Source of the DNA: Spiroplasma endosymbiont of Agriotes lineatus
GTDB lineage: Bacteria; Bacillota_I; Bacilli_A; Mycoplasmatales; Nriv7
NCBI RefSeq assembly: GCF_964019485.1
Contig: NZ_OZ026448.1
Span: 62,001-126,000 of the forward strand
Length of the DNA stretch: 64,000 bases
Direction of reading: 5' to 3'
This document shows, one piece after another, positions 1 through 64,000 of the stretch. How positions within the stretch are numbered: position 1 is the first letter of the stretch; each line of letters begins with the position of its first letter. The position numbers and the translations under genes are program-made. Below the pieces are notes generated by a model. That model worked only from the letters and a program-made list of their open reading frames with translations. It made no database searches and was not told the origin of the DNA.

Positions 1-24
1 AGAAAGGAATTAATAGAGTTAATT

Positions 25-553
25 ATGTTAAATTCTAATTTATTAAATAAAATTAATGTTAATGATGAATGATATATACAGGAATATGCGATTAAACTAA
101 TTTTAGAATTTTTAAAACCTAATAGCACTATTTTATGCCCTTTTGATAAAATTGATAGTGAATTTGTGCGTGTTTTAAAAAGAAATGGGCATAAAATTTG
201 GAATAGTCATATTGACGATGAAATTGATTTCTTTAATTACATTAAAAGTGATGTGGATAGATATGATTATATTATTTCTAACCCTCCATTTAGTAAAAGA
301 AAGCAAGTAATAGAACATTTATTTAATTTAGGTAAACCATTTGCGATGTTAATACCATTAGTAAGTATTGCATTAAAACCAATTAGAGAAAAAATAGATC
401 AGTGTAAGTTATTAGTTTTTAATAAAAGAATAAAGTTTATTGCTTATAATGAATGGTACAGTTTGCAAAAATCCACCAAATGAAACTGCTTATATTTATC
501 ATAATGTTTTGCCTAAGCAAGTTATTTATAGAGAATTAAAGGAGTATTATTAA
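25..553 (+). pseudogene. N6-adenine DNA methyltransferase-like gene, frameshifted
   Basis: From ATG 25 the reading runs through a TGA(Trp) at 70. Near residue 87 it shows the sequence DYIISNPPF, the catalytic NPPF motif of amino-methyltransferases, followed by a hydrophobic strand. The frame ends at 504. The conserved-looking tail (NPPNETAYIYHNVLPKQ) continues in the next frame to TAA 551-553, so one base has been gained or lost near 455-470. The protein is short (about 170 aa), like small phage adenine methyltransferases. It lies directly upstream of a cytosine methyltransferase fragment, so this was probably a phage or restriction-modification island. Target specificity cannot be read. Confidence 0.6.
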
Positions 554-559
554 AATATT

Positions 560-624
560 ATGTTTAAAGTAATTGAATTATTTGGGGGGATTGGAAATCA
601 AAGAAAAGCATGAAGAAAAGGGGG
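560..624 (+). pseudogene. C5-cytosine DNA methyltransferase, N-terminal fragment
   Basis: ATG 560 opens a frame reading MFKVIELFGGIGNQRKAWRK. This has the ELF-GGIG motif I (S-adenosylmethionine binding) that starts C5-methyltransferases, and it resembles the N terminus of the Spiroplasma CpG enzyme M.SssI (motif FAGIGAQRKAL). About 20 codons remain before the terminal inverted repeat of the IS256-type element starts near 625. No continuation is visible beyond the element at 2061, so the rest is deleted or lies elsewhere. Assigning it to this family from about 20 residues is an inference. Confidence 0.5.
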
Positions 625-2060
625 CTTTCCAAAATTCTGTGTCTCGATAATTCATTCTGAATTATACTTAAACAAAGGAGAACAGAAAATGACAAAAAAA
701 AATAAAAAAAAAGAACCTGATGCAATTGATAAAGTTGTTGATTATTTTTTAGAAAATATTGATAATCCACAAGATTTATTTAAAAGCAATACTATTTTTC
801 AGGAATTTACCAAAAAATTAAATGAACGAATGTTAAATGCAGAAATTAAAGATCATCTCGAAACTGATGAGAATCATAATAAAAGAAATGGCAACACACA
901 AAAAACCATTATTACTTAAAAATGGTTCAATCGTAATTGATGTACCAAGAGATCGAAATAGTACTTTTGAACCAGTAATTATTCCAAAAAGACAAAGAAA
1001 ATTTGATAACTTTGATCAAAAAGTAATTTCTTTATATGCAAGAGGAATGACAATTTCTGATATCAAAGCACAATTGCAAGAATTCTATCACGGAGCACGG
1101 AGCAGAAATTTCAGAAAGTTTAATTAGTCAAATAACTGATGATGTTATTGAAGAAGTTAAAATGTGACAAACTAAACCTTTAGAGAAGATTTATCCGATT
1201 GTTTATTTTGATTGTATTGTTGTTAAGGCAAAGCAAGATAAACGAATAATAAATAAAGCAGTTTATCTTGTGCCTTAGGAATTAATATAAATGGCTTAAA
1301 AGATATTTTAGGAATGTGAATTAGTGAAAATGAGGGAGCCAAATTTTGACTTAATAATCTTACGGAAATGAAAAATCGCGGATTACAAGATATTCTTGTT
1401 GCTTGTAGTGATAATTTAACAGGAATGTCTGACGCAATAGAAGCTGTTTTTTCAAAAACACAACATCAATTATGTATTGTTCATCAAATTCATAATAGTT
1501 TAAAATTTGTTCCTTACAAAGATCGCAAACTTGTAGCTAATGATTTAAAATCAATTTATACAGCAATTAATGAAGAAATATCGTTGGTTGCTTTAGATCA
1601 TTTTTCTGAAAAATGAAATAAAAATTATTCACAAATTACTAAATCATGAAAAAATAACTGAAATAATTTAATAATTTTTCTTGAATATCCTCAAGAATTT
1701 AGGAGAATTATTTATACAACTAATACAATAGAGTCTGTTAATAGTCAACTAAGAAAAGTAATTAAGAATAAAAAGATTTTTCCTAATGACGCATCATTTT
1801 TTAAAATATTTTATTTAGCATTTCAAAATATGGTTAAGAAATGAACGATGCCAATTCAAAATTGGGGTAGTGCAATTTCACATTTAATGATAAAATTTGA
1901 GGACAGAGTGAATTTAAGTTAAGTACTTAGAGACACAGCACAGTTAATTGTACAGTCCCTAAAGTTTATTAAGGTTTTTTACTTTTTTTATCATTTTCTG
2001 TTCTTCTTCTTTTAAATATAATTCAGAATTAATTATCGAGACACAGAATTTTGGACAGGC
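625..2060. mobile_element. IS256-family insertion sequence, decayed
   Basis: The element is bounded by inverted repeats of about 40 bp. The left end is at 625-667 (TTCCAAAATTCTGTGTCTCG core). The right end is at 2011-2060, whose reverse complement reads GTCCAAAATTCTGTGTCTCG, and homology continues through ATTCTGAATTATA. It encloses one transposase gene. I see no target duplication, because the flanks AAAAGGGGG and CTCCTTTTT are not direct repeats. A deletion or recombination may therefore have occurred at one edge. Confidence 0.85.
689..1922 (+). pseudogene. IS256/Mutator-type DDE transposase, multiply frameshifted
   Basis: Starts at ATG 689 behind an AAAGGAG site. Pieces match the IS256 family in order: a DHL-RNG N-terminal block, IDVPRDRNSTFEP, YPIVYFDCIVVK (first catalytic Asp), a segment ending in DILVACSDNLTGM (second Asp), LCIVHQIHNSLKFV and IIYTTNTIESVNSQLRK, ending at TAA 1920. 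The frame changes near 910, near 1090 (a 7-bp tandem duplication CACGGAG-CACGGAG) and near 1270. The first shift is +1, not the -1 shift used by some IS elements. The gene cannot make a full-length enzyme. Confidence 0.85.
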
Positions 2061-2093
2061 TCCTTTTTTTCTTGTTACTTTATAAATTATTAA

Positions 2094-3437
2094 CTATAAA
2101 TCATGTTTTTTATTATTTTCATCTTGCTTTTCGGCTTCTAAAATTAAATCTTGGTCAAATAATGAAGCATCAATAACATACGATTCACCTTTTAATGTTG
2201 CTTGTAATGCTTTTTGATATTCTAAATTCGCTTGCATTAACTTATCGCGATCTAAACGAGGATTAATTGAAAATACAATAAAAATTAATAATATTGGAAT
2301 GATAGCAATACTAGTAGCCATAATTTTTAAAATCCGATAAACTTGAAAACTTGAATTACTTCAAATTTCCTCCAAGACACTATCAACATTATGAACTTGG
2401 TTAAAAGCATTTTTAAAAAACTGAACAAACGAATTATAAGATAAAAATCCAAATACGCCATAAATAGAATTAAAAATAATAGCAACAATGGCAAATATTA
2501 ACATTATTGGTTGCATCCGATACTTATCTCTTAAAAATTGCGGTTTTTTAAAGAAAGAATAAGTTAACATTGCATAAGTTAAAATTTCTAAAATTATACT
2601 TCACATTGACAAATTTCAGGCAATAGAAGCTGGCCGAAAATCAAAACTTTTTGGGTCAGCTAAATTATCTTTTAAAATAACATCAGTTAATTTAAATTCA
2701 GCAATAAAACCATAAATATTAATACCAATAACAATAGCCAATAAAAACATAAAAACATAACTTAAAACTCTTTTAAAAAACGGCATTGTTTTAGGTTTAC
2801 CAGTATATGGATAAAAACCTTGATTAATTGCCGGATAAGTTGGCAACTTTAAACCTTGCAAATTAAGTTGTAAATTTTGCAAATTAATTAACTGTTCATT
2901 AACTTTTTTTTGCGAATTATCCTCGGTTGTTTTTCCACCATCATCTTTTAAAATCTGAGAATTATTATTAGAAATTTGTTCAGAATTATTATTCTGACCA
3001 GTTACTAAAACATTGTCATTTTTTAATAATTCCTTTTGTAAATTTGAATCAATATTTGTTAATTCTTTAACAATATCAAGAGAAATTACTGTTGGTGAAA
3101 CCAATTCTTGTTTTGGTACTTGAAAAATATTAAGAATATAAGTTTGTAAAAAATTATAATCATTCTCAATAGTTTCTAAAGTTAAATTATCATCTTTAAC
3201 AATTTTTATTTCTTCATCTCTTAAATCAGCTAATACTTGCACAAAACTTCTCGCATAGCGTTTTTCTTCATAATTATCACGATACTCTTGTTCTAAAAAT
3301 AAGAGACTATTAACTAATCGTAAAAAACAAGTATAAAATTCATCATCCTTAATCACTTTAAGTTTTAATTTAGAACTTTGTAAAATATTAACTAATAAAT
3401 TAACAATATTTTCATAAGTATTTTTGCTACTATTCAT
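2094..3437 (-). CDS. Conserved multi-pass membrane protein of unknown function
   Basis: About 447 aa, read through two TGA(Trp) codons. I prefer the ATG at 3437 (MNSSKNTYE) because AGAGGGTGAG lies 7 nt upstream; a longer frame to 3500 would run into holA. Residues 1-140 are soluble and helical. Residues 150-215 are Asn/Gln-rich and low-complexity. At least four hydrophobic helices follow (near 225, 275, 315 and 385), then an acidic tail. It sits 16 nt after the holA stop, so the two are probably co-transcribed. I do not recognise the family. Confidence 0.75.
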
Positions 3438-3453
3438 TAATAAACTCACCCTC

Positions 3454-4404
3454 TTACAATTGCAATAAAAAAAACTCAAAGCCAATATTTTTATTAACAT
3501 GACTTCTCTTTATATTATAATCTAAATTACTTAAACTACCTAATAAATAATGAATTTGTTGATCATTAATTTTTAAAAGATATTTTCAAAGAATTCTTAA
3601 CCGAAAAGGATTAATAGTCATTTTTTGACAAATAGTATTAAAATCACAATTTCTTTGTTGATAAATTTTAATATCGCGAACCGTCCTTAGTTGATTAGCC
3701 AACAAACCAATAATTGCCAAAACATCTTGATTACTATTTTTAAAATCATAGTATTGTTGTCATATTTGTGAAATATCACGAACAATAAAAGCATTGGCTA
3801 AATCAAAAATATTACTATCTAAATAACGACTAACCAAAACATCAACATCTTCCAATATTAATGAATTACTATAATTAATAAGTTTATTTAATTCATTAAC
3901 AATAATTTGCAAACTATTAGGTAATTTTTCTAATAATAAATTTAAACCCTCATTAGTAATTTCAGTATTATGCTTAACAAAATAATTTTGAACAAACATT
4001 TTTAACTTACTATCATTTAATTCTTTAACAACTAAAACCTTGCCTGTTTTTTCAATAACTTTAATAATCTTTTTTCGTTGATCAATATTAGAACTGTTAA
4101 CAACAAAAAATATCTCAGTAAATGGTGCTGGATTTTCACAATATTTAAGCAAATTTTTAAATTGTAAATTACTTAATTGATGCTCACGAGAAGAAGTTAA
4201 AAATCAACAATCTTCAATAATAACAATTTGTTTATTGTTAAATAATGGTGGCATTGAAATAATTTGTAATATTTCATCAATATTAGTATTATTTATCATA
4301 CTATACTTTAAAATATTCATTTGTTGATCCTTATTAATAACATTAATTATTTTTTGAATTTGTTTATTAATAAGAAATTTATCGCTACCGTAAATTAGAA
4401 ACAT
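3454..4404 (-). CDS. holA: DNA polymerase III delta subunit (clamp-loader)
   Basis: 316 aa. The N terminus MFLIYGSDKFLINKQIQKI matches the start of HolA proteins (FLIYG..-fli). The central QIIVNELNKLI helix and the C-terminal run WQQYYDFKNSNQDVLAIIGLLANQL are typical of the delta subunit. It opens the beta clamp as part of the clamp-loader complex. ATG 4404 is chosen because AAAAGG precedes it at good distance; a GTG three codons upstream overlaps that site. TGA(Trp) codons are read through. The next gene follows after 16 nt. Confidence 0.85.
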
Positions 4405-4475
4405 TTTATTCACCTTTTAAAATTATATAATATTATTTTATTAATGTTGATATAAAATGTTTTTAATTTTGTAGA

Positions 4476-4524
4476 TGGAATGGCGGTCTACATAAAAAGT
4501 GTCCTAAAAAGGGTTGCCATTCCA
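4476..4524. repeat. Solo terminus of the IS150-type element
   Basis: The stretch GTCTACATAAAAAGTGTCCT...GGGTTGCCAT is the inverted copy of the IS150-type terminus at 6506-6548. It is framed by the short inverted repeat TGGAATGGC/GCCATTCCA. No transposase is attached. It marks a past insertion or excision scar and coincides with the truncated 5' end of the following gene. Confidence 0.7.
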
Positions 4525-5263
4525 ATTAGAAAATATAAATGATAAAAAACAAAAACGAAGCAATAATGAAAATAGTAAAATAATAAATAGAACAAAAATT
4601 GTTATTAAAATAAATGACGGAATTATTTCTAGTGTAATTATTTTTAATAATAAATTATATTTTGGTTCACATGATCATAATGTATATGATGAATATAGTA
4701 ATTACTATTTAAATTCAAATTTAGGAAAAATTAGTAATAATTTTGATAATATGATTTTGAGTGAATTAAATTATTTGAATCCAGGTTTAGATATTTCACA
4801 ATTAGAAATTATTAACAAAATAAATAACTCAGCGATAGTAAAAATAAAAGATAATTTAAATAATGATAATAATATAAAAATATATTATTCAATTGATAAT
4901 GAAAAAAATAAAATTATTAATTTAAATGAATTAATTAAAAAAGCAATATTTTTTAATTTTCGAGATAAAAATCTAAATTTAATATTTAAAGAAATAAAAA
5001 ATATTAATATTGATAACTTAATGTTTTCTGAGATTGAAATAACGAATAATTCAGATTTGTTAAAATCATTTGATGAAAAAAGTTTTTGTTTTGAACCAAT
5101 TAATTTTCCTAATATCTCTTCAAATATACAAAAAATTAAAATACCACCATGTAGTTATGAAACTAAGGCAAAATATTTATTTCAAATTATAACAGGATTA
5201 AACAGGACACATAAAGTTTTGTTGATATTAAATATTTTGTTTTACTATTTATTTTCTAAATAA
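4514..5263 (+). pseudogene. Truncated PQQ-like beta-propeller protein fragment
   Basis: The open frame of 249 codons begins with TTG inside the IS terminus and has no ribosome site, so the true start is missing. Residues 27-60 contain the repeat IISSVIIFNNKLYFGSHDHN, as in PQQ-like propeller blades. The rest is Asn/Ile-rich. The part near residues 195-225 (SSNIQKIKIPPCSYETKAKY) looks somewhat like the beta-hairpin region of ETX/MTX2 pore-forming toxins, which is inference only. The last roughly 20 codons (LILNILFYYLFSK) are encoded by the dispersed repeat that begins at 5215, so the 3' end has also been replaced. Confidence 0.5.
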
Positions 5264-5344
5264 AATGATAATTAGATTGTCGTTGATTGTCATTAAAAAT
5301 TATTTAAACCTTTTTTTCCTGCCTAACAAAAATTTATGCGTCCC
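5215..5344 (+). repeat. 3' part of the ~300-bp dispersed repeat
   Basis: This matches the last about 130 bp of the copies at 30341, 52119 and 59025: the TTAAATATTTTGTTTTA block, the AAATAAAATGATAATTA block, and the terminal GCCTAACAAAAATTTATGCGTCC. The 5' half of the repeat is absent. The rest of the 5264-5561 gap holds only two promoter-like TGTTATAAT sequences. Confidence 0.75.
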
Positions 5345-5483
5345 CAAAAAACATTTTAGTTTAAAAAAAATATTTTTATGTTATAATTAATCTAGTTAAA
5401 AAATAGGGTAAAATATGTTAAATTATTATTTATAACCCCCAAAAACTTTAATCGTATTGAGTTAGTTCATTAGTGACCTTGTG

Positions 5484-5511
5484 TTAATTAGGTTATTTTT
5501 TATGTTATAAT
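5484..5511 (+). promoter_or_regulatory. Extended -10 promoter for the DUF402 gene
   Basis: TGTTATAAT (5503-5511) is an extended -10 with a perfect TATAAT. A weak TTAATT -35 lies 16 nt upstream. The gene starts 51 nt downstream behind GGAGGTG. A near-duplicate TATGTTATAAT lies at about 5378-5387 and could be a second start site. Confidence 0.5.
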
Positions 5512-5561
5512 TACTCTGCGCTTTTGTATTAATTATAAGAATGACTTTGGAGGTGTAATAG

Positions 5562-6095
5562 ATGAAAAACACACTTATAACAGGTCGTAAAGTTTTAATT
5601 CACGCCTATAAACATAATGGCGAAATATATCGTTCTTGGGATCACGCTATTTTTTTAGAAGAAACTAAAAATTATTTAATTTTAGTAAATGAAGCCGTTA
5701 TTGTTACTGAGGTTAATGGTCGTAAATGGAAAACTCATGAACCAGCTATTTGGTTCTTTTCTAAGAACCGATGATATAATATTATTTCAATGTTAAAAGA
5801 TAATGGTATTCATTATTATTGTAATATTGCTAGTCCTTTTGCTTATGATGGTAAAACAATAAAGTTTATTGATTATGATATTGATATTAAAGTATTTCCT
5901 GATGGGTATACAAAAATATTAGATTTAAAAGAGTTTAGTCGTAACAAGATAAATTGAAATTATCCTGAAAATTTGCAAAATATTATTTGAAATGAAATTG
6001 AAAGATTAAAAATTCAAATTAAGGATAAGGATGATTTATTTCATGAAAAAACGGTATTAAATCATTGAAACAATTATCAAATTAATTTTAAATAA
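5562..6095 (+). CDS. DUF402 domain protein
   Basis: 177 aa, reading through five TGA(Trp) codons. The core motifs are those of the mollicute DUF402 proteins: AYKHNGEIYRSW near residue 15, VTEVNGRKWKTHEPAIWFFS near 48, YYCNIASPF near 86 and IDYDIDIKVFPDG near 101. Family members related to FAU-1 or nucleoside-diphosphatase proteins bind a divalent metal through such Asp/Glu clusters; the substrate here is unknown. GGAGGTG lies 9 nt before ATG. It is monocistronic, with its own promoter and a terminator at 6119. Confidence 0.85.
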
Positions 6096-6118
6096 TCATT
6101 AAACTTAATTTTTTGTAG

Positions 6119-6143
6119 CAGCTAATAATTTAGTTGTTTTTTT
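6119..6143 (+). terminator. Rho-independent terminator after DUF402 gene
   Basis: CAGCTAA/TTAGTTG forms a 7-bp stem (one G-U pair) with a TAAT loop, followed by seven T residues. It starts 24 nt after the DUF402 stop codon. Confidence 0.6.
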
Positions 6144-6534
6144 GATTTTTTAAAATATATCAAGGATATATGCAATAAAAGAATAGATTTTCATATTTAG
6201 GAAATTATGACATTATGATGTTGCTTAAAAGAGGGGAGATAATAATAAATTAATGGAAACTTTAATTAAAAAATGCGTTTAAGAAATAGTTTGACACAGA
6301 CTCAATTAGCAAAAATGGTTGGGGTAAAAAACAACCAACTATTAGTAGATTAAAGGCTGATGCCGGTCATATATCATGAGTTTTTATTTCAAAAGTTTTA
6401 ATAGACTTGGTACATAACTATAACATTTTATGACTACTAGACTATAAAATTCATTTTTATCTTTGTATTTATTTAACATTTGTACTTAACCTAAAAAATA
6501 ATATTTGGTATGGCAACCCTTTTTAGGACACTTT

Positions 6535-7371
6535 TTATGTAGACTGCCATTTTCTAAATTCAACGGGTGTTAAATAATTTAAACTGTCGTGAATTCGAAT
6601 ATTGTTGTATCAATTAACAAAATCAAATAGTTCGCATTTTAATTGTGTTAAATTTTCAAATTTTTTACCCTTAATAAATTCCGTTTTAAAGGTTTTGTAA
6701 GTTGTTTCAGTCACAGCATTATCATAAGAACAACCTTTATTGTTTAATGATCTTTTAATGTTAAAAGTTATTAAAATTTCATCAATGATTTTATTTTTGA
6801 ACTCATTACCGCGATCGGTATGAAATAAAATTATTTGTTTTAATGGTCGTGTTATCCTTATGAAAAGCTTGTCGAACTAGTTCAGCGGTTTTGTTTGGCC
6901 CAGCACTATAGCCGATTGCTTAACGATTAAACAAGTTAATTAATAAGCAAATATAATGTCATTTTCCTCCAACTTACACATGTGTTAAATCACTAACAAC
7001 AGCTTTATTTGGTTTTTATTGTTAAATTCAAGGTTTAAAACATTACTGATTTGGGCATTATTAGCTGTTTTTTTGTGATTACGATATTTTAATTTGGTGT
7101 ATTTAGAAACCAAATTATTTTTGATCATAATGCATATGATTTTTCGCCGCGATAAGATGATATCTTTTCTTATTAAAACGGCTTTAATTTTACGAGCCCC
7201 ATAAATTTTGCGACTTTTATTAAACGCACTGATAACTATTTCTTGTTCATAGTTATTAACTTGCTTGTTGTTAGTGCATTTATTAGGTTGATAATAATAC
7301 TTTGATTTTGATAAACCCAAAATCTTACATATTTTCTTCGCTGAATATTTGTTATTGTTGTTATTAATTAT
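6535..7371 (-). pseudogene. IS150-type transposase OrfB (integrase core), broken
   Basis: The reading begins with YSAKKICKILGLSKSKYYYQ and NKSRKIYGARKI, then the integrase-core segments AVVSDLTHV, IGYSAGPNKTAELV, FHTDRGNEF (catalytic Asp), NKGCSYDNAVTETTYKTFK (catalytic Glu region) and IRIHDSLNYLTPVEF. It is interrupted by a missing A near 7007, by TAA codons after HV and after LFNR where Gln(CAA) is usual, and by a frame change near 6830. The enzyme is not functional. Confidence 0.8.
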
Positions 7372-7373
7372 TG

Positions 7374-7649
7374 TTATTTTTTGGCCATTATCAGTGCCGC
7401 TTGCTTTAAAATATCGTTTTTCATTTGTAATTGTTTTAATTCTTTTCGTAAGTAAATTAATTCATTTTCTTCATTACTTTGATTATCTTTTGCTTTAAAA
7501 GAACCAGAATTATCGAATGATTTTATTCAATTATAAATAGCAGATTTTGAAACCCCGTATTCATTAATAATTTTAATAATGCTTTTCTCGTTTTGATAAA
7601 GCATGACAATTTATTTTTTAAATTCATCTGTATATGAATTTTTGCCCAT
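7374..7649 (-). pseudogene. IS150-type OrfA (HTH) with early stop codon
   Basis: 91 codons from ATG 7649. Codon 13 is TAA in an otherwise perfect helix-turn-helix protein: MGKNSYTDEFKK, stop, IVMLYQNEKSIIKI, then EYGVSKSAIYNWIKSF and a leucine-zipper-like [20 protein letters not shown]. In relatives this position is Gln, so the stop is probably a CAA to TAA change. OrfA normally binds the IS ends and is expressed with OrfB by frameshifting. Confidence 0.75.
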
Positions 7650-8045
7650 TTTTATATTCCTGCTTTCTTATATAATTTTATCTTATTTTGAAAGTCCACA
7701 TAAATATGGTCCAACTTATTGTAACCTATCCAATTATCAAAATAGTAGATAAAATTAAAGGTTATGAGGTTATGTACCAAGTCTAATATATTTTAGTATT
7801 AAAAATGATGAAATTACTAACCATTTAAAAATTAGTGAGGGTGATAATATGGAGTCATTTGTTAAATTAATTTATCGAAATCCTAAATTAAGAACAATGA
7901 TTAATTATGATCCAGTAAAAACCGCTAATGATTTAATTAAAATAGTTAATTGGGTTGATAGTTATGATTTAACTAATTTTATTTGAAATAATTAATAAAT
8001 TTTTTATTATTAAGTTGAATTAATTTTCAATAATTTAAATAAATC

Positions 8046-8074
8046 TTGCTAAATTTTTATAAAGAAAGTAAAAT
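8046..8074 (+). promoter_or_regulatory. Sigma-70-type promoter of the BMP transporter operon
   Basis: TTGCTA (8046-8051), a 17-nt spacer and TAAAAT (8069-8074) lie 49 nt before the first gene of the operon. No operator or riboswitch-like structure is evident. Confidence 0.5.
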
Positions 8075-8122
8075 GAAAAAAGGAGTTTAAGATAAGAACT
8101 ATAGAAATGAGAGGAAAAACGA

Positions 8123-9409
8123 GTGATAAATAGTTTAGGAAAGACTAAAGGACTGCGTTGATTATTGACAATGGTTTTGCCAGTTAGCTTTGTTACTAGT
8201 TGTAGTAGTCGTTATAGTGTGTCATCTTTTAAAATGATTGCTAATAATCCTTTAAAGGCTCAAGATAGTGGTTTTAATCAAGCGGCTTGAGAAGGGATGT
8301 TAAAAGTAGATTCTAATTTAAATGAAGCGTTAGATGTCTTATATCCTGATACTCAAGATGATCCTAATATGATTACTCCGGCAATTACAAAAACTATTGA
8401 TGATGGTTATCTAGCTGTCGTGCTCCCGGGATTTACATATGTTAAAACTGTTCTTCAACCTAATTTTTTTGATGTATATGATGATAATACATATTTTTTA
8501 ACGGTTGATCTTACTGTATATGAAATGATTAAATCGTTAAATACCAAAGCGCCTGATAAATATTATGAAATTTTAGTTGACGAATCAAAACCAGGATTTG
8601 CGGCAGCAATTGATGTTGCAGGACAAATTCTACAGCGTTTTAAGGTTGATAAAGATCATATGGGATTACCAGTTATTAAAAATGGTGATAATATTACTGT
8701 AAAAATGACCGGTATTGGAGGATTAAATATTCCGGCGATTAAAAACTATATGATTGGTTTTAATAAAGGTTTAAGATGATTTAGTGATAATATTTTAGCT
8801 AATGATATTGATGCTAAGGATGGTAAGTTACAATTTGAGTGATTTGCAGGAACTTTTAATGGTGGTTTTGGAACAAATGATGCTATTAAGACTGCTCAAA
8901 CTAATACCAATAATGCTATTAATAATAATGTTGGTGTTATTTTTAATATTTCTGTTCCTGAAGGAAATACAATTTTAAAACAAATAGCGGCAGCTAATGC
9001 TAATACTTGATTTATTGGTGTTGATGTTGATCAAGCGAATGATAAGAATTTGGCAGGATATAAACATTTAATTAAGTCATCAGCTTTAAAAGATGTTTCT
9101 TTTGCTGTTAAAACCGTATTGGATGCGATTAATTATCGTATTAAAAATAATAATGCTATTGATTATGAAAATGAGTATTCAACTCCGGGAACTAAATCAT
9201 TTATTTGAGAAGAAACCAAGCAAGTTTCTTTAGTGCCAATGAATGGCAAAGATTTTAATAATTTTTATATTGAAAGAGTTGGTAGCGGTAAATTAGTTGC
9301 TTTAAAAAAAACACTGGCCATTAGTGTTGAAGATTTAAGGAAATGTAATGAAACAGATATGTTAGGAGATATTGCTAATGAAAGTGTTTGTGAAGAAGCA
9401 AAGTGATAG
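8123..9409 (+). CDS. BMP-family nucleoside-type substrate-binding lipoprotein
   Basis: 428 aa from GTG 8123 (GAGAGG upstream). A basic, hydrophobic signal ends in a lipobox-like FVTSC, so Cys near residue 29 is lipidated and the protein sits on the outer face of the membrane. The body fits the BMP/PnrA family: DSGFNQAAWEGM at the start, GYLAVVLPGF, YEILVDESKPGFAAA, GGFGTNDAIKTAQT, VGVIFNISVPEGN and WFIGVDVDQ. Several TGA(Trp) codons are read through. It captures nucleosides, or possibly riboflavin or lipid, for the ABC system that follows 15 nt downstream. Family assignment is firm; the ligand is not. Confidence 0.85.
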
Positions 9410-9424
9410 GCAGGATATAATTAA

Positions 9425-11566
9425 ATGCATAATGAAATAAAGAATAAAAAAGCTGTGGAATTAATTAAAGTTTCTAAGATTTATTCTAGTGGTATTGTTG
9501 CTAACAAAAATATTAATTTAGATCTTAAGTATGGTGAAATTCACGCGATTTTAGGTGAAAATGGTGCTGGTAAATCTACTTTGATGAAAACACTTTTTGG
9601 TTTGCATCAACCTACTTTTGGAGTTATTAAAATTGATGGTGAAGTGATGCAAATTACTTCCCCTAATATTGCTACTGATTTAGGTATTGGGATGGTACAT
9701 CAACATTTTCAATTAATTAATAATTTTTCGGTTTTAGATAATATTATTCTTGGTTATGAGTTAAAAGATAAAGCAAAAATTAATCAATTAAATTATTTCT
9801 TTTCTATTTATATAAGTTATATTAATAAAATTGAATTAGCAAAAATTGCAAAAATTAAAGGTGATTTTTTTAATTATAAGAAACACAAATATGAAGCTAA
9901 AATTTTCCGTAAAGCTAAAAAAATAGATTTTAAAGTTGTAAAAAAAATAAAAAAAATTGATGATTGACATCATAAAGAACAAAATAAGAAACTTAATGCT
10001 CAGCAAGTTAAAGATTTAGAACATAAATATCAAGAATTTCTTGAAAAATTTAATTTATTTAATAAAAAGATGGCATATAAATTAGAAAAATTGGAATATA
10101 AATTAACTGATATTATTATTGCTTTAAAAGATAAATATAATAATCGCGTTGAAAATAATACTGATATGGAAACAATTATTTGTAGTAAAATTAATCAACT
10201 TAAAAAAAGAATGAATTTTTATCGTAGTTTTTTATATCGGATGAAAAGAAAATGACAAACAAGGTTTTGATTAAATTATCGTGAAGCTAATAAAAGAATA
10301 GAACAAATTTGTGAGAAAATGAATTTTAAAATTAATTTAAAAGAAAAAGTTAATAATATTTCTGTTTATGACCAACAAAAAGTAGAAATTTTAAAAGTGT
10401 TATATCGTGATGCCAAAATATTAATTTTAGATGAACCTACAGCAATTTTAACACCTCAAGAAATAGATGATTTGATGAAAATGCTTTTAGAATTTAAATC
10501 TCAAGGTAAAGCGATTCTTATTATTACTCATAAATTAAATGAAATTAAAGCAATTGCTGATCGTTGTACAATAATTAGACAAGGTGAGCATATTGATACG
10601 GTTAATGTTAAAAAAACATCAGTTGATAAATTAGCTGAAAAAATGGTTGGAAGAAAAATAATTTTTTCTTTAAAGAAAAAACCTGTTAAATTAGGCAAAA
10701 AATTATTAATTCTTAAAAATATTAATACTTTAAGTAAAACTAAGGTTAAGGTATTAAAAAATTTTAGTTTAACAATTAATCGTGGTGAAATTTTAGGTGT
10801 TGCCGGGATTGAAGGCAATGGTCAAGAAGATATTATTAATATTATTTGTCGTCATTTAAATCCTATTAGTGGTGAAGTAATGTTATTTGATGAATTAGAT
10901 GTTGTTAATAAAATTACTAATAAATTAAAGCAAATTAAAGAAAAGGAAGCAATATTAAAATATAGTAATATTAAAGTTGATCAGAAAATACAATGAGAGT
11001 ATAATTTATTACAATTAGATACTAAAGATACATATAATTTAGGAATTCATCATATTCCTGCTGATCGTCAAAATCAAGGTTTAGTTTTAGATATGAGTTT
11101 ATGAGAAAATATTTCGTTGCGTGATCAATTTAATCATAAATATAGTAATTATGGATTATTAAATCTTGCTAAAATTAAAGAGAAAACGCAAGAAATAATT
11201 AATAACTTTGATGTCCGGGGAGCCAAAAGTGTTCAAAATAAAGTTAAAGAATTATCTGGTGGTAATCAACAAAAAGTAATTATTGGACGAGAATTATCAG
11301 AAGGTCCAAAGTTAATTATTGCTGAACAACCAACACGAGGTTTAGATGTTGGTGCCATTGAATATATTTATGAATCGTTATTAAAACAAAGAGATCAAGG
11401 TAATGCTGTGCTTTTAATTTCATATGAATTAGATGAAGTAATAAATTTATCTGATCGAATTATTACTATTAATAATGGTAAAAATATGGGTGAAGTTAAA
11501 GCGAGTGATGTTACTAAAGAGAAATTAGGTTTAATGATGGCGGGGGTGAATTTTAAAGATGAGTAA
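9425..11566 (+). CDS. Nucleoside-type ABC transporter ATPase with large insertion
   Basis: 713 aa, with two fused nucleotide-binding domains as in RbsA/NupA/PnrB-type ATPases. Domain 1 has Walker A GENGAGKST (44-52), the Q-loop HQHFQLINNFSVLDNI (about 98-113) and Walker B ILILDEPTA (about 332-340). Its signature is degenerate (NNISVYDQQ). Domain 2 has the usual weak Walker A (EGNGQ), LSGGNQQKV near 610 and IIAEQPTRGLD. Family members are near 510-560 aa. The extra length is a Lys/Tyr-rich helical insertion between Q-loop and signature of domain 1 (about residues 120-295), plus about 45 residues in domain 2. Its last codons overlap the first permease gene. Confidence 0.9.
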
Positions 11567-13244
11567 ATATAAAAAAATATTTTTTCCCATATTATCAGTT
11601 ACGATAGCTTTTATTATTGGGTTATTACTTTTATTAATTAGTAATGATCCATTAGCGATATATAAAATTAGTGATTTACTATGAGGTAATTTTCGTAGTA
11701 AAAATGCATTTTTAGATTTTTTAGGATATTTTTCTGTTTATGGTTTAGTAGGAATTGCTGTTGCAATTGGATTTAGAGGCGGGATATTTAATGTTGGTGT
11801 TTCGGGACAAATGATGTTTGCCGGGGCGATGTCTTATATTGCTTTGAGTTGAGGTAATGCTGATGCTTTAAATCCTTTCTTTGTTTTTCTAATTTGTATA
11901 TTATCAGCAATTGTACTAGGATTGCTTACGATATTATTAAAAGTTTATGGCAATATTCATGAAGTTGTTACAACAATAATGTTAAATTGAGCAGTTTTAT
12001 ATTTTTATCAATTTGTTTTAGAAAGCGGGCCTGCTCTTGAAACTAATGGATCATCAATTGGTTTTCCTGGTCATTTATTAATAAATTTAAATTTAAAGGA
12101 AGTTGTTACTTCGTCTTTTAATATAGGCATTTTTATTACAATAATTTTAATTGTTGGTTTTTGATTTATTTTTAAATTTACTAATTTAGGATATAAAATT
12201 AAAATTAGTGGTAGTAATCCTTTAGCTACAAAGTATGCTGGCGTTAAGTATAATAAAATTATAATTTATACAATGTTAATTTCTTCATGTGTTGCCGGAA
12301 TTGCTGGTTTTGTTTATTACTATGGTATTGTACGGTTTTTATCCGTACAATCTGTTCCATTGAATATTGGTTTTGATGGTATTACTGTGTCATTATTAGC
12401 AAATAATAGTTTTATTGGTATTATTTTCTCAGCATTATTTGTTAGTGCTGTGTATGCTCAAAAAGTTGTTATGTCAGGTAATAAAGAAATTGTTGAAACA
12501 ATTATTGCTATTGCTTTATTATCAATTGCTTTAGGAACATATTTTTTAGTTAAACCAAAATCAAAAACAACAAAGTGATATTTACAATTAATGACCACAA
12601 GACAACTGAGATTATCATATAGTTATCATGGAATTAATAGGTGGTATTTAAAGTTTTTACGATTTAAAGATTTTATTCAACTTGAAATTTATTGTCTTTT
12701 AAATAAAATTGATATTTATTATGAATATTTTGAAGCTCATAGTAGAAATTGATTAAAATTTATTTTTGTGAGAAATCAAGCATTATATTTATCGCAAAAG
12801 TTATGAATTAATGTTAATAAAGAAATGAATATTATTGAATATTGAAAAGAATATGAAGAAATATCAGAACAAAAAATTAATTTTGCAAAGCAATTTTTTA
12901 AAGAAGACAAAACAAAAATTAAAAAATTAAATACTAAAGAAAATAAAATTATTCATTTAACAAAAAAAATTATTTTAATTAAACAAAAAGTAATTTTAAA
13001 ATTGCATAATAATAATATGACATTAGTAATTGATGTATATGAAAAAAGTTATGAAGCAAAAGAAAAAAAGATCTTAGACTTAAAGAAAATAATTAATGAT
13101 TCTAATCTTTCATTGTTTCAAAGTTGATATTGTAAATTACAATTGCAAAAACTGACAAAATCACAATTAAGAAATGCATCACAATTTATTAGTAAGAAGA
13201 CTTTAATTGAAGAAATAATGAAGGAGGTAAAGAAAGATGCTTAA
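11559..13244 (+). CDS. ABC transporter permease (BPD_transp_2) with C-terminal extension
   Basis: 561 aa. Residues 1-340 form the expected 8-10 membrane helices of the nucleoside/branched-chain permease family, with FRGGIFNVGVSGQMMFAGAM near 72 and the EAA-like ISGSNPLATKYAGV near 218. Residues 341-561 are an added hydrophilic, Lys- and Tyr-rich helical domain (for example EYWKEYEEISEQKINFAKQF) that a usual permease of about 350 aa does not have. It starts 8 nt inside the ATPase gene and overlaps the second permease by 8 nt, so translation is probably coupled. The extension is likely cytoplasmic and may contact the ATPase insertion. Confidence 0.88.
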
Positions 13245-14169
13245 TTCAGTTTTTGGAACTTCTTTAATAAGTGGATTACCTTTAATTAGTATTTTTATGA
13301 TTACTGCTATTGCCGCTTTAATTTCTGAGCGGGCGGGTGTAATTAATATTGGCTTGGAAGGACAGATGGTATTTGCCGGTTTGGGTTATTCATTAATTAC
13401 TTATTGTCATTATGATATTAATAATTTAAATAATCATAGTTTAACAGTAATAGCAATTGTTGTTGGTGTTCTTTTTGGAATGATAATATCGTTGCTACAT
13501 TCATTAATGGTATTAAAATTTAAAATTAATCATATTATTTCTGGAACAGTTGTTAATGTTGCCGGGCCCGCCATTGCAGCGATGGGAGCAACATTATTAA
13601 ATAATCGTGCTAATATTTCAAGTAATATTCAATATATTCCTTGAAAAATAGATAGTTTAATTTTTTATCCGTTTATTATTTTAATTATTGTAATTGCTAT
13701 TATTTGTTTATTAGTTTTTAGTAAATTTGGTTTGCGTTTAAAATCAGTTGGTGAAAATCCTTGAGCTAGTGAATCTGTCGGGATTAGTGTCAATCGTTAT
13801 AAATTTTTTGCAATTACAATTTCTGGAGCTTTAGCAGGATTAAGTGGTTCATTATATGTGATAACCCAAAATATTTTTATGCCAACGGCGGGTGGATATG
13901 GTTTTATTGCAATTGCAATTATGATTCTTGCGCGTTGAAATGGATGGTTTATTATGTTAAGTTCATTTATTTTAGGATATGTAATTCAGTTAACATATGA
14001 GATCGCTGCTGTTCCTGATATTACTAAACATATTAATCCCCAATTGTTAAAATCATTAATTTACTTGTCACCATTAGTATCATTATTAATTTTTCGGTTT
14101 ATTTATAATAAAAAAATTACTGGTGCACCAAGTGCTTTAGGAATAAGTTATTCAGTGGATAGTTGTTAG
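13237..14169 (+). CDS. ABC transporter permease (second, BPD_transp_2)
   Basis: 310 aa, all membrane. Its key family sequence is ISERAGVINIGLEGQMVFAG (residues 30-49), with LRLKSVGENPWASESVGISV as the ATPase-coupling loop near 170. It pairs with the preceding permease to form the translocation pore. The AAGGAGG site lies inside the end of the upstream gene. The last residues (SYSVDSC) run to TAG at 14167, just before a repeat fragment, so the natural C terminus may have been altered. Confidence 0.88.
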
Positions 14170-14172
14170 TCT

Positions 14173-14206
14173 TGGGCGCGTAAAGAGTTTTGTTGGGCGG
14201 GCAAAG
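14173..14206 (+). repeat. Fragment of the dispersed-repeat right end
   Basis: GCGCGTAAAGAGTTTTGTTGGGCGGGCAAAGATTT resembles the inverted end ACGCATAAAGTTTTGTTAGGCGGGAAAATATTT of the palindrome at 47059. It lies exactly at the junction between the transporter operon and the plectrovirus remnant. Confidence 0.5.
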
Positions 14207-14237
14207 ATTTATAATTGTACAGTCAGTTCCTAAAAAA

Positions 14238-14513
14238 ATGGCCGCCCTTCTCGCCCAAATGCTTTATAAAGTTTTTGATTTAATTTGAAGTCTCTTGAAG
14301 TACCAGGAACGAATATTCAACTAATATTTCCTTTATTCTTAACGCTGGCTGTAGAATTTCTTATGGCAATTATTCTTGGATTTGGTAGTCGGTAGTTAAC
14401 AAGTTAATTTAGAAAAACAACGCCAATATGCTGTTAAAAATAAGGGTCGTTTAAGCGCGTGAGGAAAAGCTAAAAAACAAACAAAACTAATAAAAACAAA
14501 GCAAGGTAACTAA
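14238..14513 (+). pseudogene. Plectrovirus small membrane protein, frameshifted
   Basis: The frame opens MAALLAQMLYKVFDLIWSLL, then needs one extra G near 14296 to continue VPGTNIQLIFPLFLTLAVEF. It is parallel to the intact 107-aa protein at 63550-63873 (MFYKVFDLIWTLTIPGTDIH). A second frame change after FGSR near 14392 precedes a basic tail (KQRQYAVKNKGRLSAWGKAKK). It is a one-span protein of the kind that forms filamentous virions. Confidence 0.65.
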
Positions 14514-14515
14514 CA

Positions 14516-14769
14516 ATGTTTAAACTAATTATTATTTTTATCTTAATAACTGTTCTTGGACTTTTAGCTGGTAGTCATTTTGAAACTTTAACGAACTATA
14601 TTAGCGAAGGCCTTGCGAATTTCCAAAAGTTTATTACTAGCAATTTAACAATTTTAGAGCTATTTAAACCAATGGCACGAACATTTTCGCAACAATCCAA
14701 TCGTGTTTAATCATTCTTGGTGTCACTTGTGTATTTATTGCTTTATTTATTGTGATTAAAGGACGATAA
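14516..14769 (+). pseudogene. Plectrovirus membrane protein homologous to 63287-63532
   Basis: MFKLIIIFILITVLGLLAGS followed by ISEGLANFQKFITSNLTILELFKPMARTFS parallels the 81-aa prophage protein (MFKLIILFILAAVFSIFA, ILDLFKPMIRLFS). A frame change near 14690 separates this from the second membrane span IILGVTCVFIALFIVIKGR, which ends at TAA 14767. Confidence 0.7.
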
Positions 14770-14791
14770 AAAATGTGAAAGAAGAATTAAA

Positions 14792-15142
14792 ATGGAAAAA
14801 CTTTTAGGAAAATTATTTAAAAAAGATAATTCAAAAGAAAAAATGCCATTAAAATTAAGAATTAAAAATTCTTTTAAAAAAAGTGGTTAAAAATAGTATT
14901 AAGTATCATTTTTATCTTTATAAGCTTGTTAATTTGTGCATTAACAGTAATCGATACTAAATGAATAACTGGAACAAGTAACGAATTTAATGATTTTATG
15001 AATAAAGAGAGATGGTCGATTTCTTCGAGAAGCTCAATAGTGTCATTTGCTAGCGGGAATATTTGTTTTTTGATGAGGCGGAACAATATATTTTGTAATT
15101 CAATTTAAAAAATTAATCCGTTTTTATTATTCAAAAAATTAA
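14792..15142 (+). pseudogene. Plectrovirus two-span membrane protein, frameshifted
   Basis: It begins MEKLLGKLFKKDNSKEKMPL. Frame changes near 14885, 15010 and 15050 are needed to read a first span (VLSIIFIFISLLICALTVID), a middle MVDFFEKLNSVI and a second span (LLAGIFVFWWGGTIYFVIQF), ending FYYSKN at 15142. Its position, third in the same order as in the prophage at 62.8-63.9 kb, supports a viral origin. The stretch 15143-15224 holds nothing I can identify. Confidence 0.55.
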
Positions 15143-15224
15143 AGCAAAAATAATCTTGAAAAATAAAACTAAACAAAGTCATTAATTTTTTAAAAAAATA
15201 TTGATGAATAATACTTAATTACAT

Positions 15225-15639
15225 TAGACTTGGTACATAACTATAACTAGCTTAATTCAAAATTATATATTCCTGAAATTAAGTTAAATCGTAATCCAAA
15301 CCTTCTAATTTTATTGCGATAACGATAAACTAGTATTTTAAATCTTTTTAATTTAGCAAAAACATGCTCAATGGTAATTCTAACTTTACTTAAAAAAAAT
15401 TATTATATTCCTTTTATTTGGATTTAAAGAATTATTTTTACTCTTTTTAATTGGTAATAATGTATTTTTATGAACATTTTGCAAACCTTGATATCCTGAA
15501 TCGGCAACTAATTCTATTTTTGGATTTATAAGTGTATTTGATTTTAAAAATACATTATTTGAATAGGTTACAATAAGTTGAACCATATTTATGTGGACTT
15601 TCAAAATAAGATAAAATTAAGGGTTATGTACCAAGTCTA
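15225..15639. mobile_element. IS5-like element, internally deleted, with IS150-type end inside
   Basis: The ends TAGACTTGGTACATAACTATAAC and GGTTATGTACCAAGTCTA are those of the IS5-like family. The minus strand (15247-15560) encodes the transposase C-terminal part: IELVADSGYQGLQNVH with the catalytic Asp, then after a frame change RITIEHVFAKLKRFKILVYR. At 15555-15610 the 5' end of the IS150-type element (ACAATAAGTTG..CCATATTTATGTGG) is fused in, as on the inner right flank at 7690-7740. Only part of the transposase is left. Confidence 0.7.
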
Positions 15640-15666
15640 TTATGAAAATAATAATTAAATATTAAA

Positions 15667-16287
15667 TTAAGTTACTTTTACAAAACTATTAATCTTAATT
15701 TGTGCTAAATCATTGTTATAATCACAAAAAAATACCAACTTATCAGTTTTTTTTTCCTTCGGATTAAGTTTCACAATATTATATTTTCAATTAACAACAC
15801 CACTAAACTTATACTTTTGGGCAATGCCTTGAAAGAAAACATCAAAAGCAATTTTTTTAGGTGATGTCTTATCATCAGTTACTTCTGCTTTAATACCATC
15901 AATTACTTTAATCTCAGCTCCATTAAAATTCAATTTATCATTAACAAACGAATTATTAATATCAAACTGATATGAAAATGTATCTCCTGACCTTGTATAA
16001 AAATCAGCATAAAATTGAGTTGCTAATTCACTATTTAATTGCTTTACATTCTCTTTATTATTTTCTACTCACGTTGTTTTACCATTTTTTTTATAAGTAT
16101 AAAATAAACTATTTATTGTCTTAGTAACCGCCTCAGCACGAAAAATCTTATCAAATATTGTTGCTTCATTAGCAGCATTAGTAATATTAACTGTAACCAG
16201 GTGCGTCTTCATGCTACAAGCAACAATACTAAATATCATTACAAAACTAGTCATTGAATGACTAATTATTGAAAACATTCTTTTCAT
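15667..16287 (-). CDS. Predicted lipoprotein of unknown function
   Basis: 206 aa. ATG 16287 is chosen because AAGGA lies 7 nt upstream; it overlaps the end of dnaB by 26 nt. The signal MKRMFSIISHSMTSFVMIFS is followed by IVAC, a lipobox-like cleavage site (Cys near residue 26). The mature part is Lys/Asn-rich, predicted beta-rich, with VENNKENVKQLNSELATQFY and FDVFFQGIAQKYKFSGVVNW. Reads through TGA(Trp). I do not recognise the family; it resembles many mollicute surface lipoproteins. Confidence 0.7.
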
Positions 16288-17647
16288 ATTTTGTTCCTTC
16301 TTTCTTTTCATTTTTATTCACAATCTTATTATAATCAATAAAACTACCATACTTTTGTAAAAAAAGTAATTCTACTGTTCCGGTCGGACCATTACGATGC
16401 TTAGAAATAATTAATCGTGCTTTATGTGATTCTTCATTCAAACTATCTTCTTTCTTTTCATAATAGTCTTCACGATAAAGAAACATAATTAAGTCAGCAT
16501 CCTGTTCAATTGCTCCTGATTCACGCAAATCAGACATTAATGGTCGTTTATCTTCTCTTGATTCTACTTTTCGCGATAACTGTGATAAACAAACAATTGG
16601 TACTTCTAGTTCTCTTGCTAATGCCTTTAAACTTCGAGAAATATTGGAAATTTCTTGTTGCCGATTCTCGCCATCACCAACTAATAATTGCAAGTAATCA
16701 ATAACAACCAACTTTAAATCATAATTACGACTTAATTTTCTTAATTTAGAAATTAATTCAATCACTCGCAATCCCGGGGAATCATCAATAAAAATATTGC
16801 TTTGCTTTAATTTACTACCAACACTAGTTAAATCTTGTCAATTTCGACTTGTTAAATTTTTTCCCGTTTTAATTTGCATTGAACTAATTTTTGTTTCTGA
16901 ACCTAAAATTCTCAAAATTAATTGTTCAGTTGGCATTTCTAAAGAAAAAATGACCACAGCACTATCTTTATAAACTCTTGCACAATTAACAGCAAAATTT
17001 AATGCTAAAGCTGTTTTCCCCATTGAAGGACGAGCTGCCAAAATAATAAAATCACCATTTTGAAAACCATTAGTAATCTTATTTAATTGCATAAAACCAC
17101 TATCTGAACCTGTTAATTGATTATCACTAGTTTGTAACTTCTCAATCTTAGATAATGTTGCATCAACAATATCCTTAGTACTTTTAAACTCATTTTTTTT
17201 ACGATTATTAGCAATTTCCAAAATTTTCCGTTCAGCAATTCCTAAAAGTTCTCACACACTAATTTCAGTATTAATTTTCTTAGTAATATCTTGAGTTACT
17301 AATTGCAAATTTCTTAACATTGTGCGTTCAACAATAATTTTTAAATAATCATCTAAATTAGCATCACTAATATAACTTTGAGTGATCAAAGTTAAATATT
17401 CCACCCCACCAGCCTGACTAAGACTTTGTTGTTTAACTAACATATCAGTTAAAATTGGTAAATCAATTGGTAATTGATGATTATATAACGAAGTAATTGC
17501 TTTAAAAATTAATTTATGTCGGGAATTAATAAAATCATTCTCATTAAGAAAAGCAACAACCTCATCACTAGCACTTTTAGAATTAATAACTGCCGCTAAA
17601 ATACTAACCTCAGCATCTTCTAATAAAAAATTATTAGTAATAGTCAT
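16262..17647 (-). CDS. dnaB: Replicative DNA helicase
   Basis: 461 aa, the usual DnaB length. The N-terminal domain holds LLEDAEVSILAAVINSK, and a helical linker follows. The RecA-like core contains ARPSMGKTALALNFA (Walker A), VIFSLEMPTEQL, KLVVIDYLQLL (Walker B), CLSQLSRKVESREDKRP and LRESGAIEQDADLI. It unwinds DNA ahead of the fork as a hexamer. The start overlaps the rplI stop (TAATG); rplI-dnaB is the order also seen in Firmicutes. Confidence 0.95.
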
Positions 17648-18100
17648 TACTTTTTACCTACAACTTGAATTTTCAAAATCGTAAAAATATCATTAAATAA
17701 TTTAATATTATTAATACTAATAATATTAATATTTTGATAATTAACTAACTGTTTTTTATCTAATTGAATATTATACTTATACTTTTGACTTAATTTTTCA
17801 ATAATCTGTTTACTAGTAATTGTTCCAAATACCTTATTTTTATTAATTTTCAAATCAAAATTTAAAATTATCTTTTCAATTTCTAATTTTAATGCTTCAT
17901 TTTCAAGCTTTTTTTCATTAATTTTATTATCAAATTTTTGTTGTTGTTTTCCTAACTGCGCTCAAGTTTGAATTGAAGCCACAATTGCTATTTTTTGTGA
18001 TAATAAATAGTTTTTTTCATATTCATATCCGTCAGCAACGGTGATAATATCGTTTTTTTTTACCATAATTTTTTAAATTTTTCAATAAAACTACTTTCAC
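17647..18100 (-). CDS. rplI: 50S ribosomal protein L9, with a homopolymer frameshift near the start
   Basis: The ribosomal L9 N terminus is normally MKVILL..V..LGKKGDIV.V.DGY. Here GTG 18100 begins VKVVLLKNLKNYGKK, and the continuation NDIITVADGYEYEKNYLLSQ lies one frame away. Nine A residues (18053-18061 on the complement) replace the eight needed. Without a shift only a 139-aa protein from ATG 18066 is possible, lacking the first rRNA-binding strand. The rest of the gene is open: a coiled linker and the C-terminal domain. A dispersed repeat begins directly at the start codon and may have removed the native ribosome site. It could be slippage-corrected, defective or a sequencing error. Confidence 0.8.
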
Positions 18101-18236
18101 TGGTCGTGTTTAGTTTTCTTAGGTATTGCTTTGAAGAAGTAAAACAATCAGCTAATTATATTATTTAATTACTAAACTAACCCCGCCCTTCTTGTTGTCG
18201 TCATTTTTACTCGTTATCATTTTATCATATTATTTA
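18101..18236. repeat. Second repeat type (~135 bp), copy 1
   Basis: It begins CGTGTTTAGTTTTCTTAGGTA and continues GCTTTGAAGAAGTAAAACAA, ACTAAACTAACCCCGCC and TTGTTGTCGTCATTTTTACT. The same order recurs at 34619-34756 with about 90% identity. It is positioned immediately upstream of rplI. Confidence 0.7.
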
Positions 18237-18260
18237 ATTTTTACAAAACAAAAATTATTA

Positions 18261-18331
18261 AGAGCCGTGTTTAGTTTTCTTAGGTATTTTTTCTTTTTTA
18301 AAAAATACCTAAGAAAACTAAACACGGCTCT
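18261..18331. repeat. Perfect 32-bp-stem hairpin made from the repeat left end
   Basis: Arms 18261-18292 and 18300-18331 are exact reverse complements, with the loop CTTTTTT. The arm contains GTGTTTAGTTTTCTTAGGTA, the left end of the dispersed repeat. It lies between the DivIVA-like gene and rplI and could act as a terminator for the upstream minus-strand operon. Confidence 0.8.
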
Positions 18332-18396
18332 GACGTCTTAATACTTATTTAAATATTTACCTACCTACCTAATAAAATTTTATGTGCCTTAACCGA
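18332..18396. repeat. Dispersed-repeat right-end fragment
   Basis: GACGTCTTAATACTTATTTAAATATT then CCTACCTAATAAAATTTTATGTG matches the right arm of the 47059 palindrome (TGTCTTAATACTTATTCAAATATT..GCCTAACAAAACTTTATGCG). With the hairpin at 18261 it makes a left-end/right-end pair. Confidence 0.6.
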
Positions 18397-18419
18397 TTAA
18401 TGAATGATATCAACATTTC

Positions 18420-18695
18420 TTAAAACTTTTCTTCTAATTTATCTCATTGTTGCATAACAATTTCATAATTACTTTTTAACTTTTCATGTTCTTCAATTAT
18501 TTCTTTGATTTTTTCTTTTAAACTCAAAATTTCATCAACATGAGTTTCAATAATTTTATTAAAAGCATCATAATCTTTTTGAATAATATCTAAAAACCGT
18601 TTAACTTCTTGGACATCATAACCTTTAAAATTAATTTGAAATTCCTTTTCTAAAATATCCTCTTTTACCAATTTAAAACTATTATCATTTTTCAT
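18420..18695 (-). CDS. DivIVA/GpsB-like cell-division protein
   Basis: 91 aa ending at TAA 18420. The motif LEKEFQINFKGYDVQEVKRFLDIIQKDYDAF is the N-terminal dimerisation domain of DivIVA/GpsB (F..-.GY...EV..FLD-I..DY). A heptad-rich coiled coil follows (HVDEILSLKEKIKEIIEEHEKL). It is short, closer to GpsB than DivIVA; which one is uncertain. It is 4 nt from the end of the gene upstream, with GGAGGAA between, so it is probably co-expressed. Confidence 0.8.
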
Positions 18696-18699
18696 AAAA

Positions 18700-19266
18700 T
18701 TATTCCTCCTTTTTTATGGCATCAATCATATCAGTAATTAATCAATTAAATTGTGATAAACTTTTTTTATTATCAGAATTTAAAATCAACTGTTGTAATT
18801 TAATAAAATTAGTTTTTTTATTATTACTTTTTAACGATTGTACCTTATTAACTAAATTTTCATCATTCAAATGTTGTTCAATAAATAATTTTTGTTCAAA
18901 AGATAACGGCGTTATTAAAACACTATTAATATCAACAAACTTATCTTCAATAATTACATTATCATCTTGCAACTGGTGAAAAATTTTATTAAATAATGGT
19001 GTTAATGACATTGTTAACTTATCATTAAAATTACTAATTCATAAATAATCTTTTTCTAACAATCGAACTAATAGTTTATCAATTTTGTTAACATCAAAAT
19101 TAGAAAAATTTTCTAATTTCTCAGAGGTTACAAATTGATATTCTTCTGATAATAAATGCATTAATAATAATAAAATAATTAATTCATCTTCAGTAATTAA
19201 AAGAACCTTATAAAACTGTAATAAAAGTCTTCACTTATGAAAAATATTTAACGAATTTATGTTCAT
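18700..19266 (-). CDS. DnaD-type N-terminal domain protein (primosome-like)
   Basis: 188 aa from ATG 19266. The N-terminal half has the pattern of DnaD winged-helix domains: LLITEDELIILLLLMHLLSE, a Leu-rich second helix, VNKIDKLLVRLLEKDYLWI and LTPLFNKIFHQL. The C-terminal part is Lys/Asn-rich and weakly conserved. It may help load helicase or organise DNA. It lies between gpsA (5 nt) and the DivIVA-like gene. The family assignment is by pattern, not strong motif. Confidence 0.6.
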
Positions 19267-19271
19267 TATTT

Positions 19272-20267
19272 TTATTCAATTGAAACATGTTTTAAAAAGT
19301 TGTCAATTACAATTTGCGGATTTTCATATGAATAAAGAATTTTATATAATAATGCAAATAAAGGTAGTTTTAAATTTAATTTTGACATTTGCTCATTAAC
19401 TAACTTGCAAGTACCAAAACCTTCAACAGTTTTTTGTGATTGCTTAATAACAGTTTCTGGATCATTAGTTTTACCAATTTCATAACCAAATTGATAATTA
19501 CGAGATTTTGGGGACATTGCTGTTAAAATTAAATCACCAATGCCCGCTGGCGTTAAAAATGTTTCTGTTTCCCCCCCCATTTTATTACTAAATTTAATTG
19601 CTTCATTTAAACCAATAGTAATAAAAGATGCAACAGTATTATCACTAGCATTTTGTCCTTTTAACATTCCTGAAATAATCGCAATAACATTTTTTAAAGC
19701 ACTAGCGCATTCAACACCAATAAAATCATTAGTAATCGTTACCGAAAAATTTTCACTATTAAAATATTGTTGAATTTTTTTCGCATATAATAAATTCTCA
19801 CTAACCGCTGTTACTTGTGTGGGAAATCTTTGAACAATTTCAATTGCAATACTAGGGCCATATAGTCCTGACAAATCTTCAATAATATCAGGTTTTAAAT
19901 TTTTACGAATCGTTAATGATAACCTTTCACCAGTATTAGGTTCAAAACCTTTAGCAATATTAATAAAATGCACTGGATAAGTTATTAACTCATTAATTTG
20001 CTGACAAACGATAGGCAAAACCTGTGAAGGAACCGCAAAAACAATAACTTTAGCATCACATACAGCTTGTTTTAAATCATTAGTAGCAACAATATTTTCA
20101 TTTAAACAAATCTCTTGAAAATATTTACTATTTTGATGATTATTGTTAATATCATCAACTTCACTTTTTTCAATGCCATACATTAATACTTCATTTTTAT
20201 TATCTGCTAAAACTTGTGCCAAAGCACTAGCAAACGCCCCAGTTCCTAAAATAATAATTTTTTGCAT
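19272..20267 (-). CDS. gpsA: Glycerol-3-phosphate dehydrogenase [NAD(P)+]
   Basis: 331 aa, full length. The NAD-binding motif ILGTGAFASALAQVLADN is at residues 5-22 (GxGxxA). Further motifs are VFAVPSQVL, IAKGFEPNTG, LYGPSIAIEI, the catalytic-lysine region CASALKNVIAIISG and FLTPAGIGDLILT. It makes sn-glycerol-3-phosphate from DHAP for phospholipid synthesis, feeding acyltransferases such as PlsC at 27.8 kb. It lies 21 nt downstream of der on the same strand. Confidence 0.95.
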   Translation of the reverse strand: MQKIIILGTGAFASALAQVLADNKNEVLMYGIEKSEVDDINNNHQNSKYFQEICLNENIVATNDLKQAVCDAKVIVFAVPSQVLPIVCQQINELITYPVHFINIAKGFEPNTGERLSLTIRKNLKPDIIEDLSGLYGPSIAIEIVQRFPTQVTAVSENLLYAKKIQQYFNSENFSVTITNDFIGVECASALKNVIAIISGMLKGQNASDNTVASFITIGLNEAIKFSNKMGGETETFLTPAGIGDLILTAMSPKSRNYQFGYEIGKTNDPETVIKQSQKTVEGFGTCKLVNEQMSKLNLKLPLFALLYKILYSYENPQIVIDNFLKHVSIE

Positions 20268-20288
20268 TATTTTACCTTCCTTAAATAT

Positions 20289-21608
20289 TTATTTTCTTTG
20301 ACGAAAAATCAATCGTAATGGAATCCCTTGAAAGTCAAAATATTCTCGTAATTGATTTTCCAAAAATCTTGCATATGAAAAATGTAAATGCTTAGGATTA
20401 TTAACAAATAAAACAAAAGTAATCGGCTGCTTACTTACTTGTGTGGCATAATATATCTTTAATCTTTCACCTTGAAAAATAGGTGGTTGATGTAATAACT
20501 GAGCCTTAATAAGAATTTCATTAACAATACTAGTTTGAATTCGTAAGTTTTGTTTTTCTTGAATCTTATTAATATTTTGAAAAATCTTTCCAAGATGCAC
20601 ATTTTTTAATGCCGAAACAAAAATTACAAAAGCATAATGCAAATATTTAAAATGAACTTGAATTTCTTTACGAAAATCATCTAATGATTTTTTTGTTTTT
20701 TCCATTTCATCATATTTGTTAACAACAATAATTACTGGTTTATAACCCTCATTCGCAATCGCGCCAATTTTAACATCTTGTTCTCTAATGTTTTCATTGC
20801 CATCTAATACTAATAAAACAATATCACTTCGTTCAACAGCCTTTAAAGCTCGTAAAAAACTATACTTTTCTAAATTTGTTTGAACTTTTCCCCGTTTTCT
20901 AATTCCCGCCGTATCAATAACAACAAATTTTTGACCATTTCTAACAAATGAACTATCAACAGCATCTGTTGTCGTGCCCGGAAGATTAGAAACAACAACC
21001 CGCAACTCATTTAATAATGCGTTTGTTAAACTAGACTTACCAACATTAGGTCGCCCAATAATAGCCATTTTAGTTTCATTTTCAGAATCTGGTTTTATTT
21101 CTAAATTTAATTGATTTAAACTAAAAATAATTTTATCTAACAAATCACCAATCCCGATACCATGCGTTGAAGAAACAGCAATTGGCTCACCAAATCCTAA
21201 TTGGATAAAATCATATAGTTCATTATTAACTTGTTGATTATCATATTTATTAACAACCAAAATAATTGGTTTATTAATTCCATAAAGCATTTTAGCAATT
21301 CGTTTTTCTTCATCTTGCAATCGTTCTTGATAATTAGTAGTAAAAATAATAACATCAGCTTGTTCAATCGCAATTTGTGCTTGTAATGAAATTTGTGCTT
21401 GTAATTCATCATTACCAAAACCAAGGCCACCAGTATCTACTAATCAAAATTCACGATTAAGTCATTGTGCCTTTTGATAAATCCGGTCTCTGGTAACCCC
21501 TGATGTATCATCAACAATTGATAAACGATTTTTAATTAAACGATTAAACAATGTTGACTTACCAACATTAGGTCGCCCAATAATAGCGACAATTGCAGAA
21601 TTTTTCAT
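20289..21608 (-). CDS. der: Ribosome-assembly GTPase Der (EngA)
   Basis: 439 aa, read through TGA(Trp). Two tandem GTPase domains each have a P-loop GRPNVGKS (near residues 11 and 182), DTGG or DTAG switch II (near 57 and 230) and NKYD (near 120 and 295). The C-terminal KH-like domain includes [12 protein letters not shown]. Der acts in late 50S subunit assembly. It starts 12 nt after cmk, a common gene pair in Firmicutes. Confidence 0.95.
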
Positions 21609-21620
21609 TTTATTTTTTTC

Positions 21621-22313
21621 CTAACTATGCATTTGCAAAAGGCATTGATTTTTTTTAATTTCATAAACCATTGTCACAATTAAATCAACAATTTGATCTA
21701 ATGATAAATTACTATTATCAATTTCAATTGCATCATTAGCTTTCTTTAAGGGACTAACTTTACGATCAGAATCTTGACGATCACGATCTTGTAAATTATT
21801 TTGAACACTAGACAACTCTAAAACTATTCCTTGTTGTCGTGCTTGTTCAACTCTTCTTTGTGCTCGTTTAGTAATTGTTGCTGTTAAAAATACTTTTAAT
21901 TGAGCATTAGGTAAAACAGCGGTCCCGATATCTCTTCCGGCAAGAATATAACCAAAACCTTGAACAATTGCTCTTTGAATTTTAACCATAAATGTTCTTA
22001 CTGCTTTGATAGCACTAATTAAACTAACATGATTAACAACTTTTTTACTAATTAAATCATAAGAATTTTGTTTAATCCCATTCACATAAATATTACCATT
22101 AGTATCATAACTAAATCTAATATTAGTTAATACCTTAATAACTGCTCTATTATCATTAATATCAATTTTATTTACTAAGCAATAAAGCGTTAAAGCCCGA
22201 TACATTAAACCAGTGTCAATAAAAATATAATGTAACCGTTTAGCAACTAATTTAGCAGTTGTTGACTTTCCACTTCCGGCCGGTCCATCAATAGCAATAT
22301 TTATCTGTTTCAT
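21621..22313 (-). CDS. cmk: Cytidylate kinase
   Basis: 230 aa. Motifs are AIDGPAGSGKSTTAKLVAKR (P-loop, residues 7-26), FIDTGLMYRALTLYCL, GRDIGTAVLPNAQLKVFLTA and the lid RRVEQARQQG. It phosphorylates CMP and dCMP with ATP. With thyA, deoA and deoC broken in this window, this step of pyrimidine nucleotide salvage is still intact. ATG 22313 is the first in-frame start after the intergenic gap. Confidence 0.95.
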   Translation of the reverse strand: MKQINIAIDGPAGSGKSTTAKLVAKRLHYIFIDTGLMYRALTLYCLVNKIDINDNRAVIKVLTNIRFSYDTNGNIYVNGIKQNSYDLISKKVVNHVSLISAIKAVRTFMVKIQRAIVQGFGYILAGRDIGTAVLPNAQLKVFLTATITKRAQRRVEQARQQGIVLELSSVQNNLQDRDRQDSDRKVSPLKKANDAIEIDNSNLSLDQIVDLIVTMVYEIKKNQCLLQMHS

Positions 22314-22360
22314 TTTTTTATTTCACCTCTAGTAAATTATACATCTAATATAATGTAATA

Positions 22361-22471
22361 TTATTGAATTAATAAAAGTAAAAGAACAATTAATAAAGAG
22401 ATAGCCAAGATAATACTACCAATTATTAACAATAATAATCATTTAAAACTAATTTTTTGCTTTTTAAACAT
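22361..22471 (-). CDS. Small single-span membrane protein
   Basis: 36 aa: a basic start (MFKKQKISFK) and then one long hydrophobic span rich in Leu/Ile with WLLLLIIGSIILAISLLIVL. The next gene, cmk, starts 47 nt downstream. No strong ribosome site is visible. It is unrecognised, and could be the remaining C-terminal anchor of the broken gene upstream. Confidence 0.4.
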
Positions 22472-22574
22472 TTTTTATTAACTTATTAAATTGTTCATCA
22501 GTCATTATGCGGCTGAATTTGATAATAATTCTACTAATGGTTTTTTATAGGTATTAACGCCTCTGAATGTTTTT

Positions 22575-23072
22575 TTAAATTTTTTTGATAGGTTTTTTAA
22601 TTACTTGCTGAGTTAATTACGTTTCCGAAGAAATTTTAGTTTGTAAATTTTTAACAGAATTTTCTAACCCCAAAATTATTTCTTGATATTTACTTTCACT
22701 AGCACCATTTAAATGTTGCCCAAATTTATGATGATAATTATGGTCTTGTAAAATTTGTTGTAAATTAACATTATCATTTAAATCACAATCACTACGAATA
22801 TCACTTAAATATTGATTAATTTCATATCTAACTTCAAAATTAATAAAATCTTTTGAATGATCTTGATGTAATTGAAGGCTTAATAGTTCTCGTTCTTGAT
22901 TAATATTATTAAGAAATTCTTAAAAATATTCCTTATCAATATGACTAAAACGAGTAATATAATCTTGAAATAACTCTTCTTCTTGCAATAATGCTTGATC
23001 TAACTCAATCTCACGATTAATTTATTCTTGTAAGAGCGAAAATCGTTCCATCCTTGTTTGTTCAATTTTCAC
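22575..23072 (-). pseudogene. Coiled-coil protein with three in-frame TAA codons
   Basis: One continuous frame of 166 codons reads MERFSLLQE, stop, INREIELDQALLQEEELFQDYITRF, HIDKEYF, stop, EFLNNINQERELLSLQLHQDH, then ILGLENSVKNLQTKISSET, stop, LTQQVIKKP. Composition is that of a charged helical protein. The stops sit where Gln or Lys would fit and there is no frameshift, so decay is by point mutation. Start near GTG 23072 with AAGGCG upstream. Function unknown. Confidence 0.6.
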
Positions 23073-23099
23073 TACTATCGCCTTATTTCTCTAATATAA

Positions 23100-23753
23100 T
23101 TATAATAAAATATAATAACCTGCGTTAGCATTTTTTTCAATTAATGGTCAAGTTGATGTTACGATTAAACTATAAACTAAAGATTCCAAACAAAATTTTA
23201 TTAAATTAAATGGTAAAAAAACTACAAATAACTGATTTTGCAAAGATACCACCCCATATAATTCCAAAATAAAAACTCAATTTAAAAAAGTCATTCAAAA
23301 CGAATTAATAATTGCTGCTAAAAAAATACTAATAATTCAAACAACAATCGTTAAAAATTTACCAGAACTATTTTTTGTTCATTCACAAAATTGAATAATA
23401 AAAAATAATGGCATTTGCACAATCAAAAATATTGAATAAAATCCTCCTGTTGCTAACATTAACGCTAAATAAGCAATTGGACCATTATTACTAGTAATTA
23501 GCATTAACGTTCAAGGAATTAAAAATACTAAAAAATAAGTATAAATAATTCCTAAAAACGGAAAAGCAATAATAATAAAAACATCAATAAATTCTAATTT
23601 TAAATAAGGTAAAAATAAAGGTGGAATAAATTTACTAATATAACCAACTAATAAACAAATAGCTAAAAAATTAGCAATTAAAACTAACTTTTTAATTGTT
23701 AATTGACTATCATTTTTAAGTGTTACTCATAACAATCTTGTTATCTTTCTCAT
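23100..23753 (-). CDS. ECF transporter S component (substrate-specific membrane subunit)
   Basis: 217 aa with about six hydrophobic helices and many TGA(Trp) codons. The order of features fits ECF S components of mollicutes: a Lys-rich start, KKLVLIANFLAICLLVGYIS, then LKLEFIDVFIIIAFPFLG, GPIAYLALMLATGGFYSIF, and a last helix LPFNLIKFCLESLVYSLIV. It would bind a vitamin or small metabolite and pair with a shared EcfT/EcfA module elsewhere. The substrate cannot be told from sequence. Confidence 0.7.
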
Positions 23754-23841
23754 TAATTTATTACTCCTTAATTAATTACCATTATTTCAACATATTTATT
23801 GTATAATATTTTTACAAATAAAAAAAGGAGAAAATTTATTA

Positions 23842-24393
23842 ATGGAAAATAATATCGTTCCTGTAATTATTGAAATTACTACTGGTAGTATTAACAAATA
23901 CGAATATAATTTTGAAACTAAAAGAATTATTTTAGATCGTGTTTTATATGGTGCTAATGTTTATCCTGGTGAATACGGTTGTATTGAAAATACTTTAGAC
24001 TGAGATGGTGATCCTCTTGATGTTATTGCTTTAGCAACACATCCAACGATTCCCGGTTGTCAAGCTAATGTTAGAATTCTTGGAGCTTTAAAAATGATTG
24101 ATGGTGGTAAAATTGATACTAAAATATTTGGTGTTTTAGCCGATGACCCGCATTTTAATCATCTTAAATCTTTAAAAGATGTTCCTGAACATACCTTAGC
24201 AAAAATTAAAAATTTCTTTATCCAATATAAACAGTTACAAAAAAAAGCAGTTATTGTTAAAGAATGAAAAAATGAAAAATGAGCTTTAAACGAATTAGCT
24301 TATTGTCGTGAACTATATACTAAATATAATGATCTTCTTATTAATGAAGGAAAAGAAAAATTACTAGAAAAATTTAAAAAAATACAAAAATAA
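23842..24393 (+). CDS. ppa: Inorganic pyrophosphatase
   Basis: 183 aa, behind AAAAAAGGAG and a TATAAT -10 (23802-23807). It has the family-I active-site pattern: LDRVLYGANVYPGEYGCIEN, DWDGDPLDVIAL (the three catalytic aspartates near residues 54-59) and GKIDTKIFGVLADDP. It hydrolyses PPi to drive biosynthetic reactions. It is transcribed alone, divergent from the ECF gene and converging with rluB, with its own terminator. Confidence 0.95.
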
Positions 24394-24414
24394 TCCTTAG
24401 GGATTATTTTTTTT
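24391..24414 (+). terminator. Terminator of ppa
   Basis: TAATCC-TTAG-GGATTA forms a 6-bp stem that includes the ppa stop codon, followed by eight T residues. The other side overlaps the last codons of the converging rluB gene. Confidence 0.65.
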
Positions 24415-25143
24415 CGCTATTTTTTCTAATTGCTTAACTTCATCATTTGTTAATAACCGATAATGACCTTCACTAATGCCATTAAGGGTTAATATTCCCA
24501 CAGCAAGTCGTTTTAATGATAAAACTTTACCATTTATTGCTTTAATCATTTTTCGAATTTGTTGATTGCGACCATCTTGAATAGTTATTGCTAGCATATA
24601 AGTTTGTTGATTACTATTTACTCTTAATAATTTAACTTGTACTGCTTTAGCTAAAAAATCATCATCAATTAAAACACCATTTAATAAACTATTAATCATT
24701 GTGGAAGTAATTTTACCTTTAGCTGTTATTTCATAAACTTTATTAATTCTGTGGGTCGGATGCGTAATTAAATTAGCAAAATCACCATCATTAGTTAATA
24801 ATAATAACCCACTAGTATAATAATCTAATCTGCCAATCGGATAAATCCGAACAGTAATATCTTTTAAATAATCAAAGACAGTTTTTCTTCCTAGGGGGTC
24901 ACCCAAAGAAGTAATACATCCGATTGGTTTATTAAAAGCTAAATAAATATTTTCTTGTTCTTCTGGCAATAATTGACCATTAACAGTAATTTTAGCATTT
25001 GCTTCAACTTTAAATCCTAATTCCGTAATAATTTGTTCATTAACTGAAACTTTTCCTGCTAAAATTAATTGTTCAGCTTTTCGCCGCGAACAATAACCAC
25101 GCATAGCAATTATTTTTTGTAATCGTTCTTTTTTCATTATCAT
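24397..25143 (-). CDS. rluB: 23S rRNA pseudouridine synthase, RluB/RsuA type
   Basis: 248 aa. An S4 domain comes first (RLQKIIAMRGYCSRRKAEQL), then the catalytic region YPIGRLDYYTSGLLLLTNDG with catalytic Asp in GRLD near residue 102, and DGRNQQIRKMIKAINGKVL. It isomerises uridine in rRNA. It starts 5 nt after the scpB stop with no clear ribosome site, so translational coupling is likely. In Firmicutes scpA-scpB-rluB is a standard cluster, which supports RluB over RsuA. Confidence 0.9.
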   Translation of the reverse strand: MIMKKERLQKIIAMRGYCSRRKAEQLILAGKVSVNEQIITELGFKVEANAKITVNGQLLPEEQENIYLAFNKPIGCITSLGDPLGRKTVFDYLKDITVRIYPIGRLDYYTSGLLLLTNDGDFANLITHPTHRINKVYEITAKGKITSTMINSLLNGVLIDDDFLAKAVQVKLLRVNSNQQTYMLAITIQDGRNQQIRKMIKAINGKVLSLKRLAVGILTLNGISEGHYRLLTNDEVKQLEKIAKKNNP

Positions 25144-25148
25144 TATTC

Positions 25149-25703
25149 TTAATTAATAAACAAATTAGTGTCTTCATCTTTATCAAAAAAAGATTCTGGT
25201 AATGGTGGTAATTTTTCTAACGAAGATAAATTAAAATAATCTAAAAAACATTGACTCACACCATATAATATTGGTCGCCCCGGAGCATCACTTCTCCCCA
25301 ATTCAATAATTAATTCTCGAGCCTTTAATTTAGCAACCATAAAATCACTACTAACACCACGAATACTTTCAATTTCACTTTTTACTATTGGACCTTTATA
25401 AGCAATAATTGCTAGCGTTTCTAATGCTGCTGTTGATAATTTACTAGTTTGCTCAATAACTAATGATTCATAAATATTAAAATGTTCTTGTTTTGTCATA
25501 AACTTAAAAACATTATTATTATTCATTAATGATATGCCTCGTGATTCATCGGCATCTAACTGTTGTTGGATAGTTACTAACATTTCATTAACAAGATTAA
25601 GACTAAGATTTAACTTTTTAGCAATTTTTTGATTACTAATGCCCTCTTCACCAGCAATAAAAATTAATCCTTCCATTAAAGCATAATTATTCACTTTCTT
25701 CAC
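25149..25703 (-). CDS. scpB: Segregation and condensation protein B
   Basis: 184 aa. GTG 25703 is preferred because GAGGTG lies 6 nt upstream. Motifs are ALMEGLIFIAGEEGISNQKI, STAALETLAIIAYKGPIVKSEIESIRGV and GRPILYGVSQCFLDYFNLSSLEKLPPLP, which are hallmark ScpB sequences. ScpB dimers bind the ScpA kleisin and SMC to condense and separate chromosomes. It overlaps the end of scpA by 17 nt. Confidence 0.93.
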   Translation of the reverse strand: MKKVNNYALMEGLIFIAGEEGISNQKIAKKLNLSLNLVNEMLVTIQQQLDADESRGISLMNNNNVFKFMTKQEHFNIYESLVIEQTSKLSTAALETLAIIAYKGPIVKSEIESIRGVSSDFMVAKLKARELIIELGRSDAPGRPILYGVSQCFLDYFNLSSLEKLPPLPESFFDKDEDTNLFIN

Positions 25704-26454
25704 TAAATTCACCTCGATATTTTAATGTGATGGGAGCAAACATATCTGCTTGCTCAATATATATTTGCTGACTACGAACTAAATCCAAAATGGCACTAAA
25801 ACTAACAACAAGCAAATTATTTGTAATTTTATCACTTTCAACAAAAATATCATAAAGATTATAAATTTTTTGGGGATTTTGTTTTAAGAAATTAAAAATT
25901 TCTAATGCTCGCTTTTGTGGTGATATTTGTTGTTTGGCCACGCGTGTTGTCATTGGCATATTTAATTGATATCTTTTATACACTTCTTGTAATTGAAAAC
26001 TTAATTGCTCTAAGTTAAAATCTCAATTAGTTTCCTTCGCTAACGATGTATATTGTTGTGAATTGGAAACAATTGCTGGTCTCGTAAAAACTTGCTGACG
26101 AATAATTTCTTGTTCTTTAAAAAAACTAGTTGTTTCTTTAATAGTTTGATATTCTAATAATTTTTTAATTAATTCTTGACGATTATCTGCTTCATAATCA
26201 CTATTATCTTCTTCTAAATTAGTCTGTTGTAATAATCGCCGTGATTTTAATTCTAAAAGATATGCTGCCGTTGTTAAATATTCACTAGCAATATCTAAAT
26301 TTAATGTTTCCATTTTATTTAAATAATCTAAATATTGCATTGTAATACTACTAACATCAACAGTAAAGATATTAAGATTTTTTTCTTTAATTAAATGTAA
26401 AAGTAAATCTAATGGTCCTTGAAAATTATCAATGTTAATCAGATATTTACTCAT
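25687..26454 (-). CDS. scpA: Segregation and condensation protein A (kleisin)
   Basis: 255 aa, joined across TGA(Trp). It starts MSKYLINIDNFQGPLDLLLHLIKEKNLNIFTVDVSSI, the typical ScpA N terminus (FQGPLDLLLHLI). The sequence ASEYLTTAAYLLELKSRRLL contacts SMC, and the C-terminal winged-helix part is reduced. It follows the broken deoA gene, with AAGGTGGATAAATAAAT before ATG 26454. It acts with ScpB and SMC. Confidence 0.92.
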
Positions 26455-26483
26455 ATTTATTTATCCACCTTATCTTAATTACC

Positions 26484-27848
26484 CTATTGCATTATTTTAT
26501 AAATAATATTATTAATCGGCGGTAAAGATTGTTCAATAGTAAATAATTCTTTTGCCACTGATGTAAACTCACTGACATTATTAATATTAATATATAAAGT
26601 TAATGTCGTTTCATTAGCATTAACTTTTTCTTGAGCTTTTTTATTAATAAAAATTCCGGCCATATAATCAATCATTAAACAATTTGTTTCTCTTCCTGCT
26701 TCTAAATGTATTGCTAAATTACCTAAACCATAACAGTTATGAAAATTAACAAATCCTGAAACTGATGCTTTAATTTCAATAACAAATTTAGCAGCATCTT
26801 TTCAAACAAAATTAGTAACAAAATCAATATCACCAGATTACTGTTTAATAAATTGTTTAAAAATATTTAATAGAACTAATGATTTTAGTTGCTCAATACA
26901 TTTTTGTTTTGCTTCATCAAAATTATTACAAATTTCTGCTTGTAATAAACTAATCGAACTTAGAGAGGTTACAAGTTCTATTAATGCTGAATCTTGATTT
27001 TTACCTTGTAAAAATTCATACGCTTCATAAAATTCACAAATGTTACCAATCATTCTTCCTAATGGTTGATTCATATCACTAATAATAACAGAAGTTTTAA
27101 CTTTTAATTTTTGAGCAATTTTTAACATTATTCTTACTAATTTTTTAGCATCAGTTAAATTACTCATAAAAGCATCATTACCACACTTAACATCTAAAAC
27201 AAGACCATATATCACTCACCACTCCCACTCCCCACAGCACAATTTTCTTATCCATAATTGCTTGCTCGCTGCGCGCTATTAAAAGAATGGAATCAACAGT
27301 TTTCTCGTAGTGTTATCTTATCTCTTAAAGCATAAATTTTATTATCATCCGTAGTAATATTAATATCTTGCGTTTGACTAATAATACTCATTCCACATTC
27401 ATTAATTACCTTTAAAAAATCATTTCACTGCAAATTAACATTAAAATTAGGAATCGCTTCTAACTTATCAAGCATTCCACCAGGTTGTTATACTCCTCTT
27501 CCAAAAATTTTTGCTACCTTAATGCCAAAACTTGCTAACAAAGGAGCATAAAGTAAACTTATTTTATCGCCAACACTACCCAAAAAACCACCACACCAGT
27601 AGGATGTTTATCAGCTTTAAAACCACTAATTAATGATAAATCTAATAAATCACCAGAATTAATTAATGATTTTGTTAAATCAAATGTTTCTTGTTCATTT
27701 AAACCATTAAATCAAACAGTCATTAAAAAAGCACTCACTTGATAATCAGGAATATCATCTTTAGTAAAATCACTAATAATAAAATCAATTTCTTTTGTTG
27801 TTAATTGTTGATTTTGTTTTTTTCTTATTAATTAAATCCAACATTCAT
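26484..27848 (-). pseudogene. deoA: Pyrimidine-nucleoside phosphorylase / thymidine phosphorylase, decayed
   Basis: Family pieces run in order but in different frames: LTTKEIDFIISDFTKDDIPDYQVSAFLMTVW near the start, KSLINSGDLLDLSLISGFKADKHPTGVV, GMLDKLEAIPNFNVN, then GLVLDVKCGNDAFM, and GDIDFV..NLAIHLEAGRETN. There are frame changes near 27820, 27590 and 27215, and a TAA at 26839. The enzyme splits (deoxy)nucleosides to base and sugar-1-phosphate, the step before DeoC, which is also broken here. It lies between plsC and scpA. Confidence 0.85.
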
Positions 27849-27849
27849 A

Positions 27850-28599
27850 TTATTTTTTTTCATCCTTATTTTTTAAATTAAAATTATTAATGACTTTTTG
27901 AATATTATTTTGCATATTTTTTGCTAAATTATAGGTAGTAATATTAATAAAATTAGCGGGGTCTAATGATTTTTGAATCACAAGATAAATGTTTTTCTTT
28001 CCTTGATATTTTTTATTAAAAACTTCATATGAATTAATAATAGCAACCGGAATAATTGGAACATATGCTTGATACGCGATTCTAAATGCTGCTGGCTTAA
28101 ATTCTTGTACTGTTGAACTATTACTTCTGGTTCCTTCTGGAAAAATAACCATTGTTCGCGGGACGCGAATTAACTTTTTAGCATCATTAAAAACTTCTAA
28201 TGCTTGCCTTGGGTTATTGCGATCTAAAAATAAAACATCAATTAATTGTAAAAAGCATTTAAATATTTTATGTTCTTGTAATTCTTGCTTAGCAATGAAT
28301 GCTAAGGGAGCAAATTTACTAAAATCATTAATTAAAAGTAATAATAAAGCATCAAAATTTGATTGATGATTGACAATCATCACACACCCCTTATTATTAA
28401 CTCAATTTTCTAATCCTTGAGGATGAACTTTAACATTATATAACCATGCAAAATATAGCGCCCGCTTTTGCAATCATTTATAACGATATTCTTCCGATAC
28501 TGAATTAGGATCACGAAGCACTTTCTTTGTCATTTTTTTTGCTTTTCTTAAAGTTTGTAGCAAATATGACAATGTGATTATTACTCTTCATTTATTCAT
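27850..28599 (-). CDS. plsC: 1-acyl-sn-glycerol-3-phosphate acyltransferase
   Basis: 249 aa from ATG 28599, overlapping the folA stop by 8 nt. The catalytic NHQSNFDALLL (H-x4-D) is near residue 78. LFLDRNNPRQALEVF and FPEGTRSNSSTV (substrate-binding motif) follow, then VPIIPVAI. A hydrophobic N-terminal helix (VIITLSYLL) anchors it to the membrane. It makes phosphatidic acid from lysophosphatidate, downstream of GpsA in lipid synthesis. Confidence 0.9.
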
Positions 28600-29048
28600 T
28601 AGTAACTTTCCTTTCATAAATTAATCCAACAAATTTATCATATTGTTTCTTACTAATTTCTTTAAATTGATGGAAATCAATTTCTGGAAAATAAGTATCG
28701 CCCCCATATGAATCATTAACAAGTGAAACAAATAATTTGTTGGAATAGGGAATTGCTATTTGATAAATCAAAGCACCTCCACAAACATATAAGTCATCAC
28801 AACTATACTCATATTGTTTTAAAATACCTTCTAAATCATTACTCACAATTACATCAGGATGATTAAATTCATAATTAGGATTTCAACTAACAACAATAGT
28901 TTTTCTTTGTGATAAAGGTTTAACTTTTAAACTATCAAAAGTTTTTCTTCCCATTAAAATTGTTTTTTCGATGGTAATTTCTTTAAAATATTGTAATTCT
29001 TGATTTAAACACCACGGCAATTTATTATCTTTACCAATAACACCGTTC

Positions 29049-29077
<29 letters not shown>
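28592..29077 (-). CDS. folA: Dihydrofolate reductase
   Basis: 161 aa with AAGGAAAGGTGA before ATG 29077. It opens MVILVWAMDKNGVIGKDNKLPWCLNQEL, the classical DHFR start. Next come MGRKTFDSL (NADPH binding), VCGGALIYQIAIPYSN and VNDSYGGDTYFPEID. It reduces dihydrofolate. It normally partners thyA, which lies directly upstream and is frameshifted, so FolA may now serve only residual folate reduction. Confidence 0.95.
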
Positions 29078-29966
<889 letters not shown>

Positions 29967-30053
29967 TGTTTCACCTCGCGACAATTTCTATTCCTTTTTT
30001 AATTTTAACATAAAATCTAATAAAAAACTATTACACTTAATAAAAAGTAAAAA

Positions 30054-30080
30054 GTTAAGGTAATTTTAAATTACCTTAAC
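30054..30080 (-). terminator. Hairpin terminator, minus strand
   Basis: GTTAAGGTAATT/AATTACCTTAAC is a 12-bp stem with a 3-nt loop. On the minus strand it is followed by TTTTTAC TTTTT. It is about 690 bp past the end of the 30.8-34.6 kb operon, with a mini-IS and a dispersed repeat between, so these may have been inserted between gene and terminator. Confidence 0.55.
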
Positions 30081-30183
30081 TACTATGATTTCTTAGTTAT
30101 AAAATTTTATTTTTAACAACTACAGGGAAGTGAATTCATCGTCTAGATTTCCGACAAAAATTTCACAATCCTTAATGTTATAT

Positions 30184-30292
30184 TGGATAGTTTACAATAA
30201 GTTGGACCATATTTATGTGGACTTTCAAAATAAGATAAAATTATTAAGAAAGCAGAAATATAAAAATGGTCCAACTTATTGTAAACTATCCA
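30184..30292. mobile_element. 109-bp MITE-like element from the IS150-type 5' end
   Basis: 27-bp perfect inverted ends (TGGATAGTTTACAATAAGTTGGACCAT) enclose the IS150-type leader, including GTGGACTTTCAAAATAAGATAAAATT and ATATAAAAATGG up to the start codon of orfA. The copy at 7650-7732 shows the parent sequence. It carries no gene and could be mobilised in trans. Confidence 0.75.
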
Positions 30293-30340
30293 GTTTTGTT
30301 ATTTATTTTCCAAATAAAATGATAATTAAATTGTCGGGTT

Positions 30341-30640
30341 GCGTTTAGTTTTCTTAGGTATTTTTTAAAAAATAAAAAATAATCATTTACTATAAATTAT
30401 TTCAATATTCAAATTAAGTATATATTTCTTATGTATGATTTTTGTTGTAAAAACTTATTTTAATGTTGTTTTTATAAGCGTTTTCCTTAGTCTTTATAAC
30501 CACTTTTATTGAGATTTTGTTTGTTAATGTTAAATATTTTGTTTTATTACTTATTTTTTAAATAAAATGATAATTAAATTGTGATTGTTTTTCTTTCAAA
30601 ATTATTTAAATCTTTACCTACCTAACAAAACTTTATGCGC
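30341..30640 (+). repeat. ~300-bp dispersed repeat, full copy
   Basis: From GCGTTTAGTTTTCTTAGGTATTTTTT to CCTACCTAACAAAACTTTATGCG. It is internally co-linear with the copies at 36193 (inverted), 52119 and 59025. A fragment of the same repeat's right part (TTATTTATTTTCCAAATAAAATGATAATTAA) lies just before it at 30299-30335. The intergenic region 30081-30767 holds only these elements and no gene. Confidence 0.8.
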
Positions 30641-30767
30641 TCCTTACTTGCTATCTTTTTGAAAAAAATAATATTTTTGATATAACTTAATTTCTTTAAA
30701 CTTCATTATTTTAATACTATTATGTTTCCGTTTTAAAAAAAAATAATAAATAATATTTCATACTCCC

Positions 30768-31550
30768 CTATTGGGGATAATCTTGTCTTCGTAACACAAG
30801 AAGATTATTTATATATATAAATATACTCCCTAAAATTAAGAACACTAAAAAGAAAATAATATAAGCAATAAAAAAGACTAGTCATCCATTAGGTGAAGCT
30901 TGTTGCACATTAAAAAAGAAATATGGATAATAACGGGTTCAATCATAATGATTATTGCCTCTTTCGTTTATGATTTTAATATGACCTCGTAATAATACAA
31001 AAAAACCATAAAACATTGGGTATAGATAATAAAGATAAAGATTTTTCCTTAAATATTTTGATAATGAAACATATGATGATGGTGCAAATAATGAGTATAC
31101 TAACATTAAAACTGGTAAACAAAAATGTTGAATATGAGTGGAAATTCAGTAATTACGATAAGCAAATTTTTTTGTTAAGTCGTGAATTGGCGGGGGGCCA
31201 ATAATAATAGCTACATAATAAGAAATCATTGCAATTACTAAAAATATATTAGTAAAATTACGAATATGAAAATTAGTCACCCATTGTAAAACAATATTGG
31301 GTTTTAAATAATAAATGATATTTAATAAACTATAAAATAATACAATTACTGTTGATTGCATACTTCAATAACCAAAAAAATCTCATGCTAAAATATCAGA
31401 ACAATATTCGGGGTTTATTAATGCTTCATTGAAAACTAAAAATCAATAATGTCATGATAAACTTCCTAAAGAAACTATAAAAAATGATAATTGAATATAG
31501 AAATGATAGTTTTGATATCATTTAGGATAATTATGAGCACTGACTAACAT
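30768..31550 (-). CDS. Six-span membrane protein, DUF1600-like
   Basis: 260 aa, reading through many TGA(Trp). Helices are visible near residues 15-35, 60-80, 90-115, 130-150, 185-205 and 225-248. Between them are the loops FVSLG..WHYWF, IIGPPPIHDLTKKFAYRNYW and STHIQHFCLPVLMLVYSLF. His and Trp residues inside the membrane (WHYW, HIQHF) are notable. The pattern recalls the uncharacterised mollicute family DUF1600, but this is from memory. It overlaps the upstream gene by 7 nt and is last in the four-gene operon. Confidence 0.65.
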
Positions 31551-32722
31551 TTTCTAATTTTCCCCTTCTTTTTCTGATTGACATCAGTACCAATTATTAT
31601 TGGATAAAGTTTTAATTTATTGGATAATTTAATAAATAAATAAAATGATATTTTTTTAATTATAAAACAAATAAAATAAATTATTATTAAATACCCCAAA
31701 GTTCATAACAATAATAAAAATCAATGTGAATAAATAACAGAAATTAAAGAAATAAAAAAAGTTGAACGAAAATCACGACTAAAATCTAAAATATAAGTTA
31801 AAGTAATGCCACATGGCATCATTATTATTGTAGTATTAAATATATTATTACTTTTCAATCCAATTTTATTTTGCGAATTATTTTCTAAAGTGCTTAAAGC
31901 TATTAATAAAAGAAAACTAATTAATAAATAATTTATACCAATAGTACTATGACTATAAAATATTAATTGACTAACAAAATAAATAAGAATAACTAAAAAA
32001 ATTGCCATTAACTGTCACATTAATAAATAATTATGCGCAAGTTTTTTTAAATAAAATGAACCTTGAAAATAATGAAAACATAAACCAATCATAAAAGCAC
32101 AAAGAAAAAATATTCCTGCAATAACAGTAGGTTCTTCTAAACTATAAAAGAAATTGCTTCGTTGATATATTCCAATTTTAGAAATATATTGTCAGTCATA
32201 TATAAGAACAGTAATCGATAAAGCAATGACTATTAATAAAATAGCTACTAATAATGTTATAAGCGTAATAGTAATTGTTTTAGTTTTTCTAATGATATTT
32301 CCTTTAAATAATACGAGACGAATTAAATAACAAACCATAAAAAGTAATGTTACATAAATACTTCCGCGTTCATATGTTAAATAACTTAAGAAATCCATTA
32401 TTGCTAAATATTGTTCTGGTAATCCTGTTCAATGACCATAAACACCAATAAAATTAACTACTACCATTAGCATTGACATCATAATCATTAGTGAAATAAT
32501 AAAAACTCATATTCAATGCGCTTGCTTTTTAGTTCATTTAAAACTAATACTAAAATATCCTAAAAGCATTACATTTAAAGTTAAAAAAATATTTTTAAGA
32601 ACTAACAAGTATTCTTCAAAATCAATCATAAAACTAGCAAAAAAAAGATTAGTTTGTAAAAATAAATATAAAATTGTTGTTGTAATAAATCCTATTTGTA
32701 AAATTACTTTATTATTTTTCAT
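31544..32722 (-). CDS. Multi-pass membrane protein of unknown function
   Basis: 392 aa from ATG 32722, which overlaps the phosphatase stop codon by 11 nt. About nine to ten hydrophobic helices are separated by short loops such as YGHWTGLPEQYLAIMDFL, DWQYISKIGIYQRSNFFYSL and LTYILDFSRDFRSTFF. Aromatic and aspartate-containing loops suggest a polytopic enzyme or transporter rather than a structural anchor. Tight overlap with both neighbours points to one complex or pathway with the alkaline-phosphatase-like protein. No family is recognised. Confidence 0.65.
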
Positions 32723-33953
32723 CTTGAAATACACATAACATTCTACTTTGATAATTTCATCAAGGTTGAATTTCACCTAAAATATTTTTATAAGTTTTTA
32801 ATATTGGTAATCCTAAAGCACTGGTAATTATTGGTGTTATATTCATATTACTAATTTGATATCCCAATATGCCATTTTTTCTATTATGAGGATGATACAT
32901 TATAAAAGGAATTTGTAATTCTAGTGGTGCATAAAAAGTATGATTCTTCCCGATGTGCCCGTGATCAGAAACAAAAATTAATAAGTAATTATCATAATCT
33001 GCTCTTTCTAAAGCATTTAATATATTTTCTAGTCACATATCAACATTACCAAACAAATACTGGTCATAATAACCACTATTACCATATTTAGCGTGTGATA
33101 ATAAATCAGTACTAGCTAAATATAGAAATGATAATGGACCTAACTTTTTATTCTTAGTATCATTTAAAAATAAGTTAACAGCTGCTTGATCTATTTTTAA
33201 TAACCGATCATATGACCCGGGCAAAGAATTATATATACTCATCCGATCTAGTTGTGTGTGTTGTAAAATATCTAAAACTTTATCTTGTTTAAAAAAAACA
33301 TCTTGATATTTTTTCTTTGAATTATTAATATTTTCCTTAATATTATCTTGAATATTAGCAGCAATTTTCTTGTTTCACGTCCTACTGGCATATTGGCTAT
33401 ATAATTCGCTTTTTAAGATTACATCCATTGTAAAATCATAAGTTCCATAATATTGAGAAGAATTATGACTGTTTTTTGTATTAAACATATCAATATACTT
33501 CATAATTGATAATGGTGGTACTTTTAATGGATTTCAATAACATTTTGAATCATGATTATCAATTCATCAATTATCTTGGTATTGTTGCAAATATTGATTA
33601 CAATCTGTTACTTCGTGATTATTTCAGTGTTTTGATTGAATATCGTCACTAGCGGCAGTTAAGACTGAAGACCAATTAGAATCTGAATGAATTGTTCCGT
33701 TATTTAATGCTGTTTTACTATAAATTCCTTTACTAATAATTTTTTGGAAATTAGGATATTTATTTTTAAATACATTAGCAGAAGATACACCATCAACACC
33801 AACAAGAATAACATTATCAACTGGTTTATTAAAATTTAAATTATTAAAAAATATTGTTGGTTTGTTTAAATTAACCAAAATAATAAAAAACAATATTAAT
33901 GTTTTTACCATCATCATAATAATATAAAAAAATATTGTTTTTTGAAATTTCAT
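32712..33953 (-). CDS. Membrane-anchored alkaline-phosphatase-superfamily enzyme
   Basis: 413 aa. An N-terminal hydrophobic anchor (FFYIIMMMVKTLILFFIILV) is followed by VILVGVDGVSSANVF, the first metal Asp of the superfamily. TIHSDSNWSSVLTAASDD is the nucleophile region, and FVSDHGHIGKNHTFYAPLEL holds the C-terminal metal Asp-His pair. Members hydrolyse phosphodiesters or sulfates, or transfer phospho-head groups outside the cell. The N-in anchor places the domain outside. Substrate unknown; the operon context suggests lipid or surface-polymer modification. Confidence 0.75.
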
Positions 33954-33966
33954 TTGTAATCCCTTT

Positions 33967-34599
33967 CTATGAAATAATTGATAATTGCTTATAATTTATT
34001 TTAAGATAAGAAAATAATTTTTTATCATTTTTAAAAAGTAAAAATGAATAATCTTGTTTTTTAAAAGTAAACATTCATAATAATATTGTAATACTAAATA
34101 ATAGTAGAATAATACTGATAATGTTAAAAATATCATTAATGTTAAATTGTAAGATTCTTTGAAATTGATTTTTAATAATTGTTAGCTTTCATTTATGACT
34201 TTGAGCAAAAAAATTTAAATCATTAACAATAATTTCGTTATAAAATGTTGTCATTATTAACAGTATTACTTTCAACATTACTAAAAACAATAAGACAAAT
34301 GGTCCATAAAAGCAAATAACCTTTTTATTAATAAATAAAATACTAGTAATAACAATTATTCATAAACTTAAACTTAAACATAATGCCACAATAATCATTA
34401 ACGGAAAAAAATCTTGTATTGGTTTAAATTCTGCTAATACATGTTGTTGTAAATTACTGCTATCTAAAGCATTCATAAAAATATCATTAATTTTATTTTG
34501 AACATAATTTAATGAGATTATATATTGAATAATAATAAAAATCAAAGATAACAACAATGAAATTCTTGCTATTGTTAAACTTCAATATTCTTTTTTCAA
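33967..34599 (-). CDS. Four-span membrane protein, first gene of operon
   Basis: 210 aa from TTG 34599 (AGAGGT upstream); no ATG fits. Hydrophobic helices lie near residues 12-30, 65-85, 92-115 and 165-185, with the loop VQNKINDIFMNALDSSN between the first two and a basic C terminus. It ends 13 nt before the phosphatase gene, so the two are co-transcribed. A repeat end starts at 34619, only 19 nt upstream of the start, and probably displaced the native promoter. Family unknown. Confidence 0.55.
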
Positions 34600-34618
34600 T
34601 ATTAAATACCTCTTTCAT

Positions 34619-34756
34619 GGACGCATAAAGTTTTCTTAGGTATTGCTTTGAAGAAGTAAAACAACCAGCTAATATATTATATTTAATTACTAAACTAACC
34701 CCGCCCGGCCCCCTTGTTATTGTCATTTTTACTTACTATCATTTTATCATATTATT
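34619..34756. repeat. Second repeat type (~135 bp), copy 2, with hybrid end
   Basis: It starts GGACGCATAAAGTTTTCTTAGGTA, a join of the right-end sequence (ACGCATAAAG) and the left-end sequence (TTTTCTTAGGTA). It then follows copy 1 at 18101: GCTTTGAAGAAGTAAAACAA, ACTAAACTAACCCCGCCC and TATCATTTTATCATATTATT. It sits in front of the four-gene membrane operon. Confidence 0.7.
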
Positions 34757-34825
34757 GAATTTTTTATACACAATAAAAAATTATTAATTTTATTAAATTT
34801 TAACTAATATTTTTACTTACTTAAA

Positions 34826-34897
34826 TAGACTTGGTACATAACTATAACATTTTATAGTTTAGTGGGCATAAAATGTTATAGTTATGTACCAAGTCTA
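34826..34897. mobile_element. 72-bp palindromic mini-element of the IS5-like family
   Basis: Two 30-bp perfect arms (TAGACTTGGTACATAACTAT AACATTTTAT, split for length) flank a 12-nt centre. The arms are the ends of the IS5-like element seen at 6404 and 15225. No coding sequence. It abuts the 3' end of the ISLre2-type pseudogene. Confidence 0.8.
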
Positions 34898-36143
34898 ATG
34901 TAATCATTTAATTTGTTTAAATTTGCCATTCTTAAATGTAATAAGTTATTTAAATTCTTTTGATGATATATTTTTGCCCCCCTAATTGTTGTTTTACTAA
35001 ATACGATACATCACTCACTTTCAATGCCACAACCGATATTTCATTCTAAATTTTGATGATGAATACCTTGCTTATTATTACTAAAATAATTACTCTCCTC
35101 TCTCCTTTCTTAAATTTGTTTTAATATCTTTATTTAACTCATTTTTAGCAACATTACGAATGGTTTTGATTAATTCTTGATGGATTTTCCATCCTTATAT
35201 AATTTAATTCAACTATTTAGTGTTACTTTGCGATTTTCAAAAATAATATTAAATGCCTTTTGTTTTAATTTTTTAATAGCGTAATAACCATCTAAAATAT
35301 ATCTAACATTACCAAAACTATTGGCAATTTCTCTAATTCAAGTATCGCCATCACCACAAACAATTATTTTGTCATAATTAATATTTACATAATATTTTTG
35401 TAATTCCTTAATTAATAAATCACGACAATCCATCGTATTTATTCGTTTACCAACTTTTAACATTAGAAAATGACCTCGTTTTATTTTCTAATTTTCTACG
35501 AGCATTTTTGTATTTTTTTTCTTTATGTCCGGTATGAAAAGTAACTAAACGAATTCTCTGGTCTTGTTTAACTTTCTGATCTAATGTCGCCAAAAATTTT
35601 TCATCTAGTTGAATATATAAATTCTTATTTTTGATATCAACTATATTTTTAGTTTCTTTTTCTGCTAGTTGAAAATATTCAGCAATATCGTATTTATTTA
35701 AAATGCTTGAAATACTAGTTTTTGAAATATAACAATGATTTAGAGCATCTAAAATATCACGATAGCGTTTGCCGCCACCCAGAAGACTTAAAACTTTAAA
35801 TTGGACATCAAAATAAATGCGTTGTTTAGGCAATAAACTAAATTTTTCTTTATCTAGTAAATATACATATTCAAATTTACCTGATTTTTGATTTCAATAT
35901 TTATATCGGCGTCATTTAAAAACAACTTCACCAAAAATTGTAATAATTGTTCTTGATGCAAAATGAACCACTTTATAACCTTGTTTTAAGTGATAATGAT
36001 ATTTATATGAAGTATTCATCTAATTTTTCATATTCATTAGCTAGTTGTTCGCATTTATTGGTGTACATATTTTTATGGGTTGCGAATAAACTGAATCAAT
36101 GCTTGTTTTCTAAGGTTTTTACATTATTATTAATTTTTAACAT
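34898..36143 (-). pseudogene. ISLre2-type (UPF0236) transposase, decayed
   Basis: Starts MLKINNNVKTLENKHWFSLF at ATG 36143. After a frame change near 36020, VVHFASRTIITIFGEVVFKWRRYKYW is followed by YVYLLDKEKFSLL and a good central part (FKVLSLLGGGKRYRDILDAL, ISKTSISSILNKYDIAEYF, YIQLDEKFLATL, VTFHTGHKEKKYKNARRKL). A frame change near 35465 leads to IIVCGDGDTWIREIANSFG, and more follow near 35180, 35110 and 35020. The end is cut by the mini-element at 34826. Family assignment is firm; the protein is dead. Confidence 0.8.
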
Positions 36144-36192
36144 AAAAAAAATCATCTTTCTTGATAATAATTTTAACAAAATTAAATTTCGT

Positions 36193-36493
36193 GGACTCAT
36201 AAAGTTTTGTTAGGTAGGTAAAGATTTAAATAATTTTGAAAGAAAAAAAATCACAATTTAATTATCATTTTATTTAAAAAATAAGTAATAAAACAAAATA
36301 TTTAATATCAACAAACGTAATCTCAATAAAAGGTTATAAAAACCAAGGAAAACGCTTATAAAAATAACATTAAAATAAGTTTTTATAACAAAAATCATAC
36401 ATAAGAAATATATACTTAATTTGCATATTGAAATAATTTATAGTAAATGATTATTTTTTCTTTTTTAAAAAATACCTAAAAAAACTAAACGCG
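36193..36493 (-). repeat. ~300-bp dispersed repeat, inverted full copy
   Basis: From GGACTCATAAAGTTTTGTTAGG to ACCTAAAAAAACTAAACGCG, the reverse complement of the 30341 copy. It occupies most of the gap between the transposase pseudogene and the lipoprotein gene at 36577. The remaining bases hold no gene; a -10-like TATTCTATAAAA lies just before that gene. Confidence 0.8.
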
Positions 36494-36576
36494 AACTTTC
36501 AAATTTTAATTTGCTTTATTTTTCTAAAAAGTTTAAAATTATCTTGTATTATTCTATAAAAGTTGAGGTTTAATTT

Positions 36577-38547
36577 ATGAAAAGAAAAATAATAAAATAT
36601 TGAGTAGTGTTATTATTATCAGTTTCTCAAATTTTAACTTTAGCTGCTTGTACTTTTTATTATCAAACTAAGATTGATAAAGGCATCGCTGCTAAATTAA
36701 ATGATTTTTCGGCAATTACTGGCGAAATTACTAAAGCAATAATATTAAGTAGAGAAAAAAAATGAGATGCTTCGCAAGTTATTAATGACATTTTAGAAAA
36801 TAAAGTTAATAATTTAATTTTTAAAAATATTTCTTATTCGCATTTTGGACAAACCAATGATAATAATTGATTTCCTCGTCATCAAGAGTTTTTTGCTTCT
36901 CAAGATTTAGCTAATAAAGTTATTAACTCTAATGATAAATATGTAAAACCCTATGGTGATTTAATTAGTCAAAATAATATTTTAGGTAAAATTCGAACAT
37001 ATGGTTCAATTTTTAATACTTTAACTGTTTATACATTAAAAGAAATTTTTAATAGTGGGTCCGTTTTAGATCCTATTATTAATTTTTTAACTAAAAGTAA
37101 TATTGAAAGTTTTTGGAATGATTATAATGCTGGTGGTTATGATGATATTATTACTGAATTACGAAATGATCTTACTGAACATAATGATAATTTTGTCGGG
37201 AAAGAAGTATCATATGCTAAAGCACTACAGTGGTCACAAAAAAGAATTAAAAAAATAATTGTTCAAATTGGTTGTAAGAAAGAAAATTATGAAGATAAAG
37301 AAAATGCTGAAAGTTCTTGTAAAGGATATGATAGTAAAAATGATACCGAAGTAGAAGCTGCTTATGATACAATGATGGCAACATTTGGTATTAAATTAGA
37401 TGATATTGCTGGTAAAGATGTTTCAATAGAAACTAATAAATATATATTAGAAAATTTTCAAAATGGATTTAAAAATCCGAAAAATATTATTTCATTGTTA
37501 GTACCAATTTTACCAGTTATTTCTTATATAATGAAAATGTATGCTAGTCTTCCTTTTGATGATCTCAATAAGATTAGGTACGATTTTAGTAAAATTTCCA
37601 AAAAAATTCAACAAGCTATTGATAAACAATTAAGTATGTCATATGTCGGTTTCGATCAATCAGTAACTAATAATTTAAAAAATAAGTTAACAAAAGTATT
37701 TTCTTTAAATGATAACGGATTAAGTTTACAAAAGATATTATTAATTATGAGGTTAACACCACAATTAAATGAATTAGTTAAGAAAATTAAGTTAGCTTTA
37801 ATAGGTTTTGAATATTCATTAATTGAAGTGGCTTCAACTGGTGATGTTTGTGTGGGGGCTGGTGTTTTATGTTTAAATACTAATTTTTTACCAAAAGCAT
37901 TTCCTAAAATTAAAGAAATATTAGATCCCATTTTTGGAACTATTAAAAAATATTTAAATTTTCTTCCTAATGATACAAATATTAATTTAAATGATGTTTT
38001 AACCAGAATTAATAAGTTAGTCGGTGTAATTCAAGACCGGGTGTTAACAGAAGCAAAGATTAAAAAGATTCTTGCTGCCATTGAAATTGGCGAAGAGCAA
38101 GCAAAAGTGGCACTATTGGAAATCCTTGGATATAATTATAATGGCGGTAAAGGTGAATTAATACCGGATGGAGTATTGAACACTCTTATTACGACTATTA
38201 GCTCTTGTAAAGAAGATGGTCCTAATTGTATAACCGAGGTTGCTAAATTGTTAACAATGTTAACAAGTGAAAACGGAATTTTAGATCGCATTGTTAATGA
38301 TAATAATAGCATTATTAAGATGAAATATCGGAGATTTTATCAAGATAGTAATTATTGAAGAATTACTAATAAGAAAATGCAGTATAATGATATTGATAAT
38401 TCATTAGAAGTATCATATGATATTAGTTTTTCCGGAGGTAAGATGAATAATGTTTATTCAATTAAATGAAGAACAAAAAATTACTATAATAGTCTTGCTA
38501 GCAATAATTTTAAAATTGTAGCATTTAGGAATAAGGAGATTAAATAA
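36577..38547 (+). CDS. Large predicted lipoprotein
   Basis: 656 aa, GAGG before ATG 36577, read through TGA(Trp). The signal MKRKIIKYWVVLLLSVSQIL ends in TLAAC, a good lipobox with Cys near residue 25. The mature protein is helical with repeated hydrophobic stretches (KNIISLLVPILPVISYIMKM, KAFPKIKEILDPIFGTIKKYL) and six or more extra cysteines. A short loop CKEDGPNCITEVAKLL recurs in spirit with CVGAGVLCLN. It may belong to the MOLPALP-type lipoproteins of mollicutes, but this is a guess. A membrane protein follows after 1 nt. Confidence 0.75.
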
Positions 38548-38548
38548 A

Positions 38549-39019
38549 ATGAAAAATACAAAATGAGCATTAATTGGACGAATAGTAATTTCGTTGGCGT
38601 TTTTTTTAATGATTATTTATGGTTTTGTGGAGCTAGTTAAGTCTAAATTTTTTATTTATGATACTGTTGTTTTAAAACTAAATTTTTGAACTAGTAATTT
38701 TGCTCAAACATTATGAAATATATTAATTATTATTTCCTTTTTTACATTTGTTATTACAAATATTTGAGGTTTAAAAAGAAGGATTTTCTTTTGAATAATT
38801 GGTAGTATTTATATAATTATTGGTTTTTTAACATTTATCTTTACAATTATTGATAATACTAATGATGGCGAAAGAATGGCAATTGGATTAGTTATTTCTT
38901 TACTATTAATGATTGGGGCGGGATTTTTATTACTAGTTGCCTATAGGATGAAAAATAAAGAAATTGTTGCTAATAATTGAAAATTTTGAGAAAAAAATAA
39001 ATCTTCCAGTACTGTATAG
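38549..39019 (+). CDS. Four-span membrane protein following the lipoprotein
   Basis: 156 aa. Its ATG is 1 nt after the lipoprotein stop, behind AAGGAG. Four hydrophobic helices (IGRIVISLAFFLMIIYGFV, ILIIISFFTFVITNIWG, IIGSIYIIIGFLTFIFTII, LVISLLLMIGAGFLLLVAY) precede a Lys/Asn-rich tail. Coupling suggests that it anchors or helps export the lipoprotein. Family unknown. It ends just before a terminator. Confidence 0.7.
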
Positions 39020-39025
39020 TTAAAA

Positions 39026-39066
39026 ATAAAAACAGCAAGAGCAAGGATTTTGCTGTTTTTATTTTT
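39026..39066 (+). terminator. Terminator of the lipoprotein operon
   Basis: AAAAACAGCAA and TTTTGCTGTTTTT form an 11-bp stem, with the loop GAGCAAGGA, followed by TTTTTATTTTT. It starts 7 nt after the stop at 39019 and separates this operon from polA. Confidence 0.75.
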
Positions 39067-39126
39067 AACAAATTTATTTGTTATAATAATTTAAGAAATG
39101 AAATAGGATTAGGTGAAAATTTTTTA

Positions 39127-41742
39127 ATGAAGAAAATATTATTAGTTGATGGTAATGGTTTAGTTTTTCGATCATATTACGCAACAGCATATAGTAATTC
39201 TATAACTTTACGAGCAAATGACGGGACACCAACTAATGCTTTGTTAAGTTTTATTACAATGTTAGAAAAGATTTTAAAACAAAATTATGATTTAGTTTTG
39301 GTTGCTTTTGATGCTGGACCTAAAAATTTTCGTTATGGAATATTACCTAGTTATAAAGAAAAACGTATTAAAACCCCGCAAGAATTATTACAGCAATTAC
39401 CATTGGTTCGTGAGTTTTTAGATGCTTATGGAATTCAATGATATGAACATCCTGATTTTGAAGCTGATGATATTATTGCTACGATTAATAAAAAGGCAAT
39501 TGATTTAAATTGAGAAATTGAAATTTTGTCATCGGATGGTGATTTAGAACAGTTATTATCTGCCAATACGATAATTGTTAAACCGAAACAGGGATTATCA
39601 CAAGTAGAAATTATTAATGTTGATTCATTAAAAAAAAGATGAAATATAACCCCAAAACAAATACCTGATTTAAAAGGATTAAAAGGTGATGCAGGTGATA
39701 ATCTTCCAGGTATTAAAGGCATTGGTAAGAAAACTGCTTTATCATTGTTACATCAATTTGGAACATTAGAAAATATTATTACTCATCAAGAGGAATTAAA
39801 GACAGCGGTTAAAGAAAAAATTGTGAATAATGCTAATATCGGTTTATTATGTAAAGAAATGGCATCTTTAAGATATGATGTTCCTTTTTCTAAGGATTTA
39901 TCTTCATTAACAATTAATAAGGATTTAGATCGTTTAAAAGAATTTTATTTAAAATATAATTTGAAGTCATTAGTTAATCGTTTAGAGACAAATAATCCTT
40001 CACAAGATAATAATAAAGATCAAGGCAAAATTTTAAGTAAGTGAGATGCTCATTATAATTGTGATAATAATGCGTTATTTGTTGAAATGAGTGGTGATAA
40101 TTATTATACTTCAGACATTATTGGGTTTGGTGTTGTTAACGATAAAGGAGCATTTTATTTAGATTATCTTGTTGCTAGTACTGATGAATTATTTTTAACA
40201 TTTTTAAAAGACGAAAAATATCTAAAAGATGTTTTTGATTTGAAGAAAGTTATTAATGGTTGTAAATGACATCATATTGAAGTTAAAGGTATTGCTTTTG
40301 ATTTACAATTAGCTGGTTATATTTTAAATGCAAATATGAAAGTAACGATTGATAATGTTATTAATTATTTTACTGAACAAACTTTTATGAATGATGAAAT
40401 ATTTTATGGTAAAAATCAAAAAAAAGTCGTAAGAAAATTACAAGAAGTTGCTGGTTTTATTACTAGAAAAGCTTGATGAATTTTACATTTAAAACCGCTT
40501 ATTAGTAAGAAATTAGAACAACAACAACAATTAGAGTTGTATAAAAATATTGAGTTTCCTTGTGCTTTTGTATTGGCAAAAATGGAGTTTCACGGTATTC
40601 GTGTTGATATGAAGCAATTAGAACAGTTAACAAAGGAAGTATTAAAAATTGTTACCCAATTAAATGAAGAAATTAATAGTTTAGCTCAACAAGATGTTAA
40701 CCCTAATTCTCCTAAACAATTAAAAGAATTATTATTTGATGTATTAAAATTACCTGACTTACAAAAAGGTAGTACGGCACAAGAAGTATTAATGCAATTA
40801 CAAATGCAACAATTACATCCAATTATTGATAAAATTTTGGAATATCGTAAATATCAAAAAACTTATTCAACTTATTTAAAAGGTTTAGAAAAATATATTT
40901 TCGCAGATGGTAAGGTGCATACAATTTATAATCAAACTAATACAAGAACAGGAAGGTTATCTTCACAAGAACCTAATATGCAAAATATTAGTATTCATGA
41001 TGTTCATCAAAAATTAGTTCGTAAAGTGTTTGTTCCTAATGATTCTCACACGCAAGTAGTATTATCTAGTGATTACTCGCAAATTGAGTTAAAAGTTTTA
41101 GCACATATGGCTAATGTTAAAGAATTAGTTAAAGCATTTAAAAATAATGAAGATATTCATTCATTAACTGCTAGTAAAATATTTTCTATTAATCAAGCTG
41201 AAGTTAATGAACAGCAACGAAGAGTTGCGAAAACTGTTAATTTTGGGATTGTGTATGGTATTTCTGATTTTGGCTTAAGTAAACAATTAATGATTTCTAT
41301 TAGCGAAGCAAAAAAATTTATTAAACGATATTTTGCTGTTTTTCCTGAAATTCGTCATTATATGGATAATACAATTAAATTTTGTCAAGAACATAAATTC
41401 GTTAAAACTTTATTCAATCGGATCCGATACATTCCGACAATTAATGATCAGAATTGAGCAACTAAACAAGCAGCAGAACGCGTAGCGATCAATGCTCCGA
41501 TTCAAGGAACAGCGGCTGATATTATTAAATTAGCTTTAATTAAAATTGATCAGCAATTAGAGGAAAATAATTTAAAATCATATTTTGTTGCTCAAGTCCA
41601 TGATGAGTTGATTGTGGAAGTATATAAAAATGAATTAGAAATTGTTAAAAAAATTGTTAATTCAGCAATGAATTTAGCAACAAAATTGCAGGTGCCATTA
41701 ACTGTTGATATTAATACAGGAAATAATTGATATGAAGTATAA
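39127..41742 (+). CDS. polA: DNA polymerase I
   Basis: 871 aa, read through several TGA(Trp). The N-terminal 5'-3' exonuclease has LLVDGNGLVFRSYYA, EADDIIATI, SSDGDLEQLL and GDAGDNLPGIKGIGKKTAL. The middle 3'-5' exonuclease-like domain lacks obvious DxE catalytic residues and is probably inactive. The polymerase domain has LSSDYSQIELKVLAHM (motif A), RRVAKTVNFGIVYGISDFGL (O helix) and FVAQVHDELIVEV (motif C). It fills gaps and removes primers. mutM follows after 14 nt. Confidence 0.95.
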
Positions 41743-41756
41743 AGGAGATTAAGTTA

Positions 41757-42587
41757 ATGCCAGAATTACCAGAAGTAGAAACTGTTCGTGCCAGTTTACA
41801 ACCTTTTGTTTGTAATCAAGTTATTACTGGAATTAGAATTTATTGAAGTTCAATAATTAAACAACCCGACTTAGTATCATTTCGAAAATTGATTGTTGGT
41901 CAAAAAATTCTTGATTTAAAAAGAAAAGCAAAACATTTAATTTTTGAATTAGAAGATTTTGTGTTAATTAGTCATTTACGAATGGAAGGCAAATATTATT
42001 ATCAAAATCTTAATGATGATATTGAATGAAAACATGTTTTATTAGTTTTAGAATTAAGTAATGGTTATGAATTAAGATATCATGATACAAGAAGATTTGG
42101 TACTTTTCATTTGCAAAAAAAAGATGAATATGAACAATTAGCACCATTAATAAAAGTGGGACCAGAACCTTTTGAATCAAGGGCTACTGTTGATTATTTA
42201 CAAAAGAAATTTAAAAATAAGAACCGAGCTATTAAAACAATGCTTTTAGACCAAAGTATTATTAGTGGTTTAGGAAACATTTATGTTGATGAGGTGTTAT
42301 TTGCTAGTAAAATTCATCCGGTTACTAGTTGTAATAAATTACAAGCAGAGCATTTAAAAGCAATTTTAAATAATGCGAAACAAATTTTAACACAAGCTAT
42401 TAGTTTAAAAGGAACAACAATTGCTAGTTATACTTTTGATGTTGGTGTTAAAGGTACATATCAGCGATTATTGAAAGTGCATACAAGAGAATCATTAGCA
42501 TGTTATGTTTGTTCTTCAATAATTGAAAAAATTAAGCTTAATGATCGGGGAACATATTTTTGCTGTCAATGTCAGAATAAATTATAA
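41757..42587 (+). CDS. mutM: Formamidopyrimidine-DNA glycosylase
   Basis: 276 aa. It opens MPELPEVETVRASLQ, with catalytic Pro2 and Glu3. LISHLRMEGKYYY has the beta-turn Lys region, and LLDQSIISGLGNIYVDEVLF is the helix-two-turn-helix. A zinc finger of four cysteines (CYVC...CCQC) closes the protein. It excises 8-oxoguanine and other oxidised bases and nicks the backbone. Following polA with AAGGAG between, the pair forms a repair unit as in other Firmicutes. Confidence 0.95.
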
Positions 42588-42589
42588 GT

Positions 42590-42660
42590 TGTGGATTATG
42601 TGGATAAGTAGATTAAAGTATGTTATTTATAATATATTTTTACGACTAAGTTGTGGATAA
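42590..42660 (+). promoter_or_regulatory. Cluster of three DnaA boxes
   Basis: Two perfect TGTGGATAA boxes (42599-42607 and 42652-42660; the complement is TTATCCACA) and a one-mismatch box TGTGGATTA (42590-42598) occur in a 71-bp stretch, 90 bp before the primosome genes. It is not next to dnaA, so I read it as a DnaA-controlled promoter or titration site rather than oriC. Confidence 0.6.
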
Positions 42661-42749
42661 CTTAGTGGGTATTGATTTTTTTATTGTTTATTATTTACAT
42701 CGCTATTATTATGTCATAGAATAAATAAGACAATAAGGCGGAGATAAAA

Positions 42750-43754
42750 ATGTTACAACCAGAAGAAAAATTTCAAATAATTATTAATTCTCATATTTGT
42801 AATGAAACTCAAAAAATAATTCAACATTTATATCAACCAATTATTGGTGTTAATGCCGCCTCTCTATATTTTGCTTTATTAAATGAACAATTATCAATGA
42901 AAGTTTTTAATTTGGATAATACGCATTTACGCTTGCAAAATTTGTTACAATTATCATTATTGGAAATTGAAGTTGCGAGAAATAGGTTAGAAGCAATAAA
43001 TTTACTTGATGTTTATCATAATAATACTAATATTGGTATTACTTATTACTATGAATTATTTTCTCCAATGGCATCACAAGAATTTTTTAATCATCAACAA
43101 TTTAATCAAATGTTAATTAATAATCTTTCTCTTAATGATTATGAACGAACAAAGTTTTTATTTATTCAATATCAAGAAGATATGTCAAGTTATAAAAAAA
43201 TTACTAAATGCTTTAATGAAGTATTTTCTTTATCAATAGTAAAAGCAGATTATTCTAATGCTGATTTTGTTTTTCAAAAAAATCATTTTCCAGAAACTAA
43301 TAAACAATCATTAGAAGTTCCTGGTGGAGATATGAAAAATCCTTTACAAAAAAAAATTTATGAGATGCAAACAATATCGCCATATAAGTATTTAACATTA
43401 TTACAAAATTATCCTTTACAAGCGAAAGATTTACAGTTATTAACTAAGTTATTAGTTACTTATACTTTGTCACCAGAAGTTACTAATTGTTTAATTGAAT
43501 ATGTGTGATATAAAAATAATAAACTTTTAGTTGTGAATTATTTAGAAAAAATTGCTAGTACATTACAACAAAAACAGATTATTACTGTTGAACAAGCAAT
43601 GATATATTTAAGAACTGCTTATGTTCAAAGTTTTAATAAGAGAAAAGTAAAATTTAACAAGATGGTAAAAAAATCAAAATTTGATTATGAAATCACATGA
43701 AATGCTGATATTTTTCCAAAATGGTTACAAGAAGACCCCCTTTATCAAACATAG
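42750..43754 (+). CDS. dnaB2: Replication initiation/membrane attachment protein, B. subtilis DnaB type
   Basis: 334 aa. The N-terminal half contains IIQHLYQPIIGVNAASLYFAL, a winged-helix pattern found in the DnaB/DnaD primosome family, and LLQLSLLEIEVARNRLEAI. The C-terminal half has SPYKYLTLLQNYPLQAKDLQLLTKLL followed by LSPEVTNCLIEYVWYKNNKL, the DnaD-like C-terminal block. With DnaI, 22 nt downstream, it loads the DnaB/DnaC-type helicase (dnaB at 16262) at origins. Gene symbol is by context. Confidence 0.8.
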
Positions 43755-43776
43755 TTAATGAAAGGAAGTGATTGTT

Positions 43777-44661
43777 ATGAATATCTATTATCGGATTCAA
43801 AAAAATAAGATTGTTGCTTTGCAAAAATTTATTGCTGAAAATAAATTACTAAAAAAAGATTTGTTACGAAATAGTGATATTTTAGAAAAATATTTAAATA
43901 ATTTTGTTGAGTGTTTGGATGGTTTGAATTGAAATGAATGTCAACAATTAATTCCTGGATATCGATTAGAATTGGTTTATGAAAATCAACGCATTTATTT
44001 AGAAATGCAAGATTGTTTACATCGTCAATATTTGCGAGCTAATGATAAAATTCGTAATAATTATTTAATTTGTCATTTTCCTTTATCAATGATTAATTTA
44101 TCGTTAGAAACTGATTTTCATCTACCAGAAAATAATTTTATTCGCATAAAATTAAAAAAATATTTTATTAATTTCCTTAAAAAAGAGCAAACAACAGGAT
44201 TATATATTTATGGCGCTCCCGGTATCGGCAAAACTTATATTTCTATTTTATTAGCTAATAGTTTAGTTCGGAATGATTATAAAGTATGTTTTGTTTTTGT
44301 TCCACAATTAATGAGTCAATTAAAACAAGCGATTTCTAAAGTAACTAATTCATTATCTAGTTATATTTATAAACTTCAAACTTGTGATGTATTATTTTTA
44401 GATGATTTAGCTGGTGAACCAGTATCTGAATGAACTCGTGATGAGATTTTATTTGGTATTTTAAATTATCGAATGCAACATAATTTATCAACATTTTTTA
44501 CTTCTAATTATGATATGGGAAACTTACAAGAATATTATAGTCGTAATGCTAAATATAAAAATATTGATATTGTGAAATCAATTCGGTTAGTAGAAAGAAT
44601 TAGATACTTAGCAAAACCAGTATTATTAGGCGGCAATGTTCTTCGTAAATATGCCCAATAA
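43777..44661 (+). CDS. dnaI: Primosomal helicase loader DnaI
   Basis: 294 aa, AAAGGAAG before ATG 43777. An N-terminal helical region is followed by an AAA+ ATPase: LYIYGAPGIGKTYISILLAN (Walker A near 150) and VLFLDDLAGEPVSEWTRDEI (Walker B). FFTSNYDMGNLQEYY (sensor 1) and VERIRYLAKPVLLGG (arginine-finger region) follow. It delivers the replicative helicase to DNA. The preceding gene is the co-loader. 44662-44729 carries nothing recognisable. Confidence 0.92.
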
Positions 44662-44729
44662 ATTGGCAACGATTAGCAATGTCTCTGGTAATTTCTAGAT
44701 AGTGTTTTAGAAGAAAATTACTAATTTAA

Positions 44730-44758
44730 TTGTAAAATAAATGAGTTATTTGTATAAT
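44730..44758 (+). promoter_or_regulatory. Strong promoter of gap-pgk
   Basis: TTGTAA (44730-44735), a 17-nt spacer and perfect TATAAT (44753-44758), with a GGAGG ribosome site and ATG 30 nt further on. The near-consensus elements fit a highly expressed glycolytic gene. Confidence 0.75.
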
Positions 44759-44787
44759 TATTACAGTGTATATAGGAGGAAAACAGA

Positions 44788-45798
<1,011 letters not shown>

Positions 45799-45862
45799 AT
45801 AATGGCCAAGGCTAGGGCGGATACTTTAGTTTTTAATTGTTGGAAAGGAAAATTAAATTCAT

Positions 45863-47050
45863 ATGAAAAAAACATTGGCAGATATTAATTTTAAAGATAA
45901 AAAAGCATTAGTCAGAGTAGATTTTAATGTGCCATTAGTTGATGGTATTATTAGTGATGATAATCGAATTATTAGTGCCATCCCAACAATTAAATATTTA
46001 TTAGATCACGATGCTAAAGTTATTTTATTATCACATTTGGGAAGAATAAAATGATCAAAAGATTTAAAAAAATATTCATTAAAACCAGTAGCAAAGCGGT
46101 TAGCAGAGTTATTAGGTACCGAAGTAAACTTTGTTGATGAAATTAGTGGTGTAACATTGCAAACAGCAATTAATAGTTTACAAAATAAACAAGTTTTATT
46201 AATGGAAAATACTCGTTTTGCTGATTTAGAAAATAAAAAAGAATCTAATAATGATGCTAGTTTAGGTAAATATTGAGCAAGTTTAGGTGATGTGTTTGTT
46301 AATGATGCTTTTGGCACAGCCCATCGTGAGCACGCTTCTAATGTTGGCATTGCAACTAATATTAATGAATCGTGTATTGGCTTGTTAGTGCAAAAAGAGT
46401 TAGCAATGTTAAATAAAGCGATTGTTAATCCTGAGCGACCTGTTGTTGTAATTTTAGGGGGGGCAAAAGTATTTGATAAGATTGGTGTTATTAATCATCT
46501 TTTAAAGATAGCTGATAAAATAATTATTGGTGGAGCAATGAGTTATACTTTTTTAAAAGCGCAAGAATTTAATATTGGAAAATCTTTAATTGAAGAAGAT
46601 AAAATAGAATTAACTAAACAGTATTTACAAAAAGCAAAAGATAAAATAATTTTACCGATTGATCATTTGATGAGTAAAGAGTTTGTTGATCAGCCCGGAA
46701 TTAATAGTGATGATGCTAATATTACTGATGATTATATGGGAATGGATATTGGCGAGAAAACAATAACATTATTTAATGATTATATTAAAGAAGCTAAAAC
46801 TATTATTTGAAATGGTCCGGTCGGCATTTTTGAGATGAAAAATTTTAGTAAAGGAACCCTGGCAATTTGTGAAACAATTGCTCATTTAAATAATGTCTTT
46901 AGTATTATTGGTGGTGGTGATTCAGCAGCAGCAGCTATTCAGTTAGGTTTTAAAGATAATTTTAGTTATATTTCAACTGGTGGTGGAGCTAGTTTAGAAT
47001 TATTAGAAGGCAAAACATTACCAGCCATTGAAGTTATTCAAGATAAATAG
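45863..47050 (+). CDS. pgk: Phosphoglycerate kinase
   Basis: 395 aa. [47 protein letters not shown] and [15 protein letters not shown] are all present; the usual Ser in AKVSDKI is Phe here. The C-terminal part has [10 protein letters not shown] and [10 protein letters not shown] with the nucleotide-binding glycines, then [14 protein letters not shown]. It makes ATP from 1,3-bisphosphoglycerate. The 116-bp palindrome at 47059 follows directly and probably terminates the transcript. Confidence 0.96.
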
Positions 47051-47058
47051 TTAATGTA

Positions 47059-47174
47059 GGACGCATAAAGTTTTGTTAGGCGGGAAAATATTTGAATAAG
47101 TATTAAGACAGTCAGTACTGACTGTCTTAATACTTATTCAAATATTTTCCCGCCTAACAAAACTTTATGCGTCC
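47059..47174. repeat. 116-bp perfect palindrome from the repeat right end
   Basis: Two exact 58-nt arms, GGACGCATAAAGTTTTGTTA through AGTATTAAGACAGTCAGT and its reverse complement, with no loop base between. The outer 23 nt are the right end of the dispersed repeat. It lies between converging pgk and ruvX and holds the ruvX stop codon. It could be a bidirectional terminator or a remnant of transposition. Confidence 0.9.
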
Positions 47175-47590
47175 GCAAGTTGTTGTAAATAATCAAAATA
47201 GTTTTGTAAAATTAATTGAGCAGCTAATTTATCTTTATTCATTTTTCGTTTTTTTCGCGAAACATCAGCAGTTAGCATTGTTTGATTAGCAGATCTTGAT
47301 GTTAATCTTTCATCTCATAAAATAATATCTAAATTAGTTTTTGTTTTTAGTTGCAAAACAAAATCTTCAACCATTATTGTTGTTCTACTTTTAGTTCCAT
47401 TCATATTTAAGGGGTGACCAACAATAATTATATCAATATTTTCTTGCTTAACAAATTGTAATACTAAATTAATAGCCTTATAAAAATTATATTCAGGAAA
47501 ATTAATTGTCGTTTTTGATAAACTAATAATTCCTTGACCAATAGCTAGGCCAATTGTTTTGCTGCCCACATCTAAACCTAAATATTTCAT
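47165..47590 (-). CDS. ruvX: Holliday-junction-resolvase-like / pre-16S rRNA nuclease
   Basis: 141 aa. It begins [17 protein letters not shown] (RNase-H-fold first Asp), then IIIVGHPLNMNGTKS and WDERLTSRSANQ with the conserved acid residues. It processes the 5' end of 16S rRNA or resolves junctions. It overlaps the end of alaS by 13 nt. Its last three codons and stop (GCG GAC GCA TAA) are inside the palindromic repeat, so the C terminus has been replaced by the insertion. Confidence 0.9.
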
Positions 47591-50325
47591 AACATATCTT
47601 CTTGTTTTAATTGCTGTAATAATTCTTGCATTTTTATTTCATTATTAAATCCACCTAAAGCTAATTGCATATTTCCGCCACCAGAACCTTGACATTTTTT
47701 TGTTAAAAATTTAATAATTGCAACCGCACTTAATCCTTCTTTAATTAATGATTCACCAACAACCACTAATAATGAATTTTTTGTATTAATATTCTTATTA
47801 GTAAAAATAATTACTAATTTATTATCTAATAACCGATATTTATCAGCTAATAACTTTAAAGTAGCAATTGCAAGATTATTAAATTGATAAACTAAAATAT
47901 TATATGTAGGTAATGAAATAATTTCAAGATTTTGATATTGAATAATTTGTTCTTTAATTAGTTTTTGTTCAGCATTTTTTTCTCATTTTTTAAAAGCAAT
48001 TTGAAGTTCACTATATAATGAATGCAATTGTTTTCATATCGCATTACTAATATCATTCAAACTAGTAATGGTATTAAATAGTTGTTCAAGATAAATATCC
48101 GCTAGTAAATTTTTATTATATTTTGCAAATTTTTCGGCACTTTTTGTTTTTAAATCTTTAATTTGTTCATTATAATAATTATTAATTGTTTTTCTTGATG
48201 TTAAAGCTTGAAAACGATAAATACCAGTTCCTTTGGATTCAATATTAGTAACTAATAATTGTCCAATATCACCTGTATATTTAACATGGGTCCCCCCACA
48301 TAATTCAATAGAATAATTACCAAACTTAACAACACGAACTTCTTCATCATACTTCTCGTTAAAAAATGCTATTGCATTCATTTTAATTGCTTCATCATAA
48401 CTAGTAATATAAATTTCACAACTATCATTTTGAGCAATTCATTTAGTTACTAAATCATTAATATTTTGTAAATTTTGAGTTGTAATTTCTTTATTGTATG
48501 CAATATCTAGTCGTAAATATTGATAGTTATTAAATGAACCAATTTGCATGGCATCAACACCTAAAATTTCTCTAATTGCTGAATGCAATAAATGAGTCCC
48601 TGAATGATTTTTCATTCCATAATTGCGATGACGATGATTAATAACAGCACAAACAATATCATTGGTTTTCAAAGTACCGTTAACTTGTACCCGGTGAATG
48701 TGTTGCTTATTAGGTGCTAATTTGACATCAATAACTTCACCAAGCATTGTTTCATTACTAATTATTCCCGTATCATTAGCTTGACCACCTTTTTCAGCGT
48801 AAAATGGTGTGGCATCAAGTACCATATCAACAATATCATCTTTAACTGATGTCAACATTTCTTCGCCATAAAATAAAGCTATGACTTTAGCTTGCGGATT
48901 TTCTTCTACTTCGTATCCAATAAAAGTGCTGGAGATTTTTAAATCTAATAATAATTTATTTTGCATATCCATCGCTTTAATTTGTTGATTACTAAGAGAA
49001 TTGCGGGCATCTTTTCTTTGTTTTTCTAATAATTCATTATATTTTACTAAATCAATAGTAATATTTTCTTCAGTCGCTAACTCAATAGTTAAATCAACCG
49101 GAAAACCATAAGTATCATATAGTTTAAAAGCATTTTCAGCTGTAATTGTTTTTTCTTCAATTAGCATTTCTTTAAAATGATTAAAACCTTGTTTTAGATT
49201 ATTAAAAAAATTTTCCTCTTCCTTTTTAACAGTACTAGTAATAATCTCTTGTTTTGTTTCTAAATTAGGATAATAATCTTTCATCAAATTAACAATAATA
49301 ATAACTAATTTATATAAAAACGGTTCGTTAATATCTAATTTATGACCGTAAACCATTGCTCGACGAATCAAACGGCGAATAACATAACCGCGATCTTTAT
49401 TACTAGGAAAAACACCATCACCAATAGCAAAAGAAATCGCTCTAATATGGTCACTAATAACTTTAAATGCAACATTAATTTTTGTTTGTTCGTTAGGTTT
49501 TTCAAAAATATTATTTGGAACATAAGAAACTTTAACTAATTTAGTAATGTGTTCAATTATCGGTAAAAATAAATCAGTTTCAAAGTTAGTAGGTACTTCT
49601 TGGATTATACAAGCTAATCTTTCTAAACCTGCCCCTGTATCAATATTTTTACGAGGTAAATCATGATAATTACCTTGCCCATCATTATTACTCTCTGAAA
49701 AAACAATATTTCAAATTTCTAAATAACGATCATTTTCAATATTATCTTGCAATAACTTCAAACCATAATTTTCTTTATCTCAAGCAATTCCGCGATCATA
49801 AAAAATTTCCGTATTTGGACCACAAGGACCCTGCCCCATATCTCAAAAGTTCGTATCACGACTCCCTAAAATAATTCGAATTGAATCTAAACCAATAATT
49901 TCTTTTCAAATTTTAATTGTATCAATATCATCTAAAAAAACAGTAACAATAAGTTTATTAGAATCAATATCTAATCATTGTTTACTAGTTAAAAATTCTC
50001 AAGCAAAAACAATTGCCTCTTTTTTAAAGTAATCACCAATTGAAAAATTACCTAGCATTTCAAATAAAGTATGATGTCTTGCTGTGTAACCAACATTTTC
50101 AATATCATTAGTTCTCAATGCTTTTTGCGAGTTTATTAATCGTTGATGAGGTGGAATTTTTCTACCATCAAAATAAGGTTTTAAGGTTGCAACGCCAGAA
50201 TTAATTCATAATAATGAATTATCATTAACAGGAATTAATGATGCACTAGGTAAAACATAATGGCCATTCTTAATAAAGAAATCAAGAAATTTTTGTCTAA
50301 TCTTACTAGTTGTTAAGTATTTCAT
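47578..50325 (-). CDS. alaS: Alanyl-tRNA synthetase
   Basis: 915 aa across several TGA(Trp), typical bacterial length. Motifs: [92 protein letters not shown], the editing-site histidines in [12 protein letters not shown], the [15 protein letters not shown] zinc motif, and a [14 protein letters not shown]-Ala domain. It charges tRNA-Ala and removes mischarged Ser/Gly. ruvX overlaps its end, the order found in many Firmicutes. Confidence 0.97.
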
Positions 50326-50351
50326 TGATTTATACCCCTTTAATTTAAAAT

Positions 50352-52019
50352 TTATAAAAGCAATTTTTTATCATAAATATCGTTAGCTACTGCTTTAATT
50401 GTCGCTATTGTCGGTACCGCAATAATCATTCCTCAAATACCAATAATTGCACCAAAAACAGAAATTCCTATTAATATTGTAACCGGATGTAATTTGGTTA
50501 CTCATCCAAAAACTTTTGGATAAACAAAAGCATTTTCAATTAATTGAACAATAAATGTACCAACTACAGCAACAATCATTGGCACCCAACTAACTAATTC
50601 ATTCGTTCCTGATGGCGCCACTAAAGCATCTAAAACTCCGGCTAAAGCAATGGGAACCATTCCAATAAATGGTCCAACATAAGGGACAATATTAGCAAAA
50701 GTCATAAATAAACCTAATATCGCAAAAGAACTTTTATATGTGGAACCACCAGCCACATAACCAGCAATAACTATCATAATAGTTGTAAAAGTAAACATAT
50801 AACTCATATCAATTAATATTCCTCGACTATAACCAAATAAAGATTTTTGCAAAGCATTAGCAATAATTTTTTTGCGTTTAATATTTTTCCCGGGAATTAA
50901 TTGTGTTTTTAAAAAATTAATAAATGATTTATCGCCACCCAACAAAAACATTGTAATCACAATCGTAATAAATAAACCATAAAAAATACTAGCTATCGTT
51001 CAAAAATAGTGATTAAGAAAAATATTAGTTAAATTGGAGGATGTTGTATAACTATAAATTGTATTAATAATATCAACTAAAAAAGTTGCTGAAAAAAATC
51101 ATTGTGCTGTGGCCCCAAAACTAAATAATAACTGATAAATTTTCCCTAATTTGTTACCATCAAAAGAAACACCAATTTTTGCATTATTAATTACAAATTC
51201 ATCTACTAAATTTAAATTATTGTTATTTGTAGCAATATTATTTGCTGTTAACCATGCTTTGATTTCAGTATATAAATTTTTAAAATGTTCACTAACATTA
51301 TCTAATGATGGTTGTTTTAAGTATCGTAAATAATCAACAACAAATTTATTAGTTGAATCCAAATAAATACCATAGTCATTGTGTAATTTTGTCAATAAAA
51401 TTTCCCAGGCACCTTTATTATCAATAAGCGCTTTACTTTTAATTTGATTTAATATGTCTTGTCAATTATCTTTTATTGGTGTTCAATCAACATTAGTTTG
51501 TAATTGTCATTGTTCAGTTTCTGTATCATAAGCAAAACCAAAAATATGTGATAAAAGTGATTTATTTTGATCAACTCCCCTACCTTTTCAAGCATCTAAT
51601 CTTTCTTTAATAACTGTACTATCGCCTAAAAATTGACTAATAAAACTTACAAATTGGTCAATAAATAATCAAAGCAAAAAAACAATAATAAAAATACTAA
51701 TAATTAGAGAAATAAAAAAAGTTAAATACTTTGCCACAGTTTTATTAAATTTTAATTTAATCAAAAGATAAATTAAAGGATTCAGAACTCAAATCACAAC
51801 TAATGCTAATCCTAAAGGAATAAAGACTAAAATAACATTTAAAATAATTTGATCAGCACCGGTAAGTTTTAATAATAGAAGAACTACTAAACAAATTAAA
51901 GTTATAAATAATCATCTTGTTCACTTATAGTCAAAGCTAATACTAAACTTAGATGAATTATTTTTATTGCTACCATTATTCGTTTTTATTTCAATGTTTT
52001 TAGTATTTGTTGTTCCCAT
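50352..52019 (-). CDS. AI-2E-type (PerM-like) permease
   Basis: 555 aa with eight or so hydrophobic helices. The family signature near residues 450-480 is [20 protein letters not shown], and the C-terminal helix pair is [15 protein letters not shown]-like. The N-terminal 25 residues are Asn-rich. The central part (about 130-290) is a long soluble insertion, larger than in usual members of about 350 aa. Substrates of this family are unclear (signals, ions or export). It ends 26 nt before alaS. ATG 52019 is the first plausible start. Confidence 0.8.
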
Positions 52020-52118
52020 CTTACAAATCGTCCCTTAAAATATTTTAAAAAATAAATTTACAATTAAAATTATATCATAAGAAATTAAATTTATTAATGA
52101 TACCTAAATGACAGGGTT

Positions 52119-52410
52119 GCGTTTAGTTTTCTTAGATATTTTAAAAAAAAATAATCATTTACTATAAATTATTTCAATATGCAAATTAAGTATATATTTC
52201 TTATGTATGATTTTTGTTGTAAAAACTTATTTTAATATTGTTTTTATAAGCGTTTTCCTTATTCTTTATAACCTTTTATTGAGATTTTGTTTGTTAATGT
52301 TAAATATTTTGTTTTATTACTTATTTTTTAAATAAAATGATAATTAAATTGTGATTTTTTTTCTTTCAAAATTATTTAAATCTTTACCTACCTAACAAAA
52401 CTTTATGCGC
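52119..52410 (+). repeat. ~300-bp dispersed repeat, full copy
   Basis: It opens GCGTTTAGTTTTCTTAGATATT and closes CCTACCTAACAAAACTTTATGCG. It differs from the 30341 copy at only a few positions (AATGCAAATT versus CATTCAAATT, one or two indels). It lies in the gap between the AI-2E permease and the FtsX-type gene. Confidence 0.85.
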
Positions 52411-52413
52411 CCG

Positions 52414-52546
52414 AAGTTTTTTTAGCACATTCATGATATTTCTTATAATCTTCCTTATAAATTTTATTTATCACTGATAGTAATTATCTTATTCCCTTTC
52501 TTCATTACAAAATAATTTCTTCCTCTTTTTTTGTTTGTTAGATATT
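52414..52546 (-). other. Gene-tail remnant beside the repeat
   Basis: On the minus strand the frame NKIYKEDYKKYHECAKKTSGA ends in GGCGCATAA, whose stop codon belongs to the repeat end. There is no start or upstream coding, so this is at most a 3' scrap of a lost gene. The rest of this stretch shows no feature. Confidence 0.25.
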
Positions 52547-52592
52547 TAGATATAAAAAATGACTTAAATTTTAATTAAAATTTAAGTCATTT
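52547..52592 (-). terminator. Hairpin terminator of the FtsX-type operon
   Basis: AAATGACTTAAATTTTAA is followed at once by its exact reverse complement (36-bp palindrome 52557-52592). On the minus strand a run of T residues follows. It lies 184 nt past the FtsX-type gene, which reads toward it. Confidence 0.7.
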
Positions 52593-52775
52593 TACTTACT
52601 TTTTTATTGCAGATTACATTCTTGAATTGTTATATATAGTTTTTTAAAAATTTTAAAAAACTGATGATTTTTAATTCTTATAAAAATATTATGAAATATT
52701 AAAATTAAAATAGCAAGGTTATTTTTTCCTTTTTATAAAAATTGCTGATCTTTTTTTATTTAAACTAGTTTTTTC

Positions 52776-55700
52776 CTATGATGTTTTTTGTAAGATGAGA
52801 ACATCTTTTCTTTGAATAATAAAAATTGAAATAAAGTATGTTATGAGAAGAATAAATAATACAATGCCGACTGTTAATAATAAAGAAATTAATGAAATAT
52901 GAATTAGATACATAATTCCTAAGAGTTTAAATATATAAGCACCCACAATATATCAAGTTAAAAACGAAAGCCCCGCGCCACCAGCAAAGAAAAAAATAAC
53001 AGCAATTAAATACCAACCAATAATTAAACTAACAATTTGCTTAATATGATAACCGAGAATTTTCATTGTCGCAATAATAAAAATATTATCATCAATAATC
53101 ATTGAAACTAATAAAATTAAAACAATAATTACTACTACTAAGGTTACATAACGAATTGTATCTAAAACACTACTAATGATATTTAAAAGATTAGTAATAC
53201 CCTCTTTTGCTAAACGAACAATAAGAATGCTATTAAAATTAGCAGTATTCTTAATTCCTAATGTTGGAATGTTAGGTCCTTCTTTTATTAATGATTGTCT
53301 TACTAAATTGATTTTATTGTTGTTAGTACTAATACTATCAATTGTGACAATCGGAATACTATCATCTCTTTCATAATAAAGTCCCATTGATCGTAAGGGT
53401 TGTAATACTTCATTTTTCCCCATTATAAAGTTATAAAAATTATTATTTTGAAAATCATTATCTTCTTTGTTAACATCAATAATGTCATAATTATCACCAT
53501 TCTTAATAGCTTCACGATAAACAAAATATTTCGCAATTAGTTTTTCATTAGTGACAATACTTCATCCATCGGTAGCATTATCAATAATGCCGACAATCTT
53601 AATATTCATATCTTTAATTCAAAACATATTAAAATTATTAATAATATCATCAACTTGATATTGATGCTGATAATATTCAGCATAACTACGAGAAACAAGA
53701 ACTGGTAATATGCGATGCTTAACATCATAATCATTAGGATTATTAAAGTAAAGTTGATCAATATATTGATCACTATTTTTAATATTTAATATGTCTTGAA
53801 AAGATTTTTGATTTACACCATAAACAAAGGCATTAAATCGTGAATTAATCTTTTGAATTTCATTTAATGTGGGAATATTAAAATAATAACGATTCATTAA
53901 ATAATCTTGTGTATTATCATATTCTACATAATTAAAGGTTAAATCAATATTTTCAATATTAATATTGGTATTTTTAAAATCATCTATAATATTTAAAAAA
54001 TTCATGATGTCTTTAAAGTTCAATTTAGGTGGCAATTTTTTACTAAGTTCAATAATTAATTTCCGATTTTTTAAAATAATATCTATTGTGTCACTATTAA
54101 CATTAAATTTATATCGTTCAGGAATTTTTATTTGTAACGCTTTAAGACGATTAAATCATTTCATAAGTTGGTTTTGTTTATCAACATTTAAATTTTGAAA
54201 TATTTGAATAAGACTAATATTAGGATTTTCATTTAGAATTTTCTGAAAGATATCGAAAATTTCTTTTAACTTCTCATTATCAATAGCGTTAAAAACACGA
54301 TAAATAGTTGTTTTTTTAGTATCAGGTTTTATTTCTTCATCTTGTCAATCAACGATATAATATGCAAATTCTCTCCTTGAATTGTAATTATAAACATTAG
54401 ATGTTCGAAAACCAATTATATCTTGTAAGGCAATATATTCATATTGCTGATTATAAAAATAAACAGTAGTTGCCGATTGTTTTGGATTGTTGGCATTAAA
54501 TTGATCATAATCAGTAATATTACGATATTGTTCATTATAATTATTACTGCCAACAACTTTTCATTCCGAGTGAAAACTATCAATTTTATGATGCATTGTA
54601 TCCACAGTTAAATATTGTAAAAATAAAATAAACGAAGCTAATAACAAAATACTACCACTTACTAATCATTTTCCAAATGATTTAGTAAAAAACGCTACTG
54701 AAAGACGAAATGAAAACGGAAATTTAACTACTAATGATTTAAAAAAATGTGCTGCTAAATAACCTTTACTACTATTGGAAGCATAAATTAATTCTAGTAC
54801 GGGCATTCGTAAAAGAAAGGTTGTTAATCCTCAACAAACAAAAATAAATAACAATGGTAAAAAAATAAAAAATATTAATAAAATTTTAATATCAAAATAA
54901 ATCGTTACAATGCCAAAATTATAAATTAACATTGCTCCTGAAAATTGCTTTTGAAATAACAATGAAATTCCAAATCCTAAAATAGCAGCTAAAAATGTAA
55001 TAATAAAAATTGAACCAATAAAATTAAACGAAATTTGTCAACCTTTATAGCCAAATGATTTTAAAATTCCAATTTGAGTGCGTTGATCATTAATTTCTTT
55101 ATGAATAAAAAAAGATACAATTAAAACTAATGCTGACATTGAAATAAAAGTTAAAGCAATAAAAACAATACTTTGAATAATTAAATTACTTATTAATTCA
55201 TCATTTATAACTTTAATAAAATTTTTATTAACATCTTCAATTAAGGTTTTTTCTTTTAATTGCTTGTAAATATATTTTTGAGCTTGAACTTCATCACCAG
55301 TAATTGTTAAATAAATATTAGGATTTTTAAAACTACTTTTAGTATCATCACAAAAATGATCATCAAATAAAAGATCAATAGTAGTATAAACTACGCCATT
55401 ATCTTTAGGGCTTAACTGTTCGGGAATTAATGTTTGAATTAAACTATTTTTTTGAATAAACTTTGTTGTATAATTATTTCCGATGCCAACAACAATAAAT
55501 TTATTATTTTTAATTATAAATGAATCATTAATTTTAATATTATGGACATAACTATAAGTCTCACTAATAACAATTTCATCATTTCTAATCGGAATTTGTC
55601 CTTTAACAATACTAACAGGATTATTATTAATTAATCCAATATTTTTTAAATCAAAACTAGGAACAATATCAAATTCTTGATCATTATTATTTTTGATGCG

Positions 55701-56213
55701 TCCTTTAAAAAATAATGAACTTTTAATATTTTTAGAGTTTATTGCCATTAAAATTCGCCAATTACGAATGCTAGTTTCGCGAAGTGGAACTTTATCACTA
55801 TCTTTATTTTGAGTGATGACAATTAAATGGATTGAACAAAGCATTGGGTCAATAAAAGGTTCTTGTTTATTTTGATTTTCAATTTGACAATTAAAACCTT
55901 CATTTTCAAATTTTGCTAACATTAGCATTAATTTAGCATTATTATTTTCAAAAGGAATTATAGTATGTTCTGTTAAATCAATAGTTGTATTTGTGCTATC
56001 ATTAATTAATTTTAATTCTGAGGGATTAGAAATACGATGTGTTGGTCGCAAAGGATTTTTATAGATTAAATCATACTTTGATGTAATTTGTTGATTGTTA
56101 GCAAACACGGCACTAAAAATACTAATTGCTAACATAAGCAAAATTAGTAAACCAATATATTGTAAAAATCGTTTCTTAATAGAACGAAAAGAGTTTTTTA
56201 AAAGAACAAACAT
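52776..56213 (-). CDS. Very large FtsX-type ABC permease
   Basis: 1145 aa, with TGA(Trp) read through. An N-terminal span (RFLQYIGLLILLMLAISIFS) is followed by an extracellular domain of about 300 residues. Three membrane helices carrying the FtsX pattern SFFIHKEINDQRTQIGILKSFGYKG lie near 350-480. A second extracellular domain of about 480 residues is rich in Tyr/Asn. The C-terminal half repeats the pattern, with DDNIFIIATMKILGYHIKQIVSLIIGWYLIAV and more helices. It resembles MacB/LolC-like permeases that move lipids, peptides or lipoproteins. No ATPase gene is beside it. GGGGGTTAAGTAG precedes ATG 56213. Confidence 0.8.
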
Positions 56214-56242
56214 CTACTTAACCCCCATAAGCATGAAACAAC

Positions 56243-56539
56243 TTATTTGGCGACACTAAAAATAAAGTGAATATTATTGGGTTTAATCAATATTAATTCA
56301 TTAATATTATTAATAATGTGGTTTTGTAAATGTTCGCAAAGAGTTTCTAAATTTGTCTCTTTATTTATTTTTAAAACTATTGATACTATTCATTGTTCGC
56401 TAAAAAAATTAATTTTAATATTTTTTCTTTGAATATCTAATGATGGAAATGATTTTAAATATGAAATTAATAATTTTTTAATAACTAATTGACTAATTTG
56501 TAAGGCGCCACTTTTATTTATCAGAACAGTTAACTTCAC
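56243..56539 (-). CDS. Small Asp23/Gls24-like protein
   Basis: 98 aa from GTG 56539 with GGAGTGATATC upstream. The pattern is LQISQLVIKKLLISYLKSF, then IKINFFSEQWIVSIVLKI, ETLCEHLQNHIINNINELIL and IKPNNIHFIF. This alternation of helix and strand is like Asp23 (alkaline shock) proteins, but the family motif is weak. It starts 48 nt downstream of greA and ends 29 nt before the FtsX-type gene, so all three may share a transcript. Confidence 0.5.
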
Positions 56540-56587
56540 GATATCACTCCAAAAATACACAACTTTAAATTTTTAATATTTAATATT

Positions 56588-57076
56588 TTATTTTCCAATT
56601 TCTAAAATTTTAACTTTATATTTTGTATCCTTGCCTTTAATTTCAACAATATCATTAACACTGTGATCAAAAATAGCTTTAACTAAGGGTGTTTCATTAG
56701 AAATTTTATTTTCAAAAGGATCGGCTTCTACAGTACCGACAACTTTTAAAGTTGATTTATCATTAGTTTCTAAATTAAGAATAGTTACTATTGAACCAAT
56801 TTTAATAGTTTTAGTTCCTTGAGGATCGGTAGCAATAATTTTAGCACGAGCTAAAGTATTTTCAATTTCTTTAATTCGACCTTCAACTTCAGCTTGACGA
56901 TTTCTTGCTGATTCATATTCAGCATTTTCTGATAAATCACCTTGGTTTCGTGCTTCAACTAATTCTTTAATTACTTGTGGACGAATAATATTAATTAATT
57001 CATTTAATTCTTGATTTAATTCTTCTTTACCTTCTTTAGTTAACAAAATTTCATTATTGTTATTATTATCTTCCAT
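56588..57076 (-). CDS. greA: Transcription elongation factor GreA
   Basis: 162 aa. EILLTKEGKEELNQELNELI and the coiled coil EARNQGDLSENAEYESARNR carry the invariant acid pair used to stimulate RNA cleavage by RNA polymerase. VGTVEADPFENKISNETPL and FDHSVNDIVEIK are C-terminal domain motifs. It rescues backtracked polymerase. The Asn-rich start (MEDNNNNNEIL) is unusual. It is followed by the Asp23-like gene. Confidence 0.95.
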   Translation of the reverse strand: MEDNNNNNEILLTKEGKEELNQELNELINIIRPQVIKELVEARNQGDLSENAEYESARNRQAEVEGRIKEIENTLARAKIIATDPQGTKTIKIGSIVTILNLETNDKSTLKVVGTVEADPFENKISNETPLVKAIFDHSVNDIVEIKGKDTKYKVKILEIGK

Positions 57077-57114
57077 TACTTTGTCTCCTTTATCATTGTA
57101 TATTGTAACATATA

Positions 57115-57736
57115 TTATTTATTCTTGGACGCATAAAGTTTTATTGCCTGTGCTTTAGTTTTAATTTTCCCTGACACTTTAATATACATCTCACCCTTAA
57201 AAATAATACTGCGAATTAATTTAACATCCTTAACTTTAGCACCAATTTTAGCAAATCCTGTTGAAGTATTAATAAAATCTGCTTGTGCTTGCAAAGCTAA
57301 TTTACAAACTTGAATTTTTTCTTCTTTCGTTAACAATGCGGTTTCAATAATAACTTTTAAAATTTGTTTTGGACATACAGCGCGAACATGTTTGATATCA
57401 TTTAATACCACCATATATGCACCCGCCTCTTTTAAAGCTCCGATATTAATTAACCATATCAATCTCATCGGCGCCATCCCTATCCCTAACAGTTTGTTCA
57501 GTTTCTAACACTTTAATGTTTGTTGACACCGAACCCGATGGAAAACCAACAACGGTACAAACACTAACCTTTTTCTTTTTTAATAAACTTTTAGCATGAT
57601 CAACATAAATAGGATTAACATATATACTAGCAAATTTGTGCTTTTCAGCATCCACACAAATTTTTTGAATGTCATGACTAGTAGCTTGAGCTTGTGAACT
57701 TAGCAAAGTATAATCAATAAATTCATTCAGTTTCAT
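57115..57736 (-). pseudogene. deoC: Deoxyribose-phosphate aldolase, frameshifted and 3'-altered
   Basis: Frame 1 (57736 to 57446) has MKLNEFIDYTLLSSQAQATS, VNPIYVDHAKSLLKKKKVSVCTVVGFPSGS and DRDGADEIDMVN. One extra A at about 57455 changes the frame, and INIGALKEAGAYMVVLNDI, IIETALLTKEEKIQVCKLA, ADFINTSTGFAK (Schiff-base Lys) and VSGKIKTKAQAIKLYAS follow. The last codons AAA CTT TAT GCG TCC are the dispersed-repeat end, replacing the normal GTSSG-type tail. The enzyme (deoxyribose-5-P to acetaldehyde and G3P) is thus lost. Confidence 0.85.
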
Positions 57737-57760
57737 AAAGCAAACAAATCTTCTTACTAA

Positions 57761-58243
57761 TTATTTATTTTTAATTATTAATTCATCATTTTGGGTAGAA
57801 ATTTCAATTTTTGATAAAGCCTCCCATTTTAACCTTTGAATAAAAAACTTAATATCAAAGATAATTGTTACTAAACCAAATATTCCCGAAATTCCAATTG
57901 ATAAACCAAATGCTAAAGTAGCACTTTGTTGATTTTTAGCAATTAGAATTAACAAATTGGCTAAAATTGACATCACTGCCATTAATACAATTAATATTAA
58001 GTATTTATATGCTTTAAATTGATATTTAACATCAAAATTCTTAATTGATACATAAACTAATCAAACATAAACCATCATTAAACATAAAGTTATTAATGGA
58101 ATTAAATAACTAGCAATTTCAAATCCGCCTCTTAAAGGCAAATTTGATTTTTGAACGCCAATAAATATCATTGTTAAAAACAATCAATTAATAGCAAATA
58201 ATAAATTTAAAATTACACCCAATCGCTTTGAACTCAAAAACAT
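57761..58243 (-). CDS. Membrane protein of unknown function
   Basis: 160 aa from ATG 58243, 2 nt after the rsmE stop at 58246. Four hydrophobic helices are visible (LLFAINWLFLTMIFIGV, ASYLIPLITLCLMMVYVWL, YLILIVLMAVMSILANLLIL, LAFGLSIGISGIFGLVTIIF), with a short charged C-terminal tail QNDELIIKNK. Coupled to rsmE but with no obvious link. Unrecognised. Confidence 0.65.
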
Positions 58244-58245
58244 TC

Positions 58246-58980
58246 TTATTTCTCCTTCAACTTTTCATATTCATAACTGATATTAGCAAGAAATGCTAAA
58301 ACAGCTGTTTCTGATCTTAAAACTCTTTTTCCTAAGTTAATTGCATTAAAACCTTCAAAATTAAAAAATTCTAATTCTTTATCACTAAAACCACCTTCAG
58401 GTCCACAAATAAAAGTAATACTTGTTGACTTGGATAACATTAGTGCCGGCAATGAATAAGTTGATGATGCTAATTCATTAGCAATTAAATTTAAATCGCT
58501 CTTATAAGGAATAATAGCAGTAACGTCAGTAATAATATCAACAATTTTTGGAATTTGATTACGATTCGACTGTTGTGATGCTTCTTTAGCAATCTTTTGT
58601 CAACGCATCATCTTTTTTTTCTTATCTTCATTTTGTTTAATCTTAGTAACACTTCGTTCTAAAACAATACCAATAATTTGTGTCACACCTAATTCAGTTG
58701 CTTTTTGAACAATTCAATCATTACGATCTTGTTTAAGCAATGGCATTAATAATGTTACAACTATTTCTAATTCGGTATTTTCCAATAAATTTTTTTGAAT
58801 TTCAACTTTTAATTGTGGTTTATTTTCAATTATCTTTGTTTGATATTTTTTACCATTAAATACAACAATTAACAAGTCATTAATTTGAAATCTTAAAACA
58901 TTAACTAAATGATGAGTATCAATATCATTAAAAACTAAATTGCCGAATTCATCTTGAAAATGAGCAAAATAACATTGCAT
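58246..58980 (-). CDS. rsmE: 16S rRNA m3U1498 methyltransferase
   Basis: 244 aa from ATG 58980, with AGGTGATATA upstream. The start MQCYFAHFQDEFGNLVFNDI and HHLVNVLRFQINDLLIVVF form the RNA-binding domain. QKATELGVTQIIGIVLERSV and ITFICGPEGGFSDKELEFF (SPOUT knot, GPEGG) bind S-adenosylmethionine, then GKRVLRSETAVLAFL. It methylates U1498. A dispersed repeat starts 45 nt upstream, leaving little room for a promoter. Confidence 0.93.
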
Positions 58981-59024
58981 TATATCACCTATCCCAACGT
59001 TAATTGTATCACTTTTACCATGGT

Positions 59025-59324
59025 CACATTTAGTTTTCTTAGGTATTTTAAAAAAAGAAAAAATAATCATTTACTATAAATTATTTCAATATGCAAATTA
59101 AGTATATATTTCTTACGTATGATTTTTGTTGTAAAAAATTATTTTAATGTTGTTTTTATAAGCATTTTACTTAGTTTTTATAACCTTTTATTGAGATTAT
59201 GTTTGTTGATATTAAATATTTTGTTTTATTACTTATTTTTTAAATAAAATGATAATTAAATTGTTGTTGCTTGTCATTAAAAATTATTTAAATATTTTCC
59301 TACCTAACAAAACTTTATGCATCC
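59025..59324 (+). repeat. ~300-bp dispersed repeat, full copy
   Basis: CACATTTAGTTTTCTTAGGTA at the left and CCTACCTAACAAAACTTTATGC at the right, with the co-linear interior shared with 30341, 52119 and (inverted) 36193. It separates rsmE from the prophage. Its interior GTTGTTGCTTGTCATTAAAAATTATT matches the 5215 fragment better than the other copies do. Confidence 0.8.
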
Positions 59325-59339
59325 CTTAAAAAGGAGGAA

Positions 59340-60429
59340 TTAATTTATTAATTCTTGTAATTTTTGAAATGGTGATTTATTTTGTAATGCTGAATGACAG
59401 CGTTGGAAGTTGTAATAGTAATAATATTGATTTAAGAAATGTTGAATTTCATTTTAATTTAGTTTTTTATCCTTAAAATAAAATAATTTGGTATAATGTT
59501 GGTGGAATCATTCGATCTTCCCGTTGCTCTGAGGAGAACGGATTGGTGTGGTTTCGTGGACAATTCCGTTCCTTGAAAGAAAGGTTGTAAAAGGCCTTTC
59601 TTTTACTTTATATGCTTTTTTATTACTTCAATTAGTAGTAGTAAATTCAGGAGCATTATCAGTGCGAAGGCGTTTAATTGTTATACCAAGTTCGCCGAAA
59701 TCTTTCACTGCTCTTCGCAAGGCATTAACCGCATTATTAGTTCCTAAACTATCATAAACATAACCAAATGTGCTATGCGTGTCATTTCGTCAATGAAATC
59801 ATAAATGTAATATTTTTTATCAACCGGAAAACTTGATGTAGTAATGATTTTGGCATCCATTTGTAAAAGACCGATATCGGAACTTCATAACGCTTAAAAT
59901 GGCGTTTAGTTTGTTTGATTTGTTGTTTTAATTATTTTCAACGAGAGTCAGATTTAATTCAGCGATAAAAAGTTTTGATGTTTTTAGGAACTTCTGAATT
60001 TTTAATATCGTAAAAACACATTTTTAAATTGTTAAATAAAGAATACATTCCGCCGGCTTGAAGATTTTTGTAATCAAAATACAAATCACATACTTTTTCA
60101 CGAGAATTTAAACTATATTAATAATTAAGATTTTGTGGTTTTTTAGTTTTAAACAATAACAAATCTAAATTGTCAGAATAATAAGCGGTCATAATTTTTT
60201 CTGCCCAGCGATAAAAAGTTTTTGTTGCATTCTTAAAATATTTTTTAATAAGTTTTGTTAAAGTAATTTCTTCAATATAGAAATAAGTACATAAATTTAA
60301 ATATGCAGTAATAGTAATGTGTTTTTTAGTTTTATAGTAATAAGGATTACGACAATTAGCACTTCTTAATCAACTTTGTGCTTTTGCTTTTAAATCGGCT
60401 AAGTCAGCTTGGGAAATAATATATTTCAT
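59340..60429 (-). pseudogene. Plectrovirus-type DDE transposase, decayed
   Basis: MKYIISQADLADLKAKAQSW starts at ATG 60429. The reading runs FYRWAEKIMTAYYSDNLDLLL and, after a TAA near 60119, VCDLYFDYKNLQAGGMYSLF and FYRWIKSDSRW. Frame changes near 59925, 59880 and others precede the integrase-core C terminus (SNGKIERFHHTLYQIIL-like, NWNEIQHFLNQYYYYYNFQRC, HSALQNKSPFQKLQEL). It resembles the SpV1 ORF3/IS30-type transposase used for integration. Many stops make it dead. Confidence 0.65.
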
Positions 60430-60506
60430 TTTTTAACTCCTTAAATTAAGAAAATCGTATTACAAAAAATACGATTTTCAAAAATATTTATTAAATTATT
60501 AATTAA

Positions 60507-60923
60507 TTAGGGTTTTCCGACCGAAAATGAGTTTATATAATAATCAGTACTTTTAAAACTAATAGAAAATTTAACATCAATAATCTTATCAATTAAATAA
60601 CAAATACTAGTCTTATAAGTGCCATAAACTCCATTATCCTTATAAAATTTCACAATTTTATCAAGGACAACACCTTTCTCAATTTCAAAACTTATATAAT
60701 TATGATATTTAAATCGTTCTTCTATATCGCCAGGCAAGGGACTAATGCCACCGTAAAAAATTAAATTGCCTATATTTTGCAATGAATATGGATATTGAAG
60801 TAATGTATTATCTAAACTAACAAACTCCAAATCATATTTTTTTTCAATTTTACTATTAACAGAATTACAAGCAGAAACTAATATTACATTTATTAAACTT
60901 AATGCGGTTAAACTTTTTTTCAC
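60507..60923 (-). CDS. Lipoprotein carrying a segment of the viral DUF3688 protein
   Basis: 138 aa from GTG 60923, AAAGGAGG upstream. The signal MKKSLTALSLINVILVSACN has a good lipobox VSAC (Cys near 19), so the protein would be anchored on the outer face of the membrane. Residues 32-135 are nearly identical to residues 57-160 of the large prophage protein at 61279-62895, in both protein and DNA. Single differences are scattered (LPGDIEERF versus LPSDIKERF, ICYLIDKIID versus IGYLIDKIIN). It is intact while both neighbours are broken. A role in surface exclusion of related phage is inference. Confidence 0.7.
   Translation of the reverse strand: MKKSLTALSLINVILVSACNSVNSKIEKKYDLEFVSLDNTLLQYPYSLQNIGNLIFYGGISPLPGDIEERFKYHNYISFEIEKGVVLDKIVKFYKDNGVYGTYKTSICYLIDKIIDVKFSISFKSTDYYINSFSVGKP
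60521..60830. repeat. 310-bp direct repeat, copy 1
   Basis: About 95% identical to 62416-62724. Both begin CCGAAAATGA and end CAAACTCCAA. It covers the shared domain of the lipoprotein and the DUF3688 gene. Confidence 0.9.
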
Positions 60924-60977
60924 ATAAATAAAAATCCTCCTTTCAAAGAAATTACATTATATAATAATTATAGATAT

Positions 60978-61275
60978 TTAAGAAAACTTTTTTAATATCA
61001 TTAATAAGATTGCTAATGGTACTACAAATTCAAATAACATCTGAAATGCTGGAATAACTTCAAACACCGGAAAGGCGGTTTTGGTAAAATTAATCGTTGT
61101 TTTAGCAATATCCGCACCCGCACGCAAGGCAAGGGAAGGGGGGCGAATTAAAAGATTAATCCCCGAAAAAGACCAAGTAATCAATTTAACAGGCTAACCA
61201 GAAGCCGTGCTGAATACCCACCCACCACCACGATACGGGCACTAAATAAACCTCAATAAGAACAGTTGGGCGCAG
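60978..61275 (-). pseudogene. Plectrovirus small membrane protein, frameshifted
   Basis: The readable end is RAGADIAKTTINFTKTAFPVFEVIPAFQMLFEFVVPLAILLMILKK, one or two membrane spans, ending at 60978. The start of this frame (near 61184) has only a TTG and no ribosome site. Upstream residues DLIPAPNCSYWGLFSARIVVVVGGY lie one frame away, so a frameshift near 61160 is likely. Position and composition fit a plectrovirus virion protein. Confidence 0.5.
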
Positions 61276-61278
61276 GAA

Positions 61279-62895
61279 TTAAGTCATTCTCATATTACCA
61301 CTTATTCCGCCACCAATAAAAGCTGTTGAATTCAAAATGTTAAAATTGTATAAAGAACAATGATATTCAGTGCTTTCACCTTTCTTTTTATATAGCGGAA
61401 CAGTCAGTGTAAAAATATTAATTCCATACATCACATCAACTTTGGCATTGTAAAAATGCAGTTTATTGCTAATAGCATTCCATAATTAGTTATCATATGC
61501 TTTTAAAACATTAAAATCTATTTGATAAGAACTTTTGCCAGTATTAAAACCATTGGCAATTTGTTTATCTTTAACAAATAAATAGGAACGAAAAATCATA
61601 TTCTTACTATTTTCGATTGTTGAACCAAAGTTAATTAAATACTGTTTGGGATAAAAAGTAATTAAGGAACGATAGAAAAAGCCCATTTGTAAAACATTTT
61701 TAGGGATTTGTTGCATTCCTTTGTAATCTAATTCTACATAAGTAGAAACATTCATATCAAAACTTGCATAAAAGAATTGTACGAAAAAACCACCTAAAAC
61801 TTTATAAATTTTATCAAATAACTCATTAATAAAATCAATAATTAAATCTTCTTGATAATAGAGTATAAAATCTTTAAAATCAGTTTTTAATTTATCATCA
61901 TAGCGTAAAAAATGGAAAGTATTACCATAATAATTAACTTGTCCAAAAAAGGTATTAATAAAATCTCCTCCAAAGCTTGTTTGCGAGCCAGATTTTCAAA
62001 GCGATTTACCATTTTCTAAAAACTCATTACTACCCACAATGCTGCCATGCTCAGTTTTTATAGTAATAATATCACCAAAACTAGAAAAGGAAAGTTCTCT
62101 AAAAATAACTTTTTCAATAAAACCGGGCGGATATGAATTTTTGCGACTTAAATTAAATTTACTATTTTGTTTAAAACCATTTAATTTAATTGATATTTCA
62201 TTCATATATTTAAAATTATCATCAAAGAAATTAAAAATTGGGACTCAATATAAATAGCTATAATTAAATTTATCAAAATCTCGCCGTTGTATCATCAAAT
62301 AATCTAACTTATCTTGAAACTGAATATAATCATACTCGCCATCATTTCTAGTTATTTCCGTGGGCGTGGGTAATGGTTGCTCTTTATCTTTTTCAGGTAG
62401 AGGAGACATTTCAGCCGAAAATGAAGTTATATAATAATCAGTACTTTTAAAACTAATAGAAAATTTAACATTAATAATCTTATCAATTAAATAACCAATA
62501 CTAGTCTTATAAGCGCCATAAACTCCATTATCCTTATAAAATTTCACAATTTTATCAAGGACAACACCTTTCTCAATTTCAAAACTTATATAATTATGAT
62601 ATTTAAATCGTTCTTTTATATCACTAGGTAAGGGGCTAATACCACCATAAAAAATTAAATTGCCTATATTTTGCAATGAATATGGATATTGAAGTAATGT
62701 ATTATCTAAACTAACAAACTCCAATTTACAACTATTACCACATTGACTAGGATTTGTGGCTCGTTTTTCTCGTTTCATAAAAGAAGAATGTTCCATATTA
62801 GGTTTTGGTGGTTGTTTTGTATCAAAGAATGCCCCTAACGGCACCAAACCAATAAACATTATTAATAAATCAAGAAATAATCTTATGCATCTCAT
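61279..62895 (-). pseudogene. Large plectrovirus DUF3688-type protein with premature TAA
   Basis: Open from ATG 62895 to TAA 61486 (469 aa). The same frame continues as LWNAISNKLHFYNAKVDVMYGINIFTLTVPLYKKKGE to the next TAA at 61279, so the stop cuts off about 68 residues. A signal-like start MRCIRLFLDLLIMFIGLVPL is followed by the domain shared with 60507-60923 (residues 57-160), a middle with PTEITRNDGEYDYIQFQDKL, and a beta-rich tail with SFGGDFINTFFGQVNYYG. In SpV1-like viruses this position holds a large virion or adsorption protein. The 3' end would be lost in this copy. Confidence 0.7.
62416..62724. repeat. 310-bp direct repeat, copy 2
   Basis: About 95% identical to 60521-60830, inside the DUF3688-type gene. 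A recent duplication or recombination between them would explain the lipoprotein at 60507. Confidence 0.9.
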
Positions 62896-63283
62896 CTCAT
62901 CACGACTTAAAACTCTCTTTTATTGCTTTAAAATTAAAAGCATGAGAAAATTTATATTCATAATATAATAATGGACATTCAGAAATATTAATAATTTCTT
63001 TTTGATGTTTTCTAACTACTTTATTAAAATAAAAACGCTTAATAATTAACTTAACAACTGTCATTAACAAATAAACCATTAATAATCAAAAATACACCTT
63101 AAAAAATACATTTTGAAAATCAAACAATATAAAATCTTTAAAAAACTCATCTGTATTAATTCTAATTCTTGTTAAAAACACTCAAATTATAACGATAAAA
63201 CTATGAAGTATAATAAAAAAATGTATAAAACCTAAAACACTTTTAAATCATTTAATACCTAATATTTTCTTTAACTTTTTCAT
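62798..63283 (-). CDS. Plectrovirus two-span membrane protein
   Basis: 161 aa read through several TGA(Trp), from ATG 63283, with AAGGAG before it. Hydrophobic spans are GFIHFFIILHSFIVIIWVFL and VYFWLLMVYLLMTVVKLIIK, then a charged tail. It corresponds to the decayed gene at 14792-15142 by order and topology. The last 98 nt overlap the start of the DUF3688 gene in another frame, a compression typical of small viral genomes. Confidence 0.65.
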
Positions 63284-63286
63284 TTT

Positions 63287-63532
63287 TTAACTCCTTAAAA
63301 TTAAATATATTGTTGATAAAATGCAAATCGTTCCTAAAATTTGGAAAATCGGATGTTGAGAAAATAATCTAATCATTGGTTTAAACAAATCTAAAATTTT
63401 AATATTACTTGATAGAACTTTATTAAAATATTCTAAACCCTCACGCACACAGGCTCATAAACCTAAAAAGTCATTTAAAGCAAAAATAGAAAAAACAGCA
63501 GCAAGAATAAATAATATTATCAATTTAAACAT
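63287..63532 (-). CDS. Plectrovirus two-span membrane protein
   Basis: 81 aa: MFKLIILFILAAVFSIFALN, ILDLFKPMIRLFSQHPIF, then ILGTICILSTIYLILRS. It aligns with the broken copy at 14516-14769. ATG 63532 has AGGTAGG upstream. It is probably a virion or assembly protein inserted in the membrane. It is 3 nt from the next gene and translation is likely coupled. Confidence 0.7.
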
Positions 63533-63549
63533 TTTAAAAACCTACCTTT

Positions 63550-63873
63550 TTATTCGTCGTCCGTGTTGTGTTGGTTAACTCACGGTCTATTTTTAGGATT
63601 ATTACCACTAAATTTCTTAATTGGACCACTAGATGATTTTTTCTTAGCTCCTCAATTAGAAACTGATTTTTGATATTTTTTACGAAAACCAACTTTTGGT
63701 CGTTCAATATAAATACCTAAAATGCCGCCAATTACAAGATTTATCACAAGCATAATTAGCGGAAAAATAATAATGTGAATATCTGTTCCAGGAATGGTTA
63801 AAGTTCAAATTAAATCAAAAACTTTATAAAACATATTGCCAATCAAACTAGCCATTTTTTCTAAGTTTTCCAT
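63550..63873 (-). CDS. Plectrovirus membrane protein, one or two spans
   Basis: 107 aa: MENLEKMASLIGNMFYKVFD, then TDIHIIIFPLIMLVINLVIG and a basic tail (RPKVGFRKKYQKSVSNWGAKKKS). The broken copy at 14238 has the same layout (KVFDLIWSLL, VPGTNIQLIF, basic end). A hydrophobic stretch with a C-terminal positive cluster is typical for filamentous phage coat proteins that contact DNA. AAAGGAG precedes ATG 63873. Confidence 0.7.
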
Positions 63874-63891
63874 TTTTTTAAACTCCTTTAC

Positions 63892-64000
63892 TTATTTTTC
63901 TTCTTTAGATTATTTTTTAACTTAGTAAGTATCTTGCTAAACTTCTCCATTTTTAAATATTCTAAGGCTTCAATATCCATTACATTATCATTTCAAAATT
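63892..64000 (-). CDS. Partial small basic protein, plectrovirus-like
   Basis: The gene runs in from the window edge; only its last 35 codons are seen, ending MEKFSKILTKLKNNLKKKNK at TAA 63892. It is strongly basic, as expected for a DNA-associated viral protein. Its start lies beyond the window. Order and spacing place it as the first prophage gene visible. Confidence 0.5.

What the first reader, a model, noticed from the sequence alone, without database searches (positions are those of the whole stretch)
60507..62895. Surface lipoprotein built from a segment of the prophage's own virion-type protein
An intact lipoprotein gene (60507-60923) has a signal and lipobox plus about 104 residues nearly identical (about 95% in DNA) to residues 57-160 of the DUF3688-type protein at 61279-62895. 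The viral genes on both sides are broken while this one is open. In filamentous phages, host display of the adsorption protein's N-terminal domain can block infection by related phage. Plectrovirus DNA integrated in Spiroplasma has been linked in the literature to virus resistance. The inference is that this lipoprotein is a domesticated superinfection-exclusion factor made by duplication of a viral domain.
Basis: partly seen in the sequence, partly recalled or inferred. Interest (0 to 1): 0.72.

Follow-up and report, generated by a model that had tools for sequence, protein, structure and literature searches.

The report
Phage lipoprotein copying its adhesin domain
Many rod-shaped viruses of Spiroplasma bacteria carry a small surface-lipoprotein gene that holds an almost exact copy of the variable domain of their own attachment protein, so the infected cell would display the virus's own docking domain, probably to keep related viruses out.

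Summary
The repeat is real: 300 nt, 96%, shared by an open 138-aa lipoprotein gene (60507-60923) and the N-terminal domain of a frame-broken adsorption-type protein (61486-62895). The lipoprotein is no one-off domesticated duplicate: it is a standard gene of plectrovirus-like elements, found beside intact virion genes and surviving no better than they do. The unexpected result is allele matching. The domain is hypervariable between elements (median 39% identity; body 92%), yet each lipoprotein matches its own element's domain: 47 of 51 neighbouring pairs (shuffles 3.4), and 59 of 71 in a second lineage (about 8% expected; five elements are in both sets). The same design, on the opposite strand and with an internal segment, occurs in virus records: matched in SkV1_CR2-3x and, as DNA, in SpV1-C74, mismatched in SpV1-R8A2B; unannotated there. 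Best explanation: a viral superinfection-exclusion or receptor-masking lipoprotein that displays the virus's own attachment domain, kept matched by gene conversion and selection. Function is untested. The exclusion idea stands; 'domesticated' and 'DUF3688' do not.

The parts
60507..60923 (-). lipoprotein gene (LIP), 138 aa, next gene after the adsorption-type protein
   Evidence: relatives at the same place in other elements
60867..60923 (-). leader peptide with lipobox-like LVSAC (Cys19)
   Evidence: sequence; this Cys is invariant in 16 type representatives; motif name recalled
60521..60820 (-). shared tip-domain DNA, copy in the lipoprotein
   Evidence: direct repeat D1, 96% identity
60935..60943 (-). 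ribosome-binding-like AAAGGAGGA before the lipoprotein
   Evidence: read; AGGAG- or GGAGG-like site in 50 of 50 full-length LIPs
60967..60995 (-). promoter-like TTAAAA-17-TATAAT before the lipoprotein
   Evidence: TATAAT in 36 of 40 distinct upstream stretches against 8.5% of random windows, (copies not independent)
60450..60479 (-). terminator-like hairpin after the lipoprotein
   Evidence: 1 such site found in 4 kb, 0.7 expected in shuffles
61486..62895 (-). adsorption-type (p3/CoaA-position) protein, first 469 aa, frame broken downstream
   Evidence: intact 622-aa homologue with leader and C-terminal hydrophobic segment
62415..62714 (-). shared tip-domain DNA, copy in the adsorption-type protein
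   Evidence: direct repeat D1
61279..61434 (-). part of the adsorption-type protein in another frame
   Evidence: one search compared with the intact protein
60978..61184 (-). C-terminal remnant of the adsorption-type protein with its membrane segment
   Evidence: one search compared
63287..63532 (-). 81-aa small membrane protein (ORF9 position)
63550..63873 (-). 107-aa protein (ORF5 position)
59454..60429 (-). broken DDE transposase downstream of the lipoprotein
   Evidence: frames; an intact relative matches the IS481 model below its cut-off

Best explanation
The gene is a normal gene of plectroviruses, not a host gene. It makes a small lipoprotein anchored on the outer face of the single cell membrane, carrying the same variable domain that the element's adsorption protein carries. 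In infected cells, or cells with an integrated element, the displayed domain would occupy the surface molecule that this domain binds. Viruses of the same type would then not adsorb, and freshly extruded virions would not stick back to the producing cell. When the virion domain is exchanged, the lipoprotein copy is replaced to match, by recombination between the two copies and by selection. Shown here: gene, position, open frame, domain identity, allele matching, pooled purifying selection, homogenisation. Inferred: lipidation, surface display, receptor binding, exclusion.
For: Matching: 47 of 51 neighbouring pairs are of one type, shuffles mean 3.4 and at most 11; without five elements that belong to lineage 2, 42 of 46. 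With both genes intact, 23 of 23 match, four of them lineage-2 elements. In lineage 2, 49 of 50 elements with an open adsorption gene and a called lipoprotein match; the exception has a truncated lipoprotein. Hypervariability sits in this domain: 39% against 92% in the body. Domains with little mutual similarity are still matched. An opposite-strand version in another host clade is matched in 20 of 22 evaluable records. Pooled pN/pS is 0.31 among lipoproteins. The adsorption-type protein has pIII-like ends. Precedents: in Ff phages expressed pIII saturates TolA and gives superinfection immunity (passages of PMC7070036); the T5 exclusion lipoprotein gene llp lies adjacent to and downstream of the receptor-binding-protein gene (passages of PMC9586334).
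Against: No functional data. SpV1-R8A2B, a virus genome record with both frames open, is mismatched, so a match is not needed for every virus. Mismatches also occur in decayed elements. Of 74 domain loci, 26 lack the lipoprotein, and 7 of 10 open lineage-2 adsorption genes without a called lipoprotein have no copy downstream. Scans found no such gene in SVTS2 or SVGII3. In single types pN/pS among lipoproteins ranges from 0.05 to 1.56. Receptor binding by the domain is inferred from position and variability. The predicted structure was too poor to use (mean pLDDT 48).
Confidence: 0.6

Rival explanations
1. Neutral concerted evolution: two copies of a domain sit near each other in one replicon and keep converting each other; the match carries no function.
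For: Own pairs are closer at synonymous sites (pooled pS 0.064) than other same-type lipoprotein-domain pairs (0.104), and lower in 13 of 15 types, so conversion happens. A fused gene at G000 1025 kb points to recombination between the copies.
Against: The lipoprotein keeps leader, Cys, ribosome site and open frame, with pooled pN/pS 0.31. The design recurs on the other strand with another leader and another part of the protein. Conversion explains how copies match, not why the lipoprotein persists.
Confidence: 0.15
2. Sequence reservoir: the second copy is a cassette for switching the virion's tip domain.
For: Variable domain with conserved borders, repeated nearby; rare mismatched elements could be intermediates.
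Against: A reservoir should hold different alleles, but the copies are nearly identical; it also needs no leader, Cys or ribosome site, all of which are conserved.
Confidence: 0.06
3. Homotypic recognition: virion domain and lipoprotein bind each other, gathering virions or cells of one type.
For: Identical domains on virion and cell fit self-binding as well as shared receptor binding.
Against: Adsorbing to already infected cells would waste virions (inference); no binding data.
Confidence: 0.08
4. Prophage lipoproteins serve the symbiont in its arthropod host (adhesion, immune contact), as proposed for prophage lipoproteins of a tsetse symbiont.
For: PMC12408004 (passages) reports many lipoproteins in Spiroplasma prophage regions and suggests a part in host adaptation.
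Against: Does not explain matching to the element's own adsorption protein; no extra retention over structural genes.
Confidence: 0.06
5. Domesticated host superinfection-exclusion factor made by a one-time duplication.
For: Open frame among broken viral genes in the window.
Against: Gene of an intact element and of virus records; decay as in structural genes; other elements carry their own version at the same place.
Confidence: 0.03

Closest known systems
Superinfection immunity by pIII of Ff filamentous phages
   Same: The adsorption protein itself, made inside the cell, saturates a receptor (TolA) and blocks further infection (PMC7070036 passages).
   Different: There it is the virion protein; here a separate lipoprotein gene carries only the variable domain and is matched to it.
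T5 Llp exclusion lipoprotein
   Same: Small phage lipoprotein encoded just downstream of the receptor-binding-protein gene, blocking binding of that protein (PMC9586334 passages).
   Different: In the passages seen, Llp is not described as a copy of the receptor-binding protein; it acts from the periplasm by changing the receptor's shape.
Ltp of Streptococcus phage TP-J34
   Same: Phage lipoprotein tethered outside the membrane, giving superinfection exclusion (PMC3952083 passages).
   Different: It blocks DNA injection, and a reference title there names the tape measure protein as target; no family match was found for the window lipoprotein.
Receptor interference by endogenous retroviral Env (Fv4)
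   Same: A virus-derived receptor-binding protein displayed by the cell blocks viruses that use the same receptor (PMC9967133 passages).
   Different: Eukaryotic and host-encoded; here the virus carries the second copy.
Plectroviridae: SkV1_CR2-3x, SpV1-C74, SpV1-R8A2B
   Same: Assembly ATPase homologous; a lipoprotein frame with a copy (or, in R8A2B, another type) of an ORF1 segment downstream of ORF1.
   Different: Lipoprotein on the opposite strand, different leader, internal segment of ORF1; unannotated in the records.

Membership tests
Plectroviridae-type element | assembly (Zot/p1-type) ATPase related to known plectroviruses | tested here: met
   a relative's intact ATPase (L155) is 35% identical to SVTS2 ORF2 and 28% to R8A2B ORF2; the 10 matching phage records are of five Spiroplasma plectroviruses
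Plectroviridae-type element | gene order ATPase, ORF5, ORF9, ORF1 (adsorption), transposase | tested here: met
   one search compared
Plectroviridae-type element | major coat protein homology | tested here: inconclusive
   80-aa candidate at the coat position; no PHROGs or Pfam match and no meaningful NCBIfam match
Plectroviridae-type element | rod-shaped virions released | not testable with these tools
   needs virion preparation
Superinfection-exclusion lipoprotein (Llp/Ltp-like function) | leader plus lipobox-like motif and conserved Cys | tested here: met
   Cys invariant in 16 type representatives; motif name recalled
Superinfection-exclusion lipoprotein (Llp/Ltp-like function) | gene next to the adsorption-protein gene | tested here: met
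   55 nt between the two genes in an intact element
Superinfection-exclusion lipoprotein (Llp/Ltp-like function) | blocks infection when expressed | not testable with these tools
   bench test proposed
Superinfection-exclusion lipoprotein (Llp/Ltp-like function) | sequence homology to a described exclusion lipoprotein family | tested here: not met
   no Pfam, PHROGs or NCBIfam match for the window lipoprotein; the defence library padloc was not searched
Receptor interference by a displayed virion domain | the cell-side protein carries the virion's own adsorption-protein domain | tested here: met
   (sequence level; display itself untested)
Receptor interference by a displayed virion domain | the domain binds a cell receptor | not testable with these tools
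   inferred from position and hypervariability
DUF3688 family | match to the Pfam model | tested here: not met
   only hit up to E 1 was DUF3674 at 0.99
Domesticated host gene | retained better than neighbouring viral genes | tested here: not met
   42 of 48 present copies open, against 48 of 56 and 48 of 54

The most novel reading that the evidence does not exclude
Plectroviruses carry a self-recognition pair: a hypervariable adsorption domain and a surface lipoprotein displaying the same allele. The pair defines interference groups (same type excluded, other types admitted) and is kept matched by gene conversion and selection. The design arose at least twice, in two strand arrangements.
Probability: 0.5. 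Interest if true: 0.87.

Novelty: new variant of a known kind. Interest (0 to 1): 0.8.

Why it matters
If true, genome sequence alone would predict which viruses a spiroplasma resists, because domain types would equal interference groups. It would be a phage case of receptor interference with a dedicated gene, a counterpart to endogenous retroviral Env. It adds an unannotated gene to virus genomes, one of them published in 1990 (reference list), and suggests that part of the prophage-linked lipoproteins of insect symbionts serve virus-virus competition rather than the insect.

Tried and rejected
Domestication: rejected. DUF3688: no support. Fold of the domain: the AlphaFold model from 8 sequences had mean pLDDT 48 and was not searched; a profile search of solved structures gave one chance-level hit (E 0.39). 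IMG/VR scans with the lipoprotein profile and the ATPase found no relative; with SkV1 ORF1 they found one contig. Tblastn of the window proteins against phage records found nothing, nor did the lineage-2 adsorption protein against plasmids; the tool says near relatives of the window may be left out there. Scans for lipobox frames in the named viruses misled me at first: one search showed only the plus strand of R8A2B and SVTS2, so I noted wrongly that R8A2B had none; one search covered both strands but was too strict and missed the R8A2B, SkV1 and C74 genes; the looser one search found those three, and in SVGII3 only the ATPase and a 48-aa frame, and nothing in SVTS2. The lineage-2 ORF scan gave 3 frames that I judge spurious; they stay inside the 71. 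A cassette reservoir was ranked low because the copies are identical rather than different.

Papers: passages were seen of PMC3952083, PMC9586334, PMC9967133, PMC5091035, PMC11436027, PMC7070036, PMC2386487, PMC10232968, PMC12408004 and PMC3563533, and the whole text of PMC8295915. Others were seen only as search listings.
Full report
WHAT IS IN THE WINDOW. The window is G000:C1:62001-126000 of a 1.24-Mb genome, read here with table 4. At its end lies a decayed plectrovirus-like element on the minus strand. The lipoprotein gene (60507-60923, 138 aa) has a GTG start, a leader ending LVSAC, a ribosome-binding-like AAAGGAGGA and a hairpin after its stop. Upstream of it lies an adsorption-type protein whose frame is open for 469 aa (61486-62895) and then broken. 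The two share a 300-nt direct repeat at 96%, 94% over 103 aa in protein. The assembly ATPase and the transposase are broken.

IT IS A NORMAL VIRAL GENE. A search of the own genome with the lipoprotein gave 11 matches, the gene itself among them. One is the lipoprotein of a second element with the same pair at 889-891 kb, three are domain copies in adsorption-type frames, and six are more distant lipoproteins at 33-41%; five of these six lie downstream of a copy of the large protein that carries a recognised domain, the sixth (454 kb) does not. In an intact element of a related genome (L108) the order is coat-like 81 aa, ATPase 331 aa, 77 aa, 81 aa, adsorption-type protein 622 aa with leader and C-terminal hydrophobic segment, lipoprotein 142 aa with 55 nt between, and transposase 359 aa. 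The intact ATPase of another relative, L155 in the Spiroplasma endosymbiont of Nebria riversi, is 35% and 28% identical to those of SVTS2 and SpV1-R8A2B, and the 10 phage records that match it belong to five Spiroplasma plectroviruses. The ICTV profile names gene 1 of SVTS2 the adhesion protein CoaA (PMC8295915, whole text); the adsorption-type protein here has the same position, but is not recognisably similar to SVTS2 ORF1 and only weakly to R8A2B ORF1 (E 0.005).

NO SIGN OF DOMESTICATION. Around 74 domain loci in five genomes, the lipoprotein is present in 48 and open in 42. For two small structural genes the figures are 48 open of 56 present and 48 of 54; Fisher p = 1.0 against the two combined, and p = 0.21 for presence against one of them. 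The lipoprotein survives like other genes of the element.

ALLELE MATCHING, LINEAGE 1. Searching the five genomes of the genus with a profile of seven lipoproteins gave 149 listed matches (more were not listed), split by query start into 73 lipoprotein-type and 76 domain-only places. I clustered the domains at 75% identity. Of 51 lipoproteins lying within 3.5 kb downstream of a domain on the same strand, 47 have the same type, over 18 types; 10,000 shuffles gave a mean of 3.4 and a maximum of 11. Five of the 51 (type 0) sit in lineage-2 elements that are counted again below; without them it is 42 of 46. Three of the four exceptions are short lipoprotein fragments: one is followed by the same-type domain in another frame (G001 1036 kb), one begins with the matching residues and then breaks (G001 990 kb), one has no domain left (G004 83 kb). 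The fourth (G000 961/963 kb, adsorption gene broken) is a true mismatch. Where both genes are intact, 23 of 23 match, four of them type 0. Between types the domain is 25-63% identical (median 39%), whereas a 330-aa stretch of the body is 77-97% (median 92%), over 91 type pairs. A caveat: these places were found with a lipoprotein profile, so adsorption genes with a quite different domain would be missed. Lineage 2 and the virus records below were found by the body of the adsorption protein and are free of this bias.

ALLELE MATCHING, LINEAGE 2. The same genomes hold a second plectrovirus lineage whose domains, type 0 apart, were not among the listed matches of the lineage-1 profile and often resemble each other little: 102 of 153 type pairs score below 60 in local alignment, no null being run. 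I took the first 98 listed of 283 matches to its adsorption-protein body. A conserved motif could be placed in 89, and 71 lipobox frames were tested, of which I judge 3 spurious. Of the 71, 59 match their own element's domain at 75% or more over at least 50 aa; the rate expected from matches to other elements is 7.7%. With a looser length limit (25 aa, one split case added by hand), elements with an open adsorption frame and a called lipoprotein are 49 matched and 1 mismatched (a truncated lipoprotein). Those with a broken frame are 14 matched and 4 mismatched, two of which have lost the domain region. Of 10 open adsorption genes without a called lipoprotein, 2 have a frame-broken matching copy downstream, 1 a mismatched copy (37%) and 7 none.

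VIRUS RECORDS AND ANOTHER HOST CLADE. Two complete virus records, SkV1_CR2-3x and SpV1-C74, annotate a repeat inside and after ORF1. In SkV1 it is a 300-nt inverted repeat at 96%; in C74 two pairs of arms at 94% and 98%. The second copy lies in an unannotated opposite-strand frame with leader and Cys: a lipoprotein carrying an internal ORF1 segment. In C74 that frame is broken in the record. In R8A2B the lipoprotein is open but mismatched in the middle; it resembles the ORF1 segment of another element, L279 (63 of 76 residues). Searching 320 genomes of the order with a piece of SkV1 ORF1 hit 13 genomes, 9 of them in one genus. Of 34 records examined (three virus records, one IMG/VR contig, 30 loci), 20 are matched: 15 by script, out of 21 tested, three read by eye (L272, L279, L282), C74 by DNA and the IMG/VR contig at 99% over 291 nt. 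Two are mismatched (R8A2B; L288, whose ORF1 is broken). Five lack the ORF1 region (L268, L271, L273, L289, L291), and seven (L275-L278, L285, L286, L293) gave no callable pair and were not pursued. Some records are near-copies (SkV1 and L266; L284 and L292), so these are not 22 independent events. Scans found no such gene in SVTS2 or SVGII3. The lineage-1 profile was found in 5 of 298 genomes of the order, all in the window's genus.

HOW THE MATCH IS KEPT. Within types, own lipoprotein-domain pairs differ less at synonymous sites (pooled pS 0.064) than other lipoprotein-domain pairs (0.104), lipoproteins among themselves (0.091) or domains among themselves (0.083); own is lower than other in 13 of 15 types. 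Under a single old duplication own and other should be equal, so copies are homogenised within an element. Pooled pN/pS is 0.31 among lipoproteins, 0.38 among domains and 0.44 within own pairs; single types vary, some above 1. At G000 1025 kb a single frame joins the adsorption leader to the lipoprotein end, as expected from recombination between the copies. Several domain types share one lipoprotein leader class, so domains change while leaders stay.

MECHANISM. Most likely the lipoprotein displays the virus's own attachment domain on the infected cell and masks the receptor, which excludes same-type viruses and spares progeny from re-adsorption. For Ff phages, expressed pIII saturates TolA and blocks superinfection (PMC7070036, passages). 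T5 places its exclusion lipoprotein gene next to its receptor-binding-protein gene (PMC9586334, passages). Fv4 shows the same logic for retroviruses (PMC9967133, passages). A TATAAT before the lipoprotein in 36 of 40 distinct upstream stretches, against 8.5% of random windows, hints at expression apart from virion genes; relatedness of copies inflates this number. In the other clade the gene is on the opposite strand and must be transcribed apart from ORF1. Receptor binding, lipidation, display and exclusion are inferred.

PRIOR ART. A 2025 preprint reports many lipoproteins in Spiroplasma prophage regions and suggests a role toward the insect (PMC12408004, passages). A 2024 review of superinfection exclusion has no occurrence of 'Spiroplasma' or 'lipoprotein' in its main text (PMC11436027, term counts). 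My ten paper searches listed no report that I could recognise as the matched pair, but I read only listings and passages, and the library lacks most subscription journals.

LIMITS. Only five genomes of the genus are held, and many copies are near-identical, so counts overstate independence; the number of types (25 clusters with the lineage-1 profile, four of them short fragments; 18 in lineage 2, one spurious) is a fairer gauge. No usable structure and no functional data were obtained.

Noticed in passing
window 60914-60925: A run of 7 A at the lipoprotein start puts the upstream ATG out of frame, so the gene must start at GTG; a relative (G001 27597) has one A fewer and an in-frame ATG. Slippage here could switch the gene on and off.
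   Followed up: no
G000:C1:1025139-1025597 (L034): One frame joins adsorption-protein leader, domain and lipoprotein end: it looks like a deletion of about 1.9 kb by recombination between the two copies.
   Followed up: partly
upstream of type-9 lipoproteins: G000 679276, G001 786449, G001 908627: A broken start of a second lipoprotein leader precedes the present one, as if one lipoprotein had replaced another.
   Followed up: no
L043 3039-3440 minus; L263 6039-6506 minus; L264 3510-3695 minus: Unannotated lipoprotein frames in the R8A2B, SkV1_CR2-3x and C74 records; in C74 the frame is broken in the deposited sequence.
   Followed up: yes
L262 6699-7637: SVGII3 carries a truncated P89 pseudogene with internal repeats after ORF1, where other viruses have the lipoprotein.
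   Followed up: no
G000:C1:766526-768837 (L042): A lipoprotein and the adsorption-type protein beside it share a domain that the lineage-1 profile did not call in the large protein; read by eye, it looks like a further matched type.
   Followed up: partly
G000:C1, whole genome: 68 matches to the window's large protein in one 1.24-Mb genome: a very heavy plectrovirus load.
   Followed up: partly
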